Shown: positions 1 through 64,000 of the stretch, one piece after another | Position numbering within the stretch: the first letter of the stretch is position 1 | How the letters are laid out: every line of letters starts with the position of its first letter | DNA from: Bacteroidales bacterium | Lineage (GTDB): Bacteria; Bacteroidota; Bacteroidia; Bacteroidales; UBA932 | DNA length: 64,000 nt | Direction of reading: 5' to 3' | Assembly (NCBI GenBank): GCA_017446775.1 | Contig: JAFSQE010000017.1 | Span: 1 to 64,000, forward strand | Position numbers and translations under genes: made by a program | The notes under the pieces: model-generated | Told to the model about the DNA's origin: nothing | Databases searched by the model: none | What the model saw: only the letters and a program-made list of their open reading frames with translations

Positions 1-4
1 CAAC

Positions 5-78
5 GGCCGCGTAGCTCAACTGAATAGAGCACTTGACTACGGATCAAGAGGTTTTGGGTTTGAACCCCAACGTGGTCA
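5..78 (+). tRNA. tRNA-Arg (anticodon ACG)
   Basis: A full cloverleaf can be folded: a 7-bp acceptor stem (GGCCGCG with CGTGGTC, two G-U pairs), D-stem GCTC/GAGC, anticodon stem CTTGA/TCAAG around the loop CTACGGA (anticodon ACG, Arg, reading CGN codons), T-stem TTGGG/CCCAA and discriminator A at 78. CCA is not encoded. A T-rich terminator hairpin follows at once. Confidence 0.95.
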
Positions 79-125
79 CAAAGCTTCCCTTTTGGGAAGC
101 TTTTTTTGTGACCACGTTGGGGTTC
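62..125. repeat. Long inverted repeat that includes the tRNA-Arg 3' end
   Basis: The last bases of the tRNA (62-79) are repeated, perfectly inverted over 18 bp, at 108-125. Inside them lies the terminator stem (80-89 with 94-103), offset by four extra T. The whole 64-bp segment is therefore one long hairpin in which the T-arm and acceptor 3' strand could pair with downstream sequence. The initiator tRNA at 35603 has the same arrangement. Confidence 0.85.
81..107 (+). terminator. Rho-independent terminator of tRNA-Arg(ACG)
   Basis: A stem AAGCTTCCC / GGGAAGCTT with a TTTT loop is followed by a run of T, three bases after the tRNA. Confidence 0.85.
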
Positions 126-142
126 TGAGAACCCTATTTATA

Positions 143-187
143 AGGGGGCTCTGCCCCCTAACACCCCCGCGGCGCAAAGCGCCGGCC
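143..187 (+). repeat. 45-bp GC-rich repeat, copy 1
   Basis: It holds two adjoining palindromes, AGGGGGCTCTGCCCCCT and a CGGCGC..GCGCCG arm pair. An inverted second copy with only 2 of 45 bases changed lies at 4580-4624 beside the other tRNA-Arg. No coding potential is seen. The rest of 188-344 shows only a possible promoter. Confidence 0.8.
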
Positions 188-329
188 TCCTCCGAAGGCT
201 TTATCTCGTTTGCGTTTCTCATCCCTTCCCCGGAAGGGGGCTTGAGGTACGCCTGCGACTTTTTTGCGACCAGTCGGTAATTCTTGGGGACACCACTCGC
301 AGAGGCTTGGGTTTTTCGCGGGAAAGGAG

Positions 330-337
330 TATATTTG
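330..337 (+). promoter_or_regulatory. Possible -7 box TATATTTG before the GH2 gene
   Basis: TATATTTG fits the Bacteroidota -7 consensus TAnnTTTG. A TTGG at 307-310 sits 19 bp upstream as a weak -33 box. The leader would be very short, which fits initiation at the ATG at 354 better than at 345. Confidence 0.4.
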
Positions 338-338
338 A

Positions 339-3473
<3,135 letters not shown>

Positions 3474-3485
3474 AAAAGAATCCTT

Positions 3486-4562
3486 ATGCGCAGTTTTCGT
3501 AAGATTGTTAATCTGATGGCACTGGCGGCCTTATCATCCTGCGGCAGCCAGATTCGCAATCCGCTGTCAGTAGAGATGGGAGACCCGTTCCTGCTATGCC
3601 CTTCTACAGGCGGTTATTACCTCTATGGCACCAGCGAGAAGTACGATGGGTTCGTGACCTACCGTTCCCGTGACCTGGTGATATGGGAAGAGATACCGCA
3701 GGTGTTTGATCCGCTTCAGGAAGGTGCCTGGGGCACGAGTTGCCACTGGGCCCCAGAGGTATATGAGCGCGACGGCAAGTTCTACATGTTCTATAGCGCC
3801 AACTGGAAGGAGAATCCCGATGGCGAAGAAGAGGTTTTCCGGATTGGAGTGGCACAATCTGATTCGCCAGAAGGGCCGTTTGTCAATGTCTCGGACTCTC
3901 CGCTGTTCGATCCGCTCTATCCGGTTATCGACGCCAATGTCTTTTTTGACGATAAGTCCGGCCGGGCATACCTTTATTTCTCGCGCTGCTGCTATAAGCA
4001 CCCGGTTGAAACCGCACTGTCGGCCAAGATGCGACTGGAGGGTGTTTATCAGGAGATTGAGGAGAGTTGGATATATGGGATAGAGCTCAAGGCAGACCTT
4101 TCCGGAACCATTGGCTCTCCGGTGATGCTGCTCCGCCCGCCCGTTGAGATGGATGACCCGCAGACCGAATGGGAAAGCCGTTCGGTGCTGTCGCATGAGG
4201 TGAACCGCCGCTGGTCTGAGGGGTCATTCCTTATAGAACACGATGGACGCTATCATATGATTTACTCGGGCAATTTCTTTGGCGGGAGCCACTATGCAAT
4301 GGGCTGCGCTGTGTCCGACAGTCCACTTGGGCCCTTTGTCAAGTGCGCAGGCAATCCCGTCCTGGAAGGAGATGGGTCGGTTACTGCGACGGGACATGGG
4401 ATGTGTACACGGCTGCCTAACGGGAAGATGGTCTGTGTTTATCATGGCCGCACGGCCGAAACCGGCGATGCCCGCGTGGTATTTATAGACAGGGTGCACT
4501 TCTCTGCCTCCGGCAACCTCGTCATCGATGGCCCCACCATCGGAACCCCAGTTCGGCTATAG
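3486..4562 (+). CDS. Glycoside hydrolase family 43-like lipoprotein
   Basis: A five-bladed beta-propeller glycosidase of the GH43 type (arabinofuranosidase, xylosidase or exo-galactanase activities are known in this family). The signal ends at C19 (LSSCGS), which suggests lipid anchoring. The three expected acidic residues are present: D33 (EMGDPF, general base), D149 (VIDANVF, pKa modulator) and E245 (WSEGSFLIE, general acid). Blade motifs WAPEVYERDGKFYMFY and RYHMIYSGN are clear. At 358 residues it has only the catalytic domain and no accessory beta-sandwich. Next to a beta-galactosidase, a role on arabinogalactan or another galactose-rich glycan is plausible but inferred. Confidence 0.88.
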   Translation: MRSFRKIVNLMALAALSSCGSQIRNPLSVEMGDPFLLCPSTGGYYLYGTSEKYDGFVTYRSRDLVIWEEIPQVFDPLQEGAWGTSCHWAPEVYERDGKFYMFYSANWKENPDGEEEVFRIGVAQSDSPEGPFVNVSDSPLFDPLYPVIDANVFFDDKSGRAYLYFSRCCYKHPVETALSAKMRLEGVYQEIEESWIYGIELKADLSGTIGSPVMLLRPPVEMDDPQTEWESRSVLSHEVNRRWSEGSFLIEHDGRYHMIYSGNFFGGSHYAMGCAVSDSPLGPFVKCAGNPVLEGDGSVTATGHGMCTRLPNGKMVCVYHGRTAETGDARVVFIDRVHFSASGNLVIDGPTIGTPVRL

Positions 4563-4579
4563 CTAAGCCACCATCAGGT

Positions 4580-4624
4580 GGCCGGCGCCTTGCGCCGCGG
4601 GGGTATTAGGGGGCAGAGCCCCCT
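4580..4624 (-). repeat. 45-bp GC-rich repeat, copy 2
   Basis: The inverted partner of the repeat at 143-187 (43/45 identical). It lies between the GH43 stop codon and tRNA-Arg(CCG), so on the tRNA's strand it sits downstream of a tRNA-Arg, as copy 1 does. Confidence 0.8.
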
Positions 4625-4635
4625 GTATCATAAAT

Positions 4636-4674
4636 GTACAAGAATAGCCAGGCTTGGCCTGGCTATTCTTGTAC
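4636..4674. repeat. Perfect 18-bp inverted repeat at the 3' end of tRNA-Arg(CCG)
   Basis: Two 18-nt arms surround a TTG loop. The right arm overlaps the last three bases of the minus-strand tRNA. There is no clean T run on the minus strand, so this is a processing or termination hairpin of uncertain strength. Confidence 0.7.
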
Positions 4675-4743
4675 CTCCGTGGGGAATCGAACCCCAACCT
4701 AAAGAACCGGAATCTTCAATTCTATCCATTAAACTACGGAGGC
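4672..4743 (-). tRNA. tRNA-Arg (anticodon CCG)
   Basis: On the minus strand: acceptor GCCTCCG / CGGAGGT (G-U at position 1-72), D-stem GTTT/GAAT, anticodon stem GAAGA/TCTTT around TTCCGGT (anticodon CCG, Arg), T-stem TGGGG/CCCCA with loop TTCGATT, discriminator A. CCA is not encoded. Confidence 0.93.
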
Positions 4744-4762
4744 CGGTATGCTTTTAGCAGTG

Positions 4763-4770
4763 CAAAAGTA
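4763..4770 (-). promoter_or_regulatory. -7 box TACTTTTG for tRNA-Arg(CCG)
   Basis: On the minus strand TACTTTTG matches TAnnTTTG and lies 19 bp upstream of the mature 5' end. No convincing -33 box is seen. Confidence 0.55.
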
Positions 4771-4782
4771 CACAAAAATGTC

Positions 4783-4790
4783 TATCTTTA
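4783..4790 (+). promoter_or_regulatory. Possible -7 box TATCTTTA for fabD
   Basis: One mismatch to TAnnTTTG, 24 bp before the fabD ATG. It lies divergent to the tRNA promoter. Confidence 0.4.
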
Positions 4791-4814
4791 CACTCATAAC
4801 AAATAAATATCAAA

Positions 4815-5693
4815 ATGAGAGCATACGTATTTCCAGGACAAGGGTCACAATTCCCCGGAATGGGCAAGGATCTGTACGAGGCAAACGCAAAGGCAAGGGA
4901 GATGTTTTCCCGTGCCAACGAGATACTTGGCTTTGACATAACCGCAGTGATGTTCTCCGGCAGCGCAGAGGATTTGCGCGCCACGGCGGTCACCCAGCCG
5001 GCGGTGTTCCTGCACTCTGTGATTGCGGCTGCCTGCATTCAGGATTTCAAGCCAGAGATGACTGCCGGCCACTCGCTGGGCGAATTTTCTGCCCTGGTTG
5101 CTGCGGGTGCTATGGATTTTGAGGATGCCCTTCGCCTGGTGGCGATACGTGCCGATGCCATGCAGAAGGCGTGCGAAGCGGTTCCGGGCACTATGGCCGC
5201 CGTGCTTGGCCTGGAGTTCAAAACCATAGAGGAGATATGTGCCGGCATCGATGGCGTGGTTGTCCCTGCAAACTACAACAGCCCCGGCCAACTGGTGATC
5301 TCTGGAGAGAACGATGCCATAGACCGCGCTTGCGCCGCCCTGAAGGCGGCTGGCGCAAAACGTGCCCTCAAACTGTCGGTCGGCGGGGCATTCCACTCGC
5401 CGCTGATGGCACCGGCAGCCGAGCGCCTGGCCAGGGCGATAGAAAATACCCGGATCCGCGAACCATTCTGCCCGGTATATCAGAATGTGGATGCGAAACC
5501 CCACACCGATCCGGCACAGATACGCGAGAACCTGCTCCGTCAGCTCACCAGTCCGGTGCGCTGGGCACAGTCGGTAGAGAACATGATAAAAGACGGTGCC
5601 ACCTCCTTTGCAGAAGTGGGCCCCGGTACAGTACTGGCCGGCCTGATAAGAAAGATAGCGCCCGAAGGCGCTATCGATATACAGTTTGCTTAA
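4815..5693 (+). CDS. fabD: Malonyl-CoA:ACP transacylase
   Basis: Moves malonyl from CoA to acyl carrier protein to supply fatty-acid elongation; cytoplasmic. Its 292 residues are within the normal FabD range of about 290-310. It opens with the FPGQGSQ oxyanion motif. The nucleophile is S87 in GHSLGE and the catalytic His is H194 in GGAFHSPLM. QNVDAKP and EVGPGTVLAGLI, typical of the C-terminal half, are also present. It stands alone between a divergent tRNA and a convergent secreted-protein gene, not in a fab operon. The last 40 bases of coding sequence double as a hairpin that probably ends transcription of the opposing gene. Confidence 0.96.
   Translation: MRAYVFPGQGSQFPGMGKDLYEANAKAREMFSRANEILGFDITAVMFSGSAEDLRATAVTQPAVFLHSVIAAACIQDFKPEMTAGHSLGEFSALVAAGAMDFEDALRLVAIRADAMQKACEAVPGTMAAVLGLEFKTIEEICAGIDGVVVPANYNSPGQLVISGENDAIDRACAALKAAGAKRALKLSVGGAFHSPLMAPAAERLARAIENTRIREPFCPVYQNVDAKPHTDPAQIRENLLRQLTSPVRWAQSVENMIKDGATSFAEVGPGTVLAGLIRKIAPEGAIDIQFA
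5647..5675 (-). terminator. Terminator of the gene at 5699-6415, inside the fabD 3' end
   Basis: On the minus strand a 9-bp stem GATAGCGCC/GGCGCTATC closes a TTCG tetraloop of the very stable C(UUCG)G type and is followed by TTTCTT, 24 bp after the convergent gene's stop. It is embedded in fabD codons. Confidence 0.6.
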
Positions 5694-5698
5694 GTGAA

Positions 5699-6415
5699 TT
5701 ATTTTATCAGCAGGGCGTAGAGTTCGCGAGCCTGGTCGAGGTTGTAGGTATCTACATTGTGGGTCGCAAAGTATTCCTTTACGATAGCCGATTTCTTCTT
5801 GTACAGCTTGCAGAGCTGCTTCTCGTTAAAGAATGCCACCTTTTTGCCGTTGATAAATACGGGGCGCTTCTCGTAGGAGTAGCGCATCTCGGTATTGGCG
5901 TTCAGCTGCTCGTTGGTGCCGCCCTCGGCCGACAGGGAAGAGATGTTGGTTACGGCACTCAGCTGCGAAGATGATCCGTAAAGATCCTTCTTGCCCACGT
6001 CGACACCGGTCAGGACCTCCATAGTGGCCAGCACGGTTTCGTTGTATTCCACAACCCTGTAATATACGCCCTTGATTTTCAGGAACATATTCTTGCCAGT
6101 GTTCACCTTTACCACATTGTCTTCATAGAGCAGGGGGATGGTGTCGTTGCCGTTTATCATCACCACGCACTGGTAAAGGTTGTTGATGTTGATTATGCCC
6201 TGCGAGGGGTGAAGGGTGATGGGGACGCCCTCTTCATCATAAACTGCAGCGTCCTGGTCAAACACAACGGTGCCTTTGGAAAACTCATCCAGTTTATAGA
6301 GGTGTTCCCTCATGAATTTCTCATTCTGCTCGGGATCGAGACCACAAGATTCGACCTGCGCGAAAGACGTCGCACAAACGGCCATGAAAGCGAGTGCAAG
6401 GAATAACTTTTTCAT
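5699..6415 (-). CDS. Secreted protein of unknown function
   Basis: 238 residues starting with a clear Sec signal peptide (MKKLFLALAFMAVCATSFAQ), so the product is periplasmic or outer-membrane associated. The mature part is mixed alpha/beta. Its C-terminal section is lysine-rich, with a KKVAFFNEKQLCKLYKKK stretch and a helical end. I do not recognise the family. A TACCTTTG box lies 17 bp upstream, it converges on fabD, and it is divergent from the pyruvate oxidoreductase gene, so it is probably a single transcription unit. Confidence 0.8.
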   Translation of the reverse strand: MKKLFLALAFMAVCATSFAQVESCGLDPEQNEKFMREHLYKLDEFSKGTVVFDQDAAVYDEEGVPITLHPSQGIININNLYQCVVMINGNDTIPLLYEDNVVKVNTGKNMFLKIKGVYYRVVEYNETVLATMEVLTGVDVGKKDLYGSSSQLSAVTNISSLSAEGGTNEQLNANTEMRYSYEKRPVFINGKKVAFFNEKQLCKLYKKKSAIVKEYFATHNVDTYNLDQARELYALLIK

Positions 6416-6432
6416 CAGTTCAAATATTTACT

Positions 6433-6440
6433 CAAAGGTA
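6433..6440 (-). promoter_or_regulatory. -7 box TACCTTTG of the secreted-protein gene
   Basis: A perfect TAnnTTTG match on the minus strand, 17 bp before the ATG at 6415. The -33 box is not obvious. Confidence 0.55.
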
Positions 6441-6484
6441 GAACTTTCTTTTGAGACTAATCATATTTTGTGCCATTTTTTTAT

Positions 6485-6492
6485 TAGTTTTG
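6485..6492 (+). promoter_or_regulatory. Possible -7 box TAGTTTTG of the pyruvate oxidoreductase gene
   Basis: A perfect match to TAnnTTTG with a TTTG at 6467-6470, but the spacing of 14 bp is shorter than the usual 19-21. The leader would be about 60 nt. Confidence 0.4.
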
Positions 6493-6559
6493 CTTGCGAA
6501 ATTGGGTTATAAGGTCCCGACAAATAATCATATCCGTTTTTACATAATTACGCATACTA

Positions 6560-9500
6560 ATGGCAAAGAAATTTATCACGTGTGACGGTAACTACGCAGC
6601 GGCCCATGCCGCATATCTGTTCAGCGAACATGCCGCGATTTACCCTATCACACCGTCCTCTACTATGGCAGAACTCTTCGACGAGTGGGCTGCATACGGG
6701 AAAAAGAACATGTTTGGCAATACGGTATCGGTAACCGAGATGCAGAGCGAGGCGGGTGCTGCCGGTGCTGTGCACGGTTCGCTGCAGGCAGGTGCCCTAA
6801 CCTCTACCTTTACGGCGTCGCAAGGCTTGCTGCTGATGATTCCGAATATGTACAAGATTGCCGGCGAGATGCTTCCCGGCGTGTTCCACGTGTCGGCACG
6901 CGCCCTGGCTTCTCACGCCCTCTCTATCTTTGGCGACCACCAGGACGTCATGGCCGCCCGTGCCACTGGCTTCAACTTCCTGGTATCCAACAACCCTCAG
7001 GAGGCGATGGACCTGGGTGCAGTGGCCCATCTGGCCGCAATCAAGAGCAGTCTGCCGTTCGTGCATTTCTTTGACGGATTCCGCACCTCGCACGAGATAC
7101 AGAAGATAGAGATACTGGAGGGTGAAGACCTCCGTCCGCTTGTCAGCGAGAAGGCGCTGGCGCATTTCCGCGAGCGGGCACTCAACCCTGTCAAGCCGGT
7201 CACCCGCGGAACAGCGCAGAACCCCGACGTATACTTCCAGGCGCGAGAGGCATCCAACCAGTATTACGATGCAGTGCCCGATATCGTAGCGCGCTACATG
7301 GGCGAGATTGCAGAGATTACCGGCCGCCACTATCTGCCGTTCGATTATTACGGAGATCCCGAGGCAGAAGATATAATCGTGGCGATGGGTTCTGTATGCG
7401 ACACGATAAAGGAGACGATAGATTATCTTGCACAGAAGCAGGGGCGCAAGCTCGGCCTGGTGAGCGTTCATCTCTACCGCCCGTTCTCATTGAAGTACTT
7501 CAAGCGTGCCCTCCCCAAGAGCGCCAAGCGCATCGCAGTGCTGGACCGCACCAAAGAGAGCGGGGCCAACGGCGAACCCCTTGCCCTGGACGTGCGCAAC
7601 GCCCTGTACGGCAGCCGTGGCATACAGATTTTCCACGGCCGCTACGGCCTCAGCAGCAAGGATACTACACCGGCACAGATAGTTGCCGTGTTTGACAACC
7701 TTGCTCTCAAAGAGCCCAAAAACGACTTCACAATAGGCATCGTAGACGATGTTACATACAAGTCGCTTCCCGTCAAGGGAGAGATATCGCTCTCTAAGAA
7801 AGGTACCTACGAGTGCCGTTTCTTTGGCCTTGGCAGCGACGGCACCGTGGGCGCCAACAAGAATACCATCAAGATTATCGGCGACCATACCGACAAATAC
7901 GCACAGGCATATTTCGATTACGACAGCAAGAAGTCGGGCGGCTACACCTGCTCTCACCTGCGCTTTGGCGACAGCCCCATCCGCGCCCCGTATCTGGTGC
8001 GCACCCCCGATTTTGTAGCATGCCACGTCCCCAGCTACCTCAATAAATACGATGTGCTCAAAGGCATAAAGAAGGGCGGCACATTCCTGTTGAACAGCAT
8101 GTGGAGCGAAGAGGAGACGCTGGAACGCATCCCCGACTTTGTGAAAAAAGAGATAGCCGCCAAGAATATCAGGCTCTTTATAATCAACGCCACCAAGATC
8201 GCGGCAGAAATCGGCCTCGGCGGGCGCACCAACACAATTCTCCAGTCTGCCTTCTTCAAGATTACCGGCATCATCCCTTACGAAGATGCAGTGAAATACA
8301 TGAAAAAGGCTATCGACAAGTCTTATGGCAAGAAGGGCGAGAGCGTCGTAGCCATGAACTATGCCGCTGTAGACCGCGGCGGTGAGTACACTGAGATCCA
8401 GATTCCCGAGTCCTGGAAGAGCGCAACCGGCCGTTTTGTACATCCCGGCTTTAACCGGATGGCTCCCGAGTGGATACGCAACGTGGCCGATGTGGTGAAT
8501 GCACAGGAGGGCGACACCCTGCCGGTGAGCACCTTTGCCGACATGGAATTCGTAGACGGCACCATCCCGTCCGGCACCGCTGCTTATGAGAAACGAGGCG
8601 TTGCAGTAAACGTTCCCGAGTGGAATCCGGAGAACTGTATACAGTGCAACCAGTGCGCATACGTCTGCCCCCATGCAGCCATCCGTCCGTTCCTGATGAC
8701 TGCAGAAGAGGCCGCCAAGGCACCCGAAAGCATCAAGAAGGCTGCAGGCAAGGCCCAGCTTAAGGATTACCAGTTCACGATGCAGGTTTCTGTGGCCGAT
8801 TGTACCGGTTGCGGCAACTGTGCCGATGTCTGCCCCGGTTTCAAGGGGGCCAAGGCACTGGCGATGGTTGATGCCGGCAGCCAGGCTGCAGAGCAGGCCA
8901 ACTTCAACTGGCTGCACTCAAAGGTAGGATATAAAGACAACATCCTGCCCAAGGAGCAGAGCGTGAAGAACCTGGAATTCGCCCCGCCGCTGTTCGAGTT
9001 CAGCGGTGCGTGCGCTGGTTGCGGCGAGACCCCTTACCTGAAGACCATCACCCAGCTCTTTGGCGACAGCATGATGGTGGCAAACGCAACCGGTTGCTCA
9101 TCTATCTATGGCGCTTCGTTCCCCTCTTCTCCATATTGCACCGATGCCAAGGGTCACGGCCCCGCATGGGACAACTCCCTGTTTGAGGATTGCGCAGAGT
9201 TTGGCCTGGGTATGCGTCTGGGCAGCGAGAAGGTGCGCGACAACATTGCAGAGATTATGACCAAGGGGTTGGAGTGCCCCAAGTGCTCAGACGAGATAAA
9301 GGCACTCTACACCAGGTGGCTTGAGAATCGCGGCGACCGCAAGATAACCCTCGAGGTTTACGAGCAACTGGTTCCGCTTATGGAGAAGTGCAAGTGCGAC
9401 ACCTGCAAGTCTCTGCTCAGGTTGCAGAAGTTTATCCCCGCCCGCAGCCAGTGGATAATTGGCGGCGATGGATGGGGCTACGATATCGGTTACGGCGGTC

Positions 9501-10096
9501 TGGACCATGTGCTGGCGACGGGCAACAATGTCAACGTGCTGGTACTTGACACCGAGGTCTATTCCAACACCGGCGGACAGTCTTCCAAGAGTACACCTGC
9601 CGGCGCAGTTGCCAAATTCGCGACCTCCGGCAAGAAGGTCCGCAAGAAAGACCTTGGCATGATGGCTATCAGCTACGGCTATGTATATGTGGCCCAGGTG
9701 GCTATGGGCGCTTCCCAGGCCCAGCTGCTCAAGGCTCTCAAAGAGGCAGAGGCCTACGACGGTCCTTCGCTTATAATAGCCTACGCACCTTGTATCAACC
9801 ACGGACTCAAGGCTGGCATGGGTCACTCCCAGCTGGAAGAGCAGAAGGCTGTCGAGTGCGGCTACTGGCAGCTGTTCCGCTATAGCCCCGACCTTGAGGC
9901 AAAGGGAGAGAATCCGTTTATTCTGGACAGCAAAGAACCCGACTGGGATAAGTTCCAGGAGTTCCTGCGCGGCGAGGTTCGCTATGCATCGCTGCTCAAG
10001 ACCTTCCCTGCAGAGGCAGCAGAGCTGTTCGAGCGGACCCAGCAGTTTGCAAAGGCCCGTCTGGATACTTACAAGCGGATGGCCGGCAAGCTTTAA
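6560..10096 (+). CDS. nifJ: Pyruvate:ferredoxin (flavodoxin) oxidoreductase, single chain
   Basis: Oxidises pyruvate with CoA to acetyl-CoA and CO2 and passes two electrons to ferredoxin; the central enzyme of anaerobic pyruvate metabolism. The 1178-residue single chain has the fused order of the homodimeric form. First comes the TPP pyrimidine domain with YPITPSSTMAE, then the CoA/transketolase-like domain and the gamma domain. A two-cluster ferredoxin domain follows (CIQCNQCAYVCP from C693, CTGCGNCADVC from C748). The C-terminal TPP domain has the proximal-cluster motif CAGCGE (C818) and the GGDGWGYDIGYGG motif from G968. No other subunit gene is nearby. A terminator follows 23 bp after the stop. 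Confidence 0.97.
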   Translation: MAKKFITCDGNYAAAHAAYLFSEHAAIYPITPSSTMAELFDEWAAYGKKNMFGNTVSVTEMQSEAGAAGAVHGSLQAGALTSTFTASQGLLLMIPNMYKIAGEMLPGVFHVSARALASHALSIFGDHQDVMAARATGFNFLVSNNPQEAMDLGAVAHLAAIKSSLPFVHFFDGFRTSHEIQKIEILEGEDLRPLVSEKALAHFRERALNPVKPVTRGTAQNPDVYFQAREASNQYYDAVPDIVARYMGEIAEITGRHYLPFDYYGDPEAEDIIVAMGSVCDTIKETIDYLAQKQGRKLGLVSVHLYRPFSLKYFKRALPKSAKRIAVLDRTKESGANGEPLALDVRNALYGSRGIQIFHGRYGLSSKDTTPAQIVAVFDNLALKEPKNDFTIGIVDDVTYKSLPVKGEISLSKKGTYECRFFGLGSDGTVGANKNTIKIIGDHTDKYAQAYFDYDSKKSGGYTCSHLRFGDSPIRAPYLVRTPDFVACHVPSYLNKYDVLKGIKKGGTFLLNSMWSEEETLERIPDFVKKEIAAKNIRLFIINATKIAAEIGLGGRTNTILQSAFFKITGIIPYEDAVKYMKKAIDKSYGKKGESVVAMNYAAVDRGGEYTEIQIPESWKSATGRFVHPGFNRMAPEWIRNVADVVNAQEGDTLPVSTFADMEFVDGTIPSGTAAYEKRGVAVNVPEWNPENCIQCNQCAYVCPHAAIRPFLMTAEEAAKAPESIKKAAGKAQLKDYQFTMQVSVADCTGCGNCADVCPGFKGAKALAMVDAGSQAAEQANFNWLHSKVGYKDNILPKEQSVKNLEFAPPLFEFSGACAGCGETPYLKTITQLFGDSMMVANATGCSSIYGASFPSSPYCTDAKGHGPAWDNSLFEDCAEFGLGMRLGSEKVRDNIAEIMTKGLECPKCSDEIKALYTRWLENRGDRKITLEVYEQLVPLMEKCKCDTCKSLLRLQKFIPARSQWIIGGDGWGYDIGYGGLDHVLATGNNVNVLVLDTEVYSNTGGQSSKSTPAGAVAKFATSGKKVRKKDLGMMAISYGYVYVAQVAMGASQAQLLKALKEAEAYDGPSLIIAYAPCINHGLKAGMGHSQLEEQKAVECGYWQLFRYSPDLEAKGENPFILDSKEPDWDKFQEFLRGEVRYASLLKTFPAEAAELFERTQQFAKARLDTYKRMAGKL

Positions 10097-10118
10097 AGAG
10101 AGAAAGCCATATAAAGAT

Positions 10119-10155
10119 CAAGCGTCACTCGGTTTTGCCCGGGTGACGCTTTTTC
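10119..10155 (+). terminator. Terminator of the pyruvate oxidoreductase gene
   Basis: A stem AGCGTCAC / GTGACGCT, with further G-C pairing inside, is followed by TTTTT. Confidence 0.85.
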
Positions 10156-10240
10156 CTGTTTAACCAAAAAATACTATGAAAAAATCATCTTCGATTACAG
10201 TAAATACAAGGTGCGTGCCAAAGATGATTTTCTCAAATAA

Positions 10241-10936
10241 TTATTTGATCTCCTTTATGGAAATAATCTTTATGGGGTAGAGTGGGAGGCCTCGGGGGTT
10301 GGTCTCAACCTCAGCAATGTTATCAACGACGTTAAGCCCGTCGATCACCTCTCCAAACACCGTGTATTGCCCGTCGAGGTGTTTGCACCCCTCTTCGTCC
10401 TGGACAATGTAAAACTGGGAACCGCTGGATGCACGCTCCGGGTTTACGCTGTCGCCGCGGCGTGCGGCTGCGATTGCACCTTTCTTATGGGTCAGTCCGG
10501 GCACTATCTCTGCGGGAATCGTGTAGTTGGGGCCGCCGCTGCCGTAGAGCTCTACCTTGGTGGTGTCGCGGGTAAACGGGTCGCCCGCCTGTATCATAAA
10601 TCCGTTTATCACGCGGTGGAAGAGCAGACCGTTGTAATAGCCCCTGCGTGCAAGCTTGACAAAGTTGTCGCGGTGCTGGGGGGTCTCTTTGTATAGCTTG
10701 ATGCGGATGCTCCCCATGCTTGTAACCATGTCCAGTACCGGTTCCTCTGCTATGGCCCGTTTGACGGCTTTTGCCGCCGCCTCGTCGGCACTCTGGCTGG
10801 CCTGATCTACATTTGTCTGTACAACTGCGGCACTGTCGGTCTCTTTATCTACCGGTTTGCGCCCTCCGCCGCCCTTGGGACAGCCTGTGAGAATAGTTCC
10901 CATAATCATCAGTGCAATTATAAATCTGGTGTTCAT
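10241..10936 (-). CDS. Cyclophilin-type peptidyl-prolyl isomerase lipoprotein
   Basis: Catalyses cis-trans isomerisation of prolyl bonds in proteins of the cell envelope. The lipoprotein signal ends at C19 (GTILTGCPKGGGG). A flexible linker rich in Asp, Ala and Gln runs to about residue 65, and the cyclophilin fold covers about 68-231. Typical motifs are YYNGLLFHRVINGFMIQAGD (with the catalytic FHR), GSQFYIVQ and the HLDGQYTVFGEVIDG core. Its 231 residues suit a bacterial cyclophilin with a lipoprotein tail. The flippase gene ends 10 bp upstream on the same strand, so co-transcription is likely. Confidence 0.93.
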   Translation of the reverse strand: MNTRFIIALMIMGTILTGCPKGGGGRKPVDKETDSAAVVQTNVDQASQSADEAAAKAVKRAIAEEPVLDMVTSMGSIRIKLYKETPQHRDNFVKLARRGYYNGLLFHRVINGFMIQAGDPFTRDTTKVELYGSGGPNYTIPAEIVPGLTHKKGAIAAARRGDSVNPERASSGSQFYIVQDEEGCKHLDGQYTVFGEVIDGLNVVDNIAEVETNPRGLPLYPIKIISIKEIK

Positions 10937-10946
10937 ATATAACGTT

Positions 10947-12380
10947 TTAAAGTTCTCTCTTTTTGATAAAAGTCACGGCATCGCGGCAGGTTTGCGTGCG
11001 GGATGTCAGCAGCAGGTAGATGCAGGCCACAAATGCTATCTTTGCCAGCATCCGCCACAGACCGCTGCCGATTCCTGCCAAGGCAAAGTGCGCCAGCACC
11101 ACCGGCAGCAAAGCTATTGCAAAAAACGGCACGGTGTCCTTCACAAGCTCGATAAAATTGATACCGATGATATTCTTTAGCAACAAGAACCAGACCAGAA
11201 CGGCGATATAGTTTGCAACTGTTACCGTGGCGGCCATGGTGACCAGGCCAAAACGGTAGGTTATAAGGGCGCAGGCAATCTGCACGGCTGCATTTATCAG
11301 CGTAAATGCCAGATAGCGGCCGCTGTGCCCGGTGGCCATCGCAGCCTGGGCAAAAATCGTCTGCATCAGTGTCGCCAGAAAATAGACGCAATATAGGCGC
11401 AGAATCGGCACCGACGGGGCAAATTCCGGATTAATCAGGTCGATGAATTCGGGTGCGATAAGACCCAGCCCCAGAAGCGCCGGCGATGCCGCAAAGGCAA
11501 CAAAGCGGGTCAGCTTGCGGAAGATTGCCTTGCGCCGCTGCCCGTCGTCCCTTGCAACTGCCATCACCGGTTGTGCCACGCTGGTCACCATCCCGCCAAA
11601 CACCTGACTGGCCATCCCGGCCCATTTGCTACCCTGAGAATAGTAACCGACCTCGGTTTTGGTGTAGGCGCGCCCCAGCACCACAGAGAAGATGTTGGTC
11701 TGGATCTGCATCACAAACTGCGCCGCTACCAGCTTCAACCCAAACGGAATCATCTCCCACACCGGTTTGAAATCTATCTTGAAGCTGGGCTTCCACGGCG
11801 TGAAGATGAGTTTAAGCAGGGAGGTCACCAGCGACTGAGACACAGAATGGGCCACCAGAGCCCAGTATCCGAACCCCTTTACAGCCATAACGATGGCCAC
11901 GATGCCGGCCACGATGGTCCCGGTGATGTCCATCGCAGCCCGCTGCTTTATCAAAAGCTTGCGCAGCAGCACAGCGTCAGAAGCTATGGATATGCTCACA
12001 AAGAAGAACGATGTAAACAGCACCCGCGCCACCTTTACCAGTTCAGGCTGGTTGTAAAAGCGGGCGATGGGACCCGAGAGGAAAAAGAGGATTATGTACA
12101 GCAGCGCGCTCACCGCCGTCGTGAACCAGAACACGGAATTGTGGTCTGCCGCCCTGAATTCGCCACGGTTGATAAGTGCCGCCTTGAAACCGCCCTCCTG
12201 CATGGTGACGGCGATGGCGGTAAAGATGGCCAGCATCCCTACGATGCCGTAGTCGCCTGGGGAGAGGCGGCTGAGCAGCACCAACCCCACCACGGCGCCG
12301 ATGAGTTGCTGCAGGCCGTTGTTCATCCCGCCCCAGAACAGCCCCGCAGCCGTCTTTGTCTTGAGATTTCGTTCACTCAT
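10947..12380 (-). CDS. Polysaccharide flippase (Wzx/WzxC-like, MOP superfamily)
   Basis: A 477-residue inner-membrane protein with 12 or more hydrophobic segments throughout. The N-terminal GLFWGGMNNGLQQLIGAVVG segment and LSPGDYGIVGM are typical of the WzxC-type oligosaccharide flippases, which move lipid-linked sugar units across the inner membrane. A TACCTTTG box lies 7 bp before the ATG, so the mRNA may have almost no leader. Immediately upstream is a glycosyltransferase-like gene, consistent with a small surface-polysaccharide unit. A second, different flippase lies at 22799. Confidence 0.9.
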   Translation of the reverse strand: MSERNLKTKTAAGLFWGGMNNGLQQLIGAVVGLVLLSRLSPGDYGIVGMLAIFTAIAVTMQEGGFKAALINRGEFRAADHNSVFWFTTAVSALLYIILFFLSGPIARFYNQPELVKVARVLFTSFFFVSISIASDAVLLRKLLIKQRAAMDITGTIVAGIVAIVMAVKGFGYWALVAHSVSQSLVTSLLKLIFTPWKPSFKIDFKPVWEMIPFGLKLVAAQFVMQIQTNIFSVVLGRAYTKTEVGYYSQGSKWAGMASQVFGGMVTSVAQPVMAVARDDGQRRKAIFRKLTRFVAFAASPALLGLGLIAPEFIDLINPEFAPSVPILRLYCVYFLATLMQTIFAQAAMATGHSGRYLAFTLINAAVQIACALITYRFGLVTMAATVTVANYIAVLVWFLLLKNIIGINFIELVKDTVPFFAIALLPVVLAHFALAGIGSGLWRMLAKIAFVACIYLLLTSRTQTCRDAVTFIKKREL

Positions 12381-12387
12381 ATCAAAA

Positions 12388-12395
12388 CAAAGGTA
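12388..12395 (-). promoter_or_regulatory. -7 box TACCTTTG before the flippase gene
   Basis: A perfect TAnnTTTG on the minus strand in the 21-bp gap between the upstream stop and the flippase ATG. No good -33 box is seen. Confidence 0.45.
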
Positions 12396-12401
12396 GCAAC
12401 T

Positions 12402-13241
12402 TTATCGCAATAGTCGCCTCTGGTGGCGGTGACGCAGGCTGCGTCGGATCTTGCCGGGCCAGCGCCAGATGCGGATAAATGCCTTCTTGATGTAGCCAAA
12501 GCCCATCTCCAGGGCGAAGCCCAGATTGTCCCGGTGCGAGAAAACGGGGCGAGGAGTGCCTCGCAGGTCATAGGCCTCGTTTATCAGGGAGTCGATACGG
12601 TGTGTCTGCTCTGCCTGGACACGGTATTTGCGGGCCATCCAGCTGTGCATGCAAAGGTCGTGGCCGTCCCCGTCTGAAAGGATGGTAGACAGCCCGTCTT
12701 TGTGACGCCGGGCAGGGAGATACAGTGTCTTGAAGTTATGCGCCAGCCACAGATAGAAGCTGTAATAAGGTTCAAAGTCGTAAATGTCAAAATCGCCCTG
12801 CAACGGCTGCTGCACCTGCTGCTTATAGGCCGCCGTCATCTGCTCCTTTACGGCGTGATAGTCAAAGGCACGGATCTGCCCGGGACCCGTGTACCTGGTA
12901 CGTATCAGATTTAGGTTAAGGATATTGAAGAACGGATTGGTCACAATGGGGTTGTGGCTGCGGGGGCAGCCCGGGCCGCAGTCCGGCGCACCGGCATTTG
13001 CCCATCCCTGCTCATATACCCGCATCGCCAGAGCCATCACCGCCTCCGGGTCGGTAACGAACGCATCCTCATCAATATTGATTGCGATGTCGCAGCCGGT
13101 ATCGCGCAGCATCGCATAAAAATAGCCGTCGGCACTGCGGTCGGTGAGCCGTACAGTCTCCACCCCCTTGGGATAGAGCATTTTTGAGAGCTTGTACAGT
13201 TCCGGCGAGAACGACCGGGTATATATCTTGATTACGGGCAT
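12402..13241 (-). CDS. Putative glycosyltransferase-like protein
   Basis: 279 residues from the ATG at 13241 (MPVIKIYTRS). The open frame extends 48 nt further upstream, but those codons overlap a TACCTTTG promoter box and a terminator, so 13241 is the better start. The protein has an N-terminal alpha/beta pattern and NIDEDAF near residue 70, reminiscent of the DxD metal and nucleotide-sugar site of GT-A transferases. The C-terminus is strongly basic (RRSLRHRHQRRLLR), as in membrane-associated transferases. I cannot assign a family. The neighbouring flippase on the same strand supports a role in surface glycan assembly. Confidence 0.65.
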   Translation of the reverse strand: MPVIKIYTRSFSPELYKLSKMLYPKGVETVRLTDRSADGYFYAMLRDTGCDIAINIDEDAFVTDPEAVMALAMRVYEQGWANAGAPDCGPGCPRSHNPIVTNPFFNILNLNLIRTRYTGPGQIRAFDYHAVKEQMTAAYKQQVQQPLQGDFDIYDFEPYYSFYLWLAHNFKTLYLPARRHKDGLSTILSDGDGHDLCMHSWMARKYRVQAEQTHRIDSLINEAYDLRGTPRPVFSHRDNLGFALEMGFGYIKKAFIRIWRWPGKIRRSLRHRHQRRLLR

Positions 13242-13247
13242 ACGATG

Positions 13248-13255
13248 CAAAGGTA
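13248..13255 (-). promoter_or_regulatory. -7 box TACCTTTG giving an almost leaderless mRNA
   Basis: A perfect TAnnTTTG on the minus strand ends 6 bp before the ATG at 13241. Transcription would start at or next to the start codon. Confidence 0.55.
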
Positions 13256-13257
13256 CA

Positions 13258-13287
13258 AAAAAGGCGGCACTCGGGCCGCCCTTTTGC
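13258..13287 (-). terminator. Terminator of the outer-membrane protein gene
   Basis: On the minus strand GGCGGC / GCCGCC with flanking pairs is followed by TTTTTT, directly before the next gene's promoter box. Confidence 0.8.
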
Positions 13288-13301
13288 AATATGCTTGGTG
13301 T

Positions 13302-14870
13302 TTAGAATTTTACCCTGTAGGTGAGCATCAGATCGCTAGCTGTGTTGGAGATTGTGGCCATCGGAGCCAGGCAAGAATACTCCCCAACGGCTTCGTTGAA
13401 TGCATAATCGTCGTAAGGCAGCATAGAGTAGGTGTCGGTAAGCCTTGCACGGTAGGTCAGGTCGATAGAAGAAGTTTCGCTGATGCGCTTGCCGATACCG
13501 AATGAGACATACCTGTAGAGCGGATGCTCATATAGATAGCTGGTGTAACCGCCCCTTATCGCAAAATCGTTGAAGATGTTAAGCTCTGCACCCATACGGA
13601 AGATATTGCTGCGGCCATAGCAGGTAGAAAGCTCTTTGTTCGCCTCCTTGAAGGTGTTGTAGTTGTGATTATAGTCGGACATTTTGGTGGCGCTGTAATC
13701 CACGGTCTCGTAGTCGAAACTTATCAGGCCGCTGTGGCCAAACACCAGCGCTGCGCCAAGCGAATACCTGCTGGGGGCGTGTACGCGATATTCATAAGAG
13801 AATACCGGAGACTGGCTTTCGGCAGAGCGGCAGGTAGTAGTTCCGTCGAAAGAGGATACCATTGTCTCGCGCCATGTGTCGGTGAGGTCGTAGATGGTAG
13901 GGGTGGTGTAGGTCGCACCCAGGCGCAGGAATTTGAAAGGCACCCAGATTGCACCCACCTGCACGTTTGCACCCACGCCGCTGGTCTGTTGCAGATAGTT
14001 GTAGCTCATGGATTTGAACCCGCTGTCAAAGTAGTTGCCGGCAACGCCGCCATCTTCATAATATGCCCAGTCATCTTCAAAATCCACCATGTTGATGTTG
14101 GCGTTGATACCAAGATAAAGCCGGTCGTTAAAGTTCAGGCCAAAGTTGAACGCCATGTCGTAGATACCGCCCCTGCGGATACGGTCGTAAGACTTGTCAA
14201 GGATACTGTTTACGCCCAAGTGGTCGCCCCACTGATTCTCGGTTGCACCGATATAGGAGTCAGCTTCTTCGTCAGGGGAGCCGTTATATGGATTTACAAG
14301 AAAGGTGTCGTATGCGAGTATCTCCTGGGGGGTGCAGTATCCTAGTTCAAATGCATCCTTATCCTTAAGGAAACTTTCGTTAACTGTCTCAAGGTTATCA
14401 GCAATGTTGCCCAGCAGGCTGCTGCCGCTGTCGTAACCGCTGTACGAAACGCGGTTGTTGAAGCTGGCAATCTTGTTGAACCCGAACCCCAGGGTATAGT
14501 TCACCAGACCCGCATCCCTGCCCGTAGGGAGGGACATAACCATGCTGATATTGGGGATATTGAACAGCCTTCTTTTGGCATTCTGGGTGTATGTGTCCTC
14601 TGTGGTTTCAAACGACGCGGCATTTTTATCGGTAGAGAAACCGCCGGTTATTGCAAACTCGCAGCAATTGTAAACCGCAGTCGATGCCGGGTTGATGGAC
14701 ATCGCGCCAAGGTCGCCACCGAGTGCGGTGAATGCGTTACCCATTGCCATTGTGCGTGCGCTGCCCACATAAAACTGCTCTGAATACCTCAGGGCATCCG
14801 CGACCCCCTGTGCGCTGGCAGCCATGTTTGCCGCCAATATGATGATAGCTATCAGACTAAACCTTTTCAT
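13302..14870 (-). CDS. FadL/OmpP1-like outer-membrane beta-barrel protein
   Basis: 522 residues from the ATG at 14870, chosen because MKRFSLIAIIILAANMAASAQ is a good signal peptide; an upstream in-frame ATG (14918) would place 16 polar residues before it. The mature start SEQFYVGSARTMAMGNAFTALGGDLGAMSINPAS resembles the hatch region of OMPP1/FadL/TodX channels, where a GNAFTA..D..A...NPA motif is typical. The rest shows alternating beta-strands and ends in an aromatic residue (TYRVKF), as barrels do. It probably takes up hydrophobic compounds, but the substrate is unknown. The serine-rich lipoprotein gene lies 51 bp upstream on the same strand. Confidence 0.82.
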   Translation of the reverse strand: MKRFSLIAIIILAANMAASAQGVADALRYSEQFYVGSARTMAMGNAFTALGGDLGAMSINPASTAVYNCCEFAITGGFSTDKNAASFETTEDTYTQNAKRRLFNIPNISMVMSLPTGRDAGLVNYTLGFGFNKIASFNNRVSYSGYDSGSSLLGNIADNLETVNESFLKDKDAFELGYCTPQEILAYDTFLVNPYNGSPDEEADSYIGATENQWGDHLGVNSILDKSYDRIRRGGIYDMAFNFGLNFNDRLYLGINANINMVDFEDDWAYYEDGGVAGNYFDSGFKSMSYNYLQQTSGVGANVQVGAIWVPFKFLRLGATYTTPTIYDLTDTWRETMVSSFDGTTTCRSAESQSPVFSYEYRVHAPSRYSLGAALVFGHSGLISFDYETVDYSATKMSDYNHNYNTFKEANKELSTCYGRSNIFRMGAELNIFNDFAIRGGYTSYLYEHPLYRYVSFGIGKRISETSSIDLTYRARLTDTYSMLPYDDYAFNEAVGEYSCLAPMATISNTASDLMLTYRVKF

Positions 14871-14921
14871 ACCCACTGAATTTTTCTTTCTGGTTGAAGT
14901 AATGTTGATGCTGCCCACCGC

Positions 14922-16463
14922 TTACCTGCGGCCACCGGAAGAAGAACCGCTGGAGTGACCGCCGCCGCTGGAATGTCCGCCGCCGCTGGAATGTCCGCCG
15001 CCAGAGAAGCCGCCGCCCGAGCGCCCGCTGCTGGAGCTGCCGGAGAAGCCGCCGCTGCGTGAGCTGCTGGAGCTGCTCCCCGAGTAAGAACTGCGGGAAG
15101 AGCTGCTGCTGCCGGAGTAAGAGCTGCGGGAACTGCCGTTCGACGAACTGCTGCGGGAACTGCCGCTGGAATAGCTGCTGCGACTGCTTGAAGAACTGCT
15201 GCGGGAACTGCTTCCGGAATAGGAGCTGCGGCTACTGGAAGAGCTGTTGCGGGAGCCGGAGTAAGAACTGCGGCTGCTGCTTGAAGAGCTCGAAGCGGTG
15301 GGTGTTCCACGACGGGTAGAGCTGTTGCTGCGATAGCCGCTCCGTGCAGATGATGCAGCGCTGCGGTTTATCGTTGCAGACGAGCTGCGGCTGGTAGAGG
15401 AGCTGTTACTGTTTACCGTTGCAGACGAGCTGCGACCGGTAGAAGAACTGCTGCGGTTAACTGTTGCAGACGAACTGCGGGCAGAGGAGGATGAACCCCT
15501 GTTGACTGTAGATTCTGACCTGCGTCCGCTTGCTGCTGCGCCACGGTTTATCGTTGAGGACGAACTGCGGGCAGAGGAAGATCCGCTGCGTGCGGCAGAA
15601 GCCGTTGCACTGCGTGCTGCAGAGGATGATACTGCCGTGGAACGACGGCCGTCTATCTTGCCGGTGGCTGTACGTGAAGTGCGGGACGTTGCAGAAGCCA
15701 GTGCGGTGCCGGAGCGACGTGCTGCCGAAGAAGAAACCATGTTGCTGGCCGTTGCCCGGCGGTTCACGCTGTTACCGATTGCAGATGCCTGACGTATGCG
15801 TCTGTCGGCGTTGTCGTAGTTGCCGGCAGTGCTGCGACGGCCTGTGCTGTACGGCCCGAAGTAGTCGCGATGACGGTGTACCCCGCCGCCGTGCCATGCA
15901 AAGCTGCTGCCCCATCCGTGGTGGTGCCACCCATAGTTCCAGCCATAATAATAAGGACCGTAGTGAGGGCCCCAGTGGCTGTAGCTATACCAGCAAGGGC
16001 TGTACCAGGGGTCGTACCAGGCCCAGCCGCTGTACCAGTAAGGGTCGCGCCAGCCCCATCCATACCAGGAGTCGTACCACCAGGTGTTGTACCATGCATA
16101 GGAATAGCGCCAGGGTGAATACCAGCTGTATCTGTAGCAAGGGCCCCACCAGGGGTTGTACCAGGGGTTGTCCCAGCCGTAATAATCTACATAAACCGTA
16201 TAGGTGGCATAGGGAGTATCGTCAAACCTGTGCAGGCGTTCTGCATAGGTCTCGCCCTCATCCAAGGCATACACATCTACGGAATACTTGCCGGGTTTAA
16301 GTGCGGTATTATCTTCTTCTGCGCTGCGGACCACAGTTAATTTGGCGCGCTGCGGACGGCTGTAGATGCTGTCGTCGTAAATCGATGAATAATAGCTGGT
16401 CGTACCGCAGGAAGCCAGCGCGAACAGCATCAGGAGCGATAAAATAAAAAGTCTGTTTTTCAT
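14922..16463 (-). CDS. Aromatic-rich, Ser/Arg-rich low-complexity lipoprotein
   Basis: 513 residues from the ATG at 16463, preceded by GGGAGG and followed by a lipoprotein signal ending at C19 (LFALASCG). After a short folded-looking part (20-90) comes a tract (about 91-202) dominated by Trp, Tyr, Pro and Gly in loose YxPW/WYxPW repeats, closing with His-rich HHHGWG. The remaining 300 residues are nearly all Ser, Arg, Gly, Thr and Ala in SSSRSSYSGS-like repeats, ending in three GGGHSS units. No enzyme motif is seen. It is probably a surface-exposed, disordered or wall-associated protein, co-transcribed with the FadL-like gene. I do not recognise a named family. Confidence 0.75.
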   Translation of the reverse strand: MKNRLFILSLLMLFALASCGTTSYYSSIYDDSIYSRPQRAKLTVVRSAEEDNTALKPGKYSVDVYALDEGETYAERLHRFDDTPYATYTVYVDYYGWDNPWYNPWWGPCYRYSWYSPWRYSYAWYNTWWYDSWYGWGWRDPYWYSGWAWYDPWYSPCWYSYSHWGPHYGPYYYGWNYGWHHHGWGSSFAWHGGGVHRHRDYFGPYSTGRRSTAGNYDNADRRIRQASAIGNSVNRRATASNMVSSSAARRSGTALASATSRTSRTATGKIDGRRSTAVSSSAARSATASAARSGSSSARSSSSTINRGAAASGRRSESTVNRGSSSSARSSSATVNRSSSSTGRSSSATVNSNSSSTSRSSSATINRSAASSARSGYRSNSSTRRGTPTASSSSSSSRSSYSGSRNSSSSSRSSYSGSSSRSSSSSSRSSYSSGSSRSSSSNGSSRSSYSGSSSSSRSSYSGSSSSSSRSGGFSGSSSSGRSGGGFSGGGHSSGGGHSSGGGHSSGSSSGGRR

Positions 16464-16491
16464 AATATTACCTCCCATATGATTTATTTTG

Positions 16492-16499
16492 TATTTTTG
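16492..16499 (+). promoter_or_regulatory. Possible -7 box TATTTTTG for proS
   Basis: Matches TAnnTTTG 62 bp before the proS ATG; no -33 box at the usual distance. Confidence 0.35.
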
Positions 16500-16561
16500 C
16501 GAACGTTTTAAAAACGCTTTCAAAAGCAAATATAGCAATATTTATACCAACGCTTATTTTT

Positions 16562-18040
16562 ATGGCAAAAGAACTGACTTCAAGGAGCGAGAACTACTCG
16601 CAGTGGTACAACGACATAGTGATAAAGGCCGACCTGGCGGAGAACTCTGCGGTGCGCGGTTGCATGGTGATAAAACCCTATGGCTACGCCATTTGGGAGA
16701 AGATGCACGACGCGCTGGATGGTATGTTCAAGCAGACCGGACACCAGAACGCATATTTCCCGCTGTTTATCCCCAAGTCGTTCTTGAGCCGTGAGGCAGA
16801 GCACGTAGAGGGGTTTGCAAAAGAGTGCGCAGTGGTTACCCACCACCGCCTCAAGGTCGCTCCCGACGGCAACGGCGTTGTGGTAGACCCCGACGCCAAA
16901 CTTGAAGAGGAACTTATCGTGCGCCCCACCTCGGAAACCATCATCTGGAACACATATAAGAACTGGATCAACTCTTACCGCGACCTCCCGATACTGATTA
17001 ACCAGTGGGCGAATGTCGTGCGTTGGGAGATGCGCACCCGTCTGTTCCTGCGCACAGCGGAGTTCCTGTGGCAGGAGGGTCATACAGCCCATGCCACCAG
17101 TGCAGAGGCGATAGCAGAGACAGAGAAGATGGTGAACGTATATGCAAAGTTTGCCCGCGAGTATATGGCGATGCCCGTGGTGGTGGGCCACAAGAGCGAG
17201 AGCGAACGTTTTGCCGGCGCCATCGACACCCTCTGCATAGAGGCGATGATGCAGGACGGACGTGCACTGCAGGCCGGCACATCTCACTTCCTGGGGCAGA
17301 ACTTTGCCAAGGCGTTTGACGTGCAGTTCTCTTCAAAGGAGGGTACGCTGGAGTATGTATGGGCTACCTCATGGGGTGTCTCTACCCGCCTGATGGGGGC
17401 GCTTATAATGTCGCACAGCGACGATAACGGCCTTGTGCTGCCGCCCCGTCTGGCGCCTATCCATGTGGTTATGGTGCCCATTTACAAGAGTCAGGAAGAG
17501 CGCGAGGCGATACTCGCAAAGATGGACCTTCTCAAGGCAGAGTGCGAGAAGGAGGGTCTCACCGTAAAGATAGACGACCGCGACAACTTGCGTCCCGGCT
17601 TCAAATTTGCAGAGTGGGAGCTCAAGGGAGTACCCGCAAGGGTGGCCATCGGGCCGCGCGATCTGGCTTCCGGTATGGCAGAGGTTGCACGCCGCGATAC
17701 TCTCACCAAGGAGAGCCTGCCCCAGGAGGGCCTCGCAGCGTACCTGAAAGCCCTGATGGACACGATTCAGGAGAATATCTACCGCAAAGCCTTTGACTTC
17801 CGCACGGAGCACACAATCAAAGTGGATACATGGGAAGAATTCAAAGAGAAGATAGAGCAGGGTTACTTCTTGTTGTGCCACTGGGACGGTACCGGCGAAA
17901 CCGAAGCCCGCATACAGGAAGAGACCAAGGCCACCATACGGTGCATCCCTACAGACAGTTTTGTCTGCGAAGAGGAGGGCAAGTGCGTATACAGCGGCAA
18001 GCCTTCTCACCGCAGGGTAATTTTTGCCAAGGCATATTAA
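16562..18040 (+). CDS. proS: Prolyl-tRNA synthetase (short, eukaryote/archaea-like type)
   Basis: Charges tRNA-Pro with proline. At 492 residues it is the short form without the bacterial editing insert between motifs 2 and 3, the type common in Bacteroidota. Class II motifs are visible: motif 1 around [17 protein letters not shown] with the P of NAYFPLFIP, the TXE loop RPTSETIIW, motif 2 [22 protein letters not shown], and motif 3 near [12 protein letters not shown]. An anticodon-binding domain (from PIHVVMVPI) and a C-terminal zinc-binding-like extension with several Cys ([20 protein letters not shown]) follow. A DUF3078-like gene starts 12 bp downstream. Confidence 0.96.
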
Positions 18041-18052
18041 CAACCGTTGCAG

Positions 18053-18967
18053 ATGAAAAAGACCATTGTCATAGCAGTTCTGGTTATCATTAACACCCTT
18101 TTTGCCAGGGCGCAGGAACCTGCGGCCTCGGCCGCGCCTGCAAGCAACTGGACCAGCTGGGCGCTCACGACCCTGAGTTTCAAGCAGACATCTCTCACCG
18201 ACTGGGCGGCCGGAGGTAACGGCAGCGCACAGTTCGGCTCTACCATAGATGCCAACGCCAACTACGCAAAGGACAAGATAACCTTTACCAACCGGCTGCA
18301 GGTGGCATACGGTTTTACCCAGACATTCGGTGTCGGTTTCCAGAAAAACGCCGACTATATCATCCTCAACAATACCCTTGGATATTCCTTGAAGGGGCGG
18401 TTCAGCGGCACGCTGGCCTACTCTTTCAAATCGCAGATAAGTCCCGGATACGCCGGTAACATAGGCAGCGACATCGTGTCGAGATTCTTCTCTCCGGCTA
18501 CCATGTCGCTTGGTGCCGGTGCTACCTGGACATTCAAGGGTCTTACGGCGACATTCTCCCCGCTCACCGGCAATGTGCAGTTTGTATCGGACGAGGGGCT
18601 GCGTGCCCGCTACGGTAACGAAGCGGACCAGTTTGCCCGCTGGGAGCTTGGTGCCAAGCTCCGTCTCTCTGCCGTAGCCGCAGTGGAGGGGCTGAATGTG
18701 AGCACCACGTGCGACGTTTTCTCCAACTACCTCAAGAAGCCCCAGAACATGACTGTGGACTGGACTCTTGCGGTTAGCGCACCACTTACCAAGTTCATCT
18801 CGTTCTCCCTTAACTGCCGCGCCATCTACGACGATAAGATCAAGTTCAAATCGCTTAACGGTCCCGACGGCCACCCTATCCTGGACGAGGAAGGCAAGGT
18901 CAAGCTTTTCCCCGCCCTGCAGTTCCAGGAGATTGCCGGCATCACCTTCTCTTATAAATTCCAATAG
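18053..18967 (+). CDS. DUF3078-like outer-membrane protein
   Basis: 304 residues from the ATG at 18053 (MKKTIVIAVLVIINTLFARAQ signal peptide); a TTG two codons earlier is a poorer start. The mature protein begins with WTSWALTTLSFKQTSLTDWAAGGNGS, a signature I associate with the DUF3078 family of Bacteroidota. Amphipathic beta-strands follow, with an aromatic C-terminus (FSYKFQ), so an outer-membrane barrel is likely. Function is unknown. It lies between proS and tilS, and its stop codon overlaps the tilS GTG by one base. Confidence 0.83.
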   Translation: MKKTIVIAVLVIINTLFARAQEPAASAAPASNWTSWALTTLSFKQTSLTDWAAGGNGSAQFGSTIDANANYAKDKITFTNRLQVAYGFTQTFGVGFQKNADYIILNNTLGYSLKGRFSGTLAYSFKSQISPGYAGNIGSDIVSRFFSPATMSLGAGATWTFKGLTATFSPLTGNVQFVSDEGLRARYGNEADQFARWELGAKLRLSAVAAVEGLNVSTTCDVFSNYLKKPQNMTVDWTLAVSAPLTKFISFSLNCRAIYDDKIKFKSLNGPDGHPILDEEGKVKLFPALQFQEIAGITFSYKFQ

Positions 18968-20265
18968 TGCAGCGCACCTTTGACAGAGAGCTTGACCGGC
19001 TGCTGGCAGGCTACAACGGCCCCCTGCTGCTGGCGGTCAGCGGCGGTGTGGATTCTATGGTGATGCTCTTTCTGGCGGCTCGCTCTTCTGTAAAGCGCGA
19101 TATCGCGGTGGCGCACATGAACTTTTTGCTGCGCCCGGGTGATTGCGATGCCGACGAACTTCTGGTGCGCGAAACCTGCGCCGCTGCCGGCATCCCGTTC
19201 TTTGCCAAGAAGATTGATACCCGCGCCTATGCCCGTTCCAAGGGCGTTTCAATAGAGATGGCGGCGCGCGAACTGCGCTACGGATGGTTTTCGGAGCTGA
19301 TGTCGGAGCATGGCTTCGGCCGGCTGCTGGTAGCCCACAACCAAAACGACAATGCAGAGACGATGATGCTCAACCTGCTGCGCGGCACAGGGCTGCGCGG
19401 GCTGTGCGGCATCCGCGAGGCGAACGGGGCGGTTCTGCGCCCTATGCTGGGTTTTTCCCGCAGCCAGATAGAGGAGTTCGCTGCCAGGAACAACATCGTC
19501 TTCAGGGAGGATGCCACAAACGCCGATACCGCCATCGCCCGCAACCGTATCCGACATAACGTCTTTGCAGAATTCGGGAAGGTCAATCCCTCTTTCCTGA
19601 ATACTTTTGCCACAGAGGCGAAGCATTTTGCGCAGGCAGAGGAGATTCTGGACGCCCTGTTTGATGCCAAAAGAGAGGAGCTATGTTCCCGGGATGGCGA
19701 TGCCGAGCGGATTTCCATCGCCGCTCTGGCCGCAGAACCGCACAGGGATTACTGGATGTTCCGTCTTCTGGAGCCGTACGGCTTCACCGCTTCGCAGATT
19801 TCTGATGCCCTGGAGACTATCGCGGCCGGCAGCGGCAGGGAGTTTTTAAGCGCTACCCACCGCCTTATCCGCGACCGGGAGTTTTTCAAGATATATCCGT
19901 TGGATGCCGGGGCCGCTTTTCGACTGGAGGTGTCGGTTTTTGAGCGTCCTGCAGGTTTCGACCCCAGCAAGGCACACTCCGGAGTGCTTTATGCCGATGC
20001 CGACACGCTTAAAGAGCCGCTGCAGATGCGCCCATGGCGTCGCGGCGACCGCTTTGTCCCCCTGGGCATGAAGGGCAGCCGACTTGTAAGTGACTTTTTT
20101 ACCGACCTCAAGCTGGACCTGGAGCAGAAGTCCCGGGCCCGAATCGTATATTGGGAAGATGCCCGGGGCGAGCATATCGCCGCCGTAGCCCCCTACCGCA
20201 TCGCCGACAGCCACAAAATAACACCTGCTACCAGACGGGTGGCCGCTATCAAGCTCTCTTTTTAA
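18967..20265 (+). CDS. tilS: tRNA(Ile)-lysidine synthetase
   Basis: Converts the wobble C of tRNA-Ile(CAU) to lysidine with ATP, changing its decoding from AUG to AUA; essential in most bacteria. The N-type ATP pyrophosphatase P-loop SGGVDS is at residues 25-30. The supporting motifs HMNFLLR, GVSIEMAARELRYGWF and VAHNQNDNAETMMLNLLRGTGLRGLCGI all follow. The C-terminal substrate-binding domain ends near residue 432. The start is GTG, sharing its G with the TAG of the upstream gene, which suggests translational coupling. Confidence 0.95.
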   Translation: MQRTFDRELDRLLAGYNGPLLLAVSGGVDSMVMLFLAARSSVKRDIAVAHMNFLLRPGDCDADELLVRETCAAAGIPFFAKKIDTRAYARSKGVSIEMAARELRYGWFSELMSEHGFGRLLVAHNQNDNAETMMLNLLRGTGLRGLCGIREANGAVLRPMLGFSRSQIEEFAARNNIVFREDATNADTAIARNRIRHNVFAEFGKVNPSFLNTFATEAKHFAQAEEILDALFDAKREELCSRDGDAERISIAALAAEPHRDYWMFRLLEPYGFTASQISDALETIAAGSGREFLSATHRLIRDREFFKIYPLDAGAAFRLEVSVFERPAGFDPSKAHSGVLYADADTLKEPLQMRPWRRGDRFVPLGMKGSRLVSDFFTDLKLDLEQKSRARIVYWEDARGEHIAAVAPYRIADSHKITPATRRVAAIKLSF

Positions 20266-20277
20266 AACGCTACTGTC

Positions 20278-22749
20278 ATGAACTTCAAGAAAGATATCCT
20301 GCCATATATCATTATCGCGATACTGTTTTTTGCAGTGGCGGCCGCTTATTGCTACCCGGTGCTGCAGGGTAAGGTGATTGGCAATGCCGACGGAGTCAAC
20401 GGCACCGCGGCGGTGCAGGAGTGCCTAAACTACCGCCATGCAGAGGGGGGCAACTCGTGGTGGACGGGAGCCCTTTTCTCCGGTATGCCCAACTACCAGA
20501 TTGGCGGGGCGCACTACCTCTCGGAGAATATCTTAAGGCCGTTCTACCGCTTTTTCCATTGGGGGCACAGCAATCAGATAATGACCATTTTCTTCTATCT
20601 GATTGCGTTCTTCCTTCTGCTGCGCTCCTTTGGCGTGGGGCGGTGGATGTCGGCCGCCGGTGCATTTGCAATCGCCTTTTCGTCGTATTTTCTGATAATT
20701 ATCGGCGCAAACCACGGCGGCAAGACCAGTTCCCTGGCATGGATGACCCTTATGATGGCGGGGATGCTGCTTATCTACAGGAAAAAGTACGGATGGGGGA
20801 GCGCGATGGTGATGTTCTTTACCGCGATGGGCCTTACGCCGCACCCGCAGATGGCGTACTATGTCTGCCTGATGACGGGGGTGGTATGGTGTGCGGAGCT
20901 TTATATCCATATCAAGGAGAAGCGTATGAAGCAGTGGGCCGTTGCCACGCTGCTCTTTTTCGCCAGCTTTGCGATTGGGGTGGGGGTTACCAGCGCCAAC
21001 ACCTTTGCCAACCGCGAATATATGACCCAGACGATGCGCGGTGGCCACAGCGATTTGCATAAGGATGCGGCCACAGAAGCTTCTGACGGAGGTCTTGATA
21101 TATATTATGCCACCCAGTGGAGCTACGGCATAGACGAGACGCTCACATTCCTGGTGCCCAACTATATGGGCGGCAGCAGCAATTATGAGCTTGGGCGGGA
21201 TTCCAAACTGTACAAACAGCTGGTGTCCAAGGGTGTCCAGCCACAATCGGCAGCAAGTTTCTGCGCCAGCGTGCCCACCTACTGGGGCGAGCAGCCCTTT
21301 ACGGCAGGCCCGGTGTATCTTGGGGCGATTATCTGCCTGCTGTTTGTCCTGGGGCTGTTTATCGTAAAGGGGCCGTATAAATGGGCCCTGCTGGTGGCGA
21401 CGCTGTTCTCTGTACTGCTCTCGTGGGGATATCACTTTATGCCCTTCACCAGGCTATTCTTCAACTGGTTCCCGCTGTACGACAAGTTCCGTACGGTATC
21501 GTCTATACTGGTGGTGGCAGAAATCACCGTACCGCTGCTGGGATTTCTGGCGCTGAAAGAGATAGCAGAAGGTACGATCACCCGCAAACAGGTGGAGAAG
21601 GCGCTAGCCTGGAGTGCTGGCATCACCGGCGGCATCTGCCTGGTCCTGGCCCTGTTCGGAGGCTCTCTGCTGACGTTTGTGGGGCCCGGTGACACAGAGT
21701 TGGTGGCATATTTCAAGCAGCAGGGGATAGAATGGATATTCCCTATGATTGTCGATCAGCGTGCCGCATTGCTGTCTGCCGATGCCTGGCGCAGCCTGCT
21801 GTTCATCGCCCTTGGTGCCGGTGTGGTTTGGCTTATGGCCTCCGGCAAGCTGAAACAGGGCTGGGCCGCAGCGCTGCTGGGCGTACTTGTCCTGGTGGAT
21901 CTGTGGGGTGTTGACCGCCGGTTCTTTAACGAGAGCTATTTCCAGAGCCCCCGGCAGTTCGAGAGCAACTTTGCCATACAGCCCTGGGAAAAGGAGGTTC
22001 TGGAAGATGACGGGCTCCATTTCAGAGTGTTCAATGTCGCCAGCGGCAATCCGTTCGCCGAGAACCGTACCAGCTACCGGCTCAAGTCGGTGGGTGGCTA
22101 CAGCGCTGCCAAACTTCGCCGGTATCAGGATTTGATAGACGAGCATCTGACCCAGATGCACCTGCCGGTGTTCAATATGCTCAATACCAGGTATTTCATA
22201 GTAGACGACGGGGGGCAGGTACGTCCGATGCTCAATTCCGATGCGCTTGGCAACGCCTGGTTCGTGGACAGTCTGCGTTTAGTGGGCGGTGCCGATGCCG
22301 AGTGCGCGGCGCTTATGGAGGTGGATCTAAGCCGCACCGCGGTGGTTGATGCCGATGCCTTTGGCGGTTTCACGGAGGGCTTCAAGCCGGCCGGAGAAGA
22401 TGCCGCGGTGAATCTTACCCTTTACAAGCCCGACCGTCTGGAATATGGGTGCGACAGCCCTGACGGCGGCACAATCGTCTTCTCGGAGATATATTATCCC
22501 TTTGGCTGGAAAGCCTATATCGACGATGCTCCCGCAGAACATTTCCGTGCGAATTATACACTGAGGGCGATGAATGTTCCCGCCGGGAAACATACGATCC
22601 GCTTTGAGTTCCGTCCCGACAGCGTCCGCAGCGGCGATGCCTTCTCTATGGTGTGCATCGTAATGATGCTTGGCGCGATGATTCTGTTTGCCGTCACCTC
22701 CATCGTGCGTGTGCGCAGGCGCGGTTGCACCCGCCCCCGCGAAAAATAA
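20278..22749 (+). CDS. YfhO-like multi-membrane protein (GT-C-like)
   Basis: 823 residues with about 12-14 hydrophobic segments in the first 560 residues, a soluble C-terminal region (about 560-790) and a final membrane segment followed by basic residues. The N-terminal NADGVNGTAAVQECLNYR and PNYQIGG features resemble the YfhO family. In Gram-positives its members act in glycosylation of lipoteichoic acid or related polymers and share the GT-C fold. The donor and acceptor here are unknown. It starts 12 bp after tilS, and a flippase gene follows 49 bp downstream, so a role in surface glycan decoration is reasonable. Confidence 0.82.
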   Translation: MNFKKDILPYIIIAILFFAVAAAYCYPVLQGKVIGNADGVNGTAAVQECLNYRHAEGGNSWWTGALFSGMPNYQIGGAHYLSENILRPFYRFFHWGHSNQIMTIFFYLIAFFLLLRSFGVGRWMSAAGAFAIAFSSYFLIIIGANHGGKTSSLAWMTLMMAGMLLIYRKKYGWGSAMVMFFTAMGLTPHPQMAYYVCLMTGVVWCAELYIHIKEKRMKQWAVATLLFFASFAIGVGVTSANTFANREYMTQTMRGGHSDLHKDAATEASDGGLDIYYATQWSYGIDETLTFLVPNYMGGSSNYELGRDSKLYKQLVSKGVQPQSAASFCASVPTYWGEQPFTAGPVYLGAIICLLFVLGLFIVKGPYKWALLVATLFSVLLSWGYHFMPFTRLFFNWFPLYDKFRTVSSILVVAEITVPLLGFLALKEIAEGTITRKQVEKALAWSAGITGGICLVLALFGGSLLTFVGPGDTELVAYFKQQGIEWIFPMIVDQRAALLSADAWRSLLFIALGAGVVWLMASGKLKQGWAAALLGVLVLVDLWGVDRRFFNESYFQSPRQFESNFAIQPWEKEVLEDDGLHFRVFNVASGNPFAENRTSYRLKSVGGYSAAKLRRYQDLIDEHLTQMHLPVFNMLNTRYFIVDDGGQVRPMLNSDALGNAWFVDSLRLVGGADAECAALMEVDLSRTAVVDADAFGGFTEGFKPAGEDAAVNLTLYKPDRLEYGCDSPDGGTIVFSEIYYPFGWKAYIDDAPAEHFRANYTLRAMNVPAGKHTIRFEFRPDSVRSGDAFSMVCIVMMLGAMILFAVTSIVRVRRRGCTRPREK

Positions 22750-22773
22750 TCGTACATCGGCCGCAATTTTTAC

Positions 22774-22781
22774 TATCTTTA
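22774..22781 (+). promoter_or_regulatory. Possible -7 box TATCTTTA before the second flippase
   Basis: One mismatch to TAnnTTTG, 17 bp before the ATG. Confidence 0.3.
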
Positions 22782-22798
22782 CGAGTTAAAATTGTATA

Positions 22799-24289
22799 AT
22801 GGCTAGAAATCCGTTCAAGCAACTTGCAGGAGAAACCGCAATCTACGGCCTCAGTACCATTCTGGCGAGGGTCGTAAACTTTTTGCTGGTGCCGCTCTAT
22901 ACCAACATCCTCTCACGGGAGAATTATGGTATCGTGACGGAATTTCTGGCGTACATCGCCATCTTGCAGGTGGTGCTGGCGCTGGGGCTGGAGACCGGGT
23001 GTTTCAAATACGCTCAGAAAGAGAAAAACGCCGCAGACGACGGCGATGCCACCGCCGACCCCAACCGCATCTTCTCCAACGCCTTTATGATTGTGCTGGG
23101 GCTGTGCCTGGTGTTCTTTGCCGGGGTGTCGCTCTTTTCAGGCAGCATCTCCAGTGCGCTGGGTTACGAGGGGTTTGGCAAAATCATCGTCTATGTGGGC
23201 GCCATCCTGCTGATAGACACCGTCACCGCTATCCTTTTTGCCCGCCTCAGGTATGAGCACAAGGCACTTAAGTTTGCAGTGGTAAAGACTTTGAAGATCT
23301 TCACGGAGCTTGGGGTCAACCCGCTGCTCTATCTGGTGCTCCCGCTCTATCTGGCAAAGCACAGCGGCGCGGTTATCACCACTCTGGTAAGCGCAACTCC
23401 AGATTTCACCTACGCCATCTTCGCAATCCTGGTCAGCTGCATAGTGTGCCTGATATTGCTTCTTCCGGAGGTATTCCGCCTGCGCTTTGTGCCCGACAAA
23501 AAGGTGGGCAAGGCGCTGCTGGCATATTCCATACCGCTTATGCTGGCGGGTCTGCCGGGGGTGATGAACGATTTGCTGGACCGTATCCTGATGCGTGGCC
23601 TGGACGGGGCTGAATGGCGTGCCGACCTTGGCGTTTACCAGGCCGGGGTCAAGATAGCGGTGATAATGTCGCTCTTTGTGCAGATGTTCCGCTACGCCGC
23701 AGAGCCGTTTTTCTTCCAGCGCGAAAAGCAGAAGGATTCCAAGACGCTCTATGCACAGGTGATGACCTATTTTGTGGCATTCTGCATGGCGGGCTTCCTG
23801 TTTGTGCTGCTCTATCTGGACGTAATAGGCCTGATGCTGGGCAAGGATTTCCGCATCGGCCTTGAGATTACCCCGATAATGCTGATGGCCTACGTGATGC
23901 TGGGGATGCAGTTTAACATAAGCATGTGGTACAAGCTATCCGGCAAGACCGGCTATGCGGTGTGGATAACCCTGGCCGGGCTGCTGGTCACGATTGTCAT
24001 CAACGTGGTTTTCATGCCCCGCTTCTCTTACTACGCGGCGGCGTGGGCGCACATTGCCAGCTATCTGGTGATGATGGTAATATCGCTGATACTGGGCAAC
24101 AAATATTATCCGATACCATACGACTGGAAAAAGATATTGCTGCTGATAGCCTTCGCGCTGGCGGTCTACGGCGGCTCGCTGCTGCTGCCCCAGATGGGCC
24201 TGTGGCCTAAGATGGCGGCCCACACCGGCTTGATTCTGCTCTACCTTGTCCCTTCGGCCCTTTATTTGTACAAAACCAGAAATGCCTGA
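22799..24289 (+). CDS. Oligosaccharide flippase (MOP superfamily, Wzx-like)
   Basis: 496 residues with 12-14 predicted membrane segments. The start KQLAGETAIYGLSTILARVVNFLLVPLYTNILS is typical of Wzx-type polysaccharide exporters, and a conserved-looking charged RYAAEPFFFQREK segment lies in the middle. It probably flips a lipid-linked oligosaccharide or lipid II-like substrate. The dut gene begins only 3 bp downstream and murF follows, so this flippase may belong to a cell-envelope operon. It differs clearly from the WzxC-like protein at 10947. Confidence 0.9.
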   Translation: MARNPFKQLAGETAIYGLSTILARVVNFLLVPLYTNILSRENYGIVTEFLAYIAILQVVLALGLETGCFKYAQKEKNAADDGDATADPNRIFSNAFMIVLGLCLVFFAGVSLFSGSISSALGYEGFGKIIVYVGAILLIDTVTAILFARLRYEHKALKFAVVKTLKIFTELGVNPLLYLVLPLYLAKHSGAVITTLVSATPDFTYAIFAILVSCIVCLILLLPEVFRLRFVPDKKVGKALLAYSIPLMLAGLPGVMNDLLDRILMRGLDGAEWRADLGVYQAGVKIAVIMSLFVQMFRYAAEPFFFQREKQKDSKTLYAQVMTYFVAFCMAGFLFVLLYLDVIGLMLGKDFRIGLEITPIMLMAYVMLGMQFNISMWYKLSGKTGYAVWITLAGLLVTIVINVVFMPRFSYYAAAWAHIASYLVMMVISLILGNKYYPIPYDWKKILLLIAFALAVYGGSLLLPQMGLWPKMAAHTGLILLYLVPSALYLYKTRNA

Positions 24290-24292
24290 GAT

Positions 24293-24727
24293 ATGAAAGT
24301 AAAGATTGTAAACAAGTCCCGGTTCGCAGCCCCCGCGTATGCTACGGAATACTCTGCAGGTATGGACCTTAAGGCCAATATCGAGGAACCGATAATACTG
24401 GGCAGCCTGGACCGTGCGATGGTTCCCACAGGACTGTTTATAGAGCTTCCGGAAGGATACGAGGCGCAGGTACGCCCCCGCAGCGGACTGGCTGCAAAGC
24501 ATGGGATAACGGTGACAAACGCCCCCGGTACCATAGATGCCGACTATCGCGGCGAGATATGCGTGCTGCTGGTTAACCTTGGGCGCGAACCGTTTATCAT
24601 CAATCCGGGCGAGCGTATCGCACAGATGGTGGTGGCTCGTCACGAGCGGGTAGAGTGGGAGCAGGTAGAGGCGCTTGAAGAAAGTGCGCGCGGCGAGGGC
24701 GGCTTTGGTTCAACAGGAACAAAATAA
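24293..24727 (+). CDS. dut: dUTP diphosphatase (dUTPase)
   Basis: Hydrolyses dUTP to dUMP and PPi, keeping uracil out of DNA and supplying dTMP synthesis. All five trimeric dUTPase motifs are present in 144 residues: SAGMDL (21-26), RPRSGLA (61-67), [11 protein letters not shown] with the catalytic Asp, ERIAQMV, and the C-terminal P-loop-like [10 protein letters not shown]. It follows the flippase by 3 bp and precedes murF by 9 bp. Confidence 0.97.
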
Positions 24728-24736
24728 CTGATATAT

Positions 24737-26071
24737 ATGGACTTAAGAGGTGAAAAATTTAATGTTGAGGCGCTCTACAAGCAGTTTCAAGGCTGTAAAG
24801 GCTACACCACCGATACCCGGGAAATAGCGGGCGGCGAGATGTTCTTCGCACTTAAGGGCGACAACTTTGACGCAAACGAGTTTGCCGCCCACGCCATTGA
24901 ACGGGGTGCCAAGTGCTGTGTCGTGGACAATATCCACGTTTACGAAAACTGTATCGAGGATATTGCCGGCAAACTTATCGTTGTAGACGATACCCTTACT
25001 GCCTTCCGTGCGCTGGCAAAGTATCACCGCAGCCTTTTTGACATCCCTGTGATCGGCATCACCGGCACCAACGGCAAAACCACCACAAAAGAGATGATAA
25101 ACGCTGTGCTGAGCACCAAATACCGCGTAACCTGCACCCAGGGCAACCGCAACAACCACATCGGCGTGCCGATGACCCTGCTGGAGATAACCCCCCAGAC
25201 AGAGATTGCAGTGGTGGAAATGGGTGCCAACCATCCCGGAGAGATCGCAGCTTCCGTAGAGCTGGCGATGCCCACCTGCGGTCTGGTGACAAACGTCGGG
25301 CAGGCACATCTTGAAGGGTTCGGCAATTTTGAAGGGGTCAAGAAAACCAAGGGCGAGCTTTACGACTGGCTTGGAGAACGTGGCGGCATCGCGTTCTACG
25401 ATGCCGACAATGCTGATCTGGACGAGATGGTGCGTGAGCGCAGCGGTCTGCAGCTTATGCCCTACGGGGTGGGGTATTCCGGTATCAGGGTTCTCAAGAC
25501 ATCACGGGTGAATCCCTACTTGACTATGGAGATAGAGGTTGCCGATGTCGTTTCCCGCGTCACCACCCGCCTTATCGGCTCTTACAACGCCACCAACGTG
25601 GCTGCAGCGCTGGCTGTGGGCGGCTATTTTGAGGTGGACTTTGAGGCGGCGGTGGCTGCAATCGAGGCATACATCCCCTCCAACAGCCGGTCGCAGCTTA
25701 TAGATACTGGTCGCAATATCGTCATCCTGGATGCATACAACGCCAACGCCAGCAGCATGAACGCCGCCCTGGATAATTTTGCTGCCACATCGTTCCCCAA
25801 CAAGGCGCTTGTGCTGGGGGATATGCTGGAGCTGGGCAAGTTCTCCAAAGAGGCACATGCCGAAATCCTGGCCAAGGCCCGAAAGATAACCAATGAAATA
25901 TATCTGGTGGGCAACAGCGAATTCAAGGCTGTGGCTGCAGACGGGGACCTGGTGTTCGACACCTCACTCCATCTCAAGGAATTCTTCCTCAAGCTGCAGC
26001 CGGAGGGCAAAACCATCCTGATAAAGGGTTCCAATGCAACCCGTCTCCCACTGATAATGGAAGTACTCTAA
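24737..26071 (+). CDS. murF: UDP-MurNAc-tripeptide:D-Ala-D-Ala ligase
   Basis: Adds D-Ala-D-Ala to UDP-MurNAc-tripeptide, the last cytoplasmic peptide step of peptidoglycan precursor synthesis. Its 444 residues fit the family. The ATP-binding loop GTNGKTTTKEM starts at residue 110, followed by QGNRNNHIGVPMTLLEI and VEMGANHPGEI of the central domain. The C-terminal domain has NSRSQL and ILDAYNANASSMNAAL, typical of MurF. The gene is in tandem with dut and sppA rather than in the dcw cluster. Confidence 0.96.
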   Translation: MDLRGEKFNVEALYKQFQGCKGYTTDTREIAGGEMFFALKGDNFDANEFAAHAIERGAKCCVVDNIHVYENCIEDIAGKLIVVDDTLTAFRALAKYHRSLFDIPVIGITGTNGKTTTKEMINAVLSTKYRVTCTQGNRNNHIGVPMTLLEITPQTEIAVVEMGANHPGEIAASVELAMPTCGLVTNVGQAHLEGFGNFEGVKKTKGELYDWLGERGGIAFYDADNADLDEMVRERSGLQLMPYGVGYSGIRVLKTSRVNPYLTMEIEVADVVSRVTTRLIGSYNATNVAAALAVGGYFEVDFEAAVAAIEAYIPSNSRSQLIDTGRNIVILDAYNANASSMNAALDNFAATSFPNKALVLGDMLELGKFSKEAHAEILAKARKITNEIYLVGNSEFKAVAADGDLVFDTSLHLKEFFLKLQPEGKTILIKGSNATRLPLIMEVL

Positions 26072-26095
26072 CGCAAAACAAAACCATCGATACAC

Positions 26096-27895
26096 ATGAA
26101 GACCTTTTGGAAAATAGTTTTTGGCTCACTGCTCGGTTGCCTGATAGCGCTGATTATCGGCATGTTCATCTTTATCGGGATGCTTGGCAGCGCCGCTTCT
26201 TCTTCAATGAAAGCATCTTCCGCGGCGCCCAAGGTGGGCTCTGTGCTCAGGATAGATAAAACCACCCTTATCGGCGAACGCACCACAGAGGATATCTCTG
26301 CCCTGGCGTTTGTCAGCAAGACATCCGGCTCAAGGATATCGCTGCTTGACGCCGTGCGCGCCATAGATGCAGCTGCCGCAGATCCTGCAATCAAGCTTAT
26401 CTACATGAACACAGACGGTATGGCAATCTCCCTGTCCAACGCAGAGGAACTGCGTGCCGCCCTGGCACGTTTCCGCGCCAGCGGCAAGGCCATCGTAACC
26501 TACGCAGAGAACTTCTCTCCCGCATCCTACTATCTGGCGTCTGTTGCAGACAAGATGGTGCTCAATACAAATGGCGAGGCGATGCTCATGGGTGTCTCTA
26601 CCCAGGCGATCTTTGTCAAGGACCTGCTGGACAAGCTGGGAATCGAGATGCAGCTTATCCGCCACGGCAAGTATAAATCGGCCGGCGAGATGTATATCAA
26701 AAACGCCATGAGCGAAGACAACCGCATCCAGACCCAGGCCATGATAGACGGCATCTGGAATTCCATGGCAGATGAGATTTGCGCCAGCCGCAGTTTCAGC
26801 CGCGAGCAGCTGGACGGTTGGATCTCTAACCTGGAACTTTCCATTGCACAGACCCTTCTGGACCGCAACATGGTGGATACAATCTACTATGCCGACCAGA
26901 TGAAAGAGTACATGTGCAATCTTACCGAGACCGATAAGTTTGAGAGAATCGGGTTCGTGAACCTCACCGACTACGCCCCCGGCCGCCTTGCACAGGTGGC
27001 AAAGACCAAGGCGAAAGACAAGATCGCCGTGCTGTATGCCCAGGGTGAGATTGTGACCGAAGGCGACACAGAGCAGGCTATCGTGGGTGCACAATTCGCC
27101 GCCGAGGTAGAGAAGGTCCGCAAGGACTCCACCATCAAGGCGGTTGTGTTCCGCGTCAACTCCCCCGGCGGCAGCGTGCAGGCTGCACAGTTTGTCCGCC
27201 GCGAGATAGAGCTGCTGCAGAAAGAGAAACCGGTAATCGCATCCTATGGCGACTATGCCGCTTCCGGAGGATACTGGATAAGCGCAGCCTGCGACAAGAT
27301 TTTCTGCGACAATACCACCCTGACCGGCTCTATCGGCGTGTTTGCGCTGATTCCCAATTTTGGCGACGCTGCCAAGAAGACCCTCAAGGTCAATGTCCAA
27401 AGCGTGAACTCTCACAAGCATGGCGACATGATGAACGCTATGCGCAGCCTCGACGCATCGGAAAAGGATTATCTGCAGAACTCTATCGAGGATGTTTACG
27501 ATGAATTCCTGACCATTGTGTCAGAAGGCCGCAACCTGACCAAAGAGGCTGTGGATGAGATTGCACAGGGTCGCGTATGGTGCGGCTGCGATGCGTTTGG
27601 TATAGGTCTGGCCGACGAGAAGGGCGGCCTTACCGATGCAATCGAATACGCTGCCATAGCTGCCAACCTTGATGATTACAAGCTGGTGGAATATCCTGTC
27701 CAGAAAAGCACCATGGAGCGCTTGATGAAGATGCTGGGCGGCGGGGCTTCTGTAAAGGCGATGTTCTCCGGCATCCAGCCCGCAACCCGTTGGGATGCAA
27801 TTGCGACTCAGTTCGAGAAGGCTTACGGCTTTTTGCGTAATGCAGAGAAGGCTACCTTCTATGCTCGCATGCCATACATCACAGAGATTAAATAA
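26096..27895 (+). CDS. sppA: Signal peptide peptidase SppA (protease IV, long form)
   Basis: A membrane-anchored serine protease that degrades cleaved signal peptides. Its 599 residues correspond to the long form with two related domains. There is one N-terminal membrane anchor (LLGCLIALIIGMFIFIGMLG). The catalytic Lys is K194 in GKYKSAGEMY of the first domain, and the nucleophile is S390 in AASGGYWIS of the second, as in the Ser-Lys dyad of the E. coli enzyme. The binding motif NSPGGSVQAAQ precedes it. The murF stop lies 24 bp upstream. Confidence 0.95.
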   Translation: MKTFWKIVFGSLLGCLIALIIGMFIFIGMLGSAASSSMKASSAAPKVGSVLRIDKTTLIGERTTEDISALAFVSKTSGSRISLLDAVRAIDAAAADPAIKLIYMNTDGMAISLSNAEELRAALARFRASGKAIVTYAENFSPASYYLASVADKMVLNTNGEAMLMGVSTQAIFVKDLLDKLGIEMQLIRHGKYKSAGEMYIKNAMSEDNRIQTQAMIDGIWNSMADEICASRSFSREQLDGWISNLELSIAQTLLDRNMVDTIYYADQMKEYMCNLTETDKFERIGFVNLTDYAPGRLAQVAKTKAKDKIAVLYAQGEIVTEGDTEQAIVGAQFAAEVEKVRKDSTIKAVVFRVNSPGGSVQAAQFVRREIELLQKEKPVIASYGDYAASGGYWISAACDKIFCDNTTLTGSIGVFALIPNFGDAAKKTLKVNVQSVNSHKHGDMMNAMRSLDASEKDYLQNSIEDVYDEFLTIVSEGRNLTKEAVDEIAQGRVWCGCDAFGIGLADEKGGLTDAIEYAAIAANLDDYKLVEYPVQKSTMERLMKMLGGGASVKAMFSGIQPATRWDAIATQFEKAYGFLRNAEKATFYARMPYITEIK

Positions 27896-27900
27896 TACCT

Positions 27901-28377
27901 ATGAAGATTGCTGGCAGGATAGCTGCGGCGCTGCTGCTTATGGCCTACATCGTGGCGTTTGTGGGGTTCCGGCTCCACGAATGTGCTGTGGACCATACGG
28001 TAGAGCTGTTGCCGCTGCTTGCCGGTGAATCTTGTGAGGATGTCCATCATCATCACTGCAGCGATGCGGCGCATTGCGGCCATCACCATCATCACTGTGC
28101 AGAAGACCACCAGGGACATGATGCCGATACGGCTCCCGTACAGATAAGCGAGGCCGATTGCTGCACCAACTCCCTCCACTGCATCTCTGATGCGCAGATC
28201 GTATCGGACAGCGGCAACGACATCTATGGCGCAAAGTGCCTGCCGATGGTTCAAATGAGCGTGATGCCTGCCGGCCCGCTGCCTGTCGCCGCTAACCGAG
28301 CGCCTGCGTTTTGCGGGGCCGTTAGCCCTCTTACGGGGCGTACTGCGCTCGCACTGTATTCTGTCAGAAGGGTTTAG
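27901..28377 (+). CDS. Small His- and Cys-rich membrane or exported protein, probable metal binder
   Basis: 158 residues with an N-terminal hydrophobic segment (5-25) that may be an anchor or an uncleaved signal. Residues 26-73 hold a dense cluster of His, Cys and Asp: HEC, HHHHC (49-53), HCGHHHHHC (58-66) and EDHQGHD. Further on is a CC pair and single Cys. Such clusters bind Zn, Cu or Ni, but the ion cannot be read from the sequence. The family is not recognised. It is followed by a TonB receptor and an HMA protein in the same orientation, which strongly suggests a metal-handling operon. It starts 5 bp after sppA, so its mRNA may continue from that gene. Confidence 0.72.
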   Translation: MKIAGRIAAALLLMAYIVAFVGFRLHECAVDHTVELLPLLAGESCEDVHHHHCSDAAHCGHHHHHCAEDHQGHDADTAPVQISEADCCTNSLHCISDAQIVSDSGNDIYGAKCLPMVQMSVMPAGPLPVAANRAPAFCGAVSPLTGRTALALYSVRRV

Positions 28378-28433
28378 TGTGTCCTGCCAGCAATGGCGCC
28401 AGATACACATAAACCTTTAATTGACAGAATATT

Positions 28434-30521
28434 ATGGAAATAAAAAGAATCACATTTATCATATTTTTGCTATGCCTTTACCAGGCGTTGTCTGCCCAGG
28501 ATACCGGCATACCCGTTCCGGGCAGCGAGCTTGCGCAGGAGGACACCCTGCAGGAATCGGTGGCATCTGCCCGCAGCGGCGGCCTGGCCCGTTCCGGCAA
28601 GTTCCGCACGGAGGCCATCACCGCTGCCGGCATCTGCAAGATGGCCTGCTGCAATCTGGCAGAGAGTTTCGAGAATACCGCCAGCGTCAGCGTGAACTAT
28701 TCCGATGCCGTTACCGGGGCGCGCCAGATCAAGCTGCTGGGCCTTTCTGGGGTTTACACCCAGATGCAGGACGAAAAGATGCCCGTGATGCGCGGCCTCT
28801 CATCTACCTTCGGCTTCAATTATGTCCCGGGGCAGTGGCTGGAGAGTATCCTCATATCCAAAGGCCCGACCTCCGTGGCCAACGACGCCGGGGGCATCAC
28901 CGGCCAGATAGACATGGAACACCGCAAGCCGCTGGACGAGACGCCGCTGTTCGTGAACCTTTACGGCAGCAGCGACAAGATGTTTGACGGCAGTGTCATT
29001 TCTGCCCTGCAGCTGGGCGAGAGGTGGAGCACGATACTGCTGACCTATTTCTCATACGGCAACTCCATGATGGACCATAACGGCGACGGTTTTCGCGACG
29101 ACCCCACTACCCGCCAGATAAACGTATCCAACCGCTGGCTCTACTATGCCCCCGGCGGCCTGCAGGTTCGCTTCGGCTTCAAGGTGGTAAACGACGACCG
29201 GGTCGGCGGCCAGATGGGCTACACCCGCGACATGGCATGGCAGACCGCCCCGGGTGCATGGGGTTCGCTGATACAGAACCAGCTCTACAATGCCTACCTC
29301 AAGGTGGGTATGCCGCTTAACGACGACCAGAGCAGCAGCATCGCCTTTGTGACCACCGCAAACTACTACGATACCGACTCGCACTTTGGCTGCAACCACT
29401 ACAGCGGCCTGCAGCGCAGCCTTTTCGCAAACCTGATATACCACAACGACTTTAACGAGCACAACACGGTGGAGTTTGCCTTCACCGGCCAGAGCGACGA
29501 CATAGTGGAGCACTACAAGATACGCCCGTACGGCCTGGAGAACTCAGAAGAGCTTCCGGTCCCTGCCCGCAAAGAGACCTTGATAGGGGCGATGGGAGAG
29601 TATACCTACCGCAATGGCGAGAAGTTCACCGCGGTGGCGGGCTTCCGCATGGACTGGGATTCGTATTACCAGAAGATGCTGGTTTCTCCCCGCCTCACCC
29701 TCAAGTATGTCCCGATACACGATCTGGTGCTGCGTGGTAGTATCGGGCGGGCGCAACACTCTCCCAGCGTGTTTGCCGACAACTATGGCCTGATGTCTTC
29801 CAACCGAAGGATTGTATACAATTACGGGGTGCATCCCTCCCAGGGCCGCGGCCTGAATATGGATATAGAAGATGCCGTAACGATGGGCGGCAACGTTACA
29901 TATTATCTCCCGCTGGGCGAAGATGATGCGAGCTTTGTAAGCCTGGAGTACTTCCGTTCCGATTTCTCGCGCCAGGTTTATGCCGATACCGAATGGCAGC
30001 CCGGCACTACCTGCATCACGCTGGCGCAGTCGGCAACCCAGACTGTCCAGGCAGATCTTTCGCTCGATTTCAACCGGCATTTCAATGCGATGCTCACCTT
30101 CCGGTACACCGACCCCAGGGTGAGGCTGCTATCGTACGACGGCAGCGACAGGCATATCGTGCGCCCCATGACCAGCCTGTACAAGGGGGTGATGAACCTG
30201 CAGTACAAGACCAATCTGAGCAAATGGATATTCGATTTTACGGCGCAGCTCAACGGCCCCATGCGCCTGCCCGATTATGCGGCACAGGCCTGGGAGATGG
30301 AGTACTCTCCGGTATATCCGATGCTCTACGGCCAGGTTACCCACAAGATGCGCTCGCTGGACATCTATGCCGGGGTAGAGAATATCACCGGTTTCCGCCA
30401 GCACCATGCAATCCTGGGCGCCGACAACCCTTTTGGAAGCAATTTTGACGCGTCGGTAGTCTGGGGCCCGCTCATGGGACGTAAATACTATCTCGGATTA
30501 AGATATACACTTTGGAAATAA
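28434..30521 (+). CDS. TonB-dependent receptor, metal-associated type
   Basis: A 695-residue outer-membrane receptor with a signal peptide (IIFLLCLYQALSAQ), a plug domain (about 55-170) and a 22-strand-type barrel ending in the aromatic-rich RYTLWK. The plug begins with ICKMACCNLAESFENTASVSV and ARQIKLLGLSGVYTQM, a pattern I associate with Bacteroidota TonB receptors found beside HMA-domain proteins. The CC pair may help to bind metal. It lacks the N-terminal carboxypeptidase-regulatory-like domain common in this phylum. Flanked by a His-rich protein and an HMA protein, it probably imports a metal or metal chelate; the specific ion is not known. Confidence 0.88.
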   Translation: MEIKRITFIIFLLCLYQALSAQDTGIPVPGSELAQEDTLQESVASARSGGLARSGKFRTEAITAAGICKMACCNLAESFENTASVSVNYSDAVTGARQIKLLGLSGVYTQMQDEKMPVMRGLSSTFGFNYVPGQWLESILISKGPTSVANDAGGITGQIDMEHRKPLDETPLFVNLYGSSDKMFDGSVISALQLGERWSTILLTYFSYGNSMMDHNGDGFRDDPTTRQINVSNRWLYYAPGGLQVRFGFKVVNDDRVGGQMGYTRDMAWQTAPGAWGSLIQNQLYNAYLKVGMPLNDDQSSSIAFVTTANYYDTDSHFGCNHYSGLQRSLFANLIYHNDFNEHNTVEFAFTGQSDDIVEHYKIRPYGLENSEELPVPARKETLIGAMGEYTYRNGEKFTAVAGFRMDWDSYYQKMLVSPRLTLKYVPIHDLVLRGSIGRAQHSPSVFADNYGLMSSNRRIVYNYGVHPSQGRGLNMDIEDAVTMGGNVTYYLPLGEDDASFVSLEYFRSDFSRQVYADTEWQPGTTCITLAQSATQTVQADLSLDFNRHFNAMLTFRYTDPRVRLLSYDGSDRHIVRPMTSLYKGVMNLQYKTNLSKWIFDFTAQLNGPMRLPDYAAQAWEMEYSPVYPMLYGQVTHKMRSLDIYAGVENITGFRQHHAILGADNPFGSNFDASVVWGPLMGRKYYLGLRYTLWK

Positions 30522-30536
30522 TCAAGCTATAACAAT

Positions 30537-30857
30537 ATGAAAGCAAGAATATCAATTATCATCATGGCCCTGCTGATGGTTGTATCGGTGGGCGCATTTG
30601 CGGCAGACAAAAAGAAACAGGCAGCTTATCAGGAGGTTACGTTTGTGACCGACATAGAGTGCAAGAACTGCGTGAAGAAGTGCCAGGCAAACCTCCCTTA
30701 CGAGAAGGGGATTAAGGATTGTAAGATAGATCTGGCAACCAAGACCGTCTATTTTAAATTCGACCCAAAGAAAACCTCCAAGGAGAAACTTGCAAAGGCC
30801 ATCGAGCGTCTGGGTTATTCAGCTTCAGAAGTTCAAACGGATAAAGGGAACAAATAA
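30537..30857 (+). CDS. Exported heavy-metal-associated (HMA) domain protein
   Basis: 106 residues: a signal peptide (MKARISIIIMALLMVVSVGAFA) and one HMA fold (about 32-100). The metal site is C42-x-x-C45 (IECKNCVKKC) and a third Cys is C49. The beta-alpha-beta-beta-alpha-beta pattern is clear, with KTSKEKLAKAIERLGY as the second helix. It would carry Cu(I) or a similar soft metal in the periplasm, receiving it from or passing it to the TonB receptor 15 bp upstream. After its stop, a TACATTTG box starts the next unit. Confidence 0.88.
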   Translation: MKARISIIIMALLMVVSVGAFAADKKKQAAYQEVTFVTDIECKNCVKKCQANLPYEKGIKDCKIDLATKTVYFKFDPKKTSKEKLAKAIERLGYSASEVQTDKGNK

Positions 30858-30862
30858 ATTAT

Positions 30863-30870
30863 TACATTTG
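30863..30870 (+). promoter_or_regulatory. -7 box TACATTTG of the nfnA transcription unit
   Basis: A perfect TAnnTTTG match, placed so that the transcript would begin about 10 bp before the conserved leader element; no clear -33 box is seen. Confidence 0.5.
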
Positions 30871-30885
30871 CCGCATTGATGATTA

Positions 30886-31037
30886 TTAAAGCCCGGAGGG
30901 CGTAGGTAAGTCCCTCCCCCGAGGGGAGGGATTTAGGGTGGGGGATACGTAATAATGTAATGTGCTTAGGGAAAAAGTTTCGCAAGTTAACCTAAAGCAC
31001 ATTTTAGAAGGTTATTGGAACTTGCGAAACTTGAGCA
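30886..31037 (+). promoter_or_regulatory. Structured leader element, copy 1 (before nfnA)
   Basis: About 152 bp, alignable end to end with 55795-55948 (minus strand, before fadD). It has a GCCC-GGA-GGGC hairpin, then a 9-bp stem (30911-30919 with 30923-30931, loop CGA). Two crossed pairings follow: a (30959-30970) with a' (30991-31003), and b (30975-30988) with b' (31019-31032, perfect 14 bp). Arm b' ends 5 nt before the ATG. Compared with copy 2, one base pair in the CGA stem changes C-G to T-A and one in a/a' changes T-A to G-C, as expected of a conserved RNA fold. It might instead be a mobile palindromic repeat. Confidence 0.7.
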
Positions 31038-31883
31038 ATGTACAAGATCCTGGATAAAAAAATGCTCGCTCCTCAGATCTTTCTGATGGAGATCGAGGCC
31101 CCGAGACTGGCCGCGGCTGCCCTGCCGGGCCAGTTCCTTATTATCCGCGACGATGAGAAAGGGGAGCGCATACCACTCACCGTGAGCGACTCCGATGCCG
31201 AGAAAGGGACAGTGACGGTGGTTATCCAACTTATCGGCCGTTCCAGCCACAAGATGGTGGAACAATTCAATGTGGGAGACTCCTTTGCCGATGTGGTGGG
31301 ACCTTTGGGCAACCCGTCCGAGTTTGTGAACGCCGATGCTCAAGAGCTCAAGAATCGCCGCTATGTGTTCATTGCCGGCGGTCTGGGCACCGCCCCGGTT
31401 TATCCCCAGGCCCGCTGGCTGCACGAGCACGGCGTCCCGGTGGATGTAATAATAGGCGCCAGGACCAAGGATCTGCTGATATATACGGATAAACTCTCCG
31501 CCGCCTGCGACAATCTTTATCTCTGTACCGACGATGGCAGCGAGGGTTTCAAGGGGGTCGGCACTGCCTGCCTGGAAGATCTTTGCGCCAAAGGCAAGAG
31601 TTACACCAACTGTGTGGCCATAGGCCCTATGATAATGATGAAGTTCGCCACCCTCACCTGTATGAAACTGAATATCCCCATTCAGGTAAGTATGAACACA
31701 CTGATGGTGGACGGCACCGGAATGTGCGGTGCCTGCCGCGTGAGCGTTGGCGGAAAGACATATTTCTCTTGCGTGGACGGGCCTGAGTTCGACGGTGCCC
31801 TTGTGGACTGGGACGAAGCAATGCGCCGTTCGCGTCAGTATAAGCCGGAGGAGGCGGCGGCAATGGAAAGTTATGGCAAATAA
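31038..31883 (+). CDS. nfnA: NfnA/SudA-like FAD-NAD(P) subunit (dihydroorotate dehydrogenase electron-transfer type)
   Basis: The small subunit of NADH-dependent ferredoxin:NADP+ oxidoreductase (also described as sulfide dehydrogenase), which links reduced ferredoxin and NADH to NADPH formation. Its 281 residues give a ferredoxin-reductase-like FAD domain (LPGQFLIIRDDEKGERIPLTV), an NAD(P) domain (YVFIAGGLGTAPVYP) and a C-terminal [2Fe-2S] site with Cys in GMCGACRVSV and YFSCVDGPEF. The large subunit overlaps it by 11 nt, as expected for coupled subunits. The 5' leader holds the conserved RNA-like element. PyrK is a relative, but no pyrD lies nearby. Confidence 0.9.
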   Translation: MYKILDKKMLAPQIFLMEIEAPRLAAAALPGQFLIIRDDEKGERIPLTVSDSDAEKGTVTVVIQLIGRSSHKMVEQFNVGDSFADVVGPLGNPSEFVNADAQELKNRRYVFIAGGLGTAPVYPQARWLHEHGVPVDVIIGARTKDLLIYTDKLSAACDNLYLCTDDGSEGFKGVGTACLEDLCAKGKSYTNCVAIGPMIMMKFATLTCMKLNIPIQVSMNTLMVDGTGMCGACRVSVGGKTYFSCVDGPEFDGALVDWDEAMRRSRQYKPEEAAAMESYGK

Positions 31884-33261
31884 GATTCCCAGAGTTGCGG
31901 TGCGCGAGCAGGATCCCAAGGTCCGTGCGCACAATTTTGAAGAAGTGTCGTATGGGTATGACCTTCAGGAGGCTATGCTTGAGGCAAGCCGCTGTCTGCA
32001 TTGCAAGAATCCCCGCTGCGTGGGCGGATGCCCTGTCAACATACAGATTCCGGAATTCATCGCGCACGTGGCAGAAGGCAATATATCTGCCGCATCGGGT
32101 GTGATAGCGCAGGATTCGCTGCTGCCGGCTGTCTGCGGCCGCGTTTGCCCGCAGGAAACGCAGTGTGAAGGTCAGTGCATTCTGGGGGTGAAAGGCGAGC
32201 CGGTGGCTATCGGCAAGCTGGAACGCTTTGTGGCCGATTATATGCATACCCATCCGGAGGAGTCCCAGACTGTGGAAAAAGCCCCGGCAAACGGCCATAA
32301 GGTGGCTGTGATCGGAAGCGGCCCGGCAGGCCTGGCCTGTGCGGCTGACCTTGCCAAATGGGGCTACGATGTCACTATTTTCGAGGCTCTCCACAAAGCG
32401 GGAGGCGTACTGGTCTATGGCATTCCCGAGTTCCGTCTTCCAAAAGAAAAAGTGCTTGCCAGAGAGATCGAGGCCGTTACCGCCCTTGGTGTAAAGATAG
32501 AGACCGATGTGATAATCGGCCGCACCGTCACCATCGATTCCCTTATGGATAAGGAGGGCTTCGAGGCTGTCTTTGTGGGGACCGGCGCCGGACTTCCGCG
32601 CTTTATGGGCATCCCCGGCGAGAACCTTAACGGAGTGTTCTCTGCCAACGAGTTCCTGACCCGCAACAACCTTATGAAGGCTTACCTGGACGACTATGCA
32701 ACCCCCATCCACGCCGGTCACAAGGCTGTGGTTGTAGGTGGTGGCAACGTGGCTATGGACGCTGCCCGCACAGCACTCCGTCTGGGCGCCGATACTACCA
32801 TAGTCTACCGCCGCACAGAGGTGGAACTCCCTGCCCGCAAAGAGGAGGTTCACCACGCAAAAGAGGAGGGGATAGTGTTCCGTATGCTCACGAATCCCGT
32901 TGAGGTGCTGGGCGACGAAAATGGCAATGTACGTGCCATCAAGTGCATTAGGATGGAGCTCGGGGAGCCCGACGAGAGCGGCCGCCGCAGTCCCGTGCCT
33001 GTAGAGGGCAGTGAATTCGAGGTGGAGTGCGACACCGTGATAATGGCCCTGGGTACTTCTCCCAACCCGCTGATTGCCAAGACCACACCGGGTCTTGAAC
33101 GCACCCGCAAAGGTGGCCTTGTAGCCACCGAAGGCGGTGCCACCACGCGCGAAGGCATTTATGCCGGCGGCGATGCAGTTACCGGTGCCGCCACCGTAAT
33201 CCTCGCCATGGGCGCAGGGCGCAAGGCGGCAGCTCAAATCCATAAGAAACTATCAGAATAA
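31873..33261 (+). CDS. nfnB: NfnB / GltA-like NADPH oxidoreductase large subunit
   Basis: 462 residues from the ATG at 31873 (MANKIPRVAVREQDPK), which lies 11 nt inside nfnA. The N-terminus carries two [4Fe-4S] sites (SRCLHCKNPRCVGGCPVN; CGRVCPQETQCEGQC). An FAD-binding GSGPAGLACAADLA follows, then a NAD(P)-binding VVGGGNVAMDAARTALRLG and a final flavin GGDAVTGAATVILAMGAGR. Alone it resembles the glutamate synthase small subunit ('GltA'), but the overlap with nfnA and the lack of a glutamate synthase large subunit favour the NfnAB complex. hisS begins 3 bp downstream. Confidence 0.92.
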   Translation: MANKIPRVAVREQDPKVRAHNFEEVSYGYDLQEAMLEASRCLHCKNPRCVGGCPVNIQIPEFIAHVAEGNISAASGVIAQDSLLPAVCGRVCPQETQCEGQCILGVKGEPVAIGKLERFVADYMHTHPEESQTVEKAPANGHKVAVIGSGPAGLACAADLAKWGYDVTIFEALHKAGGVLVYGIPEFRLPKEKVLAREIEAVTALGVKIETDVIIGRTVTIDSLMDKEGFEAVFVGTGAGLPRFMGIPGENLNGVFSANEFLTRNNLMKAYLDDYATPIHAGHKAVVVGGGNVAMDAARTALRLGADTTIVYRRTEVELPARKEEVHHAKEEGIVFRMLTNPVEVLGDENGNVRAIKCIRMELGEPDESGRRSPVPVEGSEFEVECDTVIMALGTSPNPLIAKTTPGLERTRKGGLVATEGGATTREGIYAGGDAVTGAATVILAMGAGRKAAAQIHKKLSE

Positions 33262-33264
33262 CCT

Positions 33265-34629
33265 ATGGCACAGGCACCTTCAATCCCGAAAGGCACAAGG
33301 GACTTCGGATGCGTCGAGATGGCGCGCCGCAACTACATATTTGACACAATAAAGGGCGTCTTTGGCCTTTTTGGCTATCAGCAGATAGAGACACCGGCAA
33401 TGGAGAACCTATCTACGCTGCTGGGCAAATATGGCGACGAGGGGGACAAGCTGATCTATCGCATACTCAACAGCGGCGATGCGTTCGCTTCTGTCGATTT
33501 TTCCGCCGCCCCATCTTCTGCCGCCATCACCTCCAAAGTGTGCGAGAAGGGGCTGCGCTACGACCTTACGGTGCCGTTTGCCCGCTTCGTTACCCAGCAT
33601 CAGAACGATATCACCTTCCCGTTCAAGCGCTTCCAGATACAGCCCGTGTGGCGTGCCGACCGTCCGCAGAAGGGTCGCTACCGCGAGTTCTATCAGTGCG
33701 ATGCCGATGTAATCGGGTCCGCATCGCTGCTTAACGAGCTGGAGCTGGTGCAGATTGTGGATATGGTGTTCTGCCGCTTCGGTATAAATGTCTGCATCAA
33801 GATCAATAACCGCAAGTTGCTGGCCGGCATCGCAGAGGTGGCCGGCGTCCCGGATCGGATGATGGACATCACCGTGGCTATCGACAAGATAGACAAGATT
33901 GGCCTGGACGCAGTCAAGGCAGAGCTGCGCGAGAAAGGGGTGGGGGATGATGCAATAGCGGTTATAGAACCCGTCCTGACGCTATCCGGCAGCAATTCCG
34001 AGAAGATAGAGTTTATGCGCACACTTCTGGCCGGCTCTGAGGTTGGCCTCAAGGGTGTAAAAGAGATTTCGCAGCTGTTCTCGCTGATTGGCGCCGCCGG
34101 CATCCGCCAGAAGGTGGAGCTGGATCTGTCGCTGGCCCGCGGACTCAATTATTATACGGGCGCAATCTTCGAGGTTAAGGCGCTCGATTTTGAAATCGGC
34201 AGCATCTGCGGCGGAGGCCGCTACGACGACCTGACCGGTATCTTCGGCCTCAAGAACGTCTCTGGCGTGGGCATCTCCTTTGGCGCCGACCGCATCTACG
34301 ACGTGCTGCTGGGCCTGGAGAAGTATCCCGCAGCGCTGCTTTCCGGTGCCAGCGTGCTCTTTACCAATATGGGAGATAAAGAGGCAGAGTATTGCCTGGA
34401 TGCTATGGCCCGGTTGCGCCGCGAGGGGATCGGCTGCGTGCTCTATCCCGATGCCGCAAAGCTCAAGAAACAGTTCGACTACGCCAACCGCGGCAATATC
34501 GCAGTGGTAATCGTGGCCGGCGAGAGCGAGATGGCAGAGGGTAAGTTCACCGTGAAGAACATGGCTACCGGAGAGCAGCTGACCGTGGCCAAAGAGGATT
34601 TGTTCCACTGCCTGGCGGATATTTTATGA
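33265..34629 (+). CDS. hisS: Histidyl-tRNA synthetase
   Basis: Charges tRNA-His. Its 454 residues show the class II signature: the PKGTRDF start, motif 1 ([17 protein letters not shown]), [13 protein letters not shown], motif 2 ([23 protein letters not shown]), the HisA loops [15 protein letters not shown] and GGGRYDDL, and motif 3 ([11 protein letters not shown]). A C-terminal anticodon-binding domain starts near residue 355. It follows nfnB by 3 bp, an unusual partner, so it may share the nfnA leader. Its stop codon overlaps the next ATG (ATGA). Confidence 0.96.
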
Positions 34630-35540
34630 GAATACGCGCTCTCCTTCTTACAATAGTGACATCGTTTCTTTTCCCGGCTGCGCTTTGTGCAGATGAGGGT
34701 TATTTCTGCGGATGGTATTTCAAACTCCAGTCCGAGCGGGAGACGCTGGCGCTTATACCGTCGTTCCATAAGACGCACGATGGCAATTTCAGCTCGCTTC
34801 AAGTCATTACAGACGATTAAGTGTGGAACATCCGCTTGCCGTACGAAAAGCTCACACGCAACGATGGAATAAATCCCGATATCACTCTTGATGGATGTAC
34901 TTTCTCTGAAAAAGGGATCCATCTGGATGTACACCAGGAAGGGATAGACCTGGTTGGAGATATAAGCTTTGGCAAATGGCTCCCGCTTAGGTCCAATATC
35001 ATGGGCCCGTTCCGTCTGGTCCCGTTCATGCAGTGCCGCCACGGTGTATGGAGCGCATGGCACACAGTAGATGGCAGCATCTCCATAAACGGACGCGAAT
35101 ATATCTTTGACGGTGGTAGTGGCTATGTAGAAGGTGACAGGGGCTACTCTTTCCCATCTACCTATATCTGGACTCAGTGCATCCTTGATTCAGGTTCGGT
35201 GATGCTCAGTGTCGCTGATATTCCGATGGGACTTTTCCACTTCACCGGCATTATCGGATTTATCATTGTGGATGGAGTAGAATACCGGATAGCAACCTAT
35301 AACGGAGCCAAAGTCGTTGAAATCGGAGACAACAGTTGCACCGTACGACAGGGAGATATGTTGCTAACGGTTCGCCTGATCCGCAAGAATGCATACCCCC
35401 TGTATGCCCCGGTTAACGGAGCCATGGACCGCGTTATCCGCGAGAGCGCATCGTGCCTTGCGGGCTACACCTTCTCCGTGGCAGGCCGTACCCTCCTGGA
35501 TATCGAGAGCAACAAGGCGTCGTTCGAGTATGAATGGTAA
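34626..35540 (+). pseudogene. Tocopherol-cyclase-like gene broken by an in-frame TAA
   Basis: Two consecutive open pieces in the same frame are separated by one TAA (34818-34820). The first (64 codons) has a signal-like start and GYFCGWYFKLQSERETLALIPSFH ending in LQVITDD; the second runs on at once with WNIRLPYEKL and holds IMGPFRLVPFMQCRHGVWS and LSVADIPMGLFHFTGIIG. Together they match the layout of bacterial tocopherol cyclase-like proteins of about 300 residues, as I remember them. The stop sits inside an otherwise conserved stretch. The second piece could start at the GTG at 34821 but would lack the first strands. Readthrough or a sequence error cannot be excluded. It overlaps hisS by 4 nt. 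Confidence 0.75.
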
Positions 35541-35558
35541 GCCAGATTTTTCGTAAAA

Positions 35559-35589
35559 TTTGGCGGTTACATTTTTTTTCATACCTTTG
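35559..35589 (+). promoter_or_regulatory. Consensus Bacteroidota promoter of initiator tRNA
   Basis: -33 box TTTG at 35559-35562, 19-bp spacer, -7 box TACCTTTG at 35582-35589; the tRNA begins 13 bp downstream. This is the textbook primary-sigma promoter of the phylum. Confidence 0.85.
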
Positions 35590-35602
35590 CAGTCCCAAAT
35601 AC

Positions 35603-35664
<62 letters not shown>

Positions 35665-35675
<11 letters not shown>

Positions 35676-35721
35676 CAAAAAAACGTCGGCTAAGCGCCGG
35701 CGTTTTTTTGTAGCGGGGGAA
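35665..35721 (+). terminator. Terminator and long inverted repeat including the tRNA-fMet 3' end
   Basis: A 26-bp stem (35665-35690 with 35696-35721, one mismatch) around TAAGC. The inner ACGTCGGC/GCCGGCGT part followed by TTTTTTT is a normal terminator. The outer part duplicates, inverted, the last 11 bases of the tRNA. Beyond it, 35722-35826 is C/T-rich with no gene seen. Confidence 0.8.
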
Positions 35722-35829
35722 ACATAATCCCCCTGCACCCCCAGGGGAGAAGGGGAGGTATCCCCTTCCGCTGCCTAAAGCAGCTATCCCCTCCTTCCTT
35801 CTCCTCCTCCTTTCCCTCGCTTCCCCAGA

Positions 35830-35860
35830 TTTGCGTTTAGTTAAAAATAAAGTATATTTG
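35830..35860 (+). promoter_or_regulatory. Consensus promoter of the HEPN/MNT pair
   Basis: TTTG at 35830-35833, 19-bp spacer, TATATTTG at 35853-35860, ATG 8 bp later. All consensus bases match, so strong expression with a nearly leaderless mRNA is expected. Confidence 0.75.
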
Positions 35861-35868
35861 TAATCGTT

Positions 35869-36258
35869 ATGGACTTGGATAAGGTCAAATACTGGACAGA
35901 GATATCCGATTATGATTTGGATACTGCCGATGCGATGTTTCGTACCGGGAGGTGGTTGTATGTCGGTTATATGTGTCACCAGGCTATCGAAAAAATATTC
36001 AAGGCTTATTGGTGCAGTCGCAAAGCAGAGCCGGCTCCGTATTCTCATAACTTGATTAACCTGGCGCAGAGTTGTGGGCTGGGGCAATTACTTAGTGATA
36101 ATCAGAAGGCTTTTATCAGCCAGATGATGCCATTGAATATAGAGGCACGTTATCCGTCTTATAAACAGGCAATAGGCGAGTCTTTGTCAGAAGCAAAATG
36201 CAAAGAGATTCTCAATAATACAAAGGAGGTACAGCAATGGGTAAAAGAGAAGCTATAG
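35869..36258 (+). CDS. HEPN-domain protein
   Basis: A 129-residue all-helical protein of the HEPN type (WTEISDYDLDTADAMF... YVGYMCHQAIEKIFKAYW... HNLINLAQ... YPSYKQAIGES). HEPN proteins paired with MNT nucleotidyltransferases form toxin-antitoxin-like modules. The RX4-6H RNase motif of HepT toxins is not seen here, so its role as an RNase toxin is doubtful. Its gene overlaps the MNT gene by 22 nt, indicating tight coupling. Confidence 0.85.
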   Translation: MDLDKVKYWTEISDYDLDTADAMFRTGRWLYVGYMCHQAIEKIFKAYWCSRKAEPAPYSHNLINLAQSCGLGQLLSDNQKAFISQMMPLNIEARYPSYKQAIGESLSEAKCKEILNNTKEVQQWVKEKL

Positions 36259-36533
36259 CAGTTGTACGTCAGTATAAGGATCTTGTACTTGACCATTTCG
36301 GCTCAGCAACCGTCTATCTGTACGGATCCTATAGTAAGGGGAAAGCGCGCCCTGACAGCGATATCGATGTTGCTGTTGTCGTCCCTGAGGTGCACGATGA
36401 TTTTTTGAAGGCTTCGGCTTTGCTGTGGTCTCTTACCTGGAATGTCAATACTCTTATCGAGCCTGTCCTTATCGATGCAAGCCATCCGTCTCCCCTGTAT
36501 GAGGATGTTCTCCAAACGGGAGTCTGTGTCTAG
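36237..36533 (+). CDS. MNT-type minimal nucleotidyltransferase
   Basis: 98 residues of the DNA polymerase beta-like nucleotidyltransferase fold, with YLYGSYSKGKARPDSDIDVAVVV holding the GS and DxD metal-binding motifs. In HepT/MntA pairs the MNT partner AMPylates the HEPN toxin and acts as its antitoxin. The third acidic residue may be E in NTLIEPVLID. It follows HEPN in the same operon and is closed by a bidirectional terminator. Confidence 0.87.
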   Translation: MGKREAIAVVRQYKDLVLDHFGSATVYLYGSYSKGKARPDSDIDVAVVVPEVHDDFLKASALLWSLTWNVNTLIEPVLIDASHPSPLYEDVLQTGVCV

Positions 36534-36570
36534 CCGAAAAACTCGCATTGCACCCAAAAGGTAGATATAA

Positions 36571-36611
36571 AAAGAGGCGGCCGAGAATGACTCCCGGCCG
36601 CCCACTTTTAT
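36571..36611. terminator. Bidirectional terminator between MNT and lipid-binding genes
   Basis: A perfect GGCGGCCG/CGGCCGCC stem with A/T-rich flanks on both sides, between convergent genes. Confidence 0.7.
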
Positions 36612-36625
36612 TGTAAGCAGATGGT

Positions 36626-37207
36626 TTACATGTCTGCCTCGAAGCCTGTATAACGGACGCCGGTAATCAGGTAGTGATCCCACTGCGGGAAATAGCCGGG
36701 ATCCACTTCAAACAACTGGTCCATAATAGAGGCATAATCATCGTCGCTGAGCTTGACTGTCATCCAGATAGAATCGATAGGCTTGCCGCCGGCACTCAGG
36801 GCACCGTCCTTGATGATGGCACCTTCGATATCAACGGTGTTGTCCTCATATAAATTCTTTGCACCGGTAGCGGTTATCTTCAAGGTAGCTAGGTCGACCT
36901 TTGCCTTAACCTTGAAATCCAGATACATTGCATAGCTTTTGTAAAAGAACTCACCCTGCTCGTCAACAAAGAGTTCATCGGCCTTGTTGTCTGCGGTGTT
37001 GTAGGTGAGGAGGTGGAACTTGTCGGTGTACTCCATCCAATCGGGGCCAAAGTAATCCTCCATAGAACCATCTTCATATACCATATACCTCTTGACGTAC
37101 CAGTCTCCGGAAGCATCTTGAACGGCAGTGCCGCCAACTTCTGGCAACTGCTGGCAGGAGGTGAATATTAAAGCCAAGAATGCAACTATAACAGATATTT
37201 TTTTCAT
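36626..37207 (-). CDS. Lipid-binding-like lipoprotein of a SusCD locus
   Basis: 193 residues, lipoprotein signal ending at C18 (LIFTSCQQ). The mature part is beta-rich and begins SGDWYVKRYMVYEDGSMEDYFG. I associate this with the lipid-binding (lipocalin-like) family often placed last in SusCD operons. It is preceded by AGGAGG 8 nt before the ATG and lies 19 bp after the DUF5012-like gene. It is probably a surface accessory of the SusC/SusD importer. No enzyme motif. Confidence 0.7.
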   Translation of the reverse strand: MKKISVIVAFLALIFTSCQQLPEVGGTAVQDASGDWYVKRYMVYEDGSMEDYFGPDWMEYTDKFHLLTYNTADNKADELFVDEQGEFFYKSYAMYLDFKVKAKVDLATLKITATGAKNLYEDNTVDIEGAIIKDGALSAGGKPIDSIWMTVKLSDDDYASIMDQLFEVDPGYFPQWDHYLITGVRYTGFEADM

Positions 37208-37226
37208 TGTTGTATCCTCCTATTGA

Positions 37227-38027
37227 TTATTTCTTAACCATTTCTACGTGAGCAGCAATCGAACCGGCATATACCCAATCGTATTTGAGCCGCTTGGTCT
37301 CGGGGTCATAACTTGAATTAGCGATATAATCCAGCCCGTCACCCCAGCGACGGATATTAGAAGACATCAGAGTCAAGGTCATATCGGCATTCAGGGTCAC
37401 ATATCCTGTCATATCGAAATAATTAAAATATGAATCGCCGTTTTTTTCCTTATAGTAATAACCACGGCCCTGAACCGATGTGTACCAGCCACCCATCAGG
37501 TCGGAGCAGGTGTATATGTTACCTACAACCTGAGTGAAGGTGATCTCAATATCAGTGGTTGAATATGGGTGATACGCTTGAGTCGGATTAGCCAGCCAAC
37601 CTTCAGACAATGTAGAGAATGACTTCTTGTTGCTAAGGTTATAAGAAGCCTCAGGATCCACTACAAAAGTGCCCAGAGTCTCAGTTACAGTTGCATCGTA
37701 AACATAGACCTTACGGGATTTTTCGAAATAGAACCCCTGGTCGTTCGTGGTAGAGTAGGTGATGGTGAAAAAGCCGGGTTCCTCAGTGGATACGGCATCA
37801 ACGGGATCGTCGAACATATCGGTAATCACAGTAGAAACCTTTCCGCCACCCTCGAGCTCAATAATGCCGGGATCTGTGAAGTCATCGCCAACGCCGAGGT
37901 ACATGGCAGAAGCGCCTACCATCTGGAAGTAGCTTGCGACATAAGTCTTGTCCGCACTGGTCTTCTCGCAACCAACTGTAAAAACAGTGAGAAGCGCAGC
38001 AAGAATAGTAAAAATGTATTTTTTCAT
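37227..38027 (-). CDS. SusCD-associated surface lipoprotein (DUF5012-like)
   Basis: 266 residues with a lipoprotein signal ending at C20 (FTVGCEK). Residues about 45-135 look like an Ig-like beta-sandwich (DFTDPGIIELEGGG... FFTITYST... VYVYD), as in DUF5011. The C-terminal half (from about 140) with GNIYTCSDLMGGWYTSVQGRGY resembles the DUF5012 domain. It is the third gene of the susC-susD-lipoprotein-lipid-binding order and probably sits on the SusC/SusD complex outside the cell. Confidence 0.72.
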   Translation of the reverse strand: MKKYIFTILAALLTVFTVGCEKTSADKTYVASYFQMVGASAMYLGVGDDFTDPGIIELEGGGKVSTVITDMFDDPVDAVSTEEPGFFTITYSTTNDQGFYFEKSRKVYVYDATVTETLGTFVVDPEASYNLSNKKSFSTLSEGWLANPTQAYHPYSTTDIEITFTQVVGNIYTCSDLMGGWYTSVQGRGYYYKEKNGDSYFNYFDMTGYVTLNADMTLTLMSSNIRRWGDGLDYIANSSYDPETKRLKYDWVYAGSIAAHVEMVKK

Positions 38028-38041
38028 AATAATTCTCTTTA

Positions 38042-39529
38042 TTATTCAGCCCAGAATACCGGTACTGTGGTTTTCTTCTCTTCGGGGCAGTTCTTGTTGT
38101 AGTCCTGAGCGCCCTTGGGATAAGGGAAGCGCTGGGCTATCTTGCCGGCTCCGATTTCGGTGTAGACCTGATAAGGAGTATAGAGCTCACCAGGTGTCAG
38201 AACAGATGCATCGAGCACATCATTGGGGCCAAAGTCATAAATATCCTCTGCCTTGAGTTCGCCCATGGCGGGATATTTCAGGCGGCGCATCTCGCACCAT
38301 GCCTCAAAGCCATTGGTGCCGGAGAGTGCAACCCACTTCTGGACGCCAAGGTTCTTGTCGCTGCCGTCGTAGGGCCATGCGGCCAGCACGGACTCTGCGC
38401 CAATTGCGCCTGCGCTTGCGAATGATGCCTGGATGGCAGCCTCGTAGTACTCTTTGGCCTTAACTTCATCTTTCGCTACCTTATGATAGTACTCGCTCAG
38501 GAAGAAGTTGATTTCAGAAACGGTAATCAGATAAACCGGGCTGTTGTACTTCATGGCAGGACGGCAGAATGCGGCAGATTTGTACTTCTTAGAGGAGCTC
38601 ATGTTGTATCCGGAGATACTGCCCCAGTATTCGCCTGCCTCATTTGCGGAGAAGAAGGACTTCAGGCGGTTGTCGCCGGAGGCCGTCATTGTCCTGTAAA
38701 GAGCCACGTTCAGACCAACATTGATTTGGGTGGAACCGAAGTAGAGGGCGAACTCTTCCTGATAGAACGGGTTTGCCTTGCCGGCTTCGTCGGCCCAGCA
38801 GCCGGCCCATGCAACGTCAGATGCGGGGAAGTTGCCTGCATTCACTAAAGCGGTGAGTTTGTCGTCTACGCTGACCTTTGCTCTTTCCCTCATATAGATT
38901 TTGAGTTTGAGGGCGTTTGCAAACTGAATCCATTTGCCTGCGGTCTCGTTGGGAAAGAGGAAGTTGTTGACAACTGCGTCGCCGTCAGTTGCCTTGGCAA
39001 GGGCAGCGTTCAGTTCGGCGATGAGGCCTTCATATACGGTTACACCTTCGTCGAACTTGGGGTGCATGTTCTCTGCACCTTTTTGGGCTTCTGTGTAGGA
39101 AATCTCACCAAATGCATCTACAAGTGCCTGATATGCAAACACGCGGATGCAGGTGGCGGCAAGATATGAACCCCACTCGCCTGCAGCTTCGGAATTGTCG
39201 CGTACGATTGTGGCATTTGCAATTGCTGTGGTCAGCATGGTGTGTACACCGTCGACAGCGGTTGCAGAAAGGGTAAAACGGCTGTAGCCCAAATAGTTGC
39301 TGGCGCCGGAGAACTGTGTGTAGTGCTCGCTGAGGTAGCTGCCAAGGAATCTCATGTAATCGCCGTAACGAGAGCAGAGCGCCATCTCTGCAGCCGGGAA
39401 AATCAGATCGTCGTTCACCATTTCGGGGCTGGGAGAATTCGGGCTGTAGTTAATGTCAAGCCAATCGTTGCAAGACACCAGCGAGAGAGTAGCTATTGAT
39501 ATAACTATTGTGAGTATAAACTTTTTCAT
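38042..39529 (-). CDS. SusD-like surface nutrient-binding lipoprotein (SusD-like_2 type)
   Basis: 495 residues, lipoprotein signal ending at C20 (LVSCNDWLDINYSPNSP). The TPR-like helical pattern with SPEMVNDDLIFPAAEMAL, FLGSYLSEHYTQFSG and EINFFLSEYYHKVAKDEVKAKEYYEAAI fits the SusD-like_2 branch. These lids close over the SusC channel and bind the nutrient. It is preceded by GGAGG and lies 14 bp after susC. Members of this branch are known from oligopeptide importers. Confidence 0.88.
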   Translation of the reverse strand: MKKFILTIVISIATLSLVSCNDWLDINYSPNSPSPEMVNDDLIFPAAEMALCSRYGDYMRFLGSYLSEHYTQFSGASNYLGYSRFTLSATAVDGVHTMLTTAIANATIVRDNSEAAGEWGSYLAATCIRVFAYQALVDAFGEISYTEAQKGAENMHPKFDEGVTVYEGLIAELNAALAKATDGDAVVNNFLFPNETAGKWIQFANALKLKIYMRERAKVSVDDKLTALVNAGNFPASDVAWAGCWADEAGKANPFYQEEFALYFGSTQINVGLNVALYRTMTASGDNRLKSFFSANEAGEYWGSISGYNMSSSKKYKSAAFCRPAMKYNSPVYLITVSEINFFLSEYYHKVAKDEVKAKEYYEAAIQASFASAGAIGAESVLAAWPYDGSDKNLGVQKWVALSGTNGFEAWCEMRRLKYPAMGELKAEDIYDFGPNDVLDASVLTPGELYTPYQVYTEIGAGKIAQRFPYPKGAQDYNKNCPEEKKTTVPVFWAE

Positions 39530-39543
39530 AATTCGGATCCTCC

Positions 39544-42500
39544 TTAGAATTTAATGTTAAGGTTGAGGCCCCAGATACGGCAGGAAGGATTGACGTAAGT
39601 TTCACCAAAGAGACCGTCACGGTCGGTGCCTTGGTTGGTGTGCTCGGGATCGATATAGACGTTGCTGCTGGGAGTCCAGGTCAGAGCGTTATTCACATAA
39701 GCAGAGAGACCTACACCCTGGAAAGGACCAATCCACTTCTTAGGCAGATTGTAGGTCAGGGAAACGTTACGCAGTTTTACGAATGTACGGTCAACCAGGT
39801 AGAACAGGCGGCCTTCTTCAGCACCCCAGCTCCAGTAGTCCTGGAGACTGGAATCGTTCAGCTGGATAGGAGTGGTGTTCTCTACATATCCGCCCTCGCC
39901 ATTGTTGGCCGCATCGTCCCAAACGACAGAGTTGGGGATTACGAACGGTCGGCGGTCGTTATAGGTGGTAACATAACCGTTACCGGTGAACTGCATGATA
40001 TCCTTGGAACGGGAGAACATCTTGCCACCGTAGCGAGCATCAACAGCTGCGCTGAATGAGATGTTCTTGTAGGTAAGGTTTGTGGAGATACCTCCGGTCC
40101 ATTTGTAGTTGGCATCAAAGCCGGAATACTCAAGGTTGTCCGAGAGTTCTGCCTGACCATATTCGTCAACAATCAAGGCTCCGTAATAGGGGCTTTCCTC
40201 ATCTTCCACGCGCTGGGGAACATATGTCCAGTATGTACCGTAAGGCATGCCTTCTTCTATGTAGAAGTTGACACGGTCTTTGGCCGCACTGGTAGAGAAA
40301 GAGTCTACAAGCAGTTTGCCGTCGGAAACCTCGTCGGGAAGGTCAAGAACCTTGCTGAAGTTCTTTGCCCAGTTTACGCTTACGTCCCAACGGAAGTTGC
40401 GGGTCTGTACGGGAACAAAGTCAAAGAGCAGCTCGACACCGCGGTTGCGAACCGTACCTGCATTATAAACGATAGAGGTGTAACCGGTGGCGGGATCAAG
40501 GGTGATGGGGAAGATCTGGTCGGTGGTTACACGGTTATAGTAAGCAGCGTCCATACCTATGCGACCATCAAAGAAGCGCAGGTTGGCACCTACTTCAAAC
40601 TCGGTGGTCATCTCCGGACGGAGCTCGGTAGCTGGAATAGAAGAGCCCCTGCGGAAAGCGTTGCTGCCATTCATGGGGAATTTTGCTATACCGGAACCGT
40701 ATATGCCGCCGTAGCTTGCCTGGGCATAGGTGGGGTTGGTGTAATAAACACCGGCATCGCTACCGGTCTTACCGTAAGCTGCACGGACCTTGCCAAAGGA
40801 GAGAACGTTGTTCTTGGGCAGGTAGTTGGTAAAAATCCAGCTGAGGGTTGCACCGGGATAGAAGTAGTGGTTGTTTGCCAACGGTAGGGTAGAAGACCAG
40901 TCGTTGCGGGCGGTCAGCTCCAGAAAGAGGCTGTCGTCCCAACCTAACGTTACGTCGCCGTAAAGGCCAAGCAGACGTCTCTTGCTCTGGCTGTCAGAGA
41001 GGGTGGTTTTGGTAGCACCGTTGCTAAGGTTCCAGAATCCTGAATATACTGCCAGGTCATCGGTTTGGCCGGTGATGGATGTGCCAAAACGCTCGTTGAT
41101 ATTGACACCGGCAATTGCGCTTACAGAGAATCTGTTGTCCACGAAAGAGTTGTTGTACTGTGCCAGGAAATCGTGGTTGGTCTCATATCCGCGATAGTAG
41201 TATGCATATACATAGCCGGCTGCGTTCAGGGTGGCGGGAGCATAACCTTTGTTATCGTATATGAGCGCATCGTCCAGGGCAATCTGCGGCTCGCCGTACT
41301 TCTGGTCGTAGTCGCTGTAGTTGAAGCTGTAACGATAGGTCAGAGTCAGGTGTTCTATAGGCATAACGTCTGCCTGTACCTTACCAAAGATCTGCTTCTG
41401 ATTAACGATATTGTCACGGTTTTCAATTGCCCAATAGGGGCTGGTGATACTGTAGGGGGTGAAGTATGCCTCGGGAGAGTTGAACGCTGTGGGGAGGTTC
41501 TGGAGGTCAACCAGAGAGACGTCACGGGCAAATTCGTTCAAGCCGTCGATGAGGGACGTACCCTGGAACATGCTGATGGATTGTGTTTTTGATGTAGAGA
41601 AATTGACCTGGGAAGAGATTTTGAGCCACTTGACAGGTGCGAAGGAGCTACGGAACGCTAATCCATTACGTTTATACGTGTCTTTGTCGCCGGGGATGAT
41701 ACCGTTATCGCTCGCATTGTTATAGGAGAGATAGTAGGTCATCTTGCCGTCATCAGAAATGCCGTCGATAGCCACATTGTGCTTGTGGCTCCAGCCGATA
41801 TCAAAGAAGTCGCGGACGTTATCGGGTTTTGCCGTGTACTCGTGATAGAGCTGATAACCATTCCAAATCGGACCGTAAGGCTGGAGAGAACCGTCGAGTT
41901 TGGGGCCCCAGGAACCGTTTTCGATGAATGTCTGCTCACCGTTCCAACCCTGACCATAGGTGTTCTGGTAAACCGGGAGAGTTGAAATCTGACGTGCTTC
42001 CAGGCCACCGCTGTAGCTGATGGTGAAGTTCTTGTCTGCACTGCGTTTGCCCTGCTTGGTGGTAATCAGAATCACACCGTTGGCTGCGCGGGAACCGTAC
42101 AGCGCGGTTGCTGCAGCACCCTTGAGGATGGTCATGCTGACGATGTCCTCGTTGGAGAGGCTGCCCATACCGCCTACAATGATGTTATCCACAACATAGA
42201 GGGGTTGGTTGCTGGAGTTGATTGAAGAATAACCACGGATAATCACGGTGTTACCTGCACCCGGGTCAGTTGTGGTAGAAGAAACCTGCAGACCGGCAAC
42301 CTTACCTGCGAGAGCATTGGTGACATTGGTTGCATGCTGGGTGGCGATTTCCTCGTTCTTGACGGTAGTGGCGGCATAACCGATGGATTTCTCACTACGG
42401 GTGATACCCATTGCGGTTACCACAACTTCATCGAGGAGCATCAAGTCCTCTTCCATCACAACATTCATTGTCGAACCCGTAACCTCTTGTTTCTGGGGTT

Positions 42501-42741
42501 TCATGCCATAAAACAGGAAAGATAGAGTTTGACCAGGTTTAGCACTGATGGTGTAAGCGCCGTTTGCGCCGGTAACGACACCGATGGTCGTTCCGTCAAC
42601 AACTACAGAAGCTCCGGCTACCGGCTCACCATTCCGGTCTGTTACTACACCGGACACTTTCTGAACCTGTGCCGAAGCAACCAAAGTCGTTGCGGCCATC
42701 ACAAGTGCTGTCAGAAAAAGCTTTACTTTTTTCATAGGCAT
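39544..42741 (-). CDS. SusC/RagA-family TonB-linked outer-membrane transporter, locus 1
   Basis: 1065 residues: signal peptide (from MKKVKLFLTALVMAATT; the ATG at 42735 is an alternative start), a carboxypeptidase-regulatory-like domain (about 28-105, VTDRNGEPVAGASVVVDGTT), the plug with NVTNALAGKVAGLQVSSTTTDPG and ANGVILITTKQGK, and the barrel ending in IWGLNLNIKF. It imports large nutrients with energy from TonB. Only about 36 bp separate its start from an inverted repeat bounding the invertase segment. No TAnnTTTG promoter is visible in its own 5' region, so its expression may depend on the orientation of that segment. Confidence 0.93.
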   Translation of the reverse strand: MPMKKVKLFLTALVMAATTLVASAQVQKVSGVVTDRNGEPVAGASVVVDGTTIGVVTGANGAYTISAKPGQTLSFLFYGMKPQKQEVTGSTMNVVMEEDLMLLDEVVVTAMGITRSEKSIGYAATTVKNEEIATQHATNVTNALAGKVAGLQVSSTTTDPGAGNTVIIRGYSSINSSNQPLYVVDNIIVGGMGSLSNEDIVSMTILKGAAATALYGSRAANGVILITTKQGKRSADKNFTISYSGGLEARQISTLPVYQNTYGQGWNGEQTFIENGSWGPKLDGSLQPYGPIWNGYQLYHEYTAKPDNVRDFFDIGWSHKHNVAIDGISDDGKMTYYLSYNNASDNGIIPGDKDTYKRNGLAFRSSFAPVKWLKISSQVNFSTSKTQSISMFQGTSLIDGLNEFARDVSLVDLQNLPTAFNSPEAYFTPYSITSPYWAIENRDNIVNQKQIFGKVQADVMPIEHLTLTYRYSFNYSDYDQKYGEPQIALDDALIYDNKGYAPATLNAAGYVYAYYYRGYETNHDFLAQYNNSFVDNRFSVSAIAGVNINERFGTSITGQTDDLAVYSGFWNLSNGATKTTLSDSQSKRRLLGLYGDVTLGWDDSLFLELTARNDWSSTLPLANNHYFYPGATLSWIFTNYLPKNNVLSFGKVRAAYGKTGSDAGVYYTNPTYAQASYGGIYGSGIAKFPMNGSNAFRRGSSIPATELRPEMTTEFEVGANLRFFDGRIGMDAAYYNRVTTDQIFPITLDPATGYTSIVYNAGTVRNRGVELLFDFVPVQTRNFRWDVSVNWAKNFSKVLDLPDEVSDGKLLVDSFSTSAAKDRVNFYIEEGMPYGTYWTYVPQRVEDEESPYYGALIVDEYGQAELSDNLEYSGFDANYKWTGGISTNLTYKNISFSAAVDARYGGKMFSRSKDIMQFTGNGYVTTYNDRRPFVIPNSVVWDDAANNGEGGYVENTTPIQLNDSSLQDYWSWGAEEGRLFYLVDRTFVKLRNVSLTYNLPKKWIGPFQGVGLSAYVNNALTWTPSSNVYIDPEHTNQGTDRDGLFGETYVNPSCRIWGLNLNIKF

Positions 42742-42777
42742 TACTTTTGGTTAAACAATATTTCTGGTTAAAAAAGC

Positions 42778-42792
42778 TTCCAATAAAAGGAG
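42778..42792. repeat. Left arm of inverted repeat flanking the invertase gene
   Basis: TTCCAATAAAAGGAG matches, inverted, CTCCTTTTTTTGGAA at 43628-43642 (14/15). With one gap the match continues inward (GGAG-x-GTT-ATTT). It partly overlaps the invertase ribosome-binding site AGGAGGG. Confidence 0.6.
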
Positions 42793-42801
42793 GGTTTATT
42801 T

Positions 42802-43416
42802 ATGGTTTACGCATACATCCGTGTGAGTACGGCAGAGCAGTCCTGCTCCAGCCAACAGTACGAAATCCGAAAATGGGCAACCGCCACCGGGCAGACGATA
42901 GACCGGTGGGAAAGTGAATCTGTTTCCGGCACGATTGTGCCAGGGAAGCGCAAACTGGGGCGTATGATCCGCCGCCTCAAGCGGGGCGACCTGATCGTGT
43001 GCACAGAGATATCGCGCCTTGGGCGCAATATGCTCATGATTATGAGCATACTTAACGATTGTGCGGCCAAAGGCATCCGCATCCACACTATCAAAGACAA
43101 TTTCTCGCTTGACAACGACCTCAATTCCAAAATCATTGCGTTCGCATTTGCCCTGGCGGCGGAGATTGAACGCAATCTGATTTCCCAGCGGACGCGAGAG
43201 GCGCTGGCCGAGCTGAAGGCGTCCGGAGTCAGGCTGGGGCGACCGGCGGGCAGTTACAAGAGAAGATGTGAGGTGATGCGGGATTTACCCAGAATAATTG
43301 AGCTCAGGGCGGCGGGATTTTCTTATCCTGCAATCGCGAAGCGATATGGAATACACAGGAATACCCTTGTAAACTATTTGAAATCAAACGATTGCCTGAG
43401 TGGGGCGGGAATGTGA
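42802..43416 (+). CDS. Mpi-type serine DNA invertase
   Basis: 204 residues of the resolvase/invertase family. The N-terminal catalytic domain has R7 and S9 in YIRVSTAEQ and the RLGRN motif (72-76). The long E helix runs over about 100-140 (AAEIERNLISQRTREAL), followed by the ALAELKASGVRLGRPAGS linker. A short C-terminal HTH (YPAIAKRYGIHRNTLVNYL) binds DNA. The overall pattern, with ICxE/SRLGRN, TIKDNF and SLDNDLNSKIIAFAFALAAEIERN, matches the Mpi master invertases of Bacteroides, which flip promoters of surface loci. A GGAGGG ribosome-binding site precedes it. It lies between two divergent susC genes inside an inverted repeat. Confidence 0.92.
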   Translation: MVYAYIRVSTAEQSCSSQQYEIRKWATATGQTIDRWESESVSGTIVPGKRKLGRMIRRLKRGDLIVCTEISRLGRNMLMIMSILNDCAAKGIRIHTIKDNFSLDNDLNSKIIAFAFALAAEIERNLISQRTREALAELKASGVRLGRPAGSYKRRCEVMRDLPRIIELRAAGFSYPAIAKRYGIHRNTLVNYLKSNDCLSGAGM

Positions 43417-43433
43417 TTTTATTTTTGATTATA

Positions 43434-43457
43434 AATTGTTAGCGAAACGCGACAATT
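43434..43457. promoter_or_regulatory. Palindrome 1 with GCGACAATT-type half-sites
   Basis: AATTGTTAGCG / CGCGACAATT around AAA, 24 bp. The half-site recurs in palindrome 2. It is a possible binding site for the invertase or a regulator of susC locus 2. Confidence 0.5.
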
Positions 43458-43589
43458 GATTTCAAAGTGTAACTAAAAAATGTGAAAACGGTGTAAAAGT
43501 TGTTAAAAACCAGCCGAATGGTTACTTATATGCAGATGGCGGCTTAATTACAAATTTGGATATCTCAAAAAAAATACCGACCTTGCGCC

Positions 43590-43618
43590 GTAATTTTCGC
43601 TTTAGTAGCGACAATTAC
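43590..43618. promoter_or_regulatory. Palindrome 2 with GCGACAATT-type half-sites
   Basis: Two 12-nt arms (43590-43601 and 43607-43618, one mismatch) around TTAGT, 75 bp before the susC locus-2 ATG. The arm contains GCGACAATT as in palindrome 1. Confidence 0.55.
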
Positions 43619-43627
43619 AAAATAACG

Positions 43628-43642
43628 CTCCTTTTTTTGGAA
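43628..43642. repeat. Right arm of inverted repeat flanking the invertase gene
   Basis: Pairs with 42778-42792. The segment between the arms (about 835 bp) holds the invertase gene and palindromes 1 and 2. Confidence 0.6.
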
Positions 43643-43692
43643 TGTAAAACCATTTAATACTTATTCATTATTAATCAAAAACCAATTAGTCT

Positions 43693-46600
43693 ATGAAAAG
43701 ATTGAAAATGCTCTTTGCAGCGCTTTTGATGATGGTTTCTGTCGCTGCTTTTGCGCAGAAAGTCCAGATCAAAGGTTCTGTAACTGATGCGACTACCGGC
43801 GAGCCCGTTTCATTTGCCACCGTGCAGGTGAAGGGTACAAGTATCGGTACGTCCACGGGCTTTGATGGTTCTTTCTCGCTGTCGGTTCCCCAAAAGGCAA
43901 CCCTGCTGTTCAGCTTCGTCGGCTACAAGACTGCTGAAGTTGAGGTTGGCGACCGCAAGCAGATCGACGTGATGCTCACTCCCGATGCTGAGTATCTGGA
44001 AGATGTGCTGGTCGTTGCCTACGGTACCGCAAAGAAGGAATCCTTCACCGGTAGTGCTTCTACCATCAAGTCCGATGCTATTGAGAAGAGATCCGTTGCC
44101 AATGTAACCAAGGCCCTCGACGGTCTTGCAGCCGGCGTCCAGACCACTTCCGGTTCTGGTCAGCCTGGTGCAGGCGCTTCTGTCATCATCCGCGGTTTTG
44201 GTTCCATCAATGCATCTTCCTCTCCTCTCTATGTGGTTGACGGTGTGCCCTATGACGGTGCAATCAACGCCATCAACCCCAATGATATCGAGTCGATGAC
44301 CGTTATCAAGGATGCATCTGCAGGTGCTCTCTACGGTGCACGTGGTGCAAACGGCGTCGTGATCATCACCACCAAGAAGGGCGGTGACGGCCCCGCTAAC
44401 GTAAACTTTAAGGCAAGTGTGGGCGTTTCTTCCCGTTCTATCCCCCGCTATGAGACTCTCAATACTGCACAGTGGATGGAGGATATCCTCTATATGTACA
44501 CCAACGATTATCTTGCCGCGGGTCTTCCTATCAATGAGGCCAGGGCAAGTGCATTTGAATACATAACCACCGGTGCACTCAAGGCCTTTGGCGCAGATGG
44601 ACAATATAATCCCTACGATGTCCCTCTGGATAAAGTATATGATATGTCAACCGGCAAAGTTGCCGATGGTGCTAATCTTAAATGGAACGATGACTGGCTG
44701 GATGAGGCTACTAATCCCACCCCGCTGCGTCAGGAATACCAGATGACAGTATCCGGCGGAAACCAGAACAATAAATATATGTTCTCCATTGGTTATCTCA
44801 ATGAAGAGGGTCTGGTTAAACTCACCAAATTCGATCGTATCAGCGCACGTGCCAATGTAGAGAATCAAATCCGTCCTTGGTTCCGTACCGGTTTGAATGT
44901 CAACCTGGCCCGCAGTATGTCCAACATGACCGCTCTGGGCAACTCGCAGACTTCAAGCTCTGAATACAGCAACGTGTTCTATTCCTGCCAGCTGATGGCG
45001 CCTATCTACCCGATGTATCTGCGCAATGCCGACGGCAGCTATGCCCTTGATGCAAACGGCGAGAAACAGTATGACTGGGGCGAGGACCGTCCCTCCGGCG
45101 CGAATGCTGGTTGGAACCCCGTTGCAAACCTCATCGACGATAAATACGAACTCGGTGCCGACAATGTCAGCGGCCGTACTTTCGTAGAACTTGGTAACCT
45201 AAAGAGCGGCCCTCTGGCTGGCCTTAGGTTTACTGTTAACCTTGGTGTTGATGTGCGTAATACTAAAGAACGCACTTATTACAACCCCTTCTTTGGCAAT
45301 GCCAAGAGCAAAAATGGTCTGGTAGAGATTGAGGATGGCCGCACATTCAGCTACACCCTCAACGAACTGCTCGGCTACGACCGCGCATTTGGCCAGCACC
45401 ATATCGACTTTTTGGCAGGTCATGAGGCATACGCTTACAACTATCAGTATCTGATGGGTTACAAGAGCGGATTCCCGTTTGGCGACCTGTTCGAACTTGC
45501 TGCTGCTTCTACTCTTGAAGATGCCAATTCTTATTCCAGCGATTATCGCGTTGAGTCCTGGCTCTCCCGCTTGAACTACGACTTTGCAGACAAGTATTAC
45601 TTCTCCGCTTCTTTCCGTCGTGACGGTTCTTCCCGTTTCCATCAGGACAAGCGTTGGGGTAACTTCTGGAGCGTCGGTGCAAGCTGGCGTATCAGCCAGG
45701 AGAACTTCATGAAGAACATCTCCTGGATCAACAACCTGACCCTCAAGGCATCCTACGGTGTTCAGGGTAATGATAACCTTGACAAGCTCTACGCTTGGCA
45801 GAGTTTCTACAATTTGGGCTTCAGCAATGGTCCTTACCCTGGTGCAGTCGTATCTTCGCTCGAAAGCAAAGAGATTACCTGGGAGAAGAACCAGAACATC
45901 AACGTAGGTATCGAGGCTCGCCTGTTCGATCGTCTCTCCGCAACTGTAGAGTATTATAACCGCTATACTACGGACATGCTCATGAGCTATCCTATGGCTG
46001 TTTCTCTTGGTTTTGACGGTTATGACAAGAACATCGGCAACATGACCAACAGCGGTTTTGAAATCAGCCTTACCGGTGAGATTGTAAAGACCCAGAATGC
46101 ACGTTGGGCAATGACCTGGATGGGCAGCACCGTGAAGAACAAAGTGCTCCACCTGGCAGACAAGCCCAAGATCGTTACCGGCAACTATATTATCCAGGAG
46201 GGTGAGACTCTCTACTCATTCTATCTTCCTAAATCCGCGGGTATTGACCCTGCAACAGGTAATAAGTTGTACTGGGTAAGGGATATAAAGGTGGGTGAAG
46301 ATAATGAACCCATGTACGATGATAACGACGAGCCGATTTATGACGAGTGGTACATAACAGACGACTATACCAAAGCAGAACGTGAGTCAAGCAAGCGCAT
46401 ATGCGGCAGCCGTCTGCCCAAGCTCTACGGCTCATGGTCAAACGATGTTCGCATCGGCAACTTTGACTTCTCCCTGATGACCACATATTCTATCGGTGGT
46501 AAGATTAACGATGGCGTTTACCGTAGCCTCCTCTATCATACCTATCCCGGTGAAACCGGTCACGTAGACCGTATGAAAGCATGGAAGCAGCCTGGTGACA

Positions 46601-46896
46601 TCACCACTATCCCCAGAATTGACCAGCACGGTATTTATGAGATTGCTCTTACCGATGACGAGCTGTTCGATGCTTCTTATTTTGCAATCAAGAACGTAAC
46701 CCTGGGGTACACCCTGCCGGCGAAAGTCTTGAACGCAATCAGTATGAAGACAGTACGCATATTCCTGAGTGCAGATAATCTCTATATGTTCTCTGCCCTT
46801 AAGGGTATGGACCCGCAGTATAACTTCACCGGTGGTACCGGTTATTCATACACTCCTACCAGGACAATCTCTTGCGGCCTGGATATTAACTTCTAA
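43693..46896 (+). CDS. SusC/RagA-family TonB-linked outer-membrane transporter, locus 2
   Basis: 1067 residues: signal peptide (MKRLKMLFAALLMMVSVAAFA), regulatory-like domain (VTDATTGEPVSFATVQVKGTS), plug (NVTKALDGLAAGVQTTSGSGQPG; GANGVVIITTKKGG) and a barrel ending in ISCGLDINF. It is divergent from locus 1, with the invertase between. It pairs with the SusD-like gene 13 bp downstream. The nutrient cannot be inferred; no glycosidase lies in the same operon. The 276 bp before it hold two palindromes and one arm of the inverted repeat but no clear TAnnTTTG promoter. Confidence 0.94.
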   Translation: MKRLKMLFAALLMMVSVAAFAQKVQIKGSVTDATTGEPVSFATVQVKGTSIGTSTGFDGSFSLSVPQKATLLFSFVGYKTAEVEVGDRKQIDVMLTPDAEYLEDVLVVAYGTAKKESFTGSASTIKSDAIEKRSVANVTKALDGLAAGVQTTSGSGQPGAGASVIIRGFGSINASSSPLYVVDGVPYDGAINAINPNDIESMTVIKDASAGALYGARGANGVVIITTKKGGDGPANVNFKASVGVSSRSIPRYETLNTAQWMEDILYMYTNDYLAAGLPINEARASAFEYITTGALKAFGADGQYNPYDVPLDKVYDMSTGKVADGANLKWNDDWLDEATNPTPLRQEYQMTVSGGNQNNKYMFSIGYLNEEGLVKLTKFDRISARANVENQIRPWFRTGLNVNLARSMSNMTALGNSQTSSSEYSNVFYSCQLMAPIYPMYLRNADGSYALDANGEKQYDWGEDRPSGANAGWNPVANLIDDKYELGADNVSGRTFVELGNLKSGPLAGLRFTVNLGVDVRNTKERTYYNPFFGNAKSKNGLVEIEDGRTFSYTLNELLGYDRAFGQHHIDFLAGHEAYAYNYQYLMGYKSGFPFGDLFELAAASTLEDANSYSSDYRVESWLSRLNYDFADKYYFSASFRRDGSSRFHQDKRWGNFWSVGASWRISQENFMKNISWINNLTLKASYGVQGNDNLDKLYAWQSFYNLGFSNGPYPGAVVSSLESKEITWEKNQNINVGIEARLFDRLSATVEYYNRYTTDMLMSYPMAVSLGFDGYDKNIGNMTNSGFEISLTGEIVKTQNARWAMTWMGSTVKNKVLHLADKPKIVTGNYIIQEGETLYSFYLPKSAGIDPATGNKLYWVRDIKVGEDNEPMYDDNDEPIYDEWYITDDYTKAERESSKRICGSRLPKLYGSWSNDVRIGNFDFSLMTTYSIGGKINDGVYRSLLYHTYPGETGHVDRMKAWKQPGDITTIPRIDQHGIYEIALTDDELFDASYFAIKNVTLGYTLPAKVLNAISMKTVRIFLSADNLYMFSALKGMDPQYNFTGGTGYSYTPTRTISCGLDINF

Positions 46897-46909
46897 TTGA
46901 AAGGATACT

Positions 46910-48490
46910 ATGAAAAAGATATTTGCATTTCTTTCTTTTGTTGCAATAATAACTCTTTCTGGGTGCAACAAGGATTTTCTTGACACTACTTCTACCCAAA
47001 GTGTATCCGGTGTTTCGATTTTCGCAGATTCTGAAAAAGCCATGACCGCCGTAAACGGTATGTTCCGTGAATTCTACATGAATGGTTGGGGCAGTGGCTG
47101 GGACCACGAGAACGGTGGTTTGCCCGCATACATCTTGGCGCAGGATCTTATGGGTGAAGACCATTTGATGGATGCCTATGGCTCCGGTTGGTTCTATGAG
47201 GACTATCGTTTCGGTGTCCTGGCTGACTATACATCTAATGCAGGCCGCCAGTATCACGTATGGAATTTCTACTATACTGTAATCTGCAACGCCAATTACA
47301 TCATCGCTTACGAAGATAATCTGGAAGGCGATCCTGATTATTACAACTACGTAATGGGTCAGGCCTATGCAGTCCGTTCTTTCGCATACATGATGCTTGT
47401 GCAGTCTTTCCAGCAGAATGGCGGTGCTGAGGGTAGTGCTGCACGTTCTCTGCCCGGTGTGCCTTTGTATAACGAACCTACCGTTGCCGGTAGCAAGGGT
47501 AAGGGTCGCGGCACCGTTCAGGATGTTTACGAGCAGGCTAATGCAGACATAGACAAAGCTATCGCTTATCTCTCTGCTTCATCTCTCACCCAGCTCCACA
47601 AGAGCCATATCAGCCTTGCGGTTGCTTATGGTATCAAGGCCCGTCACGCTCTTGTTCAGCAGGATTTTGACACTGCCCTGGAAGCAGCGCAGGAGGCTAT
47701 GAAAGGCCAGAGTATCGGCTCTTGGGATGATATCAAGACAGTAAACGATGTCAACAAGAAGAACGTTCTCTGGGGACTGGCTATCCAGACCGACCAGGCT
47801 ATCGGTAACGCCGGCATCTTTGCCCACATGGATGCTGACAGCAAGAATACTTATTCAAAGGCACGTCACCTCATCGCCAACTGGCTCTATGATGAGATAC
47901 CCGACACCGATGCTCGCAAGGCATGGTGGACAGCACCTCTGCCCGAGGCTGAATGGGGTACTGCTGGTAGTGCATCTGGCTCCAAACGTTCATGGTGCCA
48001 GAAAAAGCTCGTCTTTACAGATGCGGCTTCAAACCTCGGCGACCATATCCTGATGCGGACAGAGGAACTGTATCTCATCGCAGCTGAGGCGTCTTGCGAA
48101 AAAGGTGACTTCGTTGCCGCACGCAATTATCTGAAAGCAATTGGCACAAAGCGTGACAGCGGATATGAGGCTCGTCTGGCCCAGAAGCTTGATGACAAGA
48201 CTCTTAACTCCAATACAGTTGGTGCTATCTCCACTCTGATGGACGAAATCTTCTTCCAGCGCCGTGTAGAGCTCTGGGGCGAATATCCTCGTCTGCTTGA
48301 CCTGCAGCGTCGTGGCCTCTGCTACGACCGTGCATGGGAGGGAACAAACCACACAGCAACCTGCACTGCTTATACCAGCAAGCCCGGTTCTGCAAACTTT
48401 ATCTGGATGATTCCCCATAGCGAATTTGACGGTAATGAGAGTCTGAATGAGGAAACTGACCAGAATCCCGGACAGGGTAAAGGCCTTTAA
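46910..48490 (+). CDS. SusD/RagB-like surface nutrient-binding lipoprotein, locus 2
   Basis: 526 residues, lipoprotein signal ending at C19 (LSGCNKDFLDTT, the usual SusD/RagB start). TPR-like helices include NANYIIAYEDN, QAYAVRSFAYMMLVQSF, VQDVYEQANADIDKAI and AVAYGIKARHALVQQDFDTAL. The C-terminal RagB region has EELYLIAAEASCEKGDFVAARNYL and IFFQRRVELWGEYPRLLDLQRRG. It forms the lid of the SusC of locus 2. It differs from the SusD of locus 1, so the two loci are not recent copies. Confidence 0.93.
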   Translation: MKKIFAFLSFVAIITLSGCNKDFLDTTSTQSVSGVSIFADSEKAMTAVNGMFREFYMNGWGSGWDHENGGLPAYILAQDLMGEDHLMDAYGSGWFYEDYRFGVLADYTSNAGRQYHVWNFYYTVICNANYIIAYEDNLEGDPDYYNYVMGQAYAVRSFAYMMLVQSFQQNGGAEGSAARSLPGVPLYNEPTVAGSKGKGRGTVQDVYEQANADIDKAIAYLSASSLTQLHKSHISLAVAYGIKARHALVQQDFDTALEAAQEAMKGQSIGSWDDIKTVNDVNKKNVLWGLAIQTDQAIGNAGIFAHMDADSKNTYSKARHLIANWLYDEIPDTDARKAWWTAPLPEAEWGTAGSASGSKRSWCQKKLVFTDAASNLGDHILMRTEELYLIAAEASCEKGDFVAARNYLKAIGTKRDSGYEARLAQKLDDKTLNSNTVGAISTLMDEIFFQRRVELWGEYPRLLDLQRRGLCYDRAWEGTNHTATCTAYTSKPGSANFIWMIPHSEFDGNESLNEETDQNPGQGKGL

Positions 48491-48508
48491 TCTTTAAACG
48501 ACCGAAAA

Positions 48509-49291
48509 ATGAAAAAGATATTATTTCTTACATTGATTGCATTTGCAGTGCTTTTTACTGCATCTTGCGAAAAGAGGGGAACATTGTACGAGATTCCCGA
48601 TGGCGCGGTGCTCGTATCGTTCACTTCAGACGTGGCTATCTTCAGTATGCTCAGCGAGGACGGCAACAAGATAACCGTCTCCCTTAACAGAGGTAACACC
48701 AAGGGTGCGGCAAGCGTTCCATTTACCTTTACAGACGGCACAGATGGTGTTTTCACCCCTGCCAAAACAACTTTTGACTTTGCAGATGGAGAAGCTGTTG
48801 CCACCGTTGATATAACTTATCCCGACATCAATGCTTTTGGCGGCGAAATTTATGAGATGGTTCTCACCGTTGCAGAGGAGCAGCTATCTCCCTCCGGTAT
48901 CGGCGAGCTTAGCATCCAGGCTCAGCGCAAGCTGACCCCCAAGTTGCTCGGAACGGGTACTTATTATTCAGATTGGTATGAAGAGTCTTGGGATCAGGAG
49001 GTATACAACACTGTGGAAGCACCCGACTACTATATCCTTCCCAGCTGCTGGGTTAAGGGTACCAATTTTACGTTCTCAGTAATTGATGGAAAGATAGTAT
49101 TCCCGGACGATTTCTACAGCGGATACGACTATGGCCAGTACGGACCTGTAAATATGGCTCCCTCTAAAGTTGAGTATGACAACGGTAAGGTAACTGTTTC
49201 AGTATCTTATTATCTGCCTGAGTATTACAACTACCTCTTGGGCACAGGCGTTGAGGAGTTTACATTCCCTGAAGGCATTAAACCCCTTTAA
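48509..49291 (+). CDS. SusCD-associated surface lipoprotein of unknown family
   Basis: 260 residues, lipoprotein signal ending at C20 (FTASCEKRG). The mature N-terminal part (about 25-130) is a beta-sandwich with Calx-beta-like repeats (SEDGNKITVSLNRGN, PFTFTDGTDGVFTPAKTTFDFADGEAVATVDITYP). The C-terminal half is rich in Tyr and Asp (YYSDWYEESWDQEVYN, DDFYSGYDYGQYG), as in many glycan- or ligand-binding surface proteins. It is the third gene of SusCD locus 2 and ends before a strong terminator. Confidence 0.75.
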   Translation: MKKILFLTLIAFAVLFTASCEKRGTLYEIPDGAVLVSFTSDVAIFSMLSEDGNKITVSLNRGNTKGAASVPFTFTDGTDGVFTPAKTTFDFADGEAVATVDITYPDINAFGGEIYEMVLTVAEEQLSPSGIGELSIQAQRKLTPKLLGTGTYYSDWYEESWDQEVYNTVEAPDYYILPSCWVKGTNFTFSVIDGKIVFPDDFYSGYDYGQYGPVNMAPSKVEYDNGKVTVSVSYYLPEYYNYLLGTGVEEFTFPEGIKPL

Positions 49292-49314
49292 TCTTAGAGT
49301 ACATTTGATAAAAT

Positions 49315-49346
49315 CGAGGCGGCTTTTTAGCCGCCTCTTTTTTTTA
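49315..49346. terminator. Bidirectional terminator after SusCD locus 2
   Basis: GAGGCGGCT / AGCCGCCTC with a run of T on the plus strand and A/T flanks; it also ends the convergent HTH gene, whose stop codon is in the T run. Confidence 0.85.
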
Positions 49347-49595
49347 TCCCTTTATGTTCTCGATTTCTGCGTAGCCGGCCAGAATCTTGTCGGCTGCCCG
49401 CTGTAACTCGCGCCCCTTTTCTGTAAGGGTGACGCTGCGTCCGTAGCGCACAAACAGCGCCGCCCCGATCTCAGCCTCAAGGGTCGCGATGTGCTTTGTG
49501 ACCGCCGGCTGGCTGATGCCCATCCGGTGCGCCGTCTCGCTGAAGCTGAGGCAGCCGGCCAGGGTAGAGAATACCAATAGTCGCTTGTCTGTCAT
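49344..49595 (-). CDS. Stand-alone LysR-type winged-HTH protein
   Basis: 83 residues covering only the N-terminal DNA-binding domain of LysR-type regulators: FSTLAGCLSFSETAHRMGISQPAVTKHIATLEAEIGAALFVRYGRSVTLTEKGREL. The usual 200-residue effector domain is absent, and the stop codon lies in the terminator. It may be a true one-domain regulator or the remnant of a longer gene. It is divergent from rpsF, with a TATCTTTA-like box on its strand upstream. Confidence 0.8.
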   Translation of the reverse strand: MTDKRLLVFSTLAGCLSFSETAHRMGISQPAVTKHIATLEAEIGAALFVRYGRSVTLTEKGRELQRAADKILAGYAEIENIKG

Positions 49596-49618
49596 AGAGT
49601 GTAAAGATATAAATAAAA

Positions 49619-49649
49619 GTTGCTATTTGGTGAAAATGTTTTATCTTTG
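49619..49649 (+). promoter_or_regulatory. Promoter of the rpsF-rpsR-rplI operon
   Basis: GTTG (49619-49622) as -33 box, 19-bp spacer, -7 box TATCTTTG at 49642-49649; ATG 36 bp downstream. Confidence 0.7.
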
Positions 49650-49685
49650 CAGCCCTTATTAAACACACTATTAATAATTAACACA

Positions 49686-50045
49686 ATGCTTAAACAGTAC
49701 GAAACCGTTTTCATTGCAACTCCCATTTTGTCTGAAAGCCAGATGAAGGAAGCGGCTGCTAAGTACTCGAGCCTGGTCACCGAGAACGGTGGCGAGATCG
49801 TGTATGAAGAGGACTGGGGCCTGCGCAAGCTGGCTTACCCCATCCAGAAGAAGACCACCGGGTTCTATCACCTGATCGAATTCAAGGCTGAGCCCGAATT
49901 TATCGCAAAATTTGAGACACAGTTCAAACGTGACGAGCGTATCATCCGTTTCCAGACTGTATCTATGGACAAGGATGCAGTAGCTTACGCAGAGCGTCGC
50001 CGCAGCAAAAAGGCAGCTGCAACCCAAGAATCAAAGGAGGAATAG
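49686..50045 (+). CDS. rpsF: Ribosomal protein bS6
   Basis: 119 residues from the ATG at 49686 ([13 protein letters not shown]); an in-frame ATG further upstream would overlap the promoter box. The S6 fold is clear: [40 protein letters not shown] and [24 protein letters not shown]. It binds 16S rRNA together with S18, whose gene follows after 3 bp behind a GGAGG site. Confidence 0.97.
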
Positions 50046-50048
50046 TCT

Positions 50049-50315
50049 ATGGCACAGCAGAACAACATCAGGTTTCTCAACCCCCCGACAGTAGATGTCA
50101 AGAGAAAGAAATACTGCCGTTTCAAAAAGGCTGGTATCAAGTATGTGGATTACAAAGATCCCGAATTCCTCAAGAAGTTCCTCAACGAGCAGGGTAAGAT
50201 ACTTCCCCGCCGCATTACCGGTACTTCCCTGAAGTTCCAGCGCAAGGTGGCTCAGGCCGTTAAGCGTGCCCGCCATCTGGCTCTTCTCCCTTACGTAACT
50301 GACTTAATGAAATAA
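50049..50315 (+). CDS. rpsR: Ribosomal protein bS18
   Basis: 88 residues with the S18 core [20 protein letters not shown], the [32 protein letters not shown] segment and a normal C-terminus. It is a partner of S6 in the 30S platform. Its ribosome-binding site AAGGAGG overlaps the end of rpsF, so the two are coupled. Confidence 0.97.
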
Positions 50316-50326
50316 GGAGGCGCACT

Positions 50327-50830
50327 ATGGAAATCATACTCAAACAGGATGTCAAGAATCTCGGATTCAAAGACGATGTGGTAAAGGTTAAGGACGGCTA
50401 CGCAGCCAACTATCTTATCCCTCAGGGTATGGCCATAATGGCTACTCCCACCGCAAAGAAGATACATGCAGAGAACCTGCGTCAGCGCGCACACAAAGAG
50501 GCTAAACTCCGCAGCGACGCAGAGGCTCTGGCAGCTAAGCTGGCAGCAGCAGCTATCAAAGTTCCCGCAAAGGTCAGCTCCAAGGGAAAAGTATTCGGCT
50601 CTGTTAACAACATCCAGGTTGCCGAGGCTCTTGCAGCAGCCGGCATAGAGGTAGACCGCAAGAATGTCGAAATTGCAGGTGCAGACACCGTTAAGGCTCT
50701 GGGTACCTACGAGGCAGTGGTTAAGTGCTATAAAGACATCAAGGCTACCCTCAAGTTCGAGGTTGTTCCTTCAGAGGATTCCGATCCCCAGGAGACCGAA
50801 GAGAAACCTGCAGAGGTTCCCGCAGAGTAA
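50327..50830 (+). CDS. rplI: Ribosomal protein bL9
   Basis: 167 residues. The N-terminal domain MEIILKQDVKNLGFKDDVVKVKDGYAANYLIPQGMA is the L9 signature; a long central helix (about 45-75) joins it to the C-terminal rRNA-binding domain (GKVFGSVNNIQVAEAL). The tail ends in an acidic EDSDPQETEEKPAEVPAE extension. It is preceded by GGAGG and closes the operon before a strong terminator. Confidence 0.97.
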   Translation: MEIILKQDVKNLGFKDDVVKVKDGYAANYLIPQGMAIMATPTAKKIHAENLRQRAHKEAKLRSDAEALAAKLAAAAIKVPAKVSSKGKVFGSVNNIQVAEALAAAGIEVDRKNVEIAGADTVKALGTYEAVVKCYKDIKATLKFEVVPSEDSDPQETEEKPAEVPAE

Positions 50831-50841
50831 ACCTTATGCAT

Positions 50842-50877
50842 GCACAAAAAAGGCGCCCCGCGGCGCCTTTTTTTGTG
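50842..50877. terminator. Terminator of the rpsF operon
   Basis: AGGCGCC/GGCGCCT stem extended by A and T runs (AAAAAA / TTTTTTT), effective on both strands; it lies between convergent genes. Confidence 0.85.
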
Positions 50878-50892
50878 CCCTGAGGAGCCTGG

Positions 50893-52620
50893 CTACAACC
50901 TCTTGGCTCCGATGACGCTCTGGGAGATATTGATGATAAAGTCGCCCATCTTCTCGAAGCAGTTTACCAGATCCATGTAGAAAGAGCCGGTCTCGTAAGG
51001 ATAGGAGGCCTTCTCTATATTGCTCAGGTGTTCTTCCCTCAGGTGGTCGCGGTAACTGTTTATCGCCTCCTCTGCATGCTCTGCATTTGTGATGTCGTTC
51101 AGCTCTACCAGCGGGGTTGCCAGATTGTGGTGCATCGCCTCGTATGCCGCGTCTATAAGGTCGGCCATGTGGTTGAGCTTGGAGAGCATGTCTTCGGTAA
51201 ACTTGCCGCCGTGTGCCCAGACGCGGGCTACGACCTTGCCGATGGTCTCTCCGCTGTCGCCCAGGGACTCCATCTCGCCGATAATGCGGTAGAACTCACG
51301 CACGCGCGCCTGACCCTCGCGGCTGACTTCGTGCTTGGTGACCTCGTTGAGGTATGCCGCAATTTCGCGCTCTACATTGTCGGTAACACCTTCGTAATGG
51401 ATCAGCTTCTCGTCGGCCTGCTCAAATACCTCTTGTGTGGTGGCGTTTATGGCAGCGCGTATATAAGCCAGGTCGCGTCGGCACAGGGTGCCGAACTCCA
51501 CAACCTCCAGCTTGGCACTGTTAAGGGCAAGGTCGCCGGTACCGATATTGCCGGCGCCGATATACTTGAGCCTGTAGGTCTCTTTCTCTTCCCCTTTGCT
51601 GGGTACCATAAAGGTAACCATCTTAACCAGTTGCGGGATGAACCATACCAGGATGAGGGTGGTTATTACGTTGAACACGGTGTGCAGCGCAGCCACGCTG
51701 TAGGGCAGCGATGCCACCAGGGCATTCCGCGTAGCGGGGTCGGCATCGGCAAAGGCCACCGTAACGGGGTTGGGGAAGCCCATCGCCTCTACGGTGATGC
51801 CCACCAGCCGCAGGAACGGCTTGAACAGTATCAGCGTCAGGATTACGCCAAACAGGTTGAACAGGAAGTGTGCCCGGGCGGTGCGCTTCGCGCTGATATT
51901 TGCCACCGCCGCAGCGATATTGGAGGTGACGGTGGTACCGAGGTTGGAACCCAGCACCATGGCCGTGGCCATCGTAAAGGGGATATATCCCTGCGCCACC
52001 AGCACCATGGTTATGGCGGTGGCTGTGGCGGAGCTCTGTAGCATGAGGGTGATTATCGCGCCTGCAAGCATGAACAGCAGTATGCTCCCGAATCCATGGC
52101 CGGAGAGCGATGCCAGAAATGTGCGCACGCCGTCGTTGTCAAGCAGCACGGTAGATGTCTCCTTGAGGGTGGTAAGACCCAGGAACAGCAGCGCAAAACC
52201 CATCAGGAACTCGCCCAGGTTCTTGTATTTCTTAACGCTGATGCACAGGAAAGCGAAGAACATCAGCGGGATGGCAATCATCCCAAGGCTCCAGCTGGTG
52301 CCGCCAAAGCTCAGCGCAAATATCCAGGCAGTTACGGTGGTACCGATGTTGGCACCCATAATCACGGCAATCGCGCTGCCAAGGGCCAGCAGGCCGGCGT
52401 TCACAAAGCTCACAATCATCAGGGTGGTGGCCGTAGAGCTCTGTACCATTGCGGTGACTGCGACACCGGTGAGTATGCATTTGAAGGTGTTGGATGTCAT
52501 CTTGGACATGAATGTCCGCATCCGGTTTCCAGCCATTTTCTGCAGGCCTCCGCTCATTAGCGACATTCCGTAGAGGAACATTCCAAGCGAGCCCAGCAGA
52601 GTAAGAATCTGTAAGAACAT
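50893..52620 (-). CDS. Na+/phosphate cotransporter family protein with PhoU-like tail
   Basis: 575 residues. The first about 350 are membrane segments in two inverted halves, each with the QSS motif of NptA-type transporters (VQSSTATTLMIVSFVNAGLL; LQSSATATAITMVLVAQGY). The rest is a soluble helical region resembling PhoU (EYGTLCRRDLAYIRAAI-like helices, REFYRIIGEMESLGDSGETIGK). Sodium-driven uptake or export of inorganic phosphate is the likely role. The methyltransferase gene ends 15 bp upstream. Confidence 0.9.
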   Translation of the reverse strand: MFLQILTLLGSLGMFLYGMSLMSGGLQKMAGNRMRTFMSKMTSNTFKCILTGVAVTAMVQSSTATTLMIVSFVNAGLLALGSAIAVIMGANIGTTVTAWIFALSFGGTSWSLGMIAIPLMFFAFLCISVKKYKNLGEFLMGFALLFLGLTTLKETSTVLLDNDGVRTFLASLSGHGFGSILLFMLAGAIITLMLQSSATATAITMVLVAQGYIPFTMATAMVLGSNLGTTVTSNIAAAVANISAKRTARAHFLFNLFGVILTLILFKPFLRLVGITVEAMGFPNPVTVAFADADPATRNALVASLPYSVAALHTVFNVITTLILVWFIPQLVKMVTFMVPSKGEEKETYRLKYIGAGNIGTGDLALNSAKLEVVEFGTLCRRDLAYIRAAINATTQEVFEQADEKLIHYEGVTDNVEREIAAYLNEVTKHEVSREGQARVREFYRIIGEMESLGDSGETIGKVVARVWAHGGKFTEDMLSKLNHMADLIDAAYEAMHHNLATPLVELNDITNAEHAEEAINSYRDHLREEHLSNIEKASYPYETGSFYMDLVNCFEKMGDFIINISQSVIGAKRL

Positions 52621-52635
52621 GTGGTGAATGTTATA

Positions 52636-53361
52636 TTAGTCTTGTGAAGGTAGTAATTTTTTTGCAATTGCCGCCAGAAAATGAGTGCCGGGCAGCGTGA
52701 GAATCTCTATCTGATGGAACCCGGCCTGCTGCAGATGGTGCCTGAGATCTTCTGCGGTGTAGAGTTTCATCCCCCGGATTATGCGCGAAGCATCAATGGC
52801 GGGCTGGTCTTTTCCGTCAGATTCGTTGCAGATAAAAAAGATGCCGCCCGGTCTGAGTGCCCGCTTCACCTGGTCGAATGCGCGGGCGATGTCGGGCCAG
52901 AAATAAACCGTTTCAAAGGCGCTCACGCAATCGAATGTGTCATCTGCGAAGGGCATGTCCATCACATCGCCCTGGACCACCGTGCAGCGGCCTGCGGCAA
53001 TCTCTGCGCTGTTGAAGCGGCGGCTCTCGTCTATACTCACTGGGGAGAAATCCAGACCGGTAAGATGCGCATCAGGGCAGCGCTCCATCCAGCGGGCCAG
53101 GTTGGCTCCGCCGCCGCAGCCCGCATCCAGGATGGCCTCCGGCTGCGGTGAACACCTGTCCGGGCCTCCGGCTATGCCGTCCAGCAGGGAGAAACCCCAC
53201 GCCGCAAGTTGGGCGTGGCTGCCGCCGTTCATGCGGCGTATCATAATGCGCCCATCTTCGCCCACAGGCTTGCGGGCATTCTGGAAATAATCTTCGCGTC
53301 CCCAGAGTTCTTCGTGGCGAAGTTGGTCGGCCTCGCTAAGAATGGTCCTGCTCTCGTCCAT
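52636..53361 (-). CDS. SAM-dependent methyltransferase (class I)
   Basis: 241 residues with motif I LDAGCGGGANLARWMER (about 78-94), the acidic end of strand 2 in LTGLDFSPVSIDESR, VVQGDVMDMPFADDTFDCVSAFETVYFW and the LRPGGIFFI strand. This is the UbiE/COQ5-like Methyltransf_11/25 type. The substrate is not known. It lies upstream of the phosphate transporter on the same strand, but a functional link is not obvious. Confidence 0.88.
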   Translation of the reverse strand: MDESRTILSEADQLRHEELWGREDYFQNARKPVGEDGRIMIRRMNGGSHAQLAAWGFSLLDGIAGGPDRCSPQPEAILDAGCGGGANLARWMERCPDAHLTGLDFSPVSIDESRRFNSAEIAAGRCTVVQGDVMDMPFADDTFDCVSAFETVYFWPDIARAFDQVKRALRPGGIFFICNESDGKDQPAIDASRIIRGMKLYTAEDLRHHLQQAGFHQIEILTLPGTHFLAAIAKKLLPSQD

Positions 53362-53466
53362 AATGTCGTTTAAAACGGATACTAAATTAGTGCTTTTTGA
53401 TTTTTTCTCACTAACTTTACAAACTGACTATTCAGATTTTTATTAACACTTAACACATTTATCGAT

Positions 53467-54021
53467 ATGGCTAAATTCAGATGCCCCGTATGCGGATACA
53501 TCCACGAAGGTGACACCGCTCCCGAGAGATGCCCCCAGTGCAAGGTTCCCGGAGAGAAATTCATTAAACTTGAAGAGAGCGACGGCCCGCTGCAGTTTGC
53601 AGACGAGCATGTGCTGGGCGTGGCCAAGAATGTACAGGATCCCGAGATTCTCAATGGTCTGCACAGCGACTTCATGGGCGAGTGCACCGAGGTGGGCATG
53701 TATCTGGCAATGAGCCGTCAGGCAGACCGCGAGGGTTATCCAGAGATTGCAGAGGCCTTCAAGCGCTATGCATGGGAAGAGGCAGAGCACGCAGCCAAAT
53801 TCGCAGAGCTGCTGGGCGAGGTGGTATGGGATACCAAGACAAACCTCAAAAAGCGCATGCTGGCAGAGGCCGGCGCCTGCGAGGGCAAGAAGCGCATCGC
53901 TACCCTGGCAAAACAGCAGAACCTGGATGCTATCCACGACACCGTGCACGAAATGGCAAAAGACGAGGCCCGTCACGGCAAGGGGTTCGAAGGGCTCTAC
54001 AACCGTTACTTCAAGGAGTAG
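53467..54021 (+). CDS. Rubrerythrin with N-terminal rubredoxin domain (reverse type)
   Basis: Reduces hydrogen peroxide in the cytoplasm of anaerobes. In this 184-residue form the rubredoxin-like Fe(SCys)4 domain is first (C6, C9, C22, C25: [10 protein letters not shown]...CPQC). The diiron four-helix domain follows, with Glu and His ligands in [24 protein letters not shown] and [14 protein letters not shown]. This order is reversed compared with classic rubrerythrin. It stands alone, with a terminator behind it. Confidence 0.93.
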
Positions 54022-54063
54022 TTGAGATGGCGCCATATGTGCTGATACTCAGCTAATTGTACA

Positions 54064-54097
54064 AAACAACCCCCTCTTTTCGGAGGGGGTTGTTTGT
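54064..54097 (+). terminator. Terminator after rubrerythrin
   Basis: A perfect 12-bp stem AACAACCCCCTC / GAGGGGGTTGTT around TTTTCG, then TTTG; it lies between convergent genes. Confidence 0.75.
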
Positions 54098-54141
54098 TGT
54101 AATGCGCTGATTTACAGCGGTATTTCCACCAGCGTGATTCC

Positions 54142-55794
54142 TTACGAATACAGGAACCTCTTGATACTCATCTTGGGAGTTTTCTCAAAGGGCTTCTGCT
54201 GGAGCTCTACCTTGGTGAGCTGGCTGTAGCCGGGCAGCAGGCGGTTTGCACCAACGCGGATGGCCTCTGCCATATCTGCCTGCTCTTCTCCGCTCTCGGG
54301 AAGGGTTGCCTGATCGGGATAAACCAACGCTACCAGCTTGCCGGCGCGGTCTACAACCACGCTCTCTGCAACGCCGTTCTGGTTGTTTACAATCGCCTCG
54401 ACCTCCTCCGGATAGATGTTCTGTCCGTTGGCAGAGAGTATAAGGCTCTTGCTGCGGCCGCGGATAAATACGTTGCCGTCGGCATCCATGGTGCCCAGGT
54501 CGCCGGTGCGCAGCCATCCGTCGTCTGTAAACAGGGTGGCGCTGGCCTCGTCGTTCTTATAATAGCCGATGCAGACGCTCTGGCCGCGGGCCTGGATCTC
54601 TCCGGCTACGTGCTCGGGGTCGTCGGAATCGATGCGGATTTCAACAATATCGATGGCACGTCCGCAGGAACCTGCAACATACCCGTCTGCAGCAGGGCGA
54701 TAGGCCAGCAGAGGGCAGGCCTCGGTCATGCCGTATCCCACGGTGTAGGGGAATTTGATCTTGCGGAACCACTTCTCCACCTCGGGGTTGAGGGCTGCAC
54801 CGCCCATGATGAATTCGGTGACATTGCCGCCAAAGGCGTTGTAGAGACCGTCCTTTATCTTCTTGAAGATTATCCGGCGGATACCGGGAAGGGCGGTAAG
54901 AACCTTCATTGCGGGCTTATCCACCACCGGTTTGATCTTGCTCTTGTAGATTTTCTCCATCACCAGCGGCACGGTTACCAGAAGGTGGGGCTTGTAATCT
55001 GCATAAGCCTTGAGCAGGACGGCCGGGGTAGGGGTCTTGCCCAGCCAGTACATGCTGCAGCCGTTGCATACCTGATACATGAACTCTATCATAAGGCCGT
55101 ACATGTGGGCCATGGGGAGCATGGTTACCATGTTGTGGTCCGGGGCGATGGGCATCCAGCGGTTGCAGAAGTCAATCATCGCGCTCATGTTGCGGCGGGT
55201 GAGCATGACGCCTTTGGGGTTGCCGGTAGAGCCGGAGGTGTAGTTGATGATGGCCAGCTCGTCCATGTTGTCGGTGGCGTAGTGCAGGTCGGCGGGGCCG
55301 AATCCTTCCGGATATTTGGCGGCGTATGCAGCCTCCATATCGTCGTACGCCTTCTTTGTGGCATCATCGGCCGCAAAGAGCAGATCCCAGTTCTCTACGT
55401 TTATCGCAAAGCGCAGGCGGGGCATCTTTGCTGCATCCATCCTGGCCCATTTGGCGCCGGTGGTAAACAGGCCGACGCTCTCTGAATGGTCTACAAGGTT
55501 GCAGACAGAATCGGGGGTAAAATCAAACAGGATTGGCACAGCCACGGCACCATAGGTATTAACTGCCAGGAACACCATACCCCAGCGGGCACAGTTGTGG
55601 GCGCAAATCGCCACCTTGTCGTCCTTGGGCCTGATGCCGGCGGCATCCATGAACAGGCTGAGTTTCTCTATACGGATGGCCATCTGGCCAAAGCTGTAAC
55701 TTTCGCCTCCAACGTCGTTGAGAGCTTTCTTGTCCCAGAATTTGCAGACATTCTCCTGCAAACTTGCAATGTAATGAGGGTATTCAGTTATCAT
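54142..55794 (-). CDS. fadD: Long-chain fatty acid:CoA ligase (AMP-forming)
   Basis: 550 residues of the ANL adenylating family: P-loop INYTSGSTGNPKGVML (about 183-198), the GYGMTEACPLL motif with the TE pair, the hinge region WLRTGDLGTMDADGNVFIRGR and the C-terminal Lys in FEKTPKMSIKRF. It activates fatty acids for lipid synthesis or exchange at the inner face of the membrane. Its mRNA has a leader of about 165 nt holding the same structured element as nfnA, which ends 7 nt before the ATG. The substrate chain length is inferred from the family only. Confidence 0.9.
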   Translation of the reverse strand: MITEYPHYIASLQENVCKFWDKKALNDVGGESYSFGQMAIRIEKLSLFMDAAGIRPKDDKVAICAHNCARWGMVFLAVNTYGAVAVPILFDFTPDSVCNLVDHSESVGLFTTGAKWARMDAAKMPRLRFAINVENWDLLFAADDATKKAYDDMEAAYAAKYPEGFGPADLHYATDNMDELAIINYTSGSTGNPKGVMLTRRNMSAMIDFCNRWMPIAPDHNMVTMLPMAHMYGLMIEFMYQVCNGCSMYWLGKTPTPAVLLKAYADYKPHLLVTVPLVMEKIYKSKIKPVVDKPAMKVLTALPGIRRIIFKKIKDGLYNAFGGNVTEFIMGGAALNPEVEKWFRKIKFPYTVGYGMTEACPLLAYRPAADGYVAGSCGRAIDIVEIRIDSDDPEHVAGEIQARGQSVCIGYYKNDEASATLFTDDGWLRTGDLGTMDADGNVFIRGRSKSLILSANGQNIYPEEVEAIVNNQNGVAESVVVDRAGKLVALVYPDQATLPESGEEQADMAEAIRVGANRLLPGYSQLTKVELQQKPFEKTPKMSIKRFLYS

Positions 55795-55948
55795 TCGCTC
55801 AAGTTTCGCAAGTTTTACTTTCTTGGTAATATGTACGTTAGAACAACTTGCTAAACTTTTTTCTGACGCACATTCTTTTATAACGTATCCCTATCCCTAA
55901 ATCCCTTCCCTCGGGGAAGGGACTTACCCTACGCCCTTCGGGCTTTAA
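55795..55948 (-). promoter_or_regulatory. Structured leader element, copy 2 (before fadD)
   Basis: Read on the minus strand: GCCC-GAA-GGGC hairpin; a 9-bp stem around CGA (55914-55922 with 55902-55910); arm a (55866-55874) with a' (55828-55839); arm b (55845-55858) with b' (55801-55814, one mismatch). It shares long identical blocks with 30886-31037. Differences in stems are compensated, while loops vary. Confidence 0.7.
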
Positions 55949-55973
55949 GTGGATTTTCAACAGGATAGAAGCA

Positions 55974-56005
55974 CAAAGATAGCAAATCAGCGGTATTTCT
56001 CCAAA
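55974..56005 (-). promoter_or_regulatory. Consensus promoter of fadD
   Basis: On the minus strand TTTG (56002-56005), 20-bp spacer, TATCTTTG (55974-55981). It lies partly inside the last codons of the upstream GH123-like gene, so fadD has its own promoter and a leader holding the structured element. Confidence 0.75.
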
Positions 56006-58299
56006 AGGCGGGCTATCTGCTCGCGCCGCTGGAATAGGAACTGGGGATCCTGGATGGTATAGGCCTCCTTGTCGTCGATACTGTCGTCTTTATATGCTTC
56101 TTCGGGCAGAACCAGCAGCTGGCGGGCCTTGGCCGCATCGGATGCGCTCATGCGGGGGATTCGCTCTTCCAGCATCGTTAGGTATTCAAAATCCTCGATG
56201 CCGTCGCGCAGTATCTCCAGCCGGACGCAGGGGATGGGGTAGCCGGTATAGGCGGTTGTCTTGTCCTCGTTGGGGTGACGGTTGTGGGGGTAGAACAGGG
56301 TGCCGTCGCCGCAGGCCAGCAGCTTCTGTATCATCTGGCTGGTGCTGCTGAAGCAGTATGGCTCTTCCCACTGGTTCATCAGCGTGCCGGCAGGAGCGAC
56401 CGAACTTGAATTCCAGGCTGTGCTGGACCAGATAAGGATCCCCTTGAAGCCGTACATATACGATGCCCACAGCCAGATGCGCATGTCAATCGCATTGTGG
56501 TCTGTGAAATTGCTGAAGTAGGGATACCTGGTGCCGCAGCAGAGGTAGTTCCACGCCTCCTGCTCCGGCCGCTGGTTGTATTCCTTTATGATATCGCGGT
56601 TCTCGAAGCAGTCCCAGCTTACGCAGCTTATATCGGTGGTGGTGCTGATGCTGAGCGAATCGTATGCGTGGCCCCGCCAGGTGCCCATCTCGGTCATGAA
56701 CGTGCGGATGCCGGGGGCGTATTTCTTGAGGATGCGGTGGGTGTCGTTAAGCAGCGGATACGCCGGCGGGTTGGGTTCGTCGCCCCAGTAGACGTAGGCT
56801 TTATCCAGCATTCCGACCTCCTTGAGGCCTGCCTGGAGCTTGGTGAGCCCTTTTGCCATAATCATCTCATACTCCGGGGAACCCTGCTTGAAGCCGCCGA
56901 TAACGCCGGGCCAGGAGCTGTCAAAGTTCACGCTGCCGATGCCGGCGATTGGGATGGTGAAATAGCGGAATGCATCGTCGGCATAGTATTTCTCTACCCC
57001 CTTCTTGAATTCGGTGAAATCGACATCCACATCGATTGTGGTGGGGTCGACCTCAAAATTGCCTTCCGGGAAAAGGTTCTCGCCGGTGGATACGTCTATC
57101 AGCTTGACATCGTCGAACCAAACCCGGCCGGTATCTTCGCCCCTTTTGAGTGCGCCCTGGCCAAAGAGGCGGATCTGGATGTATGCTGTGCGGGGGTCAA
57201 GGCGGTCGATTTCCAGAGTGTGCTCCTGCCAGTTTTTGTCGTCGTCTACCCACTGGAAGTTGCTGCGGTAGGGAATCTTCTTGAAATCTTTGTCGTAGCA
57301 GTCCACCAGCAAGTGGGTGTAAGATGTGGTGTCGGAGCGGGCCATAAGGGTAACCTTGTATGCCTTGTCAGGCTCCACAGGTATAAACTTCCTTCTGTAA
57401 AAGGCCTCTGCATTGGAGGTTATGCTTTTGTCCTCTACCAGATAGCAGTACTTGCCCTCTGCGGGATCGTTGCTGTCGTAAACGCCGCCGCTCCACTCTG
57501 TCTCGGTCACGGAGTATCTGACAGGGGTGAGGTAGAACGGGTCGCGCGGCTGGATGCGATAGTCCTTGAATGCCTGCATGTAATTGTCGTAAGCGGCCTG
57601 TTTGGTCTCGGGCGTGTTGAGGTTCTCATACATCACGACCTCCCAGAACCATAGCCCCATGTCGGCATTTACGCTGGGGCGGGTGGGGAGTGTGAAGTTG
57701 CGCACCTTGACGTTAACCGGGATGATGACCTTCCAGCCGTCGGCGTCGGAGAGGGTTACTTTCCCGCTGTAACTGCCTGTCGGATGCCCTGCCGGAGTCT
57801 TTAGGGTAATCCAGAATGATGTGTTCTCGCCTTCAGGCGCGTCCTGCGGTTCTTCGTAGAGAGGCAGCGGGTCGGGCCACAGGCCTGGGAACCCGAACGA
57901 ATCGCTGTTATAGAAGATGTTGACATATTCTGTCTTGCGCACGGCTACCTCAATGTCGCCCGGCAGGCCGCTGACATCCACCTTCAGCTCTTTCAACTCT
58001 TTTTTGGGATTGACAACCACGATAAACGATTCGTATTCGTTCTTAGCTGTCGTGAGTTTCACGGTGCCGCCGCGGCGATTAGCCACCGGCGTATCCTTCA
58101 TCACCTTGTAGCACCCCTCGGCCCACCATACTGAAGCCTGGGCATCGGTTTTCACCAGATACCCGTAGCCCCCCTGGGCCTTCATATACGGGTCGCATTT
58201 CTCCAGTTTTTCCGCAACGAATTTCTTCTGTGCAGTTGCGGGATAAGTCACGCACAGCGCTGCCGCCAGCAGCAGGATAGTCTTAATTGTCTGTTTCAT
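55987..58299 (-). CDS. GH123-like glycosidase A (with inserted jelly-roll module)
   Basis: 770 residues from the ATG at 58299 (MKQTIKTILLLAAALC signal peptide); the open frame runs 37 codons further upstream without a signal. An N-terminal beta-sandwich (about 30-250) is followed by an inserted module (about 270-430; FIPVEPDKAYKVTLMARSD ... ARTAYIQIRLFG ... VWFDDVKL, jelly-roll like CBM4/9). The catalytic barrel of the GH123 (former DUF4091) type comes last. The adjoining D507-E508 pair in VYWGDEPNPP corresponds to the catalytic pair of GH123 beta-N-acetylgalactosaminidases, which use the substrate's N-acetyl group. It is the last gene of a four-gene glycosidase cluster. Confidence 0.85.
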   Translation of the reverse strand: MKQTIKTILLLAAALCVTYPATAQKKFVAEKLEKCDPYMKAQGGYGYLVKTDAQASVWWAEGCYKVMKDTPVANRRGGTVKLTTAKNEYESFIVVVNPKKELKELKVDVSGLPGDIEVAVRKTEYVNIFYNSDSFGFPGLWPDPLPLYEEPQDAPEGENTSFWITLKTPAGHPTGSYSGKVTLSDADGWKVIIPVNVKVRNFTLPTRPSVNADMGLWFWEVVMYENLNTPETKQAAYDNYMQAFKDYRIQPRDPFYLTPVRYSVTETEWSGGVYDSNDPAEGKYCYLVEDKSITSNAEAFYRRKFIPVEPDKAYKVTLMARSDTTSYTHLLVDCYDKDFKKIPYRSNFQWVDDDKNWQEHTLEIDRLDPRTAYIQIRLFGQGALKRGEDTGRVWFDDVKLIDVSTGENLFPEGNFEVDPTTIDVDVDFTEFKKGVEKYYADDAFRYFTIPIAGIGSVNFDSSWPGVIGGFKQGSPEYEMIMAKGLTKLQAGLKEVGMLDKAYVYWGDEPNPPAYPLLNDTHRILKKYAPGIRTFMTEMGTWRGHAYDSLSISTTTDISCVSWDCFENRDIIKEYNQRPEQEAWNYLCCGTRYPYFSNFTDHNAIDMRIWLWASYMYGFKGILIWSSTAWNSSSVAPAGTLMNQWEEPYCFSSTSQMIQKLLACGDGTLFYPHNRHPNEDKTTAYTGYPIPCVRLEILRDGIEDFEYLTMLEERIPRMSASDAAKARQLLVLPEEAYKDDSIDDKEAYTIQDPQFLFQRREQIARLLEKYR

Positions 58300-58312
58300 T
58301 TTCTTACTGTAT

Positions 58313-58357
58313 GTGGTGTCCCACAAAATTACCGACCACAGATATATGGGACACCAC
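58313..58357. repeat. Intergenic inverted repeat between GH123-like genes B and A
   Basis: Perfect 11-nt arms (58313-58323 and 58347-58357, GTGGTGTCCCA / TGGGACACCAC). A near copy of the whole 64-bp gap lies between genes C and B (60677-60741). It could be an mRNA processing or attenuation hairpin. Confidence 0.7.
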
Positions 58358-58363
58358 TTGCAC

Positions 58364-60676
58364 TTATTTGTACTTTTCAATGAGCCGGGCGATTTGCTCG
58401 CGGCGCTCAAACAAAAACTGCGGGTCCTGGATAAAGTATACCTCTGTCTGCTCCAGGTTGTCGTCCTTGAACACTTCGGGCGGCAGCACCAGCAGGTCGC
58501 GGGCGTGTGCGGCGTCGGTGGCGGACATCCTGGGGATGGCGGCCTCCAGCATCGTCAGATATTCATAATCCTCTATGCCGTCGCGCAGCGTCTCCAGTCG
58601 GAGGCAGGGGATGGGGTAGCCTGTGTATGCGGTGGTGCGGTCTTCGTTCGGATGCCTGTTGTGGGGGTAGAAGAAAATCCCGTCGCCCACGGCCAGCAGC
58701 CTCTGTGTGAGCTGGTCGCTGCTTGCAAAGCAGTAGGGCTCCTCCCACGGATTCTGCAGCTTGCCGCCGGAGGTCTGGCTCCCGGAGTTCCAGTCTGTGG
58801 AGGACCACATCAGAACACCTTTAAAGCCGTACATATATGATGCCCAGAGCCAGATGCGCATATCTATGGCGTTGGCATCTATGAAATCGGTGAAGTATGG
58901 GTGGTGTGTGGTGGCGCACAGGTAGTTCCAGGGCTCCTGCTCCGGCCTCTGCTGATATTTTTTGATGACGTCGTGATTCTCGAAGCACTCCCAGCTCACG
59001 CAGCTGATATCGGTTGTGGGGCTGATATCCATAGTGTCATACCTGCGTTCTCGCCATGTGATGAGCTCGGTCATGAATGTGCGGATTCCCGGGGCATACT
59101 TCTTAATCATGTTGTGTGTGTCTTCGAGCAGGGGATATGCCGGCGGCATGGGCTCGTCGCCCCAGTAAACCAGGGTCTTGTCCAGCATCCCCGCCTTTTT
59201 GAGCCCCGCCTGCAGCTGTGTAAGGCAGCTGGCCATGAGCTTTTCATACTCTGGGGTGCCCTGCCGGAAGCCACCTATATTGCCCGGCCATGAATTGCCA
59301 AAGTTTACGCTCCCGATGCCGGCAATGTTTACGGAGAAGTAGCGCATGCCCTCGACATCGCGGTATTTGGCCGCCGCCTTGTTGAATTCGGTGAAATCGA
59401 CCTCTACCTTGATTTTGTCGGGATCTATCTCAAAGTTTCCCTGGGGGAATATATTCTCGCCGGTGGTGGAGTCGATTACCTTGATATCGTCGAACCATGT
59501 TGTGCCGGTGTCGCCTCCCGAAGCGAGATAGCCGGCCGCGAAGAGCCGAACCTGGATGTATGCCGTGCGGGGGTCGAGGCGGTCGATATCCATAGTGAAG
59601 TCCTGCCACTCGGTATTCATGTCCAGATGCTTGAAGCGGCGCCGGAATGTGAGCGGGTTGCGGTTGGCGTCAAAGCAGTCGATAATCAGCTGTGTGGTGG
59701 TCTCTTCACTGGATTTTGCACTTACTAAGATGCGGTATTGTGAATTGCCCTTTACCGGGATGAATCTGGGAACCCACACCGCTTCTGCGTTGCCGCCGGT
59801 GGAGCCGTCACATACGACGTAAGAGTACTTGCCCTCTGCGGCGGTGCTGCTGTCGTAAAAGCCGCCTGTCCACTCCGGCTGGGTTACATTGTACTTTATT
59901 GGGTTAAGGAAGAACGGGTCGCGCGTCTGTATCTTGTAATCGTTGAAGGCCTTGATATAATTGTCGAAAGCTTCCCGTTTCTGTTCTGCCGTGTTGAGGT
60001 TTTCGTAAAGGATGACCTGGTTGAACCAGAGGCCGAAGTCGGCGTTGCAGCTGGGACGGTCGGGCAGGGAGAAGCTGCGGACCTTGACGCAGACCGGGGC
60101 CGATACTCTCCAACCGGATGCATCAGAAAGGGTCACGCGGCCGCCGTAGCTGCCTGCAGCATGGCTGGCGGGAGTCTTGAGAGTAATCCAGAAGGATGTG
60201 TTTTCGCCAGAGGGGGCATCCTGGGGCTCTTCATAGAGCGGCAGCGGGTCGGGCCAATAACCCGGGAATCCGAACGAGTCGCTGTTGTAGAACAGATTGA
60301 CATATTCCGTCTTGCGGATTGTAACCTCGATGTCCTCCGGCAGGCCGCTGAGCTCTACCTTGAGGTCTTTCATCTCTTTCTTTGGTTTGACCACGACGAT
60401 GAACGATTCGCACTCGTTTTTCGCCGTCGTCAGCTTAACGGTACCGCCGCGCCGCCTTGCCACCGGCATATCCTTCATCACCTTGTAGCACCCTTCTGCC
60501 CACCAGACGGCCGCCCTTGAATCGTTCCTGATCAGGTATCCGTATCCGCCCTGAGCCGTCATGTACGGGTCGCATTTATCCAACTTCTCCGCTACGAATT
60601 TCTTCTGGCCTGCCGCCGACAGTGCCACACACAGCGCCGCGGCCAGCATCAGAATGGTTTTAATTGTATGTTTCAT
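58364..60676 (-). CDS. GH123-like glycosidase B (with inserted jelly-roll module)
   Basis: 770 residues from the ATG at 60676 (MKHTIKTILMLAAALC signal). It is closely similar to gene A throughout, with the same three-part layout and the catalytic pair at D507-E508 (VYWGDEPMPP), so A and B are a recent duplication. The inserted module contains FIPVKGNSQYRILVSAKS and TAYIQVRLFAAGYLASGGDTG. It differs most from A in the module and loops, which suggests changed specificity. It is expected to act in the periplasm or at the surface on N-acetylgalactosamine-containing glycans. Confidence 0.85.
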   Translation of the reverse strand: MKHTIKTILMLAAALCVALSAAGQKKFVAEKLDKCDPYMTAQGGYGYLIRNDSRAAVWWAEGCYKVMKDMPVARRRGGTVKLTTAKNECESFIVVVKPKKEMKDLKVELSGLPEDIEVTIRKTEYVNLFYNSDSFGFPGYWPDPLPLYEEPQDAPSGENTSFWITLKTPASHAAGSYGGRVTLSDASGWRVSAPVCVKVRSFSLPDRPSCNADFGLWFNQVILYENLNTAEQKREAFDNYIKAFNDYKIQTRDPFFLNPIKYNVTQPEWTGGFYDSSTAAEGKYSYVVCDGSTGGNAEAVWVPRFIPVKGNSQYRILVSAKSSEETTTQLIIDCFDANRNPLTFRRRFKHLDMNTEWQDFTMDIDRLDPRTAYIQVRLFAAGYLASGGDTGTTWFDDIKVIDSTTGENIFPQGNFEIDPDKIKVEVDFTEFNKAAAKYRDVEGMRYFSVNIAGIGSVNFGNSWPGNIGGFRQGTPEYEKLMASCLTQLQAGLKKAGMLDKTLVYWGDEPMPPAYPLLEDTHNMIKKYAPGIRTFMTELITWRERRYDTMDISPTTDISCVSWECFENHDVIKKYQQRPEQEPWNYLCATTHHPYFTDFIDANAIDMRIWLWASYMYGFKGVLMWSSTDWNSGSQTSGGKLQNPWEEPYCFASSDQLTQRLLAVGDGIFFYPHNRHPNEDRTTAYTGYPIPCLRLETLRDGIEDYEYLTMLEAAIPRMSATDAAHARDLLVLPPEVFKDDNLEQTEVYFIQDPQFLFERREQIARLIEKYK

Positions 60677-60691
60677 TTCCTTACCGTATGA

Positions 60692-60733
60692 GGTGTCCCC
60701 AAAATATACCGACCACAAGATATATGGGACACT
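60692..60733. repeat. Intergenic inverted repeat between GH123-like genes C and B
   Basis: GGTGTCCC / GGGACACT arms (7 of 8 pair); the loop ACCGACCACA and flanks are shared with the repeat at 58313-58357. Confidence 0.65.
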
Positions 60734-60741
60734 ACTCGCAC

Positions 60742-62586
60742 TTATCGGTATTTTTCTATGAGCCGGGCTATCTGTTCGCGGCGTTCCAGAAGGAACTGCG
60801 GGTCCTGGATATAGTACTTTTCCGGGTGGTCGGCATCGTCGTCCATAAAGACCTCTTCGGGCAGAACCAGCAGGGTGCGGGACAGAGCGGCATCACGCTC
60901 TGACATCTTCGGAATGCGGTCTTCAAGCATCTTCAAGTACTCGTAATCCTCAATACCGTCGCGGTTTATCTCCATGCGGATGCTGGGAATCGGGTCGCCT
61001 GTATAAGGGGTGGTGGTATCCACGCCGGGGTGGCGGTTATTAGGGTAGAACATTATGCCGTCGCCGTTGGCAAAGAGCTGCGGGTTGCCCTCCTTGTCGT
61101 AGCCGAAGCTCTCCGGGGACTCCCAGGGGTTGATCATCTTGCCCTGCTTTATTGCAAAGTCGGAGTTCCAGTAGGTCGAGCTCCAGATAAGGATGCCCTT
61201 GAGACCGTACATATACGATGCCCAGAGCCACAGACGCAAATCGATGCCGTTGTGGTCGGTGAAATTGGCAAAGAAGGGGTACTTGGTGGCGCAGCACAGG
61301 TAGCTCCAGACCTCCTGGCCGGGACCGCTGTAGTCGGCCACCTTGGGGTGGTTGTCGAAGCAGTTCCAGCTAACGCAGCTTATGTCGGTGACATCGGCCA
61401 CGTCGTAGTCAACAGGCTTGTCCAGCCAGGTGACCTGCTCCGTCATAAATGTGCGGATGCCGGGGGCATATCTCTTCATCAGGGTGTGGACCTCGCGGAT
61501 ATAGCCGTAGGAGGGCTCCAGCGGCTCGTCGCCCCAGTAGATGTAGGTCTTGTCCAGCACGCCGGCATCGCGCAGGCCGGCCTCCAGCTTGGGCAGGTAG
61601 TCTGCCATAAGCTTTTCGTGCTCCGGGGTGCCCAGTTCGTAGCCGCCAAACACTCCGCGGGCATAGCCGGTGGGACCGCAGCTGCCCAGCCCCTCCACAT
61701 TCACAGAGAAGGCGTTGAAGCCACCCTCGCCAAAGTACTTCTCTGCCACCTTGTTGAACTCGGTGAAGTCGATGTCCACTGTGCCGTCTGAATTGATGGT
61801 GGTCTTGAAGGGGGCATACAGGAACGGGTCGTACGGCGCAATCTTATAATCGCGATATGCGTCCAGATACTTGTAGAAGACCTCCTCCTGTTGCTCGCGG
61901 GTTTTAAGGTTCTCGTATTGCTTTACAAAGCCGAACCAGAGGCCGTAGCCGCTGGACACTGTGGGAGTCTTTGGCAAATCGAACTTGCGCACCTTGAGCC
62001 GCAGCGGGGCGGAAACCTTCCAGCCGGAGGCGTCGGAGACGGTCACCCGGCCGCGACGCATACCTGAGCGGGCGCCGTATGGCGTCTTGACGGTAATCCA
62101 GAAGGATGTGTTCTCTCCGGCAGGGGCTACGCACGGCTCTTCCAGCATCGGCAGCGGGTCGGGCCACAGCCCGGCATAGCCAAAAGAGTCGCTGGGGCTG
62201 GGGACATCCACGTATTCAACTTTGCGGACCTTGACCTGATAGCCGGCCGGCAGACCGCTCACCGCCACAGAAACGCCCTGCAGGTCCTTTTGGGGCTTCA
62301 GCACGATAATGAACGATTCATATTCTCCGCGGGCGGATGACAGACGCACCTTGCGGCCGCGTCGCGCAGCCACCGGCGTATCTTTCATTGGCTTGTAAAC
62401 ACCTTCTGCCCACCATACATCGGCTTTTGGGGTATGTTTCACCAGATATCCATATCCCCCCTGAAGGGTCATATACGGGTCACACTTCTCCAGCTTCTCT
62501 GCCTTCCACTCGTGCGCATTTCCAACCGTCGGCACCGCCACCATAGTCGCCACCAGGGCGACAGCAATAAGGAGCAATCTCTTCAT
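60742..62586 (-). CDS. GH123-like glycosidase C (no inserted module)
   Basis: 614 residues with a signal peptide (MKRLLLIAVALVATMVAVPTVGNA). Same N-terminal sandwich (EKLEKCDPYMTLQGGYGYLV, WWAEGVYKPMKDTP) and catalytic domain as A and B, with D353-E354 in IYWGDEPLEP. It lacks the 154-residue jelly-roll module: the catalytic pair is displaced by exactly 154 positions. This may be the ancestral form. It starts 6 bp after the GH97 stop, so it is co-transcribed with it. Confidence 0.85.
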   Translation of the reverse strand: MKRLLLIAVALVATMVAVPTVGNAHEWKAEKLEKCDPYMTLQGGYGYLVKHTPKADVWWAEGVYKPMKDTPVAARRGRKVRLSSARGEYESFIIVLKPQKDLQGVSVAVSGLPAGYQVKVRKVEYVDVPSPSDSFGYAGLWPDPLPMLEEPCVAPAGENTSFWITVKTPYGARSGMRRGRVTVSDASGWKVSAPLRLKVRKFDLPKTPTVSSGYGLWFGFVKQYENLKTREQQEEVFYKYLDAYRDYKIAPYDPFLYAPFKTTINSDGTVDIDFTEFNKVAEKYFGEGGFNAFSVNVEGLGSCGPTGYARGVFGGYELGTPEHEKLMADYLPKLEAGLRDAGVLDKTYIYWGDEPLEPSYGYIREVHTLMKRYAPGIRTFMTEQVTWLDKPVDYDVADVTDISCVSWNCFDNHPKVADYSGPGQEVWSYLCCATKYPFFANFTDHNGIDLRLWLWASYMYGLKGILIWSSTYWNSDFAIKQGKMINPWESPESFGYDKEGNPQLFANGDGIMFYPNNRHPGVDTTTPYTGDPIPSIRMEINRDGIEDYEYLKMLEDRIPKMSERDAALSRTLLVLPEEVFMDDDADHPEKYYIQDPQFLLERREQIARLIEKYR

Positions 62587-62592
62587 ACAGAA

Positions 62593-64000
62593 CTATTTGG
62601 TGAGCACGATTGCAAAGCCGCCGCCAGGAGCCATATGGATGTCCAGCTTGTCGCCGGCAGCAACTGTCTTGAACTCGTGTTTGAAATCGGTAGCGTGGCG
62701 GTCGGCGTTCATGCCGTCGCGGTAAATCTCTGCTTGCCACTTTCCGCTGCCCAGGAAACTCAAATCCAGCGTTACATCGCGCTCATCCCAGTTAGTGGTG
62801 CCTCCGACATACCAGGTATCACCGCTGCGGCGGGCCATCAGGATATACTTGCCTACCTCTCCGCCAAGGCCCACAGAGTCGTCGAACACGGTGGGAATCC
62901 GCGAAATGAAGCTGAGGCACTCGGGTTCGCGCCGGTATGCAGAGGGGCCGTCGCAGAGCATGCAGAGAGGCGATTCAAAAATCACATACTCGCCAAGCTG
63001 GTGGCAGCGGGTGCCCTGGCTCATGGTCTCGCGGCTCTTGAGGTAGGTGCTGCGGCTGCCGTTTCGCATAGCCCCCTGGGTGTAGTCTACCACGCCGGCC
63101 GCCATGCGGATATACGGGAATGTCACATCGTTCAAAGGCATATCGATCTCGATGCCGGTCCAGCGCATGTTCTCCAGGCCGTAAACGCCCTCGTAGTTCA
63201 GGACATTGGGATAGGTGCGGTTAAGGCCGTGCGGCTTGAATGCTCCGTGGAAGTCAAGTACCAGATGATACTTTGCGGCCACCTGCGCAGCCTTGGTGTA
63301 GAACTCCAGCATATACTGGTCGTCGCGGTTCATGAAGTCGATCTTGAAGCCCTTGACGCCCATTGCAGAGTAGTGCTTGCAGACATGCTCCATATCGCGG
63401 GCAAAGGCGTAATAGCCAGCCCAGAGGATGATCCCGACACCCTTTTCTGCAGCGTATGATGTGAGCATCTCAAGATCTATGGCGGGGACGATATCAAACA
63501 GGTCTGCCTTGCCCTCTGTGCTCCAGCCATCGTCCATGATGATGTATTCTATACCGTTCTCTGCCGCGAAATCGATGTAGTGCTTGTAGGTATCGTTGTT
63601 GATGCCGACCTTGAAATCGACCCCTGTCACGTAGAAGTTGTTCCACCAGTCCCAGGCCACCTTGCCGGGCTTTACCCAGCTGAAGTCAGAACCCTTCGCT
63701 GGAGCATCGCCCAGACGGTATACGATGTCGTTGTTCACCATCTGGATGTCGGAGGTGCTGATTGCAAATATCCTCCAGGGGAACTTCTCGCCCGGAAGGC
63801 ACTCTGCAAGATAGTCGTGGCGGGAGAGGATCTCCTCCTGGATGTTGTTGTATCCGCCCTGCTTCATCTCTTTTGGCAGGGGTGCCCACACGCCGTGCAG
63901 GTTTTTGGTGCCGTTGCCCTGCAGGTACATGCCGGGATATTTATAGAGTGCAGACTCCATGATGTTGATCTTGCGACCCTTGGGAGCGTCTATCATCTGC
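62593..64000 (-). CDS. GH97 alpha-galactosidase/alpha-glucosidase-like enzyme (5' end missing)
   Basis: The frame stays open to the right edge, so the N-terminus is outside the window; about 469 residues of an expected 650-700 are seen. The GH97 barrel is clear: VKPGKVAWDWWNNFYVTG, EYIIMDDGWSTEGKADLFD, MGVKGFKIDFMNRDDQYM, VVDYTQGAMRNG and a C-terminal beta-domain ending VVLTK-like. The Asp of KIDFMNR (codon 63337-63339) fits the nucleophile of retaining GH97 enzymes such as Bacteroides alpha-galactosidases, not the inverting SusB type. It is the first visible gene of the GH97-GH123 cluster. Confidence 0.88.
   Translation of the reverse strand, partial: QMIDAPKGRKINIMESALYKYPGMYLQGNGTKNLHGVWAPLPKEMKQGGYNNIQEEILSRHDYLAECLPGEKFPWRIFAISTSDIQMVNNDIVYRLGDAPAKGSDFSWVKPGKVAWDWWNNFYVTGVDFKVGINNDTYKHYIDFAAENGIEYIIMDDGWSTEGKADLFDIVPAIDLEMLTSYAAEKGVGIILWAGYYAFARDMEHVCKHYSAMGVKGFKIDFMNRDDQYMLEFYTKAAQVAAKYHLVLDFHGAFKPHGLNRTYPNVLNYEGVYGLENMRWTGIEIDMPLNDVTFPYIRMAAGVVDYTQGAMRNGSRSTYLKSRETMSQGTRCHQLGEYVIFESPLCMLCDGPSAYRREPECLSFISRIPTVFDDSVGLGGEVGKYILMARRSGDTWYVGGTTNWDERDVTLDLSFLGSGKWQAEIYRDGMNADRHATDFKHEFKTVAAGDKLDIHMAPGGGFAIVLTK

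Follow-up and report, generated by a model that had tools for sequence, protein, structure and literature searches.

The 64,000-nt stretch of Bacteroidales DNA analysed here (the window) carries two copies of a folded, multicopy element of ~150 nt, one in the leader of nfnA and one in that of fadD, and the element is probably a MITE/REP-like mobile leader that occurs before start codons, with two competing folds and no single shared metabolite sensed. Its parts are a small hairpin (P1), a BoxC/PIT-type hairpin with the potential to form a triplex, and an interlocking P3/P4 module. It presumably moves as DNA and would insert, or survive, directly before start codons, in the sense orientation and downstream of an existing promoter where one is seen, to become the 5′-leader of the gene. 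In the mRNA, P3, which leaves the start region free, may then compete with P4, in which pairing takes up the bases immediately before the AUG, and the leader could damp or switch translation of the host gene. A stronger form of this explanation, in which the element homes to translation starts in the sense orientation, including those of genes that overlap or adjoin their neighbours, and spreads two-fold leader control through core genes by transposition, is at present doubtful.

Mobile repeats are commonly regarded as clutter between genes. If the explanation is correct, sense leaders come and go between sister species before the starts of core genes (polA, mutS, pyrB, recR and pheS among others), and such a family would be a natural experiment on the spread of leaders and of translational control. 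Bacteroidota are commonly described as initiating translation without strong Shine-Dalgarno pairing, and structure adjoining the AUG should therefore matter.

Architecture of the element and covariation of its stems

From 5′ to 3′, the element has TTAGAGCCCG with P1, then P2 (pyrimidine and purine arms joined by a short loop), TTT, a purine-rich third strand that mirrors the P2 purine arm, a ACGTTATAA-like spacer and finally four arms in the order a-b-a′-b′. Arms a and a′ form P3, arms b (~GTTTCGCAAG) and b′ (~CTTGCGAAAC) form the interlocking P4, and the start codon lies a few bases past b′ (Table 1). The sequence-only reading of the window had reported that ~152 bp before the nfnA ATG (31038) recur before the fadD ATG (55794), each time downstream of a TAnnTTTG element, and both the repeat and the two promoter elements were found where it placed them. 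The two compensatory changes that it named are also present, C-G to T-A in the CGA-loop stem and T-A to G-C in the a/a′ stem. The copies are 80% identical and, in both cases, none of 200 shuffled sequences folded with as low an energy as the native one (z of -4.38 for nfnA and -3.28 for fadD). In an Rfam scan of the window only three tRNAs reached the gathering level, with no other family doing so.

Table 1. Coordinates of element copies and associated features; positions given without a locus are those of the window
Feature	Position	Strand	Basis or remark
Full element copy, nfnA leader (TTAAAGCCC ... CTTGAG)	30886..31035	+	sequence, genome search, covariance model; left edge set by comparing the flanks of 63 distinct copies
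Full element copy, fadD leader	55798..55948	-	sequence, genome search, covariance model
TAnnTTTG-type promoter element TACATTTG of nfnA	30863..30870	+	sequence; also in 5/5 element-free orthologues examined
TAnnTTTG-type promoter element TATCTTTG of fadD	55974..55981	-	sequence; orthologue comparison
nfnA (name from the sequence-only reading; 281 aa, Pfam DHODB_Fe-S_bind)	31038..31883	+	frame and Pfam
fadD (name from the sequence-only reading; 550 aa, Pfam AMP-binding)	54142..55794	-	frame and Pfam
P1 hairpin GCCC-GGA-GGGC, nfnA copy	30891..30901	+	sequence; covariation
P2 hairpin, nfnA copy (pyrimidine arm 30907-30919, purine arm 30923-30935)	30907..30935	+	pairing, covariation
Third strand AGGGTGGGGG, nfnA copy, mirrors P2 purine arm; purine-motif triplex potential	30935..30944	+	sequence, three-strand test
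P3 5′ arm (a), nfnA copy, partner 30995-31003	30959..30967	+	pairing, covariation
P3 3′ arm (a′), nfnA copy	30995..31003	+	pairing, covariation
P4 5′ arm (b), nfnA copy, inside P3 loop	30975..30988	+	pairing, covariation
P4 3′ arm (b′), nfnA copy, 5 nt upstream of nfnA ATG	31019..31032	+	pairing, covariation, frame check
P2 hairpin, fadD copy	55898..55926	-	pairing
P3 5′ arm, fadD copy, partner 55831-55841	55863..55873	-	sequence, fold
P3 3′ arm, fadD copy	55831..55841	-	sequence, fold
P4 5′ arm, fadD copy, 84% pairing with 55801-55819	55840..55858	-	pairing
P4 3′ arm, fadD copy, adjoins fadD ATG	55801..55819	-	pairing
Copies with extra hairpin (GGAGC..GCTCC or GAAGC..GCTTC, ending TAGCTTCGG)	L059:2966-3155
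	L075:1844-2034	-
	L091:2986-3138
Copy after tRNA-like sequence, no frame directly downstream	L083:3015-3173		one orthologous site, two species
	L084:2956-3114	-	one orthologous site, two species

P1-P3 and P4 covary in an alignment of 36 full copies. In this alignment, which was made with MAFFT and not fitted to the structure, with the structure drawn from one of its rows and some rows being the same site in two species, paired cells amount to 87.9% (84.1% in shuffles), double changes occur in 20 of the 43 pairs (12.0 in shuffles) and the covariation score is 0.153 (0.097 in shuffles). None of 500 shuffles reached any of these three values and versions of the structure slid along the alignment as controls all scored lower. 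An excess of G-U pairs is absent from P4 (7 G-T and 9 A-C cells), and in P3 G-U does not exceed the column prediction (58 G-T cells seen, 70.8 expected), so that selection at the RNA level is not demonstrated. The earlier description of the leader as structured and covarying stands; the counts of G-U against A-C do not show the selection on RNA that it also proposed.

As P4 mostly has 10-14 bp and starts adjoining P3, a pseudoknot with both stems formed simultaneously looks strained in our judgement, which leads to the two-state reading. Calculated for the 44 full copies described below, the mean fold energies are close to each other, -15.0 kcal/mol with P3 and -17.5 kcal/mol with P4; P4 is the lower by >0.5 in 28 of these copies, and P3 in 11.

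Two variations of the architecture were also observed. Short hairpins of the form GTTTCGC..GCGAAAC or GCTTCGC..GCGAAGC lie directly upstream of P1, or replace it, in L004 (upstream of the holA copy), L078, L089, L092 and L094, and three copies, at three different genes, have an extra hairpin between the P2 purine arm and the third strand.

P2 and the third strand as a triplex-type hairpin

The G-rich hairpin of the element belongs to a widespread Bacteroidota repeat of the PIT/BoxC type, for which a purine-motif (class II) intrastrand triplex is predicted. An anchored pattern (AAGTCC, 6-30 bases, GGATTTAGG) is present in 81 of 296 genomes of the phylum and, as compared with a reversed-pattern control, has, for example, 32 versus 1 matches in genome G411, 21 versus 0 in G583 and 21 versus 0 in G418; the control also has some matches elsewhere, so single matches can be due to chance. 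At 69 loci, picked for diversity among the matches listed, 71 pattern places were read, of which 12 with stems of <6 bp were dropped, leaving 50 unique hairpins. Beyond the anchored AGG, the third strand obeys the purine-motif rule (G on G, A/T on A) at 269 of 297 positions in these 50 elements, several of which may come from one genome and are then not independent. With third strands shuffled among elements, the agreement was 52.9 ± 3.1%, with a maximum of 63.6% in 5000 shuffles. This three-strand covariation across the Bacteroidota argues that the third strand is under selection. As purine-motif triplexes are stated, in the text of PMC4666352, to be unable to form in RNA, this architecture indicates that the domain formed by P2 and the third strand most likely acts, or once acted, as DNA. 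At 20 of the phylum loci, a crude frame caller placed the nearest downstream frame in the sense orientation 8 times and in the antisense orientation 8 times, with no frame at the other 4, and this mixed orientation contrasts with that of the full element in the genus.

A G-quadruplex was considered for the third strand and rejected, as runs of three G are missing from L093 and L095 although both keep to the mirror rule (L095 as judged by eye); quadruplexes with two layers may nevertheless form. Inspection by eye of L149-L217 revealed that, where the pyrimidine arm has a run of T, the third strand often alternates A and T at the matching positions (AT for TT, ATA for TTT).

Flexibacter litoralis is a member of the Bacteroidota. 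This species is named for A/T-rich triplexes in the text of PMC4666352 (Holder et al. 2015), which credits the TMECO triplex motifs to Hoyne & Maher, reports the TMECO pattern in 262 proteobacterial genomes and describes the scanning of 5246 genomes and plasmids into a database. The main text of that article contains no word starting with 'Bacteroid'; triplex motifs from Bacteroidota may already be listed in the database. The exact TMECO pattern, CCCTCNCCC N3-6 GGGNGAGGG N3 GGGNGAGGG, is absent from the window and is matched in one of 218 sources (L170, Bacteroidota).

Position relative to genes and presence or absence at orthologous sites

A subset of the covariance-model matches in the genus, 73 places on 68 loci, was inspected for position. 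The P4 pair was detected by script in 44 of these places and not in 29, although four of the latter (L004, the second copy in L043, L091 and L092) do contain P4 when read by eye. The 44 full copies include eight sites seen in two species and so represent 36 distinct sites. A sense frame that starts with ATG is located 4-13 nt after b′ in 37 of the 44 full copies and at 31 of the 36 distinct sites. Seven full copies depart from this arrangement. In L047, the ATG is present and the frame runs off the contig, the mutS gene of L050 seems to start at GTG, and the frame in L063 starts 53 nt downstream. In the aroB orthologues of L078 and L082, the element is upstream of a promoter-like site, TATCTTTG in L078, and one orthologous site, seen in two species, has no frame directly downstream (Table 1). 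A second repeat fragment adjoins the full copy in L084. A sub-threshold match to twister-P3 in L047 lies outside the element and was taken as chance; neither L047 nor L052 has a convincing Rfam match.

The automatic ORF caller gave some false antisense frames, such as those opposite nfnA and purA, and the positions reported here rest on the ATG-frame check and on Pfam. The downstream protein belongs to a Pfam family for 39 of the 44 full copies (32 by its own scan, 7 through a close orthologue), and the scan returned no Pfam match for the downstream proteins of L055 and L056. There is a sense Pfam gene downstream of 24 of the 29 places without a script-detected P4 (18 by own scan, 6 through a close orthologue); L068, L071 and L079, 5′-half copies that may be antisense, have only frames without a Pfam match, and L073 and the second place in L084 have no frame. 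The genes downstream participate in DNA repair, tRNA charging and amino-acid, nucleotide, sugar and cell-wall metabolism, and include mutS, polA, uvrA, recR, holA, thyA, dut, purA, pyrB, carA, hisG, aroB, aroC, argG, glyA, murF, pheS, argS, galE and tpiA, several of these names being read from the Pfam family and the sequence. In the histidine-biosynthesis region of L041 (genome G007, contig C11), three copies are present, one each before hisG, before the GATase gene taken to be hisH and before a gene of the His_biosynth family.

Presence and absence were evaluated in 10 genomes for 15 genes chosen because they carry the element in at least one genome. Among the matches listed, the element is present in 1-3 of the 10 genomes for each gene and in 21 of the 150 gene-genome cells, with 12 cells scored as not found, one of these being murF in G006, whose row was left out; at nfnA it is present in G000 and G020, and at fadD in G000 only. 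Element-free orthologues were compared for 13 of the 15 genes. Species without the element have empty sites, and no start was found for ald in G010 and G017. At holA, carA, dut and mutS, the alignment of the left flank with the element-free orthologue that matches best ends 0-4 nt short of the start codon, and at mutS 45 of 45 flanking bases are identical. Some of the old upstream sequence is missing at nfnA (14-17 nt) and ald (34 nt), indicating that insertion was not clean everywhere; the flanks of fadD, galE, purA, polA, recR and glyA align too poorly for an edge to be placed, and pyrB was read by eye.

The nfnA promoter element TACATTTG is upstream in all five element-free orthologues, and TATCTTTG is upstream of fadD in two of four (G010 and G041), with no exact match in G021 and G008. 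Addition of the element thus gives the gene a new leader and leaves its promoter in place. This bears on the very improbable alternative of a mobile element that itself carries the promoter. Such a promoter would account for locations just upstream of genes and for the promoter-like sequence directly downstream of the element at aroB in L078, but TAnnTTTG is upstream of the element at nfnA and fadD and is present in element-free species, and several copies are located where the element-free genes, recR, carA and dut, overlap or touch the upstream gene.

P4 could be compared at 11 sites seen in two species. At two of these, nfnA and murF, there is a double change with pairing retained; six are unchanged, holA and galE have one-sided changes or none that matter, and at pheS one species is without two of the P4 pairs. 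Unless nfnA and murF acquired their copies independently in the two species, this suggests that P4 has been under selection since insertion.

Given that the genes are diverse and the distribution patchy, a sensor of a common metabolite is rejected. The sequence-only reading had proposed such a signal and a covariance-model search for it; the search did recover 5′-leaders with covarying stems, but the genes belong to mixed pathways rather than to a single metabolic group, and each of the 15 tested has the element in 1-3 of the 10 genomes, empty sites being seen in others. A true cis-regulatory RNA class, either a riboswitch for a single ligand or a leader bound by a single protein, that was recruited widely and often lost, is accordingly unlikely. 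It would explain the sense 5′-leader position, the covarying structure, the double changes at orthologous sites and the clustering of several copies in the his locus of a single genome (L041), and the strongly conserved b/b′ core would be a candidate binding site. It is difficult to reconcile with downstream genes that have no common pathway, with occurrence in so few of the genomes per gene, with a window in which nothing beyond tRNA reaches an Rfam gathering level, and with P2 and the third strand being a widespread repeat that is as often antisense as sense in the 20 phylum loci.

Distribution, mobility and relation to known systems

In its own genome, the element was found at 8 places by DNA search, with 5 matches reaching at least base 164 of the 176-base query and 3 stopping at or before base 96. 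The covariance model, built from the 36 full copies, matched 20 of 26 genomes in the genus, at 107 places with 0-14 copies per genome, and 8 of 295 genomes in the order, including its own; the matches in the other 7 are weak (31-45 bits) and, as read by eye, have P2 and the third strand in common. As far as searched, the element thus appears to be confined to one Bacteroidales genus of gut bacteria. Named records with the core pattern come from seven Bacteroidales metagenome-assembled genomes, with 20 stretches in all, and six of the seven are labelled as from the rumen, reticulum or omasum of sheep, goat, yak or water buffalo. Carriage by phages was also considered, but no matches to a 37-base P2 pattern, with one free base, were found in the viral_contigs set, a search that diverged copies would escape.

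A genome of the sister genus (G042) has 14 matching rows that correspond to 9 places of a related composite, five rows repeating a place on the opposite strand, and the P2 part is present at four of the 9. L278-L280 keep the a-b-a′-b′ order with a different b/b′ sequence, and the ends of this element have an inverted TAACGT..AGTTCGA repeat (both by eye). The L280 composite is 4 nt before an ATG, that of L278 is between convergent frames, and the remaining places include solo hairpins, as in L282, also between convergent frames. With placement mixed in the sister genus, the fixation on start codons is strongest in the genus of the window. Apart from the composite, L282-L284, L290 and L291 have short hairpins whose inverted repeats are long (TAACGTCAGTTCGACGAA.. 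and its variants), which hints at independent spread of the P4 module. Solo GTTTCGC hairpins were rejected as a source of P4, being present in just 3 of the 26 genomes with spacers of up to 30.

These relatives between convergent frames (the L278 composite and the solo hairpin of L282) are what would be expected of a passive dispersed repeat of the REP, BIME or MITE kind that has no function and is seen before starts only because other insertions are eliminated. The patchy distribution, the BoxC/PIT-like core and the shortened copies (the 29 of 73 places without a script-found P4, less the four with P4 by eye) fit with this. However, reverse or 3′ insertions should then survive too, and 37 of the 44 full copies lie in the sense orientation with an ATG 4-13 nt away; moreover, P4 pairing was kept through double changes between the copies that two species carry before an orthologous gene. 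A purely passive repeat is, on this balance, quite unlikely. The mobile palindromic repeat offered earlier as the alternative to a common signal does fit the data better than that signal, except that the orientation is not the random one by which the sequence-only reading would have recognised a dispersed repeat.

With respect to the preferred mobile leader, the element is multicopy, non-coding and present or absent at orthologous sites, as are MITEs. Whole-element terminal inverted repeats were not seen in the genus copies. At the left edge, 8 of 63 copies have an ATG at two offsets, where about 1.7 would be expected, an excess noticed post hoc, with 7 at two neighbouring offsets; there is no clear target duplication. 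Y1-transposase genes are present in 21 of the 26 genus genomes, including five without the element, and a P2-type hairpin flanks none of six Y1 loci examined in the genus, with the repeat within about 1.5 kb at just 2 of 30 examined in the phylum. Mobilisation by a RAYT is therefore not supported.

No published description of the element was found in the openly licensed literature. As in the structured RNA motifs of Bacteroidota in the article text of Weinberg et al. 2010 (PMC2864571), it is structured and was revealed by comparative genomics within the phylum, but nothing in the window except tRNAs matches Rfam at the gathering level. With the TnpAREP (RAYT) subclass 2.6 of Bacteroidetes, for which the text of PMC6006769 mentions 'atypical secondary structures', it shares the phylum and dispersed structured repeats, whereas the Y1 genes here are mostly unflanked (0 of 6 genus and 2 of 30 phylum loci). 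Like prokaryotic MITEs and REPs, as characterized in the texts of PMC10969869 and PMC3733652, it is short, non-coding, multicopy, structured and patchy between relatives; unlike them, it is mostly sense at start codons, and in the genus no whole-element terminal inverted repeats, no clear target duplication and, among Y1 transposases, no partner were seen. The closest parallels to its hairpin in the text of PMC4666352 are BoxC, PIT and TMECO, which also have a pyrimidine arm, a purine arm, a 3-nt loop and a third purine strand within one DNA strand, a class II purine motif and dispersed copies, some as inverted pairs. TMECO is described there as proteobacterial and as showing no preference for a particular distance from ORFs, whereas here the hairpin is one domain of a larger element that adjoins start codons.
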